This document shows, piece by piece, positions 1 to 64,000 of a DNA stretch of 64,000 bases; positions within the stretch are counted from its first letter, which is position 1, and each line of letters starts with the position of its first letter. A program made the translations under genes and the position numbers. Source of the DNA: Nymphaea colorata (lineage: Eukaryota; Streptophyta; Magnoliopsida; Nymphaeales; Nymphaeaceae). The notes under the pieces were generated by a model that saw nothing but the letters and a program-made list of their open reading frames with translations, ran no database searches and was not told where the DNA came from. The stretch is taken from the NCBI RefSeq assembly GCF_008831285.2, contig NC_045150.1, positions 374,001 through 438,000 of the forward strand, read 5' to 3'.

Positions 1-138
1 TGCTTTATGAGCAGTACTTTGGTAGATTGAGGTTGAAGTTCAAGTGACCCTTGGGGCCCAGGGGGTTCAGGGTAGTCGAGAGGCGCGCTTTGTTCGGGTT
101 TTATGCATGTCAGAGTCCTGCACAAGTGAGGACAAACC

Positions 139-464
139 TAGGGGGTGTTTGATAACTTCAAATTTTAGGTTGATTCATAGACAAGATACAATTGCAAAAG
201 ATCTTTGGTTAGATCAATTAATGTTTTTAGGTTAGACTTGAGATCCACATGTAAAAGAGATTCTTTACTCTGCAGGTTCCATATAAAAGAGATTCTAGAT
301 CAATCTCAGATCTGAAATCCATGACCATCAAACACTCTCCAAAATTCAAATCCCGAAGATATCGGTTCAGTATAGATTAAGGGCAATCAAACACCCTTTG
401 AGGGTTAAGAAATTGGCAGAGTCGAGAAATAATATCCATATTTGAGGTTATCAAACACACCCTA
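139..464. mobile_element. Small terminal-inverted-repeat element (MITE-like)
   Basis: The left end reads GGGGGTGTTTGATAAC (from 141) and the right end reads GTTATCAAACACACCC (to about 462), which are near-perfect inverted copies. Both sides are flanked by TA. No coding sequence is visible inside. GGGGGTGTTTG-type ends occur in PIF/Harbinger-like MITEs, but a clear three-base TWA duplication is not seen, so the superfamily is uncertain. Related 'tcaaacacc' motifs recur to about 560 and again near 17600-17700. Confidence 0.5.
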
Positions 465-911
465 GATCTTAAATCTCGAGAATGTTAAACCTGTGCAGAT
501 CAACGGCTATCAAGCACCCCTCGAAGTTCAAGGAGCTGCTGAGATGAGAAATGACACCTAGTACTTCAATGGAGTACATGAATATTCTTTTTTTTTTTCT
601 CTCTGTAAAAATATTGCGCACTGAGTGGACCTTACAACATTTGATAGAATTAAAAAGCACATTATTGGAAGGTACTAGAACTATTGAGCAAAAAATCGAT
701 TCAATGCTTCAAAATTAAATTATTTGAACCTTCCATTATAACAAAGCAGTTGATGGGACAAGTCTACCTGTCTCAGACATGATTGAGATTTGGCTATTTA
801 AGTTTGTTTAGCTCATTTCTCAGCCCTAAGTACAACTCAACATATAGTAATGCAAATTGTCTCTGAAGATGTGGATACAAACACAACGATTTTAGAAAAC
901 GAATGTATAGG

Positions 912-989
<78 letters not shown>

Positions 990-3900
990 CACACATGCAC
1001 CCACACACAAAATGCCAAAAAAAATTCAAAATGAAAGTAACATCTAAATGAATAAGTACTAGAAACAAAGACAATAACGTAAAAACAAAATGAAGAGAGA
1101 GTCAAAGACAATGCATGTTGATGACAAACACAGTAAAAGTAAGTAATTTCGATTAGTTTCATTCCAAAAAGTACCATGTTAGCCCACTTTACCGTGTTAG
1201 TATGGCGACAGGAAAATATGCCTAAATTTTGATGTTTAAAAAAAAAAAAAAGTTCGAAATTTACATCTAAATGCCTAATCTTCACATGAAACTTTCATAA
1301 AATTTTGACATGAAAATTTCTACAGAAATGTTCATCAGAGAGCGATATCACATGAACATTAATATTTGGGATTAAAATGACCAAAATGCCCCTGGATCTG
1401 GGGCAAAAGTGAAAGTAGAAAAGTTAACGCCCTCCAGAGCCCTCTGCCAAGTACCTTCAACCATGTAGTTGGCTTTTAAAAATCGAAGAATTTCTTGAAT
1501 GCTAAAGAGAACTAAGTAGGCTTTGTGTTCCAATTTCTATCAAACCATATACTGTGCCAGCCTACTTCAATGTTGTACAAGTCTGTTTAATTAGGGAAAT
1601 TTTCATTCCAGGATCACTGTTTTAGCCCTAATTTTAACTAAATGGCTCAGCATTTTTCTATTTGCTTGACACCACATGACAAGTAGAAAATTGGAGAACG
1701 GTGTTGACAAGTAGAGCAAGGCCCATATCAGAAATATCAAGAAAATGAGGCAGCATTTAAAATTATAAGGGAAAAGAAGGGCCATGTATAGAAATTTTTC
1801 TTTATTCTTATACGAATTGTTTTGTTTTGTTTTTTTTTTTTTCTTTCTTTCTTTTTTCAAAAGGGGATTGAATAGGAATGACATGCGACCGGTCAGTCTT
1901 CATTTTCTTGAGGGCCAGCTGTCTGTGCTGCAAAAGAGAGGCCACTGACATGTAACTTAAAGGGCAGCGGGAGCGACATCTAGAGGAACCGACACGAGGC
2001 TGAAGTGTTGAGTGGGGGCTTCGACTTTTTTTGAACAGTGTCTCAAACCCTCGTCACCCGAAAATTTAATTATGTTTGACTAAAGGCATAATCTCATGTA
2101 TGAATTTTAGTTAACATGCCTCATTAATGCCTCACTCTTTTACAAGGAAAAGTCTCTTTGAGGCCTCAGATTCTCTCATTAATTCCTTGAAAGGAAAAGA
2201 AAATGATACAAGTTACTGCTATAAGCTTAAGGCTTAGTTATACACATCCTGCAACTTGGGTTGCCTTCTGAATGCTGCACAGAAGAAATAGGTTCTGAAC
2301 TCAGTGTGGAGCCAAACAATTAAACTGGTAGACGAGAAGATTTCCAGCTTATGAAAGGAAAAGATTAACCGAGAAATAGTTTCATACCTAAAACATAGCC
2401 CTAATATATATGAGAATGCATCTAATATGATTATGAGATGACATGTTCGTAGTTTATCAAAGGATATTTTCGTAATTCCATAGGGAGGTATTTTGGTCAT
2501 TTCCAGCCCCTAAAACATGGCCCCTTGTTATGTAACCTGCTCCGCACAGCTGTCCTGGGCGATGTTTTTTAAGCAACATGAACGGAATCCATTTTTTGGA
2601 GTTGAATTGGTGAATCCATTTTTTCTCCTTCCCAAATGAAGAAATAGTCTACTAAACCTTTGAATATATCGTGCTTATAACTTGAGGACTCGTGCGTCTG
2701 CTGTCTACAATCCCTCTACTCCAAATATTTGTCCACATTCTGCGCTTGTATACTGACTCATTTCTTGCCTAGTTAGTACAAAAAAAAAAAAAGAGTTCTC
2801 TTAGCACTTGATAAAGTATTTGATAGAAAAAAAAAAAATTTGTTCTTGGAAAACATGTTCTTACAAGACTTATTTCAAGAATGCGATGTTATTGTTTCAT
2901 GAAACATGACATCATTTTATCTAACTTTTGATTATTGGATTTGGAAGCAATATCAATATTACTGAGACAAGAACATGTGTTTGATATTCTAATATGTGTA
3001 AAGGTTTACATTTTCAAGGGATACCACTATGTGAATGAAAAAAATTGCACACAAATATCAATACAAAAGTGGAAAATTTTTTGGGGTCCATGTGGGAAAA
3101 TTTCCCACACATAGCCCTCTGATTTTGAACATTATTTTAAAATATTTTAAAACTCTGGCAATTTGTGCACCCTGAGAAAAGCGATCTAACCAGATGAAGT
3201 GTTCAAGTCTCCTGCGGTTTCCACAGTCCGTGTTAGTTGTCTGGTCTACATAAGCCGAGTAGAAAATATTCATATTTTTCTTTCGTCTTCCAGAATCCAG
3301 CGTCCGTGTTGCAAGGTTCACGTGACGAAGAACATGAAAAAGAAAAAGAAAGAAAAACTTGCTGTAAAAATCGGATCTTTGTTGGCATCTTGGGGATCAA
3401 GTGCTCTCTGCAATAAGCTCCAAAGACTCTTTCAGCATCGTAAGGGAACACGTCGGTCCCTCTTTCCCTCGCACTCTTCTCTCTCTTTCTCCGTGTACCA
3501 TCTAATGGCAAAAGTCCTCAAAATGGGTCCACACGCCTCACATGCTTTACTCTCTGCTACTGTCACATCAGGAATTTTAACCATGTCCATGCACCAGTGC
3601 AGTGAAGTAAGAAAAGTGGAGATGAGAAAAGCTTTTGTTAAACGGTTAAACTGTTCTTTTTTCTTTTTTCTCGCCACACTTTGTCACTTTTCGTCGTACT
3701 TTTTTCAGACTTATTTATGAAGAGTTATTGGCATCTTGTAGCCTTCTTCACGTGTTAACTTGTGCTCAAAATGGCTTTGATCTATTGAAAGGGCTCGAGG
3801 CCTGGAGTTGAGATCGAGTAAAATCATCATCTCTTGAGCTTGCTGTGCAAGTATTCTTTGAAACTCAGGGTGACTTATGGCTGTATATTTTTGGTGAATT

Positions 3901-5573
3901 TTGAGTGCATAGCTGCGATGCGCTCTTTTGCTTTGATCAACTTAAATTGCCAACGTGTGGAACATATACATATTCTGCACATTGAAACTCATACGTCTAG
4001 AAAATGGCACAACATTTCTGCCAAGTAGTAATTTTAGCAGTTCAGAAGTCTGTTCTTATCAGATCAACCATGTATATAAACCATAATCTTTTCGTTTTGA
4101 GAAGGCCTTGATAGAGTGGCTTAACCTGCCATACCTACAGTAATGCTTAAAAAATTGTAAAACCTCAAGTCTGAAAGACTTCAACCACAACAAATTTAAT
4201 CAAAATGGCCAAAATTATTCAAATCTCAAGGAAACTTAGGATAGCCTTGTAGGTAGTGGTGGGGAATCTAATGCAGCAGAATCAAGTTCAGAATTGGAGA
4301 TTCATATTGTCATGACAGATCAACTGCTCATTTTTGCATCGAAAATGGTGTAGTTCACGCTTTCAGGAGAAAAAAGGAACTCCATTGACGCATGGATTCA
4401 GAATGCCAGATTTGTCATTGAGTCAGGTCCTGATGAGGTCCCAGTTGAGTTATCAGGTCTGTCTCATACTTCTAGCCAGTTCCTTGATTGACTCCATAAT
4501 AAGCTAATCAAGCCTACTAGGTTATGTAGGGCTCGGCTTGAGCAAGGTCTGAAGCATACTGTCAAAGACTGTGAAAAGACCTGTGCTTTGTCAAAAGGAT
4601 ATTTCATGTGAGTTTTTCTTTATTTCTTTTCTGTTTCACCCCTTCCCTGCTAAGCTTTCATGGGGTTTCTCTAAAAGGAATATGAAGGTACTGCCAAATC
4701 CAAAATATTCGTGCTTTATGTTCACTTTAGCATGAAATGTAAGGAATTTATTATTTTCCTGTAAATTCAGTTAACAATAAGAATTATACTTATCAGAGCA
4801 TGTTCAACTTGTTTTCTTGACCCGTCTACCTGTGTAGGCTCCTCTCTGTACAGACTGACCAGGTGGCCACCAAGATTTTATAAGCACTTGTTTGAATATG
4901 TTAGATATTGCAGCTTGATGCTGCCCAAACAAAGACAGCACAACTGTCAAAAAATTGGAGGGATCTTCATATGACAAAAAGTTTTTAATTTCAAGGGTCA
5001 ATGCAGAAAATTAATGAGGAAAGGCCTTAGGTGGCACAGTGGATTCCTTCACTTCTAGGCATTCTTAATTGGTGAGCCATCCGCAGCTGCTGAAACTGGC
5101 AGAAATAGTACGATTGCAAGTTGGCAGTCCGTCTGTAGATCTCCTTGGGCCAAGGGCTCTTCATGACTTAATTCCAGCCACTTCTGCCTAGATAAACATA
5201 TGAGCTGCTTTCTTCAACCAACTGGGCATTAATCCACGGACCTTATCAACTTGGCCCTTTTCTTTTCCACGTAACAGAGCTTTCGTATTAGAGAACAAAC
5301 ATACATTCTACGCCACAATTGTGAAAGATCACTTTCATACCAACCCACACACCTACCAGTAATATCCGAATGCAAAGTTTCCTTTATAATTTCCAAACAA
5401 GAAAAACAGCAGGAGAAAAGAGAAACTGCAAAATCCAATTGACAAGCTTGAATTTGGTACAGATTTTCATCCAGCATCTAGAGGAGAAATTACATGATGA
5501 ATAAATACCAGTATGAAAATTGGCATGAGGTAGGGTTAATTTTTACACTTCATCCAAACCGTTCCCATTCAAG
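465..5573. other. Intergenic region, no gene recognised
   Basis: Apart from the (TA)n/(CA)n tract at 914-994, this stretch is AT-rich with short homopolymers (for example poly-A near 1240, 2780 and 2828). No reading frame resembles a known family on either strand. The part just below 5574 is downstream of the zinc-finger gene and should contain its 3' untranslated region. I cannot place the polyadenylation site. Confidence 0.5.
914..994. repeat. Compound microsatellite (TA)n-(CA)n
   Basis: About 33 TA units run directly into seven CA units. Apparent Tyr-Ile repeat reading frames across this tract are artefacts of the dinucleotide repeat. Confidence 0.95.
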
Positions 5574-6193
5574 CTAGTCCAAAGCTCTATAGATCACAAC
5601 AAAGCAGGGTAATATAGCCCTTGCATTAAACACGTAAAGCTCATCTAAACTTGAGTATGTCCCGGAGTGACCTGCAACCGAGTCATACCCACTACAGGAG
5701 GTTAGCTCCTCGATGGCATCATGGTTCTTCTTGATTCTCCCAGCGATTACTCGGCAGACCAACATGGCCCTCTTCTCATTTGATCTGGTTTTCATGGAAT
5801 CATGAGCTTTGCCACTACTAGCAGTGGTGCAAATCCCTCCAGTTCCTTCGATCTTGAAACCATTCTTAATGATATTACATACATTGCAATCGGCAATTGA
5901 GTTACAGAGAGTAGATGTTCCATTAAGACCAATTGAACAGATGAACGTGGTGCAATGGAACCTGAGTAGTTCATTGCCGTCTGCTATGCATCTGGCGTGC
6001 TTCTTAGTGAGCTTGTTCGCCTTTGCCTTCACTGAATCCCTATAATCTTCAAACTTGTTAATGGTCTTCTGACTGTTGTGAACCTTCAGGATCCTGTCAA
6101 TCTTGCACACCGGGCTTTCCTTTTTCAACCAACTTGATTGAAATATGATCTCGACTATATTTCTGCTCGAGTCATCTGGCCCAAGTTCAGATA
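5574..6193 (-). CDS. Zinc-finger gene exon 2
   Basis: It begins after the acceptor TGCACAG and codes for residues 202-407. It contains the family-specific C-terminal domain (RNIVEIIFQSSWLKKES, KIDRILKVHNSQKTI, then the conserved HARCIADGNELLRFH stretch), and the stop codon is at 5576-5574. Confidence 0.9.
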
Positions 6194-7653
6194 CTGTGCA
6201 CAAACAAAAGACAGGGAAAGTGAACAGTTTATAACCTTTACTGGAACAGGACCACCAGTGCAACAATTATAATATTTAATCACAAGTGCAACAATTATAA
6301 TATTTAATCACAAACCCCACAGTTCCTGATCTGACACTGATAACATGAGAGAATTCACTAAAAATAGACGCAGGTTTATGATAAAAAAAAACAAACAATC
6401 AGGCAAGAACACAAGAAGCAAAATCCTTGCTTTACAAAAGGTTCCCGCGTTCTTATGAAATTAGGAATTTTCAGCTGAAACAGAGGTTCTTCTCATTTTG
6501 AATATAACCCCCTGAAGTAGCAATTGCAACTATTCTTCCGTCTTTCCAAATGAAGTTATATTTCGGATAAGAATCAAAAGCACACTAAGGCTGTGCTTGG
6601 GAAGTGGCAACAAGGGAGTTGATGAAATAATGGTCAAATACATTGATGATGGTTAATTAGGAGATGGCAGCAAGATGGCTATGCATTTAACAAAAGAAAT
6701 GAGACCCTTTCTCTTTTGTATTTACACTAGGATGTGGATTTAGCAGTTGCAACTTCGTAGAGGTGGTAGCCACCAAATACAAGATTTAGCAACTTCAAGT
6801 TTCGGTAAAGTATAAGCTTCCTCATGGCAGCTCCCAAAAAGGGGACCTAATCATTTTCCGCTTATATGCCGCATAAAAGGTATCTGTTGAAGAAATAAAA
6901 CGCAATCAAGATTGCATAAGTTGTATACAAAGAAGAGCAGGACAGAAAATGACACGATTACATAGTCAAAATCGGCCATTTGATGCTTATCAGAGGCTGG
7001 AGAAACGCAAAAAGAGGAAGAAGAAACGGGTATATGAACAAGCATTTACCAGCGTGTTTGGTGGACAGATGAAGCTCCAACGTATCAGCTTTTGCAAACA
7101 TCTCACCGCAGTGACCGCAGGCATTGATACTAGTACCTCTGGGGGACGCAAATCTTGACATCCCACTGAGAGGATCGACCACAGCATGGCACTCGTAGCA
7201 ACCAGAAAGCCGCTTCAATTGGGCTGCTCTCAAGCTTCCACCATTAAATGTGGACGAATTAGAGGAGCAAGAGAAAGCTTTGCTGCTAACGCTGCCGCTG
7301 CTGACGCTCCTAACCTCACTGGGGCAGGACTTAAGAGGCCTTCTAAAGCCACCGACATTCACGATCACATCGTTCTTGCTGTGTATGCATTTCTTCACAG
7401 CGTCGGCCGTGATCTCCGGCCTTTGCATCACCCGAGTGTTGTCCCTGAGATTACAGAGAGAACCAGAGCAACCAATCTTCTTGTACTTCCTGCGTTTGTC
7501 ACCGGCTGACTCCAGGTGCGTGCAAGTAAGCAGATCCCTTAGGACCGACCAAGAAGGCGGCCTCTGCAGAGAGGAAGAGAATGGTTTGTGGGTTCTGTCA
7601 AGGCCCGAGTGCGCCCTCCTTGCTGGCTTTCTGTGCTTTCTGCTTTCTGCCAT
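5574..7653 (-). CDS. C2H2-like zinc-finger protein, plant-specific family (two exons)
   Basis: The coding sequence joins 7653-7050 and 6193-5574 (604+620 bases, 407 residues). The intron starts CTG|GTAAAT and ends TGCACAG, and it splits a Val codon; splicing gives ...STKHAVSELGPDDSSRNIVEII. Seen: N-terminal SWSVLRDLLTC and GCSGSLCNLRD blocks (about residues 34-70), a Ser-rich linker, a CxxC pair (CYEC), and one C2H2 finger with C179, C182, H195 and H200. The C-terminal half holds the conserved block KKHARCIADGNELLRFHCTT and ends in LPCFVVIYRALD. Known: these blocks characterise a plant family annotated in Arabidopsis as C2H2-like zinc-finger proteins (I recall AT1G75710, AT2G29660 and AT5G54630 as members) of about 360-470 residues. 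Its biochemical function is poorly defined. The start is the first ATG of the frame, with basic residues following, and the length fits the family. No frameshift or stop is seen, so it is probably functional. Confidence 0.9.
6194..7049 (-). other. Zinc-finger gene intron (856 bases)
   Basis: A GT-AG intron. It contains a perfect tandem duplication of a 28-base AT-rich unit (GTGCAACAATTATAATATTT and following) at about 6257-6313, close to the acceptor. Nothing else is recognised. Confidence 0.85.
7050..7653 (-). CDS. Zinc-finger gene exon 1
   Basis: Codes for residues 1-201 plus the first base of codon 202. It begins with ATG at 7653 and ends at the donor CTG|GTAAAT. It contains the single C2H2 finger, and the finger's last His lies two codons before the splice site. 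Confidence 0.9.
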
Positions 7654-9407
7654 GAGTCGATACGCTTGAAGACCTTCCTTTTCAAAGAAGAGGCTATTAA
7701 GCTAACCAACACTCATCCCCAATCAGAGCCCTTAAGTACAGACAGAAAGAAGAAATACTAATTTTATTGGATGAACAGTGCTGGGGCATTGAGCTGACAG
7801 TCTTGAAGAATGGAGAAAGGAAAAATGATGATAATGGCGGTATGCTGCAGATGATGCCGTCGACGATTAAATCTACAGGATGGCAGCGAGGCAAATGTGA
7901 ACCCCACGCAGAGGGAAAGGGTACAGATTTTATTTCCTCACACGCAGAAACGTTTACCTTCCATTCACATACACATCGCACGTACAGCTGAAACAGTGAT
8001 GGACTGTGCATCCCCTCTGCCTTTCACCTTTTTTACCATCTCTTCTGTTCGGTTGCGGTCCACAGTCGAGACTCTGTAGGCCCAAGCCTCAGCCAGACAT
8101 CCTCCGCTGCCTCCAAGCATTACACTTTTTTTCTTTTTTTTTCTTGAAGATCCGGTGAGAGACCAACCTTTTGACTCGATCTCTATATTTCTGTGCCTCA
8201 CGGGGTCCTTTGAGTTACAGACCTGGATCTGGTGTGGTCCGTGCATGTTATGTTGTTAGATTTGATCCAACTCGAGAAAGCTGCAATTCTTGAAGGGCTG
8301 GTGTGAGTGGTCGTCTATGCCTACATCAGACTGCATGTAGTTCTGCTGCTGGTGTGCAAGATGATAAGAAAATTGCCAAGGATGAAACAGAGAAGAGTGT
8401 TGCATGTTACTTTAAATTGTTTTAAATTATTTTTTATTTTTATATTTATTTGGTTAAAAATAAAATTATATACATATATTTTTACCAATTCAGAGCCAGT
8501 TCAGTTGTCTAAGACCAATTTTTATGACATTAGTAATAATAGTAGCTGGTATAATGCGTTTTACCCTTTTTTTCTTTTAAGGGTGCCCTTGTACTTTTCA
8601 AAGCACTCATGTAATCATCATCAATGGCTCATATATTTTATTTATGAAAGGTGTTTTGATGAGAAACTGCAAATTTATGAGTTTTTTTTTTTCTTTCTTA
8701 GGTTGGATATGGATTTTGTACATGGGATCTGTATGAGACTAAAGCCGAACCTTTCCCATGTCCAACCACATAACTGTTCTCGAATCCAATCAAATCGGAA
8801 TCCGACTGAATGTCATTTCTTAAATCCAAATCCCACCGAATTACCTATACAAATCAGATTTTTTGAGGCACTTTGTGTCATTTTTTTTTATTTATTTTCA
8901 GATATTTTTAGTGGATTTCTTCTTTGTTAACGTTGCTATAAAATTTTCCTATTTATTTTAATAAAAAAGTTTTATAATATTTTTTGCGGATTCACAAACA
9001 ACTGAGCCTGAAGCACTGAATAATCTGCAGCTTGGCAGATTGAAAATTGCAAAGACAGGGCCAGCAAAGCAAGGCCTGGGGAGCAGAGCTCAGTCGGGTC
9101 CGTGTTTGGTCAGCAACCCGCGCCAAGATTTCCCAAAGATATGCAGTTTGTCGTCCACTGGATGCGATCCCTCAATCCAAGAAACAAAACTTCCATTACG
9201 ATTTCAATTTGCCCATTGACCTAACGCACTTATGTGAGTGAATGGAATCCAATGGACAACAACAGAACGGGGAACAGATCTGAAGTTTTTGTTGGTGATA
9301 GCGAAGAACGTACCTTAAGCTTTTGATACCGTTGAAAACATTATTAAATTTTCGCATTATTCTTCTTCAAGTTAAATAAAGAGAAGTTAAATAAAGAGAG
9401 TCTGCAA
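7654..9407. other. Upstream region of the zinc-finger gene; nothing else recognised
   Basis: This should contain the promoter and 5' leader of the minus-strand zinc-finger gene. I cannot pick a confident TATA box. Around 8740-8850 there are repeated 'ccgaatcc/aatccaaat' motifs similar to those inside the hAT element at 18471-18884, probably a decayed relative. Confidence 0.4.
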
Positions 9408-9591
9408 CTAAGTCACATGGGTATTTCAATAAAGTTTGTCGCAAGTGCATTGAAAGTGAGTATTTCAATACATTTGAGTAATTTTCAGCTCGAAGTTGAT
9501 CCAACCTACTTAATTTTACTTGATTTAATTTTTTCTAACTCAGTTTTTATTTTATTTTTTGAAGTTATTACTCATTAATATATAATGTTTT

Positions 9592-9634
<43 letters not shown>

Positions 9635-9724
9635 TTGCATACCCATATTTTCTAAAAGTTGTTAGGTTCATACCCATATATTTGTATCCACACCTGAATT
9701 ATATCTGTACCCATGTGACGTAAG
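9408..9724. mobile_element. hAT-type MITE, CTAAGTCACATGGGTA family, copy 1
   Basis: The left end CTAAGTCACATGGGTA is matched in inverse by the right end TACCCATGTGAC plus GTAAG. It is about 317 bases long, non-coding, and has a (TA)n tract at 9594-9631. The same ends are found at 26113, 31269 and 46759. No target duplication is clear here, so its exact ends are less sure than in the other copies. Confidence 0.6.
9594..9631. repeat. (AT)n microsatellite
   Basis: About 19 AT units, inside the MITE at 9408-9724. The family tends to carry short AT runs at this position. Confidence 0.9.
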
Positions 9725-12566
9725 ACAGAGAAATACTTAAAACATATTTGGAATAAGTTAAGATGTTTTTTTTTTTTAAAGTTTATTTAATTAGGTGCAA
9801 TTTTTCAGTGGGGAAGTAAATTTATTGCAGTTTTTCTTTTCTTTTTTTCAAAGCTTTACTCATCAGATTGGTGGTGGGAATGTAAAGTGGTAGGATATAA
9901 TTTGTTATATTTTGGATTTGTTTAGTCTTTTTTAGTAAACAAATTTGGATCTGAATACTAATCAGATTTGAAACCGGTATGTAGTTTAGTAAGCTAGTCT
10001 GAATTTGAACCGATATGGGACTGGGACGAGATCAGGTAAACAGAAAAGCCATTACATACAAGTGTTCAGATCTTATACTGCTCAAATCCAAATTCGATTT
10101 CAAGAAATGGAGCGTGAGGGGAGAAAGGGTGAGGGCATCGACCCTCTTGTTTTGTTGGGTGGTAGGATGAAATATTCATCACAGTTACCTGCATGAATCG
10201 GTGACAACCCGTCAATTCATCATAGCCCATTCAGCAGTGCCATGTTTTCATTTTCACCAAATCTTTTTTAGGAAAATTACATCTTATTATTTATTGTTTA
10301 ATTATTTTATGTTGCAAACTTCATGTTTCTGTTTCGATTGAACAAATTCCACTGCGTTTGTTTTGATTGCAGAAATTTATACACTGATAAAGAAATCCGA
10401 TGAATCAAAATTTATATCAAAACTCATTAAGATCAACCTTATTCATGTCATGAATTTTCCAATCATATTGGTTTGTGTAGTAGGGTTGTTAGAAAACAAT
10501 TAGCACCCATCTGAATATCTTCGCCAAAGATATGGATGACCCGAATATTGGGCGGCGCTCTAAATTCCACATACGCACACAAAGTTCCACATATATTTAT
10601 GACCATATCCATTCTTGGATTTCGGGTCACTTTCATCTCGCGGCTGTTAAAACGAGAGGTAGGTAAGACGGTGCAGAAACAAGAGTAAAAGATACAAATC
10701 TCTCTCTCTCTTTCTCTCTCTCTCTCTTTCTGCTTTTTATTAATTCAACTGTATAAATGCATCCAAAATGTTAAAATTTCTAAACTATGCAAATTAGAAG
10801 TATATTTTATAAGTTTCAATAACTTTAAAATTTCTAAACCATGCAAATCGGACGTAGCTTTTATATGTTTTAATAACTGATGGCCTTAACCTTGTAGGCT
10901 TAGAAAAACCTGAACTAGTTATCAAAACTTCAAAAAAAAAAAAAAAAAAAACTCTTATAATTGCATATAATTTGGATACGTCTGTGTGATCAGATATGCC
11001 CCCCTCTCCCTCTCCTAAGATTGGGTCGAGAGGAGCACTCAACCTTCTTGACTTGAGACCTTCAGTATGCATCTGAAGTTGAACCAACGATCATGAGTGC
11101 CAAGATCAGCTACTGCAAGCAGCGACTATTATGTACATCTACTGCAACCATCATCGCAGTTTCCGTCTCCTCCCTTCCACCAAGCCCCAACGCAATTATG
11201 CCATGCCAACTACGTTGATTTGAAACAAACATGATAATTATGTACTTGTTTCCAAGAAGAGGTTGGTTCTCAGCAAATGACAGTCTCTTTAAGCTATGAA
11301 ATAATCTCGTCTCATTGCCATCTTTTAATTCCAAAACTAAGGCCAACGTCATGTCTATTAAAAGAACACCATTCAATGTTCGCATCATATAACATTTCTT
11401 ATCAAGCATTGTAAACCACTATTGATTTACATTTAAGTGTATAATATTGGTAATGTTCCTCATGCCTCCAATTAAGTCCTTGTAACTTTGCCAAACTTGC
11501 TTAGCTTCATTTTCATGTACTCGATCATGCATTGCTCTTCGAGCATAGTTTAGTTCGTTGATAAAAAAGTTTTTGTTTTCTTCGTTCACAACATATGAAC
11601 CATCTTGCTTATGGAACCATTGAAAGTATCCATAAAACTTTTGTCATACCTTGAAATGGTGACAAATACATGATTGGAGCAAAATTCAATATATTAGTAG
11701 TAAAGACAAATAGCAGGGAACAAGGAAGTCCTACGTAATTCTCACACCTATAGAAAAGTCTTCTTGAATATGATCTAGGCTTAATAACTCTTAACTGGTG
11801 CTGCATTTTTAGTTTTACAATAATGCAACTAATAGACATAAGAGCTTGCCATTGCACCTTTAAATTAAATGTTGCATGTATTTTCTTTCAATAATGTGCT
11901 TGTAAAACATAGGAGCAATACAATTGTATAATACAATTGTACAACCATAAATTCATATGAACGAGAGCTCAATGTGATAAAAATAAAATGAATTGCTGTG
12001 TTAACTTATTGTTATAGGCGATAGAATAAGGATGATAGCATGACAGATATCAGGTTAGCAATGCAAACTGTGCAAACTGCACTCTGGCTCACCTGAACCA
12101 ATGATATGAGTATCCATACAAATAAAAATACATAAACAAACAAATGCTGGAAATGAGGAGATGCCCACTAAATGAGTGATTTTTTTGTGACATCTTGGGC
12201 TAAAAGTATGGTGCTTGAGATTTTCCCACCATGCAAGGAATGGGTTGTCTGGCTAACAAGTGATACAAGAAAAAAAAGTGCCCCCTAACTACGAGTGCCG
12301 TTTATCGGATTTGGAATATTGTACATTTTCATGGTCTCCATCACAACTCAACGTTGTAACAGGGAGGTTCATTGCGTAACAATGTACAATAGTGCAACAT
12401 GTAGTGCCTTACGTAACTACATTCACATAGTATTAAAAGGAACTATGAAGGTACTTCAAAGAGAAAAACGTTATGCAAACAAGGTATCCCAAAGGGAATT
12501 GTTTATTGCGGAAAGGTAACAGCTGTAAGTCAACTGTTCTCACGCATTTGTTTTCAAATACGCACT
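9725..12566. other. Intergenic region, no gene recognised
   Basis: Contains a (TC)n-rich tract at about 10699-10732 and poly-A at 10931-10950. On the minus strand, 11640-11440 reads as a short open stretch (…NEENKNFFINELNYARRAM…) that looks coding, but I do not recognise the family. It is probably a transposon remnant. The plus strand 12290-12520 also reads open, without a recognisable match. Confidence 0.4.
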
Positions 12567-12567
12567 A

Positions 12568-12591
12568 CCTCTCTCTCTCTCTCTCTCTCTC
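12568..12591. repeat. (CT)n microsatellite
   Basis: Twelve CT units. Confidence 0.9.
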
Positions 12592-12700
12592 CAAGCCCGA
12601 ATGAATAGTGAAAGAATAGAAAACATAAAATTGCTTCTGGTTAGATTAATTCAATCAGAGAACACAAATTTGCAATAAAATAAGATTCAAGCCATTCACT

Positions 12701-12702
<2 letters not shown>

Positions 12703-12743
<41 letters not shown>
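12703..12743. repeat. (AT)n microsatellite
   Basis: About 20 AT units. The Tyr-Ile reading frame across it is an artefact. Confidence 0.95.
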
Positions 12744-12746
<3 letters not shown>

Positions 12747-12827
12747 ACTGAACTGCGGCTATAGGTTTTCAATGACATCGTCTTTTTTGAATTTTTATAT
12801 ATTTTTTTACCTTCCATGGATTTTGAA

Positions 12828-13310
12828 GGAACTAAAGAAAGGGAGCCCCTTCCTACTTCACGGTGGTGGAAGGGAGGGGGCCGGGGACCTCTGCCGCGCA
12901 ACAGTGGCACTTAAGCTGTTGGTTGAAGCCGGCCGACGGTCACTGGCTGTGCACAGCCGTTGAGCAGTGGGAAGGGGAGAAACCCCTCCCCCCTTTCTCT
13001 AAACGTGAGGGAGCATGAGGGCCTCCTACCACCCGACCGACGCCGGCGCCCAAGCCCCACCGGGCAGCGGGAGGGGGATGAAACCCTCATCTTCCCTTAC
13101 GTTCAGATCAGAGGATGGGGGAGGGGATGCAGTCAACGGCGGTGCCCAAAACGTCGGCCAACACCTACGGTTCCGGCTTAGGCGCCGTCGTCAGGTGGTG
13201 GGAGCCTGGGAGGAGCAGAAATCCGTCCCCCCCTTCCTCTTAACGTGAGGGAGGGTGAGAGGTTTCCTTCCCATGATCTTACCGTACCGTCCAACAACGG
13301 CACCCAAAAA
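12828..13310. repeat. GC-rich block with degenerate internal repeats
   Basis: A sharp GC-rich island in an AT-rich setting. Motifs recur in imperfect form: 'ggagaaacccctcccccctt' near 12980, 'gggatgaaaccctcatcttc' near 13074 and 'gcagaaatccgtcccccc' near 13216, each followed by 'acgtgaggg' or 'acgttcag' and by 'ggcgcccaa', 'ggtgcccaaaa' or 'ggcacccaaaa'. This indicates two to three diverged copies of a unit of roughly 110-150 bases. Several frames are open across it, but none resembles a protein family. It may be part of an unrecognised mobile element. Confidence 0.5.
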
Positions 13311-15891
13311 AATTAATTACAACGATCACCAAAAAAAAAAAAAAGTTAAAAAGGAGAAAGCCCATGAAATGAGGTTCCCTAGAGATATGGAGAGAGGAAG
13401 AAATATGGGCCATTCAGTCGAATGGCCCCAGATGTCTACACAAACTAAATGTCATCATTTAGTTGGTGAGAGTGTGCTCTAAAGTTTTCTGAATCTTTCA
13501 TAAGTAATTTACCTGTAGAGATGCCAATGGTTTTGATATTATCTGATGTCCGATTGAGATTCAAATGCAAGTGACATTAATTTGGAAGCGGATGCAACAG
13601 CAACCAGATCCACCTACGATCTTTCCTGAAACCGATATAATTCAGATTTCAACAACTCCAATAGACATCCACTGTTCATGAACACCTCTAGATATTGGAA
13701 TGAAACCAATACCAGGTCAAAACAAGCAACGAGGAACAAATCCCACCCGGTCATCCCTATCAACAAGCTACTTTCCTCCACCCACCCTTGCTGCTTTTGT
13801 CACAACAGTAAAGAACAAAAAAGGAGTTCTGGTTTCTCGTGATCCTGGAGAGTATTAAAAGAACATACGGTCTAAATCGAACCGGCCCTTTGCCGTTTCT
13901 ATGCAGTGGCCAGTTCGGTGTTAAGATCAAGCGAGATAAAGGAAATCACGCGTGCATCGTTCATGCCCTGTTCCCCTTTATAATTAAGCCATAACTTTTT
14001 CCTTCCATTAATTCTTCGTCTCTTTTCTTCTTCTTGGCCTGCATGCTGCATCACTGCATGACTTCCATTAATTCTTACATTTAATGCATCTTGATGTTCA
14101 TAACGTGGCCAAACAATTATGGGAGTTAGTTAGATATACATTTGATTTTTGTGATCCTAAATCTTAAAGGGTCTTTTAGGGCAAATGTATTAGTGACAAC
14201 TTAAAACTTTTAATATAAATTCTTGGTAACTGCTTGAACTAGATGCGTGAACAATGAATTTAACATCTAGCAAGTGATATACTTCGCCATTAACGACTAC
14301 ACGCATCTTTTTATCACCTTCCATTTTTTTTTTTTTCAAAATGGCATAGCTTTTATATTAGTTTTCTTTTTTAAAATTTCTTATTTTTCATTTCTTAGTA
14401 TTTTTCACAATTCAGTTGATTTAAAAAAAATGAAATATACTTTTAACCATTCCTATTCACAAACGATTCCAATTCCCCTTTAATTTACGAATTCACTGAA
14501 TCTTTCAACTTTCCAATTCTTTTCAGGAAACCGATTTTGACAACATTGGCTTAAAGAACTGGCAAGCACCTCCAACCAGACTAATAAAGTAGAAGCCAAA
14601 AGATTTGCATCTATTTAAAGCTTCATCGACGTCAAAGGGTTGGCTCACTCATCACATGCAAAAGACAGGAGATACAGTGCTAGGTTAGTAGAAGAGACAA
14701 CCAATAGCTCACACCGATGCTCACAGACCAAGCTGCTCGTGAAGCTGCTCAGAGGCCTTATGTAGAACCAAAAAAATGGAAGAGGGCTCACGATATTAGC
14801 GCATTCAGTGTACTACTTGACAAAGTCAGTTAGAAGAAAAAGCAAGAAAGAGAATAGCTACGTTATCGAAGCAACTGCAACTTGTGCATGGGACGATGCT
14901 GATCCACTGGTTCTGCTTGTCATGAACCATGAGGCTGCTATCGAGGCAGACGAATAAGCCAAACAAAGGAACACGAAAGTGCAAAATTTGACAAACAATC
15001 AAATGTCTTAACTTCAATCCACAAAAACTTATTTACCTACTTCATGTGATAACCTTATTAGATACATAAAAATTAAACAAGTAAATCGACAAATAGTGAG
15101 ACACCCAGAACCGAACCTTCTGTCCAATATTAAAATAGAATAGAATATATAGCTGAATTTTGGAAGCAAGCTGATATAACCCATCATAACAGTGGATCAT
15201 ATATCTCCAAAAACTTTCCCTTGTCATGTTCTAAAGGATTTTGACAAGGGGAACAAACGACCGGTCACATGCAGCACTTTTCCCAAAAAAAAAGATTTGT
15301 CCTCATACAGAAAAGAGATCATTGATTAGAAGTTTGGCCCCCAACTTGTGCAACTAATGTAAAAGAAATTCCAATAGGATCCAGCCATGAATAAGGAAAA
15401 CACAACACCGTGGAATCAACACCAGCATGAGCTCAAAGGAGTAACTGCCGCAAGTCCTTTTCTTTTTGTAGATGCGTTCCAGCAAATGACACTGAATTGG
15501 ATCGGATTGATCGTTAATGTCCAACAGACCAAAAAACAAGTACCCTATCCTAATAGCGCATCTGCACAAAGTAAAAAAAAAAAAACACTATAAATTTTGC
15601 TTCACAAGCAGATTACCCATGCTTACATTTGCATGTGCATTGCTTTACATATTCAGTGGCCTTTACTCCACCTTCGTTCATTTCAAATGGAGTCAACATT
15701 CCCAGAAGTAGGATGCCCAACGACTATTAATCCTCTCCTTAAGGTCACGGAAGTAAGTTAGAATGTTCTAATGATTATAAAAATTAAAATATTACCAATG
15801 AGTGAAGCATGTCATCCATTTTACAAAAGTGTTTCCCTAGTAAGAAGGAACTGAGAAGCATGTAACAGGTGGACTGTGCAGGGAAGCAAAA
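13311..15891. other. Region downstream of SGTA; no gene recognised
   Basis: AT-rich and non-repetitive apart from homopolymers. The 3' untranslated region of the minus-strand SGTA gene must lie directly below 15892. No coding similarity was seen on either strand. Confidence 0.4.
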
Positions 15892-16245
15892 TTAATTTCG
15901 TTCTGAAGTTTGCTGTGCACTGTCTCCTCGAGTTTGATTAGCAGCAGAAAGCATCTCCATCAAAGATCTCAAAGAACCAGCTACCTGTTCTGGTCCCTCA
16001 AAATTCAAGCTTATGTTTCCACCAATTCTTATCTCCGGATTGCCTGTCCCATCAGGATTGCCAGCTTCATTACTCCGATCATCAGTGTGTTGGCCTTGAA
16101 ATGCATTTGTAGCCATATTCATAAAGATGTTAGCAAAATCAGATGGAAGAGAAGCATCAAATGGGACTGAAGTGAAGGGTGCAGTCGGCCTCCTTGAACT
16201 TGATGACTGACTGCTGGACTCTTGGTTTCCATGTACTGCATCATT
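15892..16245 (-). CDS. SGTA: SGTA exon 10 (last coding exon)
   Basis: Acceptor GCTGCAG. It codes for residues 313-429: a Ser/Gln-rich stretch ([10 protein letters not shown]), the [16 protein letters not shown] segment, the [20 protein letters not shown] segment, and a short polar tail before TAA. Confidence 0.92.
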   Translation of the reverse strand, partial: NDAVHGNQESSSQSSSSRRPTAPFTSVPFDASLPSDFANIFMNMATNAFQGQHTDDRSNEAGNPDGTGNPEIRIGGNISLNFEGPEQVAGSLRSLMEMLSAANQTRGDSAQQTSERN

Positions 16246-19200
16246 CTGCAGCCAAAAACAAGTGTTCAAGACAAATTTTGAGATACAAGATGGCACAGCA
16301 AGGTCATTTGTGTAACACTGTAACCTAAGGTCCATAACTTCATAGATATTCGACATTTCCTCTAAACAACAAAGACCAAGGGTAAGTTTGATGGGGCACA
16401 GAAACAATGTTGATGAAGGGAAACTGTACGGTTTCCCCTTGCGCCATCAAAACACCACAAAAAATTTCCCTGAAAACTGTTGATTTCAGGTGAAACTTAC
16501 CATGGTAAATAGTTGGACTATTTACCCCCGTAAATTTCATGCCTCCTCCCACCGAGCTGCAGTGAAGCTCTTAGACTCAGCAGCAGTACAAACCAACCAT
16601 AGGAACTTTGTGGTGGCACCAGCCACTACTTCTCCTGGGCATATTCCATCCACCGATGAAAGGTAAGCATTGTTCTCCCTGTCTCTTAACAGGTGAGAGA
16701 TAAAACCTCTCACATGGGGGTGCTCAAAACTCACAGAAAAATCAGTAAAAGGATGATGAAGCCGGAAGGTAAAGAAGTGACAGACCAATGGAAGAACAGG
16801 ATGATGAAGATGATGAGGAGCAGAAGCTTCTCGCTAGAATGATGAGCACTGAATTTACCATCGCCACCATCACCATTGTCTCCCATCACCACCATCACCA
16901 TCAGCTCTCTCTCTCTCTCTCATTGTTTTCCCTTCCATGGTCAAAGGGGTCCAAAGAGGGCGTCGAGCCCTCTTTTTCCATCAGCCCATGGATCTCTCTC
17001 TTGTTGTTCCCTTTTCCATTCCATCGTAAAAAGGCCGATGGCAGAAAAGGGCTTGCTAGAATTGGTTGTTATTGCTATTGAAAAGAGGTCGATGGTAATG
17101 TTAGAATGTTCAGATGGTTGAAAAATTGTTTTTTTTTTTTTTTTTAACTGGTGGTTGTTCAATTGGATTACTGTTGAGATTTCAAAATGTTCTGGTCAGA
17201 TTGCTGGAATGTTCAGTTGGAATGTTCAGGTTGTTTTTAATTTGTTATGTTGTTAATACACGAGTAGGATTTTCTTGTTCCTGCAACAGGGGTTACACTG
17301 TGCATGCTGAAAAATGGTTTGTGTCATTAATTTGTTATTTTGTTAATATGGAGCATAACTTTTTTTTCCAGAAATATTTGATAATTTGTGAGCAGGATTT
17401 GTTAATCTGTAACTGGGCCATGAAAGAAAGTTGCATATGCATGTCAAATTAAGAAAGTTTCATTATGCAACCAAAACCAGCTTTGACATCGACATCATTT
17501 TCCAATTTTCCATACTTAAAAAAATTTTCTATTTTGTATCGTGGAAGTTTATGGCAATGGGTTAACGGTTTATGTTTCCAAAAGGAACTGTTTTTCTCCC
17601 TTCCCTTTTATTCATCAAACACCCAAAAAAATTCTCCACTAAAAATTTTTACCAGTTCATCAAACACACCTTGAATTTAGGATGAGATGAAAATTCACTT
17701 TCACCTTTTTCCAGGGGAACTTTTTCTAAAAAAATTTCCCCTCCAAATCAAGGTGTGCAATCAAAAGTTACCCAAATGATAGATTGCTCTGCAACTTCAG
17801 AAACAGTTTACTATGTGATCAAGAGGAATAATGATCAATAAGAAATGCATGAAGAGTTGCTCATTGGTAGGAGCAGAAATTGATTGGATTCAAACTGAAC
17901 CTTAGTATATTGAAAATTGAACCCAAAATACCACTATTAAGCCGAATTTTAATCCAATCAAAAGATCAAACTAGTTCCTGCATAATCTGAATTCAAAAAT
18001 TTGTTGATATTAATACAGATGTACATGCGAAAAAATTTACATCACATTTTTTACCTTTCATGTAAAAAAAATACATCCAGACCAGATTTTTGACCCGGGG
18101 TTGGATGGAATCTCATGGAAACCAAATAAAATGAACACATTTATGTCCGATACAAACTATACTTGTATTCTGTTTAAATGATCCACTTATATTTGATGGA
18201 AACAATTTGTTTGCACCCGTACTTCCAGGCTAATAGAGACTTTTGGAAGAGTTTTTTATTAATTCAAGTAGTTTATAAGGCTTTCCCTAGAGAACCAGCG
18301 AAATGCACCCTTTCCCTTCCCTTTCCAAGTTGCAACGAATCACACGATGAAAAAATAAGCCATGGTTGCTAATGGGTTGTGCATGACGAGCTTATGCTTG
18401 GATCGTTTATAGACACTAGCAGATGACTGCAAAAGGTATTCTCTGGAAGAAAATCACATTACCATAGAGGCAGGGATATCAATGGATCGGATTCGGATAA
18501 GATATATTCTTAATCATATTCACTTTTTCGGATATTCACATATTCAGATTCGAGACAAATAAAGAAAATTCATATCCGAATCCGAAATCTGATTTTCCAA
18601 TCTGACTGATTTTTATATTCATATCCGAATCCGAATTTTGTACCGAATTTTGCCAATTTCAAAACGTAATAGCGTTAGATACAAAATATTTGCCTTAAAA
18701 TGAATCTGATCCGAATTAGATCGGATATTTATGTACATCCAAATCCAAATCCGATCGGATGCCATTTATTAAATACGAATCCGATCCGATTTCTTAATCG
18801 GATATTAAATTTTTTTCCATATCCAAATTTTTTGGATCGGTTTGGTCGGATATCCGATTCAAATAAGATATATTGACATCCCTATATAGAGGCACTTCTG
18901 CACTATATTAAAAGGCATATAGTGTAGTGATGAGATCCATGGCTACAAGAAGGCAGTCATGATTTAAACCTCATGGCCATCTAGCTGTAAAATTATACCT
19001 ACTGGGCTCCTAGTTACACTGTAGGTATTGCTAATGTAGTAGAATGCATAATTATTACCAGTTTACCACTGCTGGCATGAGGGATAAGAACTGGATGTTC
19101 GCTTTTGAACACCGAAAAAACCAGAAGCCCCTTCTAGGTGACGTGACGCAGGAAGCAAAGTGTAACTATACAGTTTACAAAGCAAAGTAGGAAGTTTGTA

Positions 19201-22200
19201 CATTTTGGTAATGAAATAGTCAACACAGTTGTACAGTAGTTGATAGGATGCTGCCAATACAACCAAGACTCATGAGTAAATTCTCATTTTTTCAAGTAAT
19301 TCACTGCAATTGGTCGACATTCTTCTTTTTCTTCCTCACTTTTTCCCCTCCTTTTGCGTTTGTTCTCCATGCCTTCTTTTTCTTTTTTCCACATTCCTTT
19401 TCTCTTTCTACTTGGTGAACATCACAATTTTCACTTCTAACTTGGTTTCTGGTTGCTCCCTACATCTTGCTTCTTTGCTTTTTAATTATTTTACTTTAGA
19501 TTCCTTTTTTGCTTCCAATTTGCTTCTGCTTGCTTCGTATTTCATAATTCATTTCTAGTTCTCTCGCCACTTCCCACTCCATAAAACTGTTAAGGGTCTG
19601 GCTTCTTGCTTTTGTTTCCTGTAAATCTGTTGACTCCAACTTCCACGACTGCTAACTCTGGGAAAACCAATTCCAATTTTTCAATTTTCCCTTTTACCAC
19701 AGAATTGTTTCAGTGGTAAGAGCCATTAGATTATAAAATTTATCCAAAACATCTATCAAGCAGAAACCAGGTTTCAGGGTAGCTGAAGGGAAATGTTGTT
19801 CTCTGTTTCTTAAGTTCATGCTTCAACATTCTAATTTGTTCCCATGTTTTCCATTCTTCTCTCTAATTTTCTAGTGTGTATAGTTTGCTATCTCTACATT
19901 ATCTCTATATAACACAGGGTTTGGAATAACTGCTATGTAAATTTTCAGGAATGCACCCTTGCTATTCTCATATGTGTACCATCCACTTGGCAACTTTCCT
20001 ACTCTACCCATAAACTAAGCACCAAAGACAAAAAAATCTCATCAATCTCCACTGCTGAGACAACGTTATCTTGGTGAAGAAAAACACGAACACAATGTAC
20101 AAGCAGACATACGCAAATATGATTTCTCATGAAGGAAGATAATCCATTACTAAGGATTGAACAAAGAACCCAGATAAACAGAATAGAAAACAGGAAACAT
20201 ATCTGAAAAAATATAAAGAAGCATTAGCATTGATGACTTTAAAGCACCTGATTGCTTGCATTTCTTTCAAGCTCTTCCTTCAGTTTTTGTTCTGCCACCT
20301 AAATCCACAAAGAGAGAGAAAAAGAAAGAGATGTGAATTTTCCACCAAATAATGCTGTAGAAACAATCACACAGGTTGCCAAAGTGGCAGAATAGATGGA
20401 GACAAACCCTAATGTTGTCCTGAATGGAACTGCTGGTAGGATCGAGTTGTAGAGCTGCATAAAATTTTCAAAAGAAAATGAAACAATTGTAAAAAGAACT
20501 GACATGATCAGTCTACCATGTGTGATGATTCAGGTATAGCAGTACCAGGTGCAGCCAACAACCAAGCAACTTTCAACTTTCAACCACAGAAAGAAACCAT
20601 GCAGAGCACATTGAAATGGAAAAATATTGGCATAAAAAAGTTTCAAGATAAACAAATCAATGGAACAGAAAGGTGATCTAATTTTTTCTATAATAAAAGT
20701 TGTATGGAAATGTCTGATTCCAATGCTAAACTGCAGGAGTTGTTTAAAAGCTGAAAAATTCTGCCTTTTCAATATGAGGGACAAGACAAGAGTTTCCTGT
20801 GTCAAGACACACACACACACACACAAGGTGCCACATGTCAATGCACCTCTCTTGACTATAAATAAAGGCCCTTTTCTTTGTATAGATATGCATTTCTTAT
20901 GCTTTAGGAATATAGTGAATGTTGATGTGTTATGTATGCGTGAAGTTCCGCGTTGCTGAGATCGTTGCCCTCCCTGTGGTCGCCTCTTTCCTGCCACTGC
21001 TACAGTGCTCTGCCTGCTCTGTTGTTGCCCTCCCTGCAGTCGCTTGCTCTGTTGTTGCCCTCCCTGCGGTCGCCTCTTCCCCGTCGCTGCTGCCTCTGCA
21101 GTCTTTGCTTTCTGCATTGTCTAAACAGTTCTGTTGCTGCTTGGGGTCGTTGCCTGCATCGCCCCAGTCATCTTCTGCTGCAGTTTGGGTGGCATCTCCC
21201 GAGCCCTCTGTTTGGCCATAGTAACCCGCATGAGGGTTCTACCTCTGCCGTCGCCACCTGTGCAGCTGCCGTTGCTGCTTTTATCTGCAGCTTACTGTCG
21301 CTGCTTCTGCCCGCAGCTGCCGTCGCTGCTCCTTCGTGCTTGGACTTGCGCCTTGGTGCCCTATTTGACTTTTTGTTGGAGAATCTTTTGTTCTTATGCT
21401 CTTTGTTGACGATGAGGCAGCTTTTTGAATATTAAAGAACCTGACAGTTCTTTAATTATTTTTTAATATCTTTCTAGTTTACAATGTAATTATGCTTTGT
21501 GCCTTACCCGTACCCAATAGCTTAGCCGCACCCACTTTTGCATACCCACGTACCAGAGCGGGTACGTGGCGCAATTCCACGTAGCCCTGTCACATAGACC
21601 CCTACAAAACTCAAACTGATCAAATTATGTTACGTGGTCTTTGACTATCAAGTATCACATTCAAGGAAAGGCCCTATCAAAAGCTTTCCTATGCTAACTG
21701 GTTTTAGGCAACCTACCAATTGGGAATGCATAAATCACCTAGGACGCTTTGGCGTTTTTCATTGACAAACCTGTAGAAATAAGCACCACACACACGAACA
21801 CATGATCTAACGTGGAAAAACCCCTCACAAAACGAGGAAAAAACCACACGAGATGAGAAGGTAGTGAACGGTGCCCACTAGCAGTCGTCACGCCCTCTCT
21901 CACTCTTAAACTTTATTCACCTTTGAAATAAGAGGTTACGAGACATATTTAAGAGACATAGTACCGGGTCAGGTCTGGACCCAAACCCGACCCATCCAAA
22001 CAATCGTCAACACTCCCCTCAAGTTGGGCATACAAGTCAAACATGTCTAACTTGAATACATTTTTTCTCAAACAAGGTGAATGATAAGGCTTTGGACAAG
22101 ACATCTGAAATCTGATCTTCAGTCTTCATGTACGGGGAGTACAAGTTCTCTTGAGTCCATTCTTTCACCAATGAAGTGACGATCAATCTCCACATGCTTC

Positions 22201-25200
22201 GTCCTCTTATGAAATACTGGATTGTTGGTTAAACTTATGACTGACTTGTTATCACAATACATCTTCATAGGACTGTCAATTTCAATTCCAATGTCAGACA
22301 ACAAAACTTTCATCCATAGTAACTTTGAGACCCCCATAGCAACTTCCCGATATTCAGCCTCAGCACTCAAACGAGAACACACGTCTTGTCTCTTGCTTCT
22401 TCAAACCACAAGATTTTCTCCCAAGTAAATACAATAGCCTGTAGTAGACCTCCTTGTATCTGTACAACCTGCCCAGTCTGCATCTGAGTATCCTTCTTAC
22501 CTAGATTTTTCTTCAAATAACATAAGATTCTATCTATAGCTTTCAAGTGAACATCAGTAGGAGCATGCATGAATTGGCTCATCACATTAACTGCAAAAGT
22601 AATGTTTGGTCTCGTGGGAGTAAGATAAAGCAACTTTCCAACAAGACATTGATATCTTCCCTTTTTTCCTTCATCTAGGAACTCCCCATCCTTGATGCTG
22701 ATTTTATTTCCTGCTTCTATGGGAGTAGGAGCAGGTCTGCAGCCAAGTTTCCCAGTCTCCTCCAACAAATCTAAGGTGTACTTTCTCTCATTTAAAACAA
22801 GACTTGTACCTAATCGAGCAATCTCCATCCCAAGGAAATACTTAAAATTTCCAAGGTCCTTGAGGTCAAACTCGATAGCCAACAGTTTCTTCAGTCCCAC
22901 AACCTCATCTTTGTCATCTCCTGTTACAGTCATATTATCAACATATACCAAGAGAATAACAACCTTGTGCCCACTTCTTTTTACAAAGAGAGTGTGACCA
23001 CCATTACCCTAATGATATCCATACTTCTTCATCACAATCCTAAGACGTTCAAACCACGCTCGAGGAGATTGTTTGAGTTCATACAGAGCCTTCTTCAACT
23101 TGCAGCATTTACCACTATTCTCATATCCAGGAGGCATACACATATATACCTCTACTTCAAGATCTTCATTCAGAAAAGCATTCTTAACATCGAGTTGATA
23201 CAACTGGCACTCCTTCACCACTGCCAATGCAATAATAAGTCTTCATCTTTGCAATAAGAGCAAACGTTTCCAGATAATCGATTCTATATTTCTGACTAAA
23301 ACCTTTGGCTACCAACCGGGCTTTGTATCTGTCTACACCACCATTAGGCTTCTACTTGATGGTATAAACCAACGTTATAAAAGGCGTAGCGTATCGTGTA
23401 TCGGTCGGGCCGACCTATACACTGTATCATAATGTATCGTAAACGTAGCGTAACATATCGTAAATTAATTATTTAATTCATAAAAATATTTAAAAATAAG
23501 AAAAAAATAGAGAAAAAATCCGTAAGATCAGGAAAAGCAAAAAAATCAATTATAAGGAAAACTCATCACATCATTCATTAGCCATAATATATTAACAATA
23601 CTGAACATTTAGAAATGACAAATAAGAAATTCATAACAATATAATAAAACATCCATCAAAACTTTAAAGTTTAAACTTTAAAGTGTTTTGGATTACATTA
23701 CAAGTTTGCAACAAATAATATATTATGATTATCATCAATCAAGTTCCCATCATCCCCACGGGCCATGAGTAAACCTTCTTATCGACAAGCAAGTTCTCCT
23801 CTAAATCGATGATTTATCACATAAATGGGTGATTTTTGTAGAAAAACTAATAAACTTTCCCCTCCGACAACTTTTAGACACGTTTAGAAAGAGGGAGAAT
23901 TTTTTTTTTTGTAAAAAACCACAAAAAATAATTTTATCCCTGTATCGTACGATAAAGGGGGGTATTGGTGTGTATCGAGGCGTATTGTACGATACAACCC
24001 CGTACACACGATACAACCGAAATACCTACGATACATATAAGCGTATCGTGTATCATAGGCGTATTGAAAAACCTATACGATACGTATTGCACGATATGGG
24101 CCCATGTCGTGCGATACAAATAACACTGGTATAAACCCACTTGGATCCTACAAGATGAGCATTTTCAGGTATACTCACAACTTCCCATGTCCTATTTTTG
24201 TCAAGTGCTTCCATTTCTTCTTGCATTGCATGCATCCACTTGGAATCAACCCGAGCCTCAACAACAGTCCTGGGAATCAGAGACATAGAGAGAGAGGATA
24301 TAAAGCATTTGTAATGTCCACTTAGTTTAGAACACGACATAAAATTACCAATAGAATATTGGACACATGACCTGGTGCCATTTCATAGAGCGATAGGCAA
24401 CTCTTCAATAGTAACTCCCTTTTGACCTCCTTCAATTGACCCCCCCACAAGCTAGACTTGGATCATTTGGGTTAGGTTCAAGATTGGAATTAGTGTTGTC
24501 CTCAAGCTCTGCTCTAGCCGAACTTCGCCTCAAATATACCTACCCAAACAAGTGGTCCTGCTGCCCTTCATTACCAATCGTGTGATCATCACACTTTCCT
24601 GCAGGTTCCGGCTGGCTACTGATGTTAGGATCAGAACATCCATGAGTTTTATTCTCCAAAAAGTCAGTAAATTGAATCTCTTGATCTGGAGAATACTCTT
24701 CATTCCTCCATGACAACTCCCCCTGAAGAGGATTCGCACCAAAAAAGGATATATGTTCCAAAAATGTGACGTCTTTTGTCACATAAATACGATCAGTTGA
24801 AGGGTCAAGACACTTGTATCCTTTCTGAGTAGGAGAGTATCCAAGGAGGACTCCCTTAATGGATCGTGGGTCAAGTTTTCTAATGGTGGGGCTGTGATTG
24901 TGAATAAAGCAGACACACCCAAAACACACGCGGTGAAAGTGGAAAAGGATCACGACCAGCCATTAACACAAAGTGCGTCGTAGAGCCATTAACACAAAAT
25001 TGACGATCCAAGTCTTAACTTGATTATCCTCAAGGAACCATGTGTCTCATGCTGGATTTGTTTCAAGTGGTTCAGCCTTTCTTCCATTGATATAGGCAAT
25101 CCATCCACGACCGGCGATGCCCATAGTAATGGCAGCAGACCAGCGCATGTAATTATCCGTGGTAAGTCTACTTGATATGGAATATTTTCAGTTTTGGAAA

Positions 25201-28200
25201 CCCCGACATCCACACAGTCAGTACTAACTACTAACAACTGAGGAGGCTAACTCCGCCATCCCAATGCAGTAACTTAACAATAAAAAATCGAAGAGAATAC
25301 GCTTGTGACACGCAGCAGCGCAGCAATTGAACAAACAACAACTGCACCAGAGGATAATACCAGTGAGAGGTCTGTTGCTGATTACAGTGAGAGAACTGGG
25401 AGGCAACACAGCAGATGGGTCGGCTGACTGTAGAGAGAGGTCGGGCAATGCTATAGCCTCAAGTGAAGGCTCGCAACAGTACGGGCAACTGTTGTTTAGA
25501 TAGACGGTGTTCTCAGGCGCTGGTAGCTAAGGCGGTGGCTCACACGGTGGACGACAACTGGACACTGTGCAACAGGCGGGAGTTGTGTAGCAGGCGGAGG
25601 TTATGCAGCTCAAACGGGACGATGGGCAACATAAGACCAGAGACAGAGACGTCGTGCAGGATAGGCGACGGCGTGCAGGACAGGCGACGGTGGGCAACAA
25701 AAGACTAGCGACAGGGGACCACTGTTGACAACGGAAGCTCAGGCGATGGCAACAGGGTCTCGACGACAACGATGACAGCTGAGGACGACGCCGTGTGCAG
25801 CAAGCTGACGACGAAAAAAAAGGAAAAATAAACGATCCCGTACGCCACGCTCAAACAGGCTGCAGCACAGGCGACGACATGGGCAGTGACAGAGGATGGA
25901 AGCTGCTCATAAATTTGTGGCTCTGATACCATGTAGAAATAAGCACCACACACATGAACACACGATCGAATGTGGAAAAACCCCTCACAAAACGAGGAAA
26001 AACCATGCGAGATGAGAAGGTAGTGAACGGTGCCCACTAGTAGTCGTCACACCCTCTCACTCTTAAACTTTATTCACCTTTGAAACAAGAGGTTACGAGA
26101 CATGTTTAAGAGCTAAGTCACATGGGTACTTCAGTAAGGTCCACGTACCCGTGTCGTCGTACTCGTACCCAAAACGGGTACTTGGACTCACTTGGGCACC
26201 TTTATATTCAAAATGCTTAATTTTACTTTGATTTAATTTTTTCCACTTTACTTTTCATTCTATTCTTAGAGTTATTGTTCATTAACATATAATGTTTTTA
26301 TTTATATCACTTGTTTACTAAAATGTTGCTTTCACTTTGATTTTTTTGTGTTATTTTGCATATATGTATATATATCCTGCCGTACCACCGTACCCACATT
26401 TTTTAAAGTTTTCGTGTCCGTATCTCCCCATACCCATACCCATGTGACTTAGTTTAAGAGACATAGTACTGGGTCGGGTCTGGACCCAAACCCGACCCAC
26501 AAACAATCATCAACAAACCAAAATTTTGTGCTTTTTGGGCCTTGGTGCATATTTACTGGGTATTCTTCGTGATTGGCCTTTAGTGACATTTTCCTTTCTT
26601 CTTTGGGTTGGTTGTGCATGTTTTGCAGGCATTTTTACAGTTAACTGGGAAGATCCACAAAACTGAAATTGTACCATGAGGATCTAGGTAATTGAATATA
26701 TTTTCAGATTTGAGTTTGATATAGTATTTTTCTAATTTATTGTTTACTTATACTTTGTTTCACGTGTCCTTAAATTTACAGTGGAATAAATTTGAGAATA
26801 GATGCCCACATCTAAAAAAACTTGCAGTTAAAATCCTCAACAGTACATGCAACGCAAGCAGATTTGAGAAGAACTAGTGTTTTTCGGTAAGAAAAGAAAT
26901 AGGCCTGATGTAACACAGACATCCATTTTTATGTTCCATACTGTAGGCAGATGAGAGAAAGGTACTGTACATGGAAATTCAACAGGTTTTGTTGACTGTG
27001 TATTATAATGATAAAATGGATGAAGGAAAAAGACAACACAAAAGGAAGAGGTTGAAGCAGAAGATCAGATCAACAAAATAAGAGGGATAGAAACCATATT
27101 TGGCAGTTATCAGGTAGAGTTAACAGAATGCCCTACAAGAGAGAGAGAGAGATTTGACCATCAGATGATAGGTAGAGTGCGTTTGCTACAATACACACCC
27201 TTGTTACACTTAACATAAAAACAAAATAAACACATATCTGTGTGTGTGCGCACACACACACACACATATGGACATGTGAAAGCGGTGTTAATCAAACTTT
27301 TAACAATGAAGTTGGTTGTGTCAAATTGAAACAACCAAAGCATATCCAAATAAAGTAAATCTGCAAACATATAACTCCTTTGAAGGTCAAGAAGTTACTG
27401 TTAGTTTTCGAACTAAAATCACCAAAAGCCACTTTGTTACTTTCATAAAGTGCATGTTTTTGCATGACCACCCAGATAAAACATAAGTTGACTAGTTCTC
27501 AGAACTTAAAAGCCACTTTGTGGATTCTGTCACAAAGATCAAACTGGGATATTTTCAGCTTACCTGTTCATGGGAACCTTATGCATAGACATATTCTATG
27601 GTTGATCTACCCTTCAGTTACTGGACTTGAGGAAATGGAAAGGTCCAAATACAAGTCACATGGTTTGTTGATACCATAATGTTGCATTAAAATCCATACA
27701 TACAAACATGTATATATGCGAGTTCATCAAGTTCCTATCATATAGATGGAACATGCAGGCATTGGGATCTGATATAAGACAATGCCCACGCACGCTGACA
27801 CAGAACATCCATATCCCTTCAATGAGTGACTCTCAACTATGCAGGTCTGAGATTTTCTGAATACCTTGATCAACCATTAACAATCAAGGACGTATGAAGT
27901 TCACCCTTCAGATAACATACAAAAATACAGAAGAAAACAAGACAATGTCTCAAGGCCCTCAACATCAAAAGTATCAAACAAGAGTGTGTAATGCATATAA
28001 ACATGCCTTTCCAACTCGAGCATTATATTGCTCAAATCTGGAGCAGACAATTTAGCATGAATTTTGCACTCTATCACATAGTACCAAAATGTTGTTCACA
28101 ACAGTGTACAGCTCCATCAGAAACAAGGTTAATGTGTAAAAGGTTGGAAATGTATCTTGTTTAAACTGCCACCAACCTTTCAAAAACCCTTGAGAAATTG

Positions 28201-29491
28201 CATCATTATAATTTCCTTGTGCATAGTGTGCAAGACCAAGTCGGCTATATGCCTTGCTGTAGTTTGGATCAATATAGATTGATTTCTCACAGTCATCAAT
28301 GGCCTCGAGATACTTTTGAATCTGCGTGTATGCAGCCGCCCTGAAAACAGAAACAGAGACCTCAAAAAAATCACAAACACTTCAAATGAGAAAGAAAGCA
28401 ATCACATTTCAAATTTAGTAACTATGGAAAAAAAAAGAAGAGTGGGAAGTTCTAAGAAAATAAAAGTAACTAAACTCAATGGTATAAGACAAGTAAATGA
28501 AAACACATGAAGATTCAGCAACAAATTTGGGAAAAGAAAGAAAGTAATTAGTACATAACATAGGAAGGGCTCCATTACTATGGTGCCCTTGTCCAGCAGA
28601 AATAGAGGAAAAGGAGAAAGGAGAAAAGAGGAGGAAGAAGAAAGAAGATCGCCTGAAACGAAGCAGCCTTCTTCCTTGCAGCAAAGCTAATTTTTTGTTT
28701 ATAACATATTATGTACTGGACTTAGAGCCCTTTAAAATACAGATAAAGCATAACCCTGCCATTACGCCATCCAAACATATATGTATCTAGATTGGACCCA
28801 AATGCAATTACATTATACCTCCCTCGAATTGTGTATAGTCCTCTATCATGGACAACTTGTTTGCTACTTTGTTGGAAAGCCACAAGTACTGTTTTCCTAG
28901 GTGTATTTAGTGAACAAGTCAGTAACTTAACTTTCTATTCGAAGATGATGAGGCTCAATTTCCTTCATCCTTCTATTTGATGAAGTGCTGGCGTATCCCG
29001 ATATGCTTTTTGTGACTACCATAAACTAGTAAGCCAATGTCAATATCACTTTGACTGCCACACAGTGAGAGATTGAGAAACTTTTTCCCCAAGTCAGCTA
29101 GCAGGTGTTTGATCAAGTAGCTTCAGCTGTCCCAGCAGCCATAGATCTCTATTCAGCTTAATACTAAATCTAGCAACAACCCTTTATTTCATGCTACTCT
29201 AGAGACTGGGTTTCTCTTAATAAATACACAACATTTGGAAATCAATCTTCTTTTATCTAGATACCCCAATCTATGCCCATCAAGCCCAAAAACAGGTATT
29301 TATGAAAATCGGATGCTTAAAAATGCAAAATTGTGAACATTAGAGCATGAGAACGGAAATGAAATTATGCACTAAAAAAAGGAGGAAATCTGGAAATATA
29401 TTTATGTTTCTCATAAACCTAAAAAATTTATATTATGGAACATCAAGTTTTTGGATGAGAGACAAATTAGAAGACTTTAAAGGAGTGCATG

Positions 29492-29542
<51 letters not shown>

Positions 29543-32500
29543 CGAGAGAGAGAGAGAGAGAGAAGGGGGACTTTTGGAAACAAACCACAAAAAAAGCTAA
29601 GAATGGTAAAAATTTCTCATTTAGAGATTCTTGGGTTTAATTAATGCATACATTGGATGGATGTTCAGTAAAATGTGTATGCATATATAAATAGGTTGAC
29701 AATCAAGATATATATAAGAGAAGAATTCTGGATTTGGACCAGGGTCCAAATCCAAATCAAATTAATGTTAAGGCATTCCCCTTTTCTGAACTGAGAAATA
29801 AAAGGGGCCTTACTCGTTCTAGGTTGTAGAAAGATTGAGAGAGATTGAAAAAGTAAGATTGACAGAGTGAGGATTTTAAGAGAGGGAGTTAGAGAAAAGG
29901 CAAGGGTTTTAACACGAGAGAGAGTTGAGAGACAACGAGAGAGGGCTGCTCGGTGCAGCCATTGTGCAAGAAAAAAAAAAGGCAGATAGTGTCTCACAGC
30001 AGAGAAGAAGAAGAAGGAGAAGAGGAAAGGGGCAGAGGAAGAAGAATAGAAAGAAGAGGAAGACGGAGGAGAAAAAAGAAGAAGCAGAAGAAAAGGAAGA
30101 GAAGGAGGACAAAGAAGAAGAAAGATAAGAGAAAGAAGAGGAAGGGATTGCATTGATATTTGATAGTGTAAGATCATGCACGTACCTACCTACGTATGAT
30201 CCCTCATATTTTTAGTTTCCAGATCTTAGCCCTTACCCTAGAGGGTTACATATTTATCTAGTTTGTCATCATACTTTGAAGGCTCAACCTTCTATTGTTT
30301 TCTCTTTTTCAAGTCCCAACAGACCATGATAGGAGGTTGATTAGAGGGTGTAGCTCACATTCCACTAGGAAGTTGTGTGCATTATTGTGTTGGTCAGTCG
30401 TGTGTTGCTTTTTTGGTCCATGAATGTCTTTTTGGTTTGAAACATCATTGTTTTGTTATGGGGTTACTTATGTTCATGTAAAGTTGTTTTTGTACAACCT
30501 TTTGTGCATAAATGAAATATTTAGCCCTATTCTTATTTTGAAATAGTAGGTCTGCTTTGACTGTTGTATCATTGTACCATGATGGCTTGTGCTCAAAGAA
30601 AAAAAAAAGGTGAATAATAATGGTGCGACAAAAAGTGTTTTTAAATAGAAAACTGACCAAAGAAGTGTATGTGGAAGCTCCTCCTGGAATGAACATTTAT
30701 GGAAAGGTGCTTCATTGAAAAAAAAAAAAAGCTCTCTATGGTCTTAAACAAGCACCAAAAACATGTTTTGACAGATATAGCGATATAATGATAAAAATGT
30801 GGCTTTCACTCTTGCCATGCTGGCACTCAAAAAAAATCTGAAAATAGAATTGTAATTCTTTTATTATATGTTGATGATATGATCATCACTGGAAGTGATA
30901 ATAATGGAATTAAGGAAATCAATAGTCCCTTAAAAGGACAGTTTGAAATGACAGACTTGGGATATTTAACCTATTTCTTTGGAATAGAGGCAGCCTATTC
31001 CAACAGAGGATATTTTCTATCATAACCAAAGTTTGCTTTAGATATTGTTGCAAGATATTGTTTAATAGATGATCAGGAAGTTGAAACTCCAGAAGTTCTT
31101 GGATCAATAATGAAAATTGATGATGGGTCCTTGTAAAGAATCCTACTCCCTATAGACAATTGATTGGAGCTTTTATTATTTAAATATCAGCAGGTCAAAT
31201 ATTTTTCACGCTGTGCATGTGGAAGTCGGTTTCAACATAATCCTACATTTGTGCACATGAGTGCTGTTCTATGTCACATGGGTGCGGGTATGGTATGGGT
31301 ACGGGTACAACGATACGGGTTTAGGTACGGCAATTTTGAAAATTATGGGTACGAAGATACGACAAACTTTTAAATTCTCAAAAATGATAAAATGAAAAAA
31401 AAACATTAAAAGTTCATAAGTGTAATCCCATAAAAAAGTCTACAAACAAAATAATAAAAAGATGCAAAACAAAAAATATATAATGATCAGAAATATCAAA
31501 GAATAAAACAATAAGCAATCAGCTGTTACAGAAAAGTGAGAAAACCGATCATGATCAGGCTATCACTCTTCATTTAGGCTTGTGCACAAGCTTGGCTGAT
31601 CGGTAGCATCACTTCTTTTGGTTGATGAAGAGAATTGAAAGAAATAGCTGATAGATTCATCAAATTTTTAAATTTTAGTCAAAAGTGGCAGAAACCAAAC
31701 AAAACTGGCAAGCGGAAATAGCCTATAGAAATAAAATGCAACCAAACAAAGGTGGCAGCAAAAGATAAACACATAAAATCAAACAAAACATCAAAATGTA
31801 TACAAATCTATAGATTTTCAGTTCAATCTTCAAATAAAAACATCCCCAAATCAAAAAAAAGAAAAAACCCCTAATAAAAAAACGTAACCCTAAGTTGTAA
31901 TAGTGAAACAAATAAAAAAAACACTTAACCTATCTGCCGCCAATTGCCGTCATGCACCGCCGGACGTCATCGCCAACAACCGTTATCGCTCTACTGCTCC
32001 ACTGTGGAACAGCCACAATGCCGGTCCAGGTCGAGCTGAAGAGCTGGACCTTTCACAATATAAAAATTTATCGTTTGGATTGGGTCTAACTCATACCCGA
32101 TCCAACCCGTACCCAACATTCTCACTGTACCAGCATACCGGAGCGGGTACGTGGGACCATCCCACGTACCCATGTCACATAGGTGTTGTATTGAATAATA
32201 AAATATGTTAAAGGAACTCTATCAAGTGGTTTATGTTTATCATCTTCATTAAGTTTGACGGCCTGTGATTGGGGAAGTGATACACATAATCGGCACTCCA
32301 CCACTAAATTTTGTGTCTTTTTAGGTGATTGGCTGATATGATAGAGGGGTAAAAGGCAACAAAAAGTTTCATTATCCTCAATTGAGGCAAAATACCGAGT
32401 TATAATGACAACAATAACAAAATGTATGGTTAAAGCAGTTAATTCAAGATATGGGAGTTCTTCACCAACAGTCGATATATCTTTGTTGTGATATCAAGAT

Positions 32501-32927
32501 TGCTATTTATAGCTAGTAACTACACTTTTCACGAAAGAACTAAACATATGGAGATGAACTATTATTATGTTAGAGAGGAATATTTGAAGAGGACCATGGC
32601 TTACCATATGTCAAAGAATTAATTAGAAGACTTCTTTAATGTGCTCCTAGATGTAATTTCTAATTGATCAAACTTTCTATCATGACACCATAGTAACTAT
32701 GCTTTTCATGAAAAAACTAAAAAAATAGAGATGAACTATCACTCTGTTCGGGAGGAATATCTGAGGAGAACCATGGACTTACCACATGTCAACTTAGAGA
32801 ATTAATTAGCAGACTGCCAGACTTCTCAACAAAAGCACTATGTACTCCAAGATTTAATTTCTTATTGGCAAACCTTTTGTCATTACACTGGGTGGGGGGT
32901 GGTGTTAGAAAAACCATGTATACACAA

Positions 32928-32960
<33 letters not shown>

Positions 32961-35900
32961 ACCTTATCATGTATGCATTTATACATACCTGTATACATAC
33001 CATTGAAATAGAAAACGTGTTTTATTCAAAAAACACAAAAAAGACCTTCAAAACAAGTCAGCTGAAAACATGTGTTTCTTTTAAAACACAAAAAATGTGT
33101 ATTATTCACATTTTTTCCTGTTTTTTGTCATGTGTCTTACATTTTTTAACTACCATATTTTTATTTTCACATTTTTATATTTTATTTTTATTTTTGAACT
33201 TCTTTAAAGCATGCTGAGATTTTCAACTTTACCATATTATACCCGAGAAAACCTCACTGTTTTATACCGAAAACAAAATTTGTAACAATGATATATACAT
33301 ATATATATATATATATATTAGAAATATACATAGGAATGTGTATTTTTATTTTTTTCTAGTTTACCACGAGTTTTGCTTTTACTTTTAAAGGGCTATTGTC
33401 TGGTCAGGTCTGGACTTTGACCAGACTGATCTAGCTGTTGCCGGTTGGACAGTTCCAACGGCTCTAATTTGAGATGTTGGAACTGTTCCAATAGTTAGTT
33501 CTCTCCCCCTCTTTTGTAACCTATATATAGGGGATTTCTCCCCTCTTGGACACATCCTTTTCAGATTCTTATTAGCTTTACTCTCAATAATATTTAGTTT
33601 TATGTGCCTTAGTGCACTTTCCATGTTGTGATTGGTCTCTCTTGAATTTTCCTTGTTGAGAATCGCTTCTTGAAGATATTTGTCAAGTTGTTTGGACTTG
33701 ATTTGTGAGGCTGAAGAAACTTTTACAAACAGCACTTTCATTTTTACTTACACAACCCAGTTCACATAAAGGACGTATAAGAGAAAAGACTAGCTCGATC
33801 AACCCATAGTTAAGCTGAAAAAATCATGAATAAAGGAGGTGTTCACCTGTTGCAATAATATACAGCATTGTCCTCACAAAGTGCAATGGCAAATGTATAC
33901 AAGTCAATTGCATCTGAGTACAATTTTGATCGCATTGCATGATTACCTAGAACAAGGAGATAATATTCTCAGAATCGTAAGAATATCATCAAGGCACATT
34001 TCATTCAAATTCATGAGAGACCATGTGGCTTTCATGTACATGGAAGTGTGTGACAAGCCTCCTCATAAGAAGACAACGGTTGCCTCCGTCAGAGCAGTTC
34101 TGACCAGTTTGCTTACATAAACAAAACAATCAGTCGAAACTCGAACCCTTTCCTAGGTTTTAGGGCTCATTCCTAAACAAGCCACAGCAGAGCACTACAT
34201 GAGGAATCATTTGAGCTCAAATATGGAATTTTCTCTAAGATTAATACATTAATTTTGTATTAGTCTTAGACATACAATTATACAGGGGTAGCAGAATATG
34301 AGAACTAATAAGAACCACTATATAATAGCAGTTTGACTTGAAAGAGTTAGTTTTGTTTGGCAGATCGCAAGCCACAATCAGTTGTTTGGGCACCTAATGA
34401 TTGTTCTCATGAGAATATATGTAATGCATGCATGTATGTATAAATATCCTCCAGTAAGGTTGGCTCTCTCCTTTTCCATTCAAGTTTCTTTTACAAAATT
34501 AACAATGAGGGCACATCATCATCTGAAAAGTAAGGAGAAAACATAAACAGACATGAATTTGAATAACTAGAAAAAAAATTATAACCCAAAAAGATTCAAT
34601 TCACTGGCTTTAGTCCTTCGTTAAAACATGATACTTTTGTGAATCCTAGCCTCTTATGATTTTGGACATTGCCCACAAGTATCATTCTTGGGTTTTAATC
34701 AGCAGTTTTTTTCTCAGGTATTAATCAGGAAGTTTTTGTTTTTCTTGGGAAAATCCAAAGAATTCAAGAAACTTAAACAATTAAAACAAAGAACAACTAA
34801 AAAAAATGAAGATTTGAGTTTGCAACTAATTTTCTTACAAGAATTAATAAAAGCTTGAAGTATTTTAATATCATGTTGAAAGAAACCTAAAAAATTTTAA
34901 ATATGTTAAACAATATTTTTGCTGCATTTACATTTTGATGTTTCTTTCAAGAAACTCAATTTTCCTTTTCCATTTTCCTTTTTTTTTTTTTTGAAAAAAG
35001 AATGTTGATACTTGTGACAGTAGTCTGGACATGGAAATCACATCCATACAATTAGTTTTACAGAAAGCACATATGCATACAGATGCCCCATGCAAAATTG
35101 AGATTAAGCCCTGTGAGGACGAATATGACTGTTCAAGCTTGGTTAGACGTCAACAGGGATCAAACAGGATGGACCCAGTCTAGGAATAGCTTGTGCTCAG
35201 CACTACCTACAAATGCCCATAAATGAAAGAAGACATGCATGTGGATGCACATGCATGAGAGAGAGAGCTTTTGCTAAACAAGAGTAACTATCAACATGAG
35301 GAAAACACAAAAAGGTTGAAGACAATTTACCTAGTGATTTTAGTGCTTCTGCTAGGTTCTTAGGGTTAAGCTTTTGGCAGCTAGAGTTCTCCATCTCCTA
35401 GAGCATAATCATCAATGGAGCACAAGATAACATTAGCACATAAACAAAGAGAAACAAATATTCCCTACTTGAATAAAGAATTTCAAAATAAAAGGAGATT
35501 GGAGCCTTCCAAACAGGAAGGATAACCACCACAATTCCAAAATGGAAAACCCAACTGAATACAATTGTTGATTCTTTATTTCAAATATGATCTGGATTTA
35601 ATCCAATCTCTATATGCTGATGCCAAATCCAATTTAGCCAACTTCTCAACAACTTACCTCAAATTGAGCATCGCTCTTGACCATACTTTACTATCTTTTT
35701 CAGAATAATCACTTCTTTTTTCCTTTCAATGTTGCATAAATGTATCCACTATCCACTACTTGGTTTTCAGTTTTGACAAATTATGATTCAAATTCCTGAT
35801 CTTCTATCTTTTGTCATATGAAGTACTGGTTGATCACTCTCTGTTCCATCTCCAATGCCAAAAGGATTAACTGAGATCTTCATAGCACATTGATTAAGAA

Positions 35901-38900
35901 AAAACAACAAATTCCTTGGAATTCTGTCTCAGAAGCTCCAACAAGAAGTGTCTTGATCAAACTACTGTCACAAAAACGTGTCTTATTGGAAAAAGAGGCG
36001 TATAATACGGCAAAACATAGTCAGCCATATAAAACCTGTACAAAATGCGTCTTTTTCAAAAAAACATCAGAAAATAAAAATACGTCAAAAAAATGTGTAT
36101 TATGTGTGTATTATACCCATTTTTTTGCGTTTTTTCATATTTTTTATGATTTTTTATTTTTTTATAATTTTTAAGATTTATTAAATATTTTAATTTTTTA
36201 AAAAATTTGCCAAGATTTTCCCGTTTTATTCCTGAGATATACAACTTTGCCGTATTATACCCATCTTTTTCCTCGCCGTCCAATACACGTACACGTGTTT
36301 TGTGATAATTCATCAAAGTAATTTCTGAAGTAAAAAGATTTGCACTTGGCTTCCATACCAGAGCTAGCAAAGGTCCTAGCTTTCTAGTAGCAATCTAACT
36401 CATATGGCTCACATACCCATGTCAATATGCCACTTTCAGGATGTGGGGCTTCCAAAAGGCAAGTGGACATGCATTGGATTGGATATCGATCTATCAAGAC
36501 TAAAAACTTATTTTGTAAACCGTGTAATGTGGCTGCAAACAGGGTCTGCACCCACATCAGTGCAACATGAGTGCAGGTATGGGTCCAAGGGTGGCCCAGG
36601 ATGCAAATCCTGCATAGACAGCCACACTAAATTGTTTTTACCCTATGTCACACAAACTCTTCAAAAAAGGGGCTGCACCCGTGTCGACATGACGCTGGTG
36701 CTGCTCCGACACGCACCCTAACCGCGTCCTTTCTTATGCAAGTTCAAAATATTTTCCATTTTTTTTACATCTACCAGTCCCTTTCTTTCTTTATGTATAG
36801 TAATAAAAGTAAAAAGAAAAGACAAATTAAGCTAAGAAACAAGCTAAAATTATGTATATATTATGAAAACATACATTTATATATATAAATTAAATATATT
36901 ATATATATACATCCTCGCTGCACCCTCACACTCAAATTTTGGGATACGTCACACCGGCACCCACACCACGCACTCATGTGACATTGTTTTTACCAGATTA
37001 AGGTGTGCGCTCGACTCATGTCAATGGCAAGTAGGGTGAGGTCAATCCTTATGAGGTCCAAAATTAACCTTGTTTAAGCCTTCAAAAAGAAGGATATAGG
37101 GTTCAATGAGAATCCCTTTCCCCCTTTTGAGCTTGTTGCCTTCTCTCCTAGTCTCAAACACAACTTCCCCTAAATTCACCATCAACAACGGGCAATTTGC
37201 AAACAGTGAGCCAACAAGGGGCAACCCATCTTTCGTTCTCTCTCCAATGCTCACTCACCATTGAAACATCACAACTTCTCATCTCCAGCAATCTCTCTCT
37301 GTCTCCCTCTCTCGCTCCAGTGCTCCTCTCTTTGCAACCACCTTCTTCTCTCTCCACGACCACCATAGCTTCCCCTTTTCTCCAGTGGCCTGTACCTCTC
37401 TAACTCCCCTTATTCTCTGGTGGACTGGTGTAACAACCCGACCCACTCCTGGGCTCGGGCCCCTGGTTCTACGGATCCCAACCCGCCCCCTCAACAAGGT
37501 TACGAACCAGGACAATCATCTTATTAATGACCCCCCTTTATAAGCCCTTGAATTACAATCTTCAATACGAGACTAAACTTATTAGGGGTGTTACAATCCA
37601 CCCCCTTTAAGGCGCACGCGCCTGTGCGTGTGGGACCTTAGGTTTCTAGTGTTGAACCGGCTCTTATACCACTGTAACAACTCAACCCACTTCTGGGCTT
37701 GGGCCCTTGGTTCGGCGGATCCTAACCCGCCCCCTAGCAGTGTCGGCTCCAACCTCAAAAAGGTTAGGAACCAGGACAATCATCTCATTAATGAGCCCAT
37801 TTATGAGCCCTTGAAGATCTATCACAATCTTCAATACGAGACTAAACTTATGGAGTGTTACAATATCGACTCGTGAGATCTGGTTTGTAGGCCAACAGTC
37901 GATCTCATGGAAACAGTTCAGAGATTTCTTCTTCAGCACTTACTTCCCAGCACATGCTAGAAACAAGAAGATGCAAGAATTTCTTGAGTTGCAGCAGAAT
38001 CATATGAGCTTGGAAGACTATGTTACTAAGTATCGGCACTTGGAGGTGTATTGCCCGCACCTCTACATCACAGATGAGGTCAGAGCAGACAAGTTTGTGC
38101 ATGGGTTGCGTGATGGACTGCGAAGTTTAAGCTTTCTGTTGTTTTATTTTTCAGGTTTTGGCGGACCCGAAGCAGCAGGTTGATCAGATGGCTGAACTCA
38201 CATCCTACTGGGGAGGCTTTGAGTCTATTGTAGCGCCGGCGCATCTTGTTTTGGTTTTATTGATGCTTGTTTTGTTAGGCAACAATGTTGTGACTTGGAG
38301 CATTTTTGTCATATGTATTATTGAGAAATATGAGGTGCTTTTTGGTATGAACTGAAATGATTACATAATGGAAAGTTTTCCCTAGTGTTCTGACTTGCAT
38401 AGCTCCTTTCCTTTTGAATCGTTGTGTCGTCGCATCTCAATGTTTTATGTTTTAACAAAAAAAAGGGGTTATTTGAGGGTCAAAGTGTTGGGGTGTGACA
38501 ACTGGTCCCTGCCTTTCTCTCCAGCAGCATCAGGCATCAGCCACCACAGCATGGAACTGAAGTTGTTGACGTGTCTTCTCTCCACGATCCACTATGTTCT
38601 GCTCTGCATGCATACATAGAGCTTACTATTTTATATACAATATGTAAGTTTATAATGTTTTTACCTGTTTTATGAACATGTTATATAAATATAGTTTTAC
38701 ATTATTTTACATGTTTTATTAACATGTTATATAAATCATGATTCTTTCATTTTTTCTTTTCCTGTTTGTCTATGCTATTTCTGTTGGCCTGTTAATACTT
38801 ACTTGTTTTCCTTGTGATATGCATACATAGCTTGTTTTACCATATATGATCTTTTCTATGCACACAATCTGCCAGATAAGTTTATACATGTGTCGCTATA

Positions 38901-41900
38901 CTTGTCTTATACAGTTATATATCTGTTTTCTATGTACAAGTTTATTTCACAATCTGTTATATATGTCACCTGCGTGCTATGCAAGTAGTAAGTTTACTAT
39001 ATAATCTATTTTATATATAAGCTTAAAATCGTTACTGATCAAATTAACTGTTTTGATTAACAATATCATTCATTGATGGTTTAATAATCAATATTAATCT
39101 GTTATAACTAAGTTATTTTTCTCTCAAATGTTAATTGTAACAAAAAATTAGTTTGACTAATCGATTTTATTCCAATTACTATTATAAGGAGTCTGACTTT
39201 CTAATTTGGTTGTTCAATTATGACATTACCAAATTTGAAGAGAGAAAATGCAAGGTCACAAATAAAAAGAAAAACATGTTGTATCAAAATCCATTGCAGG
39301 ATCTTCCTCTAATGTGAACATTGGTGCTTCAAAAAAACCTGCCTCTCAACATGTTTTGTATAAGCCATTGCAACTAAACAACAACATGGAAAGCAACAAG
39401 TATAATATCAGTAGTGGTGATTGTGGAAATGTGTGCTTTATTTGCAGTTTTTTTGTAATATTTGTTTGGTCTTACACAAAGGTGAAACTGCACTCATAGA
39501 AATTGCACATTATGGAATTCAATCCAAGGACATTCACACAGAAAACAGTTAAAGAACCCAAAAAGTTGCAAGCACACTGGAGTTTACTTCAAAGAATAAT
39601 TTGGACAAATCAAGTGCAGCAAATGTTTTCATGTCTCTTAAAAACGATAGTCTTCACAAGGAAAGAAAATCAGGTGCGATGGGTAAAAGCACCATGATGA
39701 CATGTTGTAATATTTGGGAAACAGCAAAAATAGACTAAGCAGGAACATTCTTCTTTTTTAGCTGCATTCATTTCAATATAGTAAGCAATCCTCCAAAACA
39801 TTTATAACCTCACTTGAACATCACAAATTAACTAGAGATACGCCTCCAGGTTCAGATAGACTGCCAACACCAATTTTTAAAGATGAGAAAGATAATGTTA
39901 AGAAAACATTGAAAAAGTTTTAATGGGATCAAAGTATCAATTGTAACTAATTGGTGGACAGACATTCCATCCACTAATTGATTTCACTACCCTCATATGT
40001 GATAAAACAATGTTCCTGACAACTGTTGATGCATCTAGAGAATACAAAGATGTTAAATATTTGATCAAGTTATTTGTAAAAATGATCAAAGAAGTTCTTC
40101 CTGATAAGATAGTATTCATAGACAATGCTCGTGTATGCAGAAATGCTGTATTACATTTGAGATGTGATTGTTTCCCCTCTCACCTGGATTCCACACATAG
40201 CACACACTTCAAATCTAGACCCCAAAAATGTATGCAATCCATCAAGAGAAGATGAAGACCCTCAGTCATACGAGTTATGTCTGAATTGAAGATCTAGAAA
40301 GAGAAGTGAAGAGAAACCAGAAATTTCATCTTTTCCACAGTTATGGATTCCTCATCTTCTCAATCTGGTCTTATTTTGCCCATTAACATACTCATGGATA
40401 ATCATTCTCAAGATTTTTTCACAAGGTTTTCCTCAGAATCTTTCAAACTTTTATTTTGCTCGAATGATATTATAAATTCTAAAATTTTCTCAAAAAATAA
40501 ACGGTAATAGGAAAATATACAAAAAATATGAGTTTTCTACTATCTATCTTACAAAATATTCACATACATTCACATAAGTTTTCTAAATTATAAAGAAACA
40601 AAAAATAATAAAATTACATTTAACTATATGCTTTTTCAAAAGGGAAAGTATGGTGTAATGCTCCAATATCAATTTTCTGCAAATAGCTGAAAATAATGTC
40701 ACATCTTGCTGATGACATCTTGCTCATAACGTTGGCTGGATTCAAAATGCGTAAAATGTCATCATACTTTCAGAGTATCAGGCAGATGTGTATCTTTGTT
40801 ATTAAAGTGTTCAAAAGAAAAAGATGGACTATGAGACAATTTCTCAGATAGATGACAGCTAGTGCTCAGAGATGAAAGTTAATCAAATAAAGTTATAGCA
40901 AATTTGCCACACAACAACAAGATCAACATCAGTCACCGAGCAAACTTCACCAGTTTGTTTAAAACAGAACTCAAGGTTCCAAGTTTTATGACCATTAAGA
41001 CTACGTCCAAGCAACATAAAGGGCCAAATAAGGTACATCTTCATTGTTAGAATATACCTGAAAACTCAAGGAATTCATAAATCATACTAAACGACAAAAA
41101 TTTAAAGGTGATTAACAATGGATCATGTTATTAGAAATGAAAGACAAAAGCCATCCAACAGCAAAACTATGCACTACTAATTTATTAAAAGAATGTGCTA
41201 AACCGCAGTTACTGACTTAGAGCATACCTTCATCGCATCATCAAAAGCCTCTTTTGCTTTAACTATTTGATCATGATCATCCCCATGAGGCGTGCCACCA
41301 AGGTAGTGAATTCTCCTAAGCTCACCAAGAAAGTGGTCAAAGAGCTCATCTTTCGAAACACCTCTGCCATTATCTGTTTGGAAAAGTAATACATGAGACT
41401 TAGTTAAATCTTCTGAAAAGCCAATAATGATTGTGGTTCTGCAACCAATTCATTTCATGTTAAATAACACACTCTTCGAAAAGGTTGCCACACCCAAGTC
41501 GACATGACACAGGTGTGTCTTGGTGCGGCTAACAAACAAAATTGAATCATTAAATAAAATAATAGTTGGTTAATTTTTTATTACTAGATTTATTGTTTGT
41601 GGGTGATTTTATATACGTATAAATCCTTGCTGCACTGACACTCATGTTTGCTTAGTTAGTGACACAAAGCTCTGCAGCAACATGTTCAACATTTTTCCCT
41701 TTTTCATTTTTGCAGATGGATTTTGTGCCAGCTTTTAGATGGGACAACATTTATCAGAACCCTTCAATAGGAAGGGTTTGAGGATCCTCCTTATCACTTA
41801 AGGTGAATCCCTGCTTTATGTCACACGGGTGCGAGTCCATGGACTAATAGGCTGCAACACACAAGTCAGATGTTCAGCAAGTGGGGTTGTTAATATGGTA

Positions 41901-41920
41901 AGTACTTCAAGCTTTAATTT

Positions 41921-41955
<35 letters not shown>

Positions 41956-44900
41956 GCAAGTGGGCTGTTAATATGGTAAGTACTTCAAGCTTTAATTTAT
42001 ATATATATATGATACGATGAGAGAGAGAGAGCCAAAAAAGAATACTTCACTTACGTAACCCTAATCTCTTTTAAAAGAGATTAGGGCTGGCTGTAAACAT
42101 TTTACAAAAAAGGTCCAATAACAATATGAAAATATTTAAAGAGCACCTCTCTAACTTTCTAATATTTCAAGGCGTGATCAGATCCTTGTTTATCAATCTT
42201 GTGGATGATATGGCTGCTGTGATCAGATTTTGTGTTGACCGTGGGGAGCAAAATATCCTATAGATTGTGGATGTTAAGTTTGTCCTATAGATTGTGGATA
42301 TGAAGTCTGAAAGTTAAAGCTTAATGAGCTGTGGACTGCTGCTGATCGTAAGTATGAATCTAACATTTGATTATGTTGAGATTCTTGCCATATGTCGTGC
42401 ACAACCAATCTTATGTGGTGTGGCTGTATTTAAGAATAGCAGCAGCCATTTGTTGATGGTGGAAGTAGTTGCTGTCTTTGGCAGATATTGTTGAAGTTAA
42501 TATTTATTGTCTCTTGAAGATTTCCTGCCTGTGTTGTCTTCATCGGCTGCAACTATTATTTGAGTATCTGCTGTGTTTCTTTCCTGTTTTACTGCCTAAA
42601 TTTCAGTCAATATTGCTGCTTGTGTCTGTTGGAAATATTCAGAGTTTACGCCTGGGTTGCTGCCTGCTTTATTGAACTTCTGATTTGATATTGGAGCTGT
42701 AAGAATTTTTAGATTCTCCTGCATTGCAGTGATTTTGACATACCTCTAATATTAGTAGCCAGCTGGGTCCTCTTGATTTATTATGGCTGAAAACGGTAAA
42801 TCAGAAAGTTCTATTGAACACAAGATGGCTGGAAATTCATTCTCTTATGGAACCACGATAAAATTGAATGGTTCAAACTATGAAATATGGTCTAGGGTGT
42901 TCATGATGTCTGTGGCTGGGCATAAAAAAAAATATGTTCTTGAGGAGGATGAACCTACTGAGAAAAAGGGGATATATGCTGCATGGGATGAAGATAATTA
43001 TATTGTTATGTCTTGGATTATGAATAGTGTGAAGTCTCATATAGCCGCAACTATTGCATATTACACCAAGGCCAAGGATATGTGGTCTTTCTTGAGGAAG
43101 ACATATTCGCATGCTACTAATGTAATTAAAATCCTGCAATTGGAAGAAGAGCTATGCAACATACGACAAGGGGATTAAGATTTATCTCAGTATTTTGCTA
43201 CTTTGACTGTTGCATATGAACGGTTAAAGGCTCTTCGTCCACCTTGCCAACATTGTTATGCATCACATTTTGAAACTGGTATGGTAGCGAAGTTTCTATC
43301 TGGCTTATCTCCAGAATACTCTGTGGCAAAGTCTCAAATTCTCACAGGCAGTGATCTTCCAGATCTAGTAGACACGTATAATAGGCTGAGTCGTCTTGCA
43401 GTCACTCTTTCTCAGAATACGTAAGACACACCAGTCTCTGCTCTTGTGATATCAGAAGGACAGGTCCCCAGTTCTTTTGGTGGCAGTAGGGGACGTGGTA
43501 CAGGCCGTGGTGTAGGACGTGACAGATTTCAGTGCTCTTATTGTGGCAAAATTGGTCATCTAGAGGATCGTTGTTGGGACAAACATCCTCACCTCAGTTC
43601 TAACGTTTCCTCTGGACGTGGTGGAGGTAGACTCGCCACAAGCAAAGGTCCTTCTTCATCCCAAGCAACTCATTCAAAGGCAACAATATCTATGGTTGAG
43701 TCTTCTACTGATCCTTCTATATCTATGTCATATTCTCTTAAGGATGAATATGATCGTGTTCTTGCTCAAAGGTCTGCCTCTACATCTGCCAATGCTACTG
43801 TTATAGATTCAGCATTCTCTGTTGGTGCTCCTACTGATGATCCAGGTATGACATGGATGATAGATTCTGGCGCTTCTAGACATTGTTGTAATCAACCACA
43901 GATTTTTTCATCATTTGTTAGATTTTCTACACCACAGCATGTTAGGCTGGTTGATGGCAAGCTGTCTCCTGTTTTGGGCAGCGGTGATATCTACCTTCCA
44001 CATTTAGGCACTATTACACATGTGCTATATGCTCCTCAGTTTCCTGTTAATTTGTTATATGTTAAGCAGCTAGCTATCGACTTACAATGTAAAGTCATTT
44101 TTGAACCTCGCTCTGATACCATGATACGATGAGAGAGATAGAGCCAAAAAGAATACTTCACTTACATAACCCTAATCTATTTTACAAAAAAGGTCCAATA
44201 ACAATATGAAAATATTTAAAGAGCACCTCTCTAACTTTCTAATATTTCAATAAAACTCTTTTAACAATATATATAAAGACAGGACAGTTCAATGTTGCCG
44301 TGTACTGGATGTTGCTGGATGGCTAAAATTCAAAAATTGTCATTAATAAATAGTCACTAAGTTGACATTAGCCAAGGTTTATGATGCGGCAATGGTTTAT
44401 GATGGCTTGAGCGACGATTCATGGTTTTTTTTAGTGACAAAGTTTGAAATTTAGTCATCCAACAACATCCAGCACGCAACAGCATTGACTTTCCCATATA
44501 ACTGCTGACATGACGATCAAATGGGAAAGATGACGCCTCTCCCTCCTGAGACAGGAAGGCAGTGTCTCTCTCTAGGAGGGGGGAGACTGAGAAGTGACAA
44601 CTCCTCTCTTCTGATTTCGTTCTCTACCAAGAAGGGGGAGGCATCAGCCTTCCCTTCTCTAGTGAACTTTCTCCTGATTTCCCTCTACCTCAAGAAGGAA
44701 GGTGTTGGCCTCCACCACCAACCAAAAAAGAAAATGAGAAAAAAAAAAAAAAAAAAAGGTGCACAATCAAATGATTGCGCACTGAGGAAAGCATGACTGC
44801 TGGCCTTTATCATCAGCAGTCATGCCTCCTATACATACACAGATATACATATACCTGCACAACCACAGCCAAGTTTTTTAAAAAAATGGCACACTGGCAC

Positions 44901-47900
44901 TCGTACCCATCGGATCCATACCCATGCACTCTTGATAAAGGAGAATGGAGAACTGGACCGAGGGAAAGATTTTTTATAGTTCAATCTGGACATTAAGTTC
45001 TCATGTCTCACAAAAGCAGCTCTACTAGATTGAAAAATCTGTAATCAAGATTTTGCGTGTGGAACACTTCAAAGATTTCATAAAGCTTTTTCTTCTTTTT
45101 CTCTTGTTTTTCATTTTAGTTGAATATTTTTGTCTTCATAACTAATTAAATGCATTTAACAGCTATCCCTTATAGACACATGTCCATGTCTATAATTTAA
45201 AATAGGTAGCTATTTATGCAAAATGCAGAAAGATATTTTATTGTTTTTGACATGTTCTACTTGTGGCTGCACAATTCCTTTTCAAGAAAGGAATAGTTAA
45301 GCTATTTATGCAATATAACCTGTATTCGCATGTCTTTTCCTTATAGTGCAGGAAACCACCAAGTTTTCAGAACTTGTGGGCCTAGGTGGTTCAAATTACC
45401 ATCCAATACTGTCACAGTTTGCAAAATCCAGCAATGCAACAAGGACACTTTAAGGAGATTACTGAACCCTTGTTACAACTGTACCGAATGCTGGTGCAGC
45501 TCTGACTCGTCAAATTCAATCACTAATCATGTCAAATGCAACTAACTGCACTTTCTACACATTAGACTCAAGTTTGACTCAAGCCATATGTTTTCAAGTG
45601 TCGTTAACTCACATTATTCTCATAAACAGTTTGTTTACACCCTTCTTATGTAACATGTCTATTTTTGTTTGGCCACATATACCAGAACTTGCTACATTTG
45701 CATTCAAATGTTGCATTATATGTATACCCACACCTGTATCTATATGACATATAACTCCAGGCACCTCTTCCTTGCTCAGAAACTCTCACCAGCTCCAAGC
45801 ATTGCAGCAAGGGACACACACCCTGAATATTGAACCATTGTCTGCATCAACTTGCTCTTAAGTTTACCAAACTATCCGGGTGACTGGGAATCAAACGAAT
45901 GTGAAAAAAGAAAATGAAAAGAATGAAAGTGGAAAATATTAGACAAAAGCAGACATCAGCCAAATAATCAAGGCACTATATTGGCCTATAGTCCTCCTGT
46001 GCCTAAATATCTATGAGCCATGTGCATGTCACAAATAGCATCTGCATTTTACAACTAAATCAACCATGAAAGAGCAAAAAGTTAATATTACATATAGCAC
46101 TCATTGCCACCAAAACATGGACGAGCAACAAATTTACAACAAAACCAAAGATCCAACGTTCAAGCCCATACCTGCATTTTTCGCATCAGAAGGGGAACCC
46201 TCACTCTGAAAGAAAAGTGAATCAATTATCATTGTAAACGTGCACTTAATAAATAAACATGCAAAATATGTAGAAATTCAAAAATTCAGTTTATCTTATA
46301 TCTAATACTGGAAAGAATCTGATCATAGATATATGGTGAAAACAAATACCAAGCATCAGTAGCGGAGCTACATGTGACGCTAGCCCATTAAAAGTCTCAT
46401 TGCCAAGGAGCTGAACCTGGGTTCAACAACTTGTGTTGCTCATTGCAGACCCGGGTCACTACCCCGCTGTCCCCACAGCCCTGGAAACAAAGGTCGACCT
46501 ACTCAAGTCTCAACCCAACTTTGAACTCTTGGGTATCACAGTGAGTGGGACACGACACTCAAAATCGAGTGGCATTTTGATTTTGGCATTTTACCCTACT
46601 GTCGACCTTCCTAGCAATTTTCCCACCCCACCTTGGGCAATCTTTTGGACCTCTGTCCTCCAGGCTTCTATCACTGTCATCTGTGCTTTGCCAGTTCAGA
46701 TCATCATCAGGTGTCAACTGTTGCATCGGTGTGCCATCGGTCAAGGTTTGCCCTCAAACTATGTCACATGGGTACGAGCAATATGGCCAAGTACCCATGT
46801 CAGTACATGGGTACGACGACACGAGTACATAGGTACGGCTGCGTATAGCTGTATTTTAAAACTTAGAAATTTATCTTTTCAAATTTAATCTTTGACTTTT
46901 TCCTTCTTTTTATTTCCCTTGCACCTAGATGCTATATTTTTCTCCCCTTTTTCTTTAATTTTGAGAATTTTTGTGGATTATCATATATATAATGTACATA
47001 TTTATATATATGCTCTGCCGTACTCCCGTACCCATAATTTTCAAAACTGGTGTACCCATACCCACATAGCCCCCAAACCAATACCCGTGGTGAGTGGTTC
47101 TTCTTCTTCTTGAGTTCATTTCTTATATATTTCACTTTCTCACCATGCCCTTCCATGCTTGTTCCATTGTGTGGGTTTCATAGTCGCTGGTGTAGCCATG
47201 TTGGCACCAAACAGTGAAATCAAGGGATAAGGGCAAGTGCGATGGGTGCTCAATAAGTCACTCTCTCTCTCTCTCTCTCTCTCTTCCCCCCCCCCCCTCT
47301 TTCTTCTTATTCCTTTGATTGGGGTGTTTCTATTTGTGCTTTCTGATTGTTTTTTTGAGGGTTCCAATTCGCCCCTTTTGTTTGCTCATTTTGGAGTCTC
47401 AGTTTGCCCTTTTTATTTTATTTATGCTGAACACCATTTATTTTGTGGTCATTACAATTGTTGTTTAATATGGAATTTGTCGGTCTTGAAAGCATGGATT
47501 GCATATACAACATTAATTTTATGCATTTGAATTCTTTGTTTTTCCTGTTGCTGTTGCTTTTTTTTTAACTGTAGAAACTGACTAATTTTTACATTATTTT
47601 GTCTGATTTGACTCTGTCCAAGCCGCTGGCTGCTGCCATTTTTATTGTGGCAGAAATTTTTTATTTGCTTCCGATGCTACTCTGCTCACACAAAGGCTTT
47701 CCGAATTTGCAACAAACCTATGTCAATTAACTTCTCAGTTTATTATAAAGAAGAGTAGAACAGAAGACTAAAATTTGCACTGGCAAGTCACTGAACACAG
47801 ATTTTATAAATTACCACAGGAAATCATGACTAAATGTTCAAAGTTCCAAGGCCATTTGACCAATTGGTCCTTCTTGTATTAATAAAGTACTAACTTGTCA

Positions 47901-50900
47901 TGTTTGTTGTAAACCTTTAGTAACTAAAAAAGTAATGGAATAGAGATTGCATAAACTTCATTAAAGTGGTAATGAAGTTGGCCTTGGCCCATGTCTAATG
48001 TTGCCTCTGGCAGATTGTAGAAGTCACATGGATCCGCATGACATGAACAGTTCATTAGCTTTAGCCATAGAGACATGCTATGTGAAACTAGGAAACCAAA
48101 TTAACTCATTCCGTATCTTCTCGTTCTTTATAATTTGGAAAATGATTTAGACACAACATAATTTAATGTGTTGGAAGCCAATATTGGAACATACACTATG
48201 TTCGTTCCTAATTAAAGTTTTGGTTTTGAATTATGTATATTAATGTCCAGTACAAGGTGGAAACTTATTCAAATTTGCTTGTCCTTGCCGCGAGCCGAGA
48301 AATGTTTCTGCTCCTGTGACTCAGTTAACAAATGAGGCTGAGCAACATCACTTATTAGAAAACTAGACTCAAAACCTATTGATCATCTCTACACAAAGAT
48401 AGATTTATTATGAATCTAATTTTTTGTAGTCAAGTGCGCATATTTAAAATTGTAACATAAAGCACTCTTTCTCAGTTTATGCAATAATGATTTGGCGACA
48501 TGCCTAATATTTAGTCTTAATGAAATGCATTTTGAGCTCTTTAGCTCCTATATTTGTCTTATGATTCTACGAAGTGCTTATCAACTTTTACATGTCTTGT
48601 TCCTACAATGAACAAGAAAATTGAGATCACTAGTCTAATCAGATTTCAACTTATACTTGTCTGCAAAAAATTGTTTCTAGTGGCCACCAATACACAATCA
48701 CTTTAACAGTTAGATTGTCTATCTCCATGTCTTGGAATTATTCCAACCAAGGGAATGAATGAACATTAGAAGATCAAGCAATAAAGGATCAACGACATGA
48801 TGAGTAAGGATATGGCATGACAAAAGTATCATCAAGTTCCAATGCTATCACTGACAAAGGATACAGCAAACTGAACACGTAAGATAAGTTCAAGTCTAAA
48901 AGCACCTGCCTGTGATGCTCCTGCATCCATATGTTTCACTGCAGATGTATTTTGACTTGAGCTAGTAGTAGCAGCATCTGATGTCATTACAACATTCTGA
49001 AAATCTATTTCTTGCTTCTTTCGCTCCAACGAATTGAAATAGTCAACCAACAAATTAGGATTGGGAGGACCATCTACAGCCAGTGCATCAAGTCCAAAAA
49101 TATCTTCCAAACAGTCTCTAACAACTTCAAAACCCTCAATATCAACTCCTGGAGCTGGCTCAACTGTTATAAAAAGAGCAGATGCACTCAAAACAAGTGG
49201 CAAAGACTGAAACATTCATGAAACAAAAACAAGAAGCAGAAGAAAAGATATCAACTTGTGAATATGATTAACAATTTAACACCAAGGTCGGCAATTGCTT
49301 TTAGGCTCAACTAAACTAAGCGTATTTTCACAAATTATATACAGCCATTCAATCAAAAACTAAGGCTTCAAAGACTGGTCTCTATCTTTCTTAGAGTAAC
49401 TAAAGTCATTGTACATACAAATTAAACACATTGAATCCTACAAGCTGCTAGAAGCAAGAAGGAAAGTCAAGCCTTCTATCCAACCGATGGTCCTCTAAGT
49501 CCTTTCTTTTTCTTTCCTTTTTTATCATCATTGCAAACTTCACAAGCCACTGACAACAGATTTATTCCATAATGCTGATGTAAGCACAACGAATGCATAA
49601 ATGCACAGACATGTCAACTCACAGAAATAAAATTTAGCATCACAATAGAACTCCAAACAAGTTTGGACCAGAGGGGAAGTTGTCAATTGGACAATGGTGA
49701 AAAGTTTGATCACAAGAGCCTCTAATTTGTTAGAGTTCCACTGTAGTCCAATCATCATTTTTTGATAAAGAGAATGTTAGAACCAAAGGCAAAAGAATTA
49801 ATAATGATGTTCAGACTGTCTATCAATGATTAACCCCATTATAAGGTTCCATAGAATCGATTATTGATTTCAGGATGCCTCATCACTTTTTTTTCCAGAG
49901 GAAGAGCGGGGATAAAGAACAAAGATGCTGGGACATCAATTTGGAAGAGAAGATGGAAGCAGGGACTCGTTTTGGTCAGAGCAGAAAATAATGGAATTCT
50001 GGAACGCTAACTCATGCCTCTGAAAAGTATAAAGCTGAACATGTCACATGGAATGGTTTCTTATACGTATTACCATGTCCCGACGGTCTTTAAAAGACAG
50101 CGGAATCTTTATGCTCAAAATCCAGAATGAAATAGTCAATCTTTTGGTACCTCCCAATGAGCAGGAACTGCCATTCTAACCCTTCTCAACAGATTCCATC
50201 GGCAAGTTCAAATTGTATGGTTGTCCGATACCATGATATTTAATTAGTGTCTTTATTTTTCTCTTTGCTGCTAATGGCAATATGTGCACTCTATTTTGGC
50301 TGCCACTAAATGAAAATGTCTATTAATCCAACCATCAATAAAACTCATTTCCCAGTATGTACAGCAGCAAACCAATTGTTCAATAAGGAAAAACATACTC
50401 GAGCACCAAACCATATCTTACAGATGCTCCCATGCTAATACACAGATGAGAAGCATATCATTAGTCATGAGCGCGAAGTATATCCAGGAAAGTCTAACTA
50501 GCAGCTCTTCAACACATGGAGCAACCTCTTTTTTGGCAAGTCAACATCAATATGAACTAACAACTATGCCCTCAATTGACAACTGTGATGCAGTTTCTGG
50601 CACAACGCATTTAGAAATGAGAATGCATGTCTATGAATGCTTTCTTGCCGTATGATACAACACGAAACATGTAAACTATCGGGGACAGAGGCGGTCCAAT
50701 GCCGAAGCATGCTAAACCCTTCACTTCTCCCTGTTATCTCCCTTTCCTTGTTCCCTGTTAAATTTCCTAGTTCCTGTTTTCGTTTCCTTTTAATACAATC
50801 ACTGAGCAGAGCTAAGAGAGACAGACAACCCTACCATTCAAGCACGATCATGGAGCCATTGCAAGAAAATCACAAGGGATTTCTCACCTGAGTTGAGAAA

Positions 50901-50960
50901 ATCCAAGAAGGACAGAACAATTCGCCGGCAAAGGGGAGAATCTGTTTTTAATTTCGCCAT
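15892..50960 (-). CDS. SGTA: SGTA-type TPR co-chaperone (ten exons, 35-kb gene)
   Basis: The exons are 50960-50888, 49163-48910, 46205-46172, 41373-41228, 35397-35331, 33946-33847, 28340-28177, 20454-20408, 20298-20248 and 16245-15892. They total 1,290 bases and 429 residues with no stop. Seen: an N-terminal SGTA dimerisation region (starts MAKLKTDSP; residues 1 to about 60), a variable linker, a [20 protein letters not shown] block, three TPR repeats (about 184-286), a Ser-rich stretch, and a C-terminal [12 protein letters not shown] region. The two-carboxylate clamp residues K189, N193, N224, K254 and R258 are all present. Known: SGTA binds the EEVD tails of Hsp70/Hsp90 and works in cytosolic triage and tail-anchored protein handling. 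I recall the Arabidopsis orthologue as TPR8 (AT4G08320). Inference: a functional single gene whose introns have been expanded by transposons. Coding identity is secure. Exon 2/3 needs a GC donor. Confidence 0.93.
16246..20247 (-). other. SGTA intron 9 (4.0 kb)
   Basis: A GT-AG intron. It holds a hAT element at 18471-18884 and a (CT)n/(CA)n-rich stretch at about 16880-16920. Motifs of the 'tcatcaaacac' kind occur at 17610-17690. No other coding similarity was seen. Confidence 0.85.
18471..18884. mobile_element. hAT-type non-autonomous element (CAGGGATATCAATGG ends)
   Basis: The left end CAGGGATATCAATGG pairs with the right end ATTGACATCCCTA (inverse TAGGGATGTCAAT). It is flanked by an 8-base duplication, CATAGAGG at 18463-18470 and TATAGAGG at 18885-18892 (one mismatch). 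The interior is non-coding and full of 'ccgaatccgaat/gatcggat' repeats, typical of a widespread class of plant hAT MITEs. An 8-base duplication with CAGGG/TAGGG ends fits hAT. Confidence 0.85.
20248..20298 (-). CDS. SGTA: SGTA exon 9
   Basis: Acceptor ATTTAG, donor TCAG|GTGCTT. It codes for residues 296-312 ([17 protein letters not shown]), the capping helix after the TPRs. The preceding intron is only 109 bases, unlike all the others. Confidence 0.9.
20408..20454 (-). CDS. SGTA: SGTA exon 8
   Basis: Acceptor ATGCAG, donor AGG|GTTTGT. It codes for residues 280-295 ([16 protein letters not shown]), the end of TPR3, and also completes codon 279/280. Confidence 0.9.
20935..21420. repeat. GC-rich pyrimidine-biased block with tandem units
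   Basis: Units such as GTTGTTGCCCTCCCTGC followed by (A/G)GTCGC repeat about three times at 20960-21075, followed by looser 'gtcgctgctgcc' repeats. A TATAAATA motif lies upstream at about 20858. The composition resembles the leader of the neighbouring copia element (25240-25918, opposite strand), so this may be the remains of another LTR element. Leu/Ser-rich reading frames here are not believed to be genes. Confidence 0.4.
21772..22012 (-). repeat. Copia 3' LTR (intact, uninterrupted)
   Basis: A 241-base LTR with TG…CA ends when read either way. It begins TGTAGAAATAAGCACC on the plus strand, is nearly identical to the two halves of 25932-26515, and is preceded on the minus strand by the polypurine tract. 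It has the uninterrupted sequence ACATATTTAAGAGACATAG at about 21943-21961. Confidence 0.92.
22119..23360 (-). pseudogene. Copia reverse transcriptase / RNase H remnant
   Basis: Minus-strand frames show, in order, [10 protein letters not shown], then [11 protein letters not shown] and the [17 protein letters not shown] stretch, [10 protein letters not shown] (a YVDD-like site changed to YVDN), the LGMEIARLG and [10 protein letters not shown] stretches, and the RNase H end [16 protein letters not shown]. An in-frame TAG follows KWVYTIK at the hAT insertion site. Frame breaks separate the pieces. This is a dead copy. Confidence 0.88.
23370..24128. mobile_element. hAT-like non-autonomous element inside the copia reverse transcriptase
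   Basis: The ends CAACGTTAT and ATAACACTG (inverse CAGTGTTAT) are flanked by a perfect 8-base duplication GTATAAAC (23362-23369 and 24129-24136). The two copia halves rejoin in the codons for KWVYT. The interior is non-coding and rich in CGTATCG/CGATACG motifs near both ends, with a very AT-rich centre. Confidence 0.85.
24540..25237 (-). pseudogene. Copia gag-start fragment fused to integrase C terminus
   Basis: The integrase C-terminal motif FGCVCFIHN followed by [20 protein letters not shown] is read on the minus strand at 24953-24700. Directly upstream (25237-24989) is a short open stretch with [20 protein letters not shown], probably the start of gag. Everything normally between them (rest of gag, protease, integrase core) is absent. 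Confidence 0.75.
25919..25931 (-). other. Copia primer-binding site (initiator Met-tRNA)
   Basis: TGGTATCAGAGCC is read on the minus strand one step inside the 5' LTR. It is the standard plant copia primer site complementary to the 3' end of initiator tRNA-Met. Confidence 0.9.
25932..26515 (-). repeat. Copia 5' LTR, split by a MITE
   Basis: It matches the 3' LTR at 21772-22012 over both halves (25932-26112 and 26453-26515). The difference is the 340-base MITE at 26113-26452 plus the duplicated 8 bases TTTAAGAG. A few substitutions and small indels separate the two LTRs, so the copia insertion is not very recent. Confidence 0.92.
26113..26452. mobile_element. hAT-type MITE, CTAAGTCACATGGGTA family, copy 2 (with empty site)
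   Basis: Perfect 16-base terminal inverted repeats CTAAGTCACATGGGTA … TACCCATGTGACTTAG are flanked by a perfect 8-base duplication TTTAAGAG. The undisturbed target is present in the sister LTR (21943-21961), which fixes both ends exactly. It is non-coding, with 'gtaccc/gggtac' repeats towards both ends and an AT-rich centre. Confidence 0.95.
28177..28340 (-). CDS. SGTA: SGTA exon 7
   Basis: Acceptor TTTCAG, donor AAAG|GTTGGT. It codes for residues 226-278 between two split codons, covering TPR2/TPR3 with clamp residues K254 and R258 ([18 protein letters not shown]). Confidence 0.93.
29502..29562. repeat. Compound microsatellite (TA)n-(GA)n
   Basis: About 20 TA units followed by about nine GA units. 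Confidence 0.92.
29992..30150. repeat. Polypurine tract (GAA/GGA-rich)
   Basis: About 150 bases are almost purely A and G on the plus strand (pyrimidine on the SGTA sense strand). The Arg/Lys/Glu-rich and Ser/Leu-rich frames across it are composition artefacts. Confidence 0.85.
31269..32182. mobile_element. hAT-type element, CTAAGTCACATGGGTA family, copy 3 (914 bases)
   Basis: Starts CTATGTCACATGGGTGCGG and ends with the inverse of CTATGTGACATGGGTACG. Flanks are GTGCTGTT (31261-31268) and GTGTTGTA (32183-32190), an eroded 8-base duplication that matches the duplicated copia codons for AVL at this point. It is longer than copies 1, 2 and 4 and has a GC-richer section at 31930-32060. No transposase was recognised. 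Confidence 0.8.
32515..32886 (+). repeat. Tandem duplication of the copia RNase H end
   Basis: Two diverged copies (about 32515-32690 and 32692-32886) both encode an FHExTKxxEMNYxxVREEYL stretch followed by the same downstream sequence. They differ at many positions, so the duplication is old. Confidence 0.8.
32929..32952. repeat. (CA)n microsatellite
   Basis: About 12 CA units, followed by a short (TA)n run. Another (AT)n tract lies at 33296-33320. Confidence 0.9.
33393..33735 (-). repeat. Possible solo LTR
   Basis: The plus strand shows TGTCTGGTCAGG at the left, a TATATATA box with the context CCTATATATAGGGG at 33520-33533, a pyrimidine-rich leader and a run ending ACTTTTACA, which is the shape of a plant copia LTR promoter. 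No second copy and no clear target duplication were seen. The strand is uncertain; the promoter-like order reads on the plus strand. Confidence 0.3.
33847..33946 (-). CDS. SGTA: SGTA exon 6
   Basis: Acceptor TTCTAG, donor ACAG|GTGAAC. It codes for the rest of TPR1 and the start of TPR2 ([20 protein letters not shown] and VYYCNR), with clamp residues N193 and N224. Confidence 0.93.
33947..35330 (-). other. SGTA intron 5 (1.4 kb)
   Basis: An AT-rich GT-AG intron. No repeat or coding similarity was recognised. Confidence 0.85.
35331..35397 (-). CDS. SGTA: SGTA exon 5
   Basis: Acceptor CTCTAG, donor CTAG|GTAAAT. It codes for residues 170-191 plus one base and includes the first TPR helix start (LAEALKSLG), with clamp residue K189. 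Confidence 0.92.
35968..36305. mobile_element. Small TIR element with TCACAAAAACGTGT ends
   Basis: The left end TCACAAAAACGTGT is matched by the right end ACACGTGTTTTGTGA. It is 338 bases, very AT-rich, with 'cgtattatac' motifs repeated inside. No target duplication was found. A second, more decayed relative with the same internal motifs lies at about 33010-33290. Confidence 0.6.
37429..37862 (-). mobile_element. TRIM (miniature LTR retrotransposon)
   Basis: Two direct repeats, 37429-37595 and 37673-37862, both run from TGTAACAAC to TGTTACA and are clearly homologous (TTCAATACGAGACTAAACTT near both ends). On the minus strand the right copy is followed by TGGTATAAGAGCC, a near-match to the Met-tRNA primer site, then about 60 bases, then the polypurine tract AAAGGGGGTGGAT just before the left copy. 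The internal region is only 77 bases and codes for nothing. The architecture is diagnostic of a TRIM. No target duplication was seen. Confidence 0.85.
37880..38140 (+). pseudogene. Ty3/gypsy gag fragment
   Basis: A plus-strand frame with [40 protein letters not shown] and [14 protein letters not shown]. This is the retrotransposon gag domain (pattern W..F…YFP…EF..L.Q..M…EY…F..GL). It is truncated on both sides, starts immediately beside the TRIM, and no other gypsy domains follow. Confidence 0.85.
39690..40180 (+). pseudogene. Dead hAT transposase fragment (DUF659 region)
   Basis: Plus-strand pieces [25 protein letters not shown], then [20 protein letters not shown] and [14 protein letters not shown] match the DUF659 part of plant hAT transposases in the right order (the usual motifs are DGWTD, FL..VDAS and VTDNA). 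Stops and frame breaks lie between the pieces. It is a possible relic of an autonomous partner for the small hAT elements nearby, but the sequence cannot show that link. Confidence 0.75.
41228..41373 (-). CDS. SGTA: SGTA exon 4
   Basis: Acceptor AAACAG, donor AAG|GTATGC. It codes for residues 121-169 with the conserved [11 protein letters not shown] block that precedes the TPR domain. Confidence 0.92.
41877..42009. repeat. Tandem duplication with (AT)n tails
   Basis: The segment GCAAGTGGG(G/C)TTGTTAATATGG and the following TAAGTACTTCAAGCTTTAAT are present at 41877-41920 and 41956-41999, each followed by an (AT)n run. It ends exactly where the left LTR of the next element begins. Confidence 0.85.
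42059..42086. repeat. 28-base perfect palindrome in the left LTR
   Basis: CCCTAATCTCTTTT is followed directly by its inverse AAAAGAGATTAGGG. The right LTR has only the single arm, so the left copy gained about 37 bases here. Confidence 0.9.
42783..44132 (+). pseudogene. Copia gag-protease remnant
   Basis: Starts [10 protein letters not shown]. It shows the copia gag pattern ([13 protein letters not shown], then [16 protein letters not shown], then [16 protein letters not shown]), a zinc knuckle [14 protein letters not shown], and the protease site [12 protein letters not shown]. Two in-frame stops interrupt gag (at about 43178 and 43422). The frame ends shortly after the protease, where it runs into the right LTR. 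Integrase, reverse transcriptase and RNase H are missing. It is the same family as the gag at 63150-63990. Confidence 0.9.
44290..44487. mobile_element. Foldback MITE with 45-base terminal inverted repeats
   Basis: The left arm (44290-44334, starting CAATGTTGCCGTGTACTGG) and right arm (44443-44487) are inverse copies with about 85% identity, leaving a loop of only about 108 bases. No coding capacity and no clear target duplication. Long arms relative to length suggest a Mutator-like or foldback MITE. Confidence 0.75.
46172..46205 (-). CDS. SGTA: SGTA exon 3 (34 bases)
   Basis: A small exon between the acceptor TTTCAG and the donor GCAG|GTATGG. It codes for residues 110-120 ([11 protein letters not shown]) plus one base. 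Its frame is fixed by exon 4, because every other frame runs into a stop. Confidence 0.78.
46759..47069. mobile_element. hAT-type MITE, CTAAGTCACATGGGTA family, copy 4
   Basis: The left end CTATGTCACATGGGTACG and the right end GTACCCATACCCACATAG are inverse copies. Flanks are CCCTCAAA (46751-46758) and CCCCCAAA (47070-47077), an 8-base duplication with one mismatch. It is 311 bases, non-coding, with the family's gtaccc/gggtac-rich arms and AT-rich centre. Confidence 0.85.
47261..47298. repeat. (CT)n plus C-run
   Basis: About 12 CT units followed by TTC and a run of ten or more C. Confidence 0.9.
48910..49163 (-). CDS. SGTA: SGTA exon 2 (ends at a GC donor)
   Basis: Begins after the acceptor ATAACAG and codes for residues 25-109 ([20 protein letters not shown]… to …AGASQ). 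The only donor that keeps the frame into exon 3 is CACAG|GCAGGT, a GC donor. The nearby GT at 48905 (four bases further on) would put a stop codon at once into exon 3. Confidence 0.8.
49164..50887 (-). other. SGTA intron 1 (1.7 kb)
   Basis: A GT-AG intron. No transposon or coding similarity was recognised. Confidence 0.85.
50888..50960 (-). CDS. SGTA: SGTA exon 1
   Basis: Residues 1-24 plus one base; donor CTCAG|GTGAG. The ATG at 50960 was chosen because [22 protein letters not shown] is the family's N terminus. An in-frame ATG lies upstream at 51098, but the extra residues do not resemble the family and are probably 5' leader. Confidence 0.92.
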
Positions 50961-51740
50961 CAAGAGGAGGAGGAGAGGGAAATGTTGAGGACGGCCGCTC
51001 TGGTATTCTCCCTTCTGACGATGACCGAGACAGATATGAGGCCGTCGGACTCGGAGGCACGTGGCACTGGCGGGTCTCTCGCCGCAGTCCGAATCCAAGA
51101 GTGGAGCGGCAATGGCCGTCCCGGTTCGGGGCGCAAGCGATTAGACTTAAGGAGAAGAGATGCTGCGCGAATATAGACTTGCGTGCACCATGTCAGTTCA
51201 CGCAGTACGAAGGCGAAAAATATATTTTCAGTCTTTTATTTTCTCTTTCTTTTCTTAAAAATTCCCCTTTTCACTTATTATGGGTATTCTGATCCTTCTG
51301 TACCCCATGCCCAATTTTTCATACATGAGGTGGTGCATGCCAGCTTAGATGCAATGTCAACTCAAAAGTACATTCAAACATATTAAATTTCTACAAATGA
51401 GCATAGTATAGCTAGACTAGTTTGTGGCACAAAAAATGACACATTGCTTGTTCATTTCGTGTAGGCGTCATTCTCAGCATCAGGATAAAGGTGTATTATC
51501 TTTTCTCTAAGAGGTAAAGATGCATCTTTGGATCATAGGGAAGGGAGGATTTGGCTTTTTCCAAGCCAACGCATACGGATTCTCTTGCTCAGCTAAAAAC
51601 ACAATAAATTGGTCTCAAAATATGGATATCATGGCAATGAGAGTGGAAATTTGTGAGGCAGAGGGGTTTGATTTTCTACCCACATTTGAGGGTGAGTATC
51701 AAGATCTCTCCTTAATGAAATGTTCGCGCACCTAAGTAGG
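50961..51740. other. SGTA upstream region
   Basis: The part nearest 50961 should be the 5' leader and promoter of the minus-strand SGTA gene. It is less AT-rich than the surroundings to about 51180, as expected of a 5' leader. No other gene was recognised. Confidence 0.5.
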
Positions 51741-53810
51741 CAGTTGAAATTTTATGATTCACACCTTGATGCACACAAGTTTTTCAATTTTACATTTCAA
51801 TGTTCATAAGTTTCTAATTCCACACAATTATGCACAAGTCTCTCAATTTCACACAAATTTCATGTTTTGCATATGATTTCGCTCTTCGGTGCAATCAAAT
51901 TTCACAAGTGATTTCGTGCATCGGCACACCACTTCCACACTTCTGCACATAGAAGTTTTTTCATTTTCACACTTCAACGCATACAAGTTTCTCAAATTTT
52001 ACACATCAATGCACACAAGTTGTTCAAACACATACAAGTTTGCAGGTTTGCACATTAGTGCACACAAGTTTTTAAATTACATACAAATTTTCATGTTTTC
52101 AATTTACACATAAATGCATACAAGCTTTCGATTTCAAGCTTTGGTGCACTCAAATTTTCATAGGTTTCCAAAATTTCGCACTTTCGCACTTGATTTTATA
52201 CTTCAGTACACCCAAATTTCACAAGTTTCAAAATGATTTCATGACTCTGACACATCATTTTTGTGCTTTGGCACACCATTTTCATGGTTCGGCACATATA
52301 AGTTTTATAACAATGAGCACTAGTATAAGATTTTTGTGCTTCTATGCCCCCAAGTGAATGTGTCATCGCATAAGATTTTTGTGTTTCACTGAATGCAAGT
52401 AAATGTACTAGCTTACACAAGTATTCAAAACTCCTATGTTATGGTATAAGATTTTGCGCTTTGGCACTCTCAAATGAACGTGCCTTGACATATGATTTTT
52501 CGCTTCAACACACAAGTAAACGCACCAATGCATAAATTTCCACACTTCGGCACACACAAGTCATTGTGTTTCAGTGTAAGATTTTTGTGCTTCAGTGCAC
52601 ACAAACAAACATGCTTTAGTATATAGTGCCCCTAAGTAAATGTGCCTTAACATAAGATTTTCGTTCTTCGAAGCACACAGGTGAACGTACTAGTCAACAA
52701 TAAGTTTTCAAACTTTTGTATTATAGTATAAGATTTTGCATTTCAACGCCCCCAAGTAAACATGTCTCGGCATAGGATTTTTGCATTCCTACACACATAA
52801 GTACACACACCTCAACACGTATTTTTGCACTTCAGTGTACATTTTCATGCTTTGGCGTATGCAAATTTCAAATCTTTGCAAGCATACAAGCACTTGTATT
52901 CGTAGGAGACCCTCAAGCACTCATATTCATATGAAACCCACAAACACTTGTATTTGTATGATACCCACAGGCATACAAGCACTTATACCTTTGCATGAAG
53001 CCCACAAGCATTCAAGCACTTGCATTTTAATGTGAAATTTTGCACTTTGGTGAATTGCTACTCATTTTTGTGCCTTACTGCATACAAGCATTTCAATTGT
53101 GATAAACATTCTTAGTTATCATATTGTATTTTGTGAGCACTTAATGATTCCAGTTCCTTTAAAAAAGACAAAAGAAATTCAATGATGATGAAGGTCAACA
53201 TGAAAAATAATGAAAGCAAGAACAAGAATGAGAAGAGCCAAAGATGGCCAAACTCAAAAAAAATTAAAACAAGCAAAAGGATCTACCTGAAAAAAATTCA
53301 AAGTCGCTCTAGTGAAGAATTCTTTGATAAAACTATAAGCTTCCTGTTATTACAAAGTGAGTCAGGATAATGACAAATCATGTATTAAGAAATCCTATAA
53401 CATACATAACAACTTTTCTCAACTTATCATTTGGAAATAAAAGAATAATTGTTTTAGATGAGTTTCATAATATTGATTGAAAAGTTTTGTCCTTATGATG
53501 AATGAAATCATACAAGTCCTTACAAGATACAAGAGACACAAATAAAGGGATTTTATCAAATTTTACAAATTCATAAGTACTCAAATTTTTATGTGAAATT
53601 TTCGCTTTCAGAACACACAAGTATACAAGCACATGAATTTTGATGCATGAAATTTCATAAGTATTTTCAAGTTTCCACAAGAACTCCCATTTATGTGAGA
53701 CTTTCACAATTTGGCAAGCACAAGCATACAAGTACATACACTTTGATGCATGAATTTTACAAGTATCTTCAAACATTTGTACAAGCAACGCATTATTGTT
53801 CACACTAAAG
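51741..53810. repeat. Degenerate short-period tandem array ('cacttcggcacacacaagt' type)
   Basis: Over about 2 kb the motifs TTCGGCACAC, CACACAAGTTT, TTTTGTGCTTCAG and GCATACAAGCACTT recur every few dozen bases in a strongly diverged but recognisable order. The plus strand has long runs with a repeated 'ca(c/t)aag' core. No coding capacity and no flanking LTRs were recognised. It may be an old minisatellite or the non-coding part of a large retroelement. Confidence 0.6.
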
Positions 53811-56800
53811 CATCTTTTTATTTTTCAGAGCACTAGATGCCTTGACCTTGTGCTTCATAATTTGAACATCTTGAAAAAACTTTTCAAAGCTATGAGTTTT
53901 TTCCTCATAACTGAGGCATCTCTATCTTTCAACCATGTTTTGACTAGTATTTTAGGAACAAGGCTCTTTTACAATGTCAAACCAGTCCATGGACTAGGGC
54001 AATGTATTTTGAAACAAGCCTTTAAGAACAAACACCTTTCACAATGTTGCATCAGTACACATACTAAGACATCTTTTGAACAATGCTTTGCTCAAGCATA
54101 ATTCTGACCAACCATCATGAACTAGTAGCATTCATAAGCATCTCAGAACAAGCACTTTCAAACCATGTTTTGATTCAAGTATGTATCCCTCACAATGTTG
54201 CACCAATGTTCACAATGGAACATCATGTACTATGAACAGGGCTTTGAACAAGTATTTTGGAACAAGCACTGCACCAATATTCACGTTGGGGTATTTTTTT
54301 ATATTTCAAGATGAATTTTCTTTTCGAAAGTCTGATTTCAAAGATTTCATCATTTTTAGGGTAAGTGCTTTATCGTTGCCACTAAGCACTAAGCACAGTT
54401 TCCTAGCTCAATAAAAAAGAGGGGCATCTCTGAACAACTAAAATTTTTGCAAGTCCAAATGACCATTTTATCCTTACCATGAGATTCCAAATTTCAAAAA
54501 CATGGGTCATTTCTGAATCAAAGACGCATGTTCTATTTCATCATTGAGCACCTAGGCATAGATCACATAGGTCCCCAAGTTAAAATGACCATTTTACCCA
54601 TACCTAGTCATCATGACCTAAAAAGTTGGAATTTCCCCAACTTTTGAGAATTGCCTAAAATTTGAGCAATTAGGTCATTTCTCAACTACATATGACCTTA
54701 AGAGTCCTTAGAATCAGCTCAGTAGGATTATCTCAGCTTGAAGTCAACTCCCCTGCAGTCCAAATAAGTTCACTGGAACCTAAAATTGTGAATTTGAGTT
54801 CAACCTAAAAGAGTAAGCTAAAATGAACTAGGATCATATTTATCATGCATGAATCAATATTTTCTTAGTTTGATTTGAGTTCATTCATCCTAGTTGAGTA
54901 CAATTCAGTGCCAAGTGCTTTCTCTATCTTGTTAGGGGGTTGAGCTGAATTTGAGTTCAACCCGATAGAGTGAGCTAAAACTGAGCTAGGATTATATCAT
55001 GTTTAAATAAAGTATCACTTAGTTGGGTTTGAGTTTATTCATCTCGATTTGAGTTGAATTTGAGCTCCACCTGATAGAGTGAGCTGAATCCAAACTAGGA
55101 TCAAGTTTATATGTCTAAATCAATCTTCTTTTAGGTCATTTTAAGTTCATTCATTCTGGATTGAGTTCAATCTAGTTCTAAAGGCCATCGAGCTCATTCC
55201 TATTACTTGCTACATTCTGTAAACTACTGTCAAGCTCAACTGAGCTGAATTAGACACGATTAACATATACTTACAGGTAAGTAGCTTATCCAAGCACCCT
55301 CAACTCCACCAAAAAGTCGGTTTTGTATTGCCCTCCTTGATTTTCCTTTGTAAATATGATGTTTATGGCTTGGTAAAAATTTAAATTTGGTTTTTTAAAC
55401 AATTCGAGATTAATTTTACAACAAGATTTCAACCAAAGCTGCTCTAGGAGTAGACCCATTGGCTGGTTTAGTTAGATCAAGAAAACTCATCTTGAGCTCT
55501 AAAATTACACATAGGGGTAAAATTATCATTTTTTATTGAACCATATTATTCTACATAAACATAGGGTAGCTACATATACCTTGGTTTATAGCTTTTTTTG
55601 ATTTCTAAAACCGTAATTCAAACCAGTTTGCTCATTTGAACTTGCTTCAACCCAAAGTCACACACAAGGGTATCTTGGTCATTTGTCACCATGCAATTAT
55701 TTTTTGTAATACCTAACTTGGAAGAAACATGAACCTAAGTTAGCTTTTTACATACATTCACATGAACCTAATAATCTTGAGCCATGCACAACTCACTCTA
55801 ATTTCTCAGTAAATCAGAGTTTTTCAAAAGTAGTACCTAGGCTTAGCCTAGTAAACCTACACCTAGCCTAGTTCTGAACCCAATTTCAAAACTGAACCTA
55901 GCCCAAATCCAGCCCATGTCATGCAGCCTAAACCCTCCTAGCCCAGTCGAGCCAGGTTTAGGTCCACATTTCAATTTCAAATTCCTGATCTAGATTTCAT
56001 ATCATAGTTCAATTTCTGTATATGAATCTCATATCCCAATCTCAGGCCTATGATCTATTTTCATATACCTAGATCCATTATTCCAAAATTTCAAATCCTT
56101 GATATCAAATCATGATACAGATCCCATTATTATATTGAGATCCATCTTCTAGAATTTTCTTTAGATCTGGTCAGGATTTAAGTTACCAGTATCAAACCGA
56201 GATCCAAGATCTACACGTGAGCTTAATGCACATTATATTTCAACAATGCATCATGATTTTCTCACTGCACATTTAATCTCAATTCACATGAAAGTTCTCA
56301 AAACGTGTAAAATTCTTTGCTGAATACTCTGGTCTAGATGGAAGCAAAATCGGTATTTGTATGTGGCAGGAATGAACATTTTATCTATTTCATATCAAGT
56401 TTTAAACTATGGTTTTAATGTGTATTTTATCTACTTCATATTCTTGCATCATTCATTCTCCAAGCTCATTGTCAATCAAAATCTTTATCAAGAATCAAAC
56501 TTCATGCATGCATGACTTTTCACAAAATTGAATTCAGAGTCAGTTTGAAATCGCAGTGACTAAATTTTGGATGAAAACATCATTTTGTCATGTAATTTGT
56601 GCTTTTGGGAGAGGAGAGAAGTTTAGTCCCATATTGATCTGGGAGAAAAATATCATCTCCCAAGCCATTATAATTATGGGTTAGCCTAGTAACGTACTTG
56701 TGGCATTAACTCAGGTATGTGAAAACCTGAATCTAGTTTAGTCCTCACATAAGGACCATTTCAAAAACATACTTTTCTAAAATGTTTTCAAAATCAACAT

Positions 56801-57960
56801 CTCTAAATGATCTTAAAAACCTTAGGTCATGTAGGCATGGAGTGTAAACCTAGCTTAGCTCTCTAAAACCTTGCCTAGATCAGAGTCTACTCCTTAAGAA
56901 CTTATTCTCATAGTCTAGATCTAGTCAAATTTCTTTAATATTCATCCTTATGAGATGAATGAAGTCTATATCATATACCATATGGTTTGACTAAAACCAA
57001 ACACATTAACTATGAACTTGTCCCAAGTAGGTTCAAGCTTAGTTTAGGTAAGATTAAACCCAGTCCTCTTAACCAAACTGCCCCTAGTCTTCAAATCTTG
57101 GATTTCAATTCAAAAGCAATGGAACTTAATTATGAAACCCAAGTGTTGCACACTTGGATTTGGATTTCAAATATTGATTTTAGACCTTTGACTATGAGTT
57201 GTAGATTTTGGCTCTTAAGAATTGGATTTCAGATATTAGAGTTTGGATATCGGCTTATGGATCTCGATTTTGGATATTAGGCGTTAGATTTTGGATATTG
57301 GACTTTAGGTCTTTGATCTTAGATCAGTTTTTACACAATGAACTTTGAATTATAAATTTAGGTCAATATTCACATAATTAGCCCCAAGACAAGAGTTTGG
57401 AACCATGTAATCATTAGATTCGGAGCTGTTCTTTTAGAATTTGGATTTTAGAACATCAAATTATAAGTTAGAAAATTAGATTTATTGGATCTCTAGCCAT
57501 TAAAACATTGGATCATGAATTCTAAATCTCCATAACATGACATATTTATATCTTTGTGACATTTCCTATCTCAATTTAATACAATAATTATATAATCTCA
57601 TAGTTCATGGTTATAAGTTTTGGATTTGGATCCAATTTTTCTCTTAATAAGTCCACGTTCTACACCCAAGTCCTTATAGAGACTTTCTCCAAGTATACAT
57701 GATCTAGTTTTTGTATTCATCGTAAGAGATTTAGGACATCGATTTGCATTCACCTATGATGATATGGACATGAACACACTTTAGATTAATTTATTCTTGT
57801 TCATTAGTCCAGTTCTGAGCTCTACTTAGGTTTTAGAAATATGCATAATTTCAAACTTAGAGCATGTTTGCTTTTCATAGGTTTTAAATGACATTTAGAT
57901 TTATAAAATGAAACAGTTTGGTCTAGTCCTTAGTCTGATTACTTTTGATAAAAGCGCCAA
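53811..57960. repeat. Non-coding repeat-rich region, retroelement-like
   Basis: Three local repeat types are visible. 'gaacaagcA…acaatgttgca' motifs occur at 53940-54290. AATGACCATTTTA motifs occur at 54450-54600. A unit containing GAATTTGAGTTCAACC…GAGTGAGCTAAAA starts at 54790, 54947 and 55056. At 57140-57310 the motif GATTTTGGATATTAG and variants recur. No protein similarity was seen. This style is common in leader or 3' regions of large plant gypsy elements, but that is inference. Confidence 0.45.
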
Positions 57961-58064
57961 GAACGGTCAGACATTGTACCAGCAGGTTGGGTCCAATCTC
58001 TTGCAACCTTGCACAAGGAACAAAATGTGACTACATGTAAATTACATCTCCTTTATAAGGTCTA

Positions 58065-58566
58065 CATGTAGGATTGAATTTGTTGCCAATGGCTGAGGAT
58101 GGTGATTGAATAGTGAGATAGTAGGCAATAAGGATGGCACACACAAAAAATATGTTGGCACATTTCTTTGCAACATAAGGGCTCATGTTACATTTAAGAG
58201 TTGCTGATGCTTTCTTTTGGCAACTCCATTTTGTTGGAACATATGTAGGCAGGTGAATTAATGTCGAATTCCATAGAGTAAACTTGCTGTAATATTCAGG
58301 ACTTAAACTTATGGCACTATAAGTGCGAACAAATTTAACAATGGAATCAAATTAAGTTTTTATTTCAATAATAAATTGTTTGACAATACATATGATTTCA
58401 GTTTTTTCTTTAACAAAAAATTCAACTGACTCTAGAGAAATCATCAACTAAAACAAGATAATACCGATATAGAGACCTACTAGATACATGACCAGACCCA
58501 CCCACATCAACATGAATAAGATCAAATGGACATAGACTTGAAGGACTCTGACTGATTGGGTAATGA
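58065..58566 (-). pseudogene. Copia integrase core remnant
   Basis: The minus strand reads PFDLIHVDVGGSGHV, RYYLVLVDDFSRVS, FFVKEKTEIICIVKQFI, then YVPTKWSCQKK and IQSPSSAIG. These match the copia integrase core (usual motifs DLIH.D.WG, YY..F.DDFSR, P.QNGVAERK, RMPSSAIG). The QNG motif is altered and a stop precedes FFVKEK. Confidence 0.82.
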
Positions 58567-59089
58567 CTCCTAGTTAGGGGTGAAAACGAGCCGAGTCGAG
58601 CTCGAACTCGGCTCGACTAAATAAGACCTCAAGCTTTACTCGGCTCGAGCTCAAAAATAGCTCGACTACAGTGGCTCAAACTCAACTCGATAGTCACGTT
58701 TTGAGCTTGAGCTCGACTCAGTTAAGCTCAACAAACTTGTTTGATACTCATCCTTACTTGTGGACCACGAGCTCGATTAAGGCTAGATAAACTTGTTATG
58801 AATCTGTCAAGGCGAGAGAAAAAAAAGAGGTTGTATTTGAGGCGTTCACTCTTTGGAAATTTGAATAAATAGAATTTGGATTTTCAATGTCTATTATAAA
58901 ACTCATCTCCCCCATATCTCAAATGCTTATATGTATGAGTGAACAATTTTAATAGAGTTAGCTCGAAAAGGACTAAAATAATAATCTTCATACAGTTCTA
59001 CGTTGTCCTCTGTTTTCTTGGTGAAGAACATTCATATGCGGTTAAGCCCACAGAGAGGGAGAGATCACTTACCATGGACTGCAGTCTGC

Positions 59090-62000
59090 AGAGGGGTCGA
59101 TGAATGCTTTGAATTAGCATCGGCCTGCTGCGCAAATGAACGAAGCAGTCTTCCACTCCTTATCTATCCAGAACGAAGGGCCCTTGCCTTCAATCTTCTC
59201 AAAGCATATGTCATACTCCCCATTTATAAAGTTCATAGTCAAACAACCTCAACATAGATAATGGATTCAAAATTAATCCAGCCAAAGAAGAGCTTATGCC
59301 ACTAAGTAACAACATGCATCGTTATCGAAATATATCTTAAGCAACGCCTCCCATGCCTCCAATCACAATTAATTTGGGCATAAATGACATATCTACATAA
59401 TTAGCTTGTTCAGAAATATGTAAAAATATGTGAACAAATGTACAAACGACTGGTCTTACTCATTTCTTTTCTTTCTAACGCCCAATTGAAAAGGTAAAAA
59501 AAGGAACCAAAACATGAAAATGAACCATCCCTTCCTCTAGCCACAATAATCAACATGAACAACCCATCCTGACATTTATAAATAACTTAACATGATTAAA
59601 TTGCAACAACAACTATGTTTTGAGAACCATCTCTCCTCTCAAGGAACCAAAACATGAAAATGAACCATCCCTTCCTCTAGCCACAATAACAGCAAGCTCC
59701 TGAATAACATAAAAAAAAAGCTATGTCACATTATTGTCAAATTTTAAAAATGACTTTTTAAGTGCACAGTGGTCATAAACACTGAAAATAATGGAAAAAA
59801 ATCACCAAGAAGCAAAAGATGTAGCAATTGTTTAATCTCAATGCAGATTGACTAGAACAAAGTGTTTAGATCATCCCAACTGGAAAAACAACAAAATATA
59901 CAATATCTAGGTTAACAAAACAACCTTTGCTACTTAAGTGGCTGAGCTACATTCTAAATCTCACATGGTTACAGTGTTCATTATAGTTTTAAAAATCATG
60001 AACAAAAATCTGTGTGAATCATCCTTAAAAATCGTAGCATATCCTTCCAAAAGATGAACAACAAACTGATCTGATCTTGACCAACAGAATAAAAAGGATA
60101 AGAACAAAGTTAGCTGGACAAAGAAAAGGTGTTGTAGTACAAAATGTTGAGATGACAACCTTTCATGTTACTAAACAGGCTCATCTATTCTAGTATAAAT
60201 GATGTCATGAATTTAATTGTATGCAAAGACTGGAATGTGCCTTGCATATTTCTGAATATGGTCTTCTGCACATTTCTATGGAAAAAAGGTTTTGGGCCCT
60301 GACATCAAAACGCAGTCTTGAGTTCAAATCTGGGTTGTACATCTGTTTGGACGACACAAAAGCCATCTTTTTCAGAAATGGGTTTAAACATGTTTTGGAG
60401 AAACTGGTTGTGGCAGCTTTTTCACCTCATCAACCTTAGCTTTTTTAGGACTTCCTTCTTCTTCATCGCCTTCAGGTTTTAGGGAAGGGGTTTCATGCTC
60501 TCCTCTCCCTTCATCTTTATCTTCTTCAAGAACAACAAATGGCACGGGCTTTTAGATGGGGAAGGAAAATGAGGCACTCAATTGCCAGGAAGTTCATCAG
60601 CCACCTTCCTGGCTGGTGGATGAGTTAACAAGCCAAAGGCCTGCTTCTATGAGCTGGCAAATGGGGAAACCCAATCTCCTAGATATTCATTCTGGAACAC
60701 TGCATCAATGGAATCGTGAGGTGCATCTTCTTCCTTTTCTTCTTTTCCCTACTCCAGTCGACTTGATCATTGCTTAGAATCAAATCAATTTAACAAGAAA
60801 ATATTAATTATTTTTGTTCATGTGCAATATAGAACTGTACCTTTTTTTCTTTTTTTCACTAAAACATATTTAATCATGAGAAAAGAAACTTCACTCAGTA
60901 CATGATTCATATGATAACAGGTAGAATATACATCTAATAACTGACCAACTTCTATCCTTTGAAGCTCCAGGAACCTATTTAGGATGAATGCTTAGGAGAT
61001 GCACAATGCTCATGATGCATGTTGATAGTATGCACACACAACATTATCTATACATAAATGCATGGGATGTTGTTCATCTCCAGCAGGTTGTGGCCATTAA
61101 ACTTCACTACAGCACATAAGCAATGTCCCAAGATTATTCTATCTTTCCCTTCCCTCATCACAAACCATAGAAAGTAAAAGAACCAGGGGAAAAACAAAAA
61201 TTCCTTCAGCAACAATTATTGCATAATGCCGAAGCTTGGCAGGAAGGCTTTGCACTAGATAAGAACGAATCCACAACCTTTTCAATAACCAACTTCCATG
61301 ACATGAAATAGATAATACATTCTAAGTTTAAGGCAGATAGAGATTTCTGAGTCAACCGACTTATTTTCATTTAACAAAAGCCTTAGAACTCCTATCTTCC
61401 AACAAAGCACGGGAAAAAAAGAAAAGAACATAGATATCAAGGCTATGGTTACTTGAATGGATGCTGCCTTCTTGTTTGGTTCAAGTTGGCCACCTGCAGA
61501 TATTTAAATGAAAGTGAAACATCAATGAATTGACATAGCACCACAGAGGGTGTAGATATTTAAACGAAAGTGGAACATCAAAAAGAATGAGATGCAGAAA
61601 CATTTCAATATTAGAGAAGAAAGATAAGCAAAAACAAAGAAACAACTCTGTGCATAATGGAAGAGAAAAGAAACAGAGCCGAAAGACAAAAATAATTTCT
61701 CTTTTACCTAAAGCCGATCTTGAGGCAAGCTGTTCTCCTTCCTTCTACTACAAACGATTTCCTCCCTAGCTCTGTGCCTCCAACGATATGTGCCAAAGAG
61801 AACTTGCCCTCTTTGCTGAATAAAATGCACTGGGCTGAATAAAATGCAGAAAGAAAGCAAGAGAGAAAGAGAGAACTACATACATTTACGCAGGAAACTT
61901 GCCCTCTTTGTTGCAGAAGCGGAGCTACAGGCTGTGATAGGAACCTTGAATGCTGAAGTGGAGCTGCCGCTGTGATAGGAACTTTGAAGGTTGAAGGCTG

Positions 62001-62130
62001 AAGGCTGAAGCAAAGCTGCCAGCTGACCTTGAAGGTTGAAGGCTGAAGCGGCCCGCGGGCGGAGGATCTTACCAGTTACGAGTTAGGTTAGGGTTGTCAT
62101 GGGGGAAAAAGTTTCAAAACGAGAGAGGGA
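59090..62130 (-). other. Gene-like content of the 3.9-kb hAT element
   Basis: The minus strand has a leader-like C/T-rich stretch (about 62200-62090) and a GC-richer part with repeated 'ttcagccttcaacc' (62050-61960). Below it are stretches bounded by splice-like signals: one ending CTTTAG|GTAAAAG near 61708; one from CTGCAG|GTGGCC (about 61495) to CAA|GTAACC (about 61456); an acidic/Lys-rich coding-like stretch near 60540-60420 (PFVVLEEDKDEG…SPKKAKVDEVKKL); and one ending CATG|GTAAGTG near 59075. I do not recognise the source gene. Captured host sequence is an inference. Confidence 0.4.
59501..59689. repeat. 49-base direct repeat, two copies
   Basis: The 49 bases starting AAGGAACCAAAACATGAAAA and ending CCACAATAA are identical at 59501-59549 and 59641-59689 inside the hAT-like element. 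Perfect identity suggests a recent duplication. Confidence 0.85.
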
Positions 62131-62445
62131 GAAGTTTTGAGATGAGAGACAGAGGGAGGGAGAATGAAAAGGAAAGTGAAAACTGAAAAGAGAGTTCCCG
62201 CCTGAGACGTTTTTGAAAACTAGTTTTTTTAATTAAAAAACGAGTCGGTGACACTTTCGAGTCGAGTCGAGCTTTAACGGTTCAAGTTCAGTGAACTCGA
62301 ACTTGACTCGATTAGTTGAACGAGTCGACTTGTGAACTCGAGCTCGACTCGTTTAACACATGATGCAGCTCGAACTCGCTTATGAGTTGAGCTTAAACGA
62401 GTCGAGCTCGAGTAGCTCGACTCGTTGTTCACCCCTACTTCTAGT

Positions 62446-62830
62446 GTGTTTGCCCAATTGGCAAGCTTCACACATGAAAGGCTCTGACACTGAAATTTGT
62501 GAAAGAATGTGACGAAGCTTCGACATTAAGGGATGTCACAAACTAAGATGCCATTGTAAGAAGTGAGCTTCAAAAGATTAGATGATGTTGCATCATCCAT
62601 GGTTGCCGACAAAAAGTAGACTCTCCCTTTCTCATGGCCGCCACCAATCATCTTCTCAGTTTTTTAGTCCTGAAAGCAACACAACCTAGGGTAAAAAATG
62701 ACTCTACACTACAAATCCATAGCTGATTTTCATGACATATAACATATTAGTAGGAAAGTCTAGAGTATACAAGACATGTTTGGTAGTATAGTCATAAGAT
62801 AGTTTCACCTCTCCACTTCCAATGATAGAG
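62446..62830 (-). pseudogene. Copia GAG-pre-integrase / zinc-binding region
   Basis: The minus strand ends CEACQLGKHT just before the hAT insertion, the second Cys pair of the integrase HHCC zinc site. Upstream parts are degenerate. Confidence 0.7.
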
Positions 62831-62836
62831 GACAGT

Positions 62837-63121
62837 CTACCATTTGCTAGTTTCATACATCAAGGCTAGGCAAAACTGCTTAAAGTGGAAAATAATTGTG
62901 GAATAATAAAAATGGTTGGATGCACTATAATCAAATAACCACACCAGACCTAGGTCACTAGATACTATACCAACTATCAACGTAGAATTTATAACCATAA
63001 CAGAGGGTGATGCAGGCAATGCACTAGTCGCAGGTCTTTGATAAAGGATATGCTCATACTCTGCCCGACACAAGCTCAAAGTAAAGGGGCCAGTTGGAGG
63101 TGGTGTAGAAATTCTCCCCAA
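62837..63121 (-). pseudogene. Copia protease remnant
   Basis: A minus-strand frame with WLFDYSASNHFY. The active-site DSGAS has become DYSAS, so the protease is inactive. An upstream segment matches the corresponding segment of the copia at 43740-43860. Confidence 0.75.
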
Positions 63122-63149
63122 GTGATGATGATACTACAACATGAGCTAT

Positions 63150-63990
63150 CCTTGCAAAGGAGAAACGTATACTAGCAGGAGCTTTCCCACCTTTGTCCTG
63201 TACAGTCCCTATCAGTCGACCATACTTATCCCGACATCAATCCTTTAAGTGCCATAGTTTTTCACAATAAGTGTATTGAAATCTTTCACATCCTACAAAA
63301 CAACAGCTAGTACCTCTCCTCTACACCAGAAGAGCTGCCCTATCCATGTCCTCTAGCTACTGCTAGGGCTGAAGCTGGTACATCACTAGTTGGTTGGGAT
63401 ATCATAAATACTAGTTGACTAAGTCAATTATAAGCTTCAAAAGGTTAGGAATTTCACTTCCAGTGAGCATTGGAGCCTTGCTACTGCATACTTAGGTGAT
63501 AGACCAGCTAGAAACTTAGCTACCACGGTGGGCTCAAAGTGTGACCTGTAACAAGTCTTGCAAGGAGGACGTAGAAATTTTAGTCTTTCATTTCGAGAGG
63601 TAAAGTTTAGAGAACGATCCTGATTTCCCTGTTGTAGCTTGTACAACTACTCTTCAGCTTGAAGATTCTTACTAATATTCTTGTCTTAAGTGTAGGTCTG
63701 CCTCAGGAATTCTCACATCTCCTTTGTAGTAGTGTAGTATGCTATGGCTGGGGCAATTTGGGGTTGTATGCTATTCATTATCTAGGGCATTACCATGCTC
63801 TTGTCTTCTTCCTACGTAGGATACTTTCTAGTTTTTTCAGTAGGTTCATGTTCTTCAATCACATGCTTCTTTCGATGTCTAGTGACTGCCATCATAAGTG
63901 ACCTAGACTAGATTTCATAATTTTGTCTATCCAAGAATGTTCTTTTCAGACATATCAAAGCACTATAGGAAGTTGAACCACGTGAATTCA
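63150..63990 (-). pseudogene. Copia gag remnant
   Basis: The minus strand reads RLKFLRPPCKTCYRSHFEP and FLAGLSPKYAVARLQ, near-identical in pattern to the gag at 43220-43350, plus a broken zinc knuckle (YTYCEKLWHLKD then a stop) near 63270 whose first Cys is lost. The N-terminal part (63890-63660) has several stops. Confidence 0.8.
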
Positions 63991-64000
63991 CCAAGATATT

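Follow-up and report, generated by a model that had tools for sequence, protein, structure and literature searches.

A MITE of probable hAT type in one LTR of a Nymphaea colorata copia element, recognised by the empty site in the sister LTR

A stretch of 64,000 nucleotides of Nymphaea colorata DNA (hereafter, the window) contains a copia LTR retrotransposon in which one LTR is split by a 340-bp MITE, whereas the sister LTR holds a single copy of the target site. The MITE at 26113-26452 is a real insertion in one LTR, an ordinary case of a known kind of event, and it is best read as a hAT-type MITE that moved after the copia element had inserted, an interpretation in which we have high confidence. 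The features on which this is based are the following.

26113..26452, plus strand: MITE of 340 bp with an AT-rich middle (20% G+C), below transposase-coding length
26113..26128, plus strand: left terminal inverted repeat CTAAGTCACATGGGTA
26437..26452, minus strand: right terminal inverted repeat, perfect complement of the left one
26105..26112, no strand assigned: left target-site duplication TTTAAGAG
26453..26460, no strand assigned: right target-site duplication TTTAAGAG
21948..21955, no strand assigned: empty site, single TTTAAGAG in the sister LTR
25932..26515, minus strand: 5' LTR of the copia element, interrupted by the MITE
21772..22012, minus strand: 3' LTR of the copia element (itself on the minus strand), uninterrupted
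22367..22951, minus strand: copia reverse transcriptase fragment, RVT_2 (E 4.1e-12)
24540..24953, minus strand: copia fragment, SH3_retrovirus domain (E 5.4e-24)
23371..24127, no strand assigned: second, unrelated repeat of 757 bp within the same copia element

The borders of the MITE were re-read and agree with an earlier note on this DNA, which had described a 340-bp insert with perfect 16-base inverted repeats and 8-base flanks; its termini are complementary at 16/16 positions. The element is short, has inverted termini and belongs to many copies of similar length (332-400 bp for the MITEs of the family, 37 copies), with transposase coding excluded by length only, as expected of a MITE. The strong hairpin that it can form (z = -6.0) was not read as an RNA function, being due to the inverted ends; neither an Rfam match reaching the gathering score nor a tRNA was detected in the window.

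The host belongs to the copia group: on the minus strand, the frame matching SH3_retrovirus, on the integrase side, comes before the one matching RVT_2 (Pfam), which is the copia order, and the LTRs are paired. Over an alignment of 237 positions, these LTRs are separated by 13 substitutions, of which 12 are transitions (K2P 0.058). The distance from the SH3 frame to the 5' LTR is only 978 bp, and the gag side of the element looks shortened. The 757-bp repeat is bounded by the 10-bp sequence GGTATAAACC at 23361-23370 and 24128-24137, and 22 of the 43 genome matches listed, itself included, span nearly its full length, which fits the borders 23371-24127; from the length of the duplication, a Mutator-like origin may be guessed. 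Other copia fragments were seen at 42783-44132 of the window (plus strand), corresponding to Pol_BBD and, slightly below the cut-off, Retrotran_gag_2.

The earlier note had also claimed that the same sequence lies unbroken in one LTR and split in the other, with both 8-base flanks matching the single copy. Both flanks do match the TTTAAGAG of the sister LTR and the site itself is identical, but the bases preceding it are not, reading ACATG in the filled LTR and ACATA in the sister. This G is one of the 13 LTR substitutions and, as the MITE also ends in G, it allows an apparent duplication of 9 bp. The LTRs of five other copia copies (L109-L113) are uninterrupted and carry an A before the site in all five cases, the site itself being TTTAAGAG in L109, ATTAAGGA in L110, TTTAAGGA in L111 and TTTAAGGG in L112 and L113. 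Therefore, the G arose later in the filled LTR and the target site was duplicated over 8 bp, not 9 bp, so that the exact ends and the duplication length originally proposed stand, the five other LTRs having settled the choice between the two lengths.

Using an empty sister site to recognise an insertion is a standard approach. Reverse transcription copies both LTRs from one template, and since only one of them carries the MITE, with a single site in its sister, the MITE is younger than the copia element; the order that had been put forward, copia first and MITE second, thus holds. In a tree of 38 sequences, the terminal branch of the copy at 26113-26452 is 0.020 compared to an LTR half-divergence of 0.029, in agreement with this order. 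The window MITE differs from the majority consensus of its family by 5.0% (0.050), above the LTR half-divergence of 2.9%, and changes shared by a subfamily can explain this distance; as a test of the order, divergence is weak either way, the comparison of counts not being significant (p = 0.65). More empty sites were found in repeated DNA for other copies (49 flank pairs tried, duplicates included; five inspected). The 8 bp were intact at the empty sites of L062, L032 and L053, with an adjoining 2-bp length difference in L062, and the empty sites of L012 and L107 were looser, with 6/8 bases matching.

Two other histories could leave a MITE in only one of the two LTRs. As DNA transposons are able to excise, the MITE might once have been present in both LTRs and have been cleanly lost from one, but the sister LTR retains exactly one copy of the site without a footprint and the insertion is absent from the LTRs of the five other copies, which makes such a history extremely improbable. 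Alternatively, LTRs from different insertions could have been joined by recombination, in which case the order could not be read from them. The flanks of the copia element match only over 4 exact bp (AACC, at 21768-21771 and 26516-26519), and the copia target duplication is usually of 5 bp, in line with such a joining; against it, the two LTRs are mutual best matches, with 92-93% identity, while none of the other matches in the best 40 of 376 candidates exceeds 84%, and we regard it as very unlikely. Thus, insertion of the MITE into an already resident copia element remains the preferred reading.

The family was then characterised in the assembly (407.8 Mb, referred to as 408-Mb; 783 contigs). 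When up to 3 mismatches are allowed, the window contains seven occurrences of the end motif CTAAGTCACATGGGTA, whereas shuffled sequence gives a mean of 0.5, and CTAWGTCACATGGGTA has 615 exact matches (292 + 323) in the 408-Mb assembly, compared to none for the reversed control. Four 13-base end strings had no occurrences in the literature searched. The best 40 of 762 first-look candidates were all read with their flanks: a recognisable end was missing in three (L022, L025 and L034), leaving 37 copies with both ends. The duplication was exactly 8 bp in 20 of these 37 and matched at no fewer than 7 of 8 positions in 27, no copy had an exact duplication of 7, 9 or 10 bp, and a clear 8-bp duplication was absent from 10; one copy, L009, is compatible with a 7-bp duplication if a single mismatch is allowed. 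This is the tabulation of family duplications suggested by the earlier note, and it upholds the 8-bp length. In a second set, consisting of the first 30 exact ends on contig C1, an end pair with at least 6/8 matching flank bases was detected at 17 loci, giving 12 distinct exact duplications and 16 of at least 7/8; the remaining 13 loci had no such pair, and a flank-led search then recovered exact duplications for L042 and L044.

The elements with these ends that were read are 157-1081 bp long. Different subfamilies resemble each other at the ends only, whereas within the subfamily of L051, L053, L059, L062 and L064 the similarity extends over the full length; this subfamily has about 155 bp of one end in common with the window copy, at 81-89% identity. 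A candidate compound element on C1 near 2.224 Mb (L045 and L047), with two perfect ends and unequal flanks, was rejected, as it is actually a tandem duplication (88.5% identity over 1976 aligned bases) with one MITE copy per unit. Three further elements with related ends lie inside the same 64-kb window, none with an assigned strand.

31269..32182: 914-bp element whose ends are of this type, flanked by GTGCTGTT and GTGTTGTA (6 of 8)
46759..47069: 311-bp element whose ends are of this type, flanked by CCCTCAAA and CCCCCAAA (7 of 8, by sequence reading)
9408..9723: diverged 316-bp relative, duplication not recognised

For the 914-bp element, 26 of the 43 other genome matches listed exceed 500 bp.

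The earlier note had placed the family in hAT from the 8-base duplication. As 8-bp duplications are also made by other superfamilies, this ground taken alone was too strong, but hAT is still the best label, now on account of the target bias and the end repeats. Among the 32 exact duplications of the first and second sets, one of which (ACACACAC) lies within a simple repeat, folded position 2 is T in 36/64 cases, compared to a background frequency of 0.316 (p = 4e-5), and folded position 3, for which no prediction had been made, is T in 34/64. The duplications thus lean towards nTTnnAAn, in which the hAT target preference nTnnnnAn appears as a bias and not as a rule. The 37 copies also show the clustered subterminal repeats expected of hAT elements: the motif TACCC/GGGTA occurs 152 times in their first 90 bp and 152 times in their last 90 bp, compared to three times in the 6468 bp of their middles. 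Two of 17 compared elements of the wider group (L068 and L070) have hardly any end repeats. The inverted ends of hAT elements start with YARNG; the tips found here, CTAAG or CTATG, fit at positions 1, 3 and 5, with T instead of A at position 2.

This misfit, the fact that 8 bp are not exclusive to hAT and the presence of MULE transposases in the genome (191 first-look candidates, 150 scored) would agree with a family belonging to another superfamily of similar look, such as Mutator, whose duplications are usually of 9 bp and sometimes of 8. However, no duplication of 9 or 10 bp, either exact or with one mismatch, was detected in the 37 copies, and the nTTnnAAn bias also speaks against Mutator, so that we consider this assignment improbable. 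The hAT label for the MITE group, for which the target sites and the end repeats are the grounds, is therefore taken as likely, and it is kept at this level because of the position-2 difference in the tips and because partial searches found no coding partner.

The same plan is known from other systems. Maize Ds and Ds-like hAT elements are described as having shared ends, unlike middles and 8-bp duplications, with lengths between about 400 bp and about 1 kb, and Ac as carrying subterminal repeats (PMC3260210). The elements analysed here resemble Ds in being heterogeneous and non-autonomous, with common ends, subterminal repeats in some of them and 8-bp duplications; they differ from it in the end sequence and in that the autonomous Ac is known in maize, whereas a partner was not found here in partial searches. 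For Hermes, also of the hAT superfamily, an nTnnnnAn target preference of the transposase and subterminal repeats are reported (PMC10368747), and 8-bp target sites of this form and short motifs repeated near both ends are likewise present here, although the motif is TACCC instead of the AAG(T/C) of Hermes. Plant MITEs have also been studied through related empty sites, as in 20 families of Brassica (PMC3991616), a paper in which the term 'related empty site' is used; these are likewise MITEs, but other families from another species. Based on the duplication bias, the packed TACCC/GGGTA repeats and the Ds-like plan, the group is taken as hAT-type, and likely consists of hAT-type MITEs together with larger non-coding relatives.

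The hAT dimerisation domain is abundant in the genome (1113 first-look candidates, 150 scored), and a coding element with these ends was sought in partial searches of hAT loci, lone ends and one insert, with negative results. When 28 hAT loci were scanned for the 16-base end, the best match had 4 mismatches (4/16, at L078, L079, L080, L083, L088 and L090), and none of these loci contained a 120-bp stretch with more than two TACCC/GGGTA motifs. The end-like motif of L079 and L080 was discarded as a transposon end, as the same bases continue after the motif in both. The 150 scored hAT places, from the 1113 candidates, were also compared with 180 exact end places, drawn from 100 listed of the 615 16-base ends and 100 listed of the 103 18-base ends, and the nearest pair was 14 kb apart. 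Nine lone ends were extended 5 kb inward without any frame being recognised as a transposase (by eye); the frames resembled host genes and another copia element, also by eye, and the extensions of L105 and L107 contained additional end-like motifs without a matching duplication. In L108 (C8:11709000-11712450), a 914-type element is interrupted by about 3.3 kb of DNA whose longest frame is 187 aa. This insert has 12 frames of 80 aa or longer, and Pfam gave no match for the 10 of them that were scanned. It is conceivable, though rather doubtful, that the group with its 615 exact ends is driven by an undescribed hAT branch with CTA(A/T)G tips and TACCC binding sites, or that its coding element is already extinct here.

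With regard to its movement, the MITE would have been transposed by cut-and-paste with a transposase supplied in trans. Such a hAT transposase may bind the TACCC repeats that are clustered towards either end and would cleave the element at its CTA(A/T)G tips, and a staggered cut of 8 bp in the target would produce the duplication.

For a large MITE family, the empty sister LTR thus fixes the exact ends and the length of the duplication, and the nesting of the MITE in the copia element gives the order of events. This aids the annotation of the assembly, while general ideas are left unchanged.
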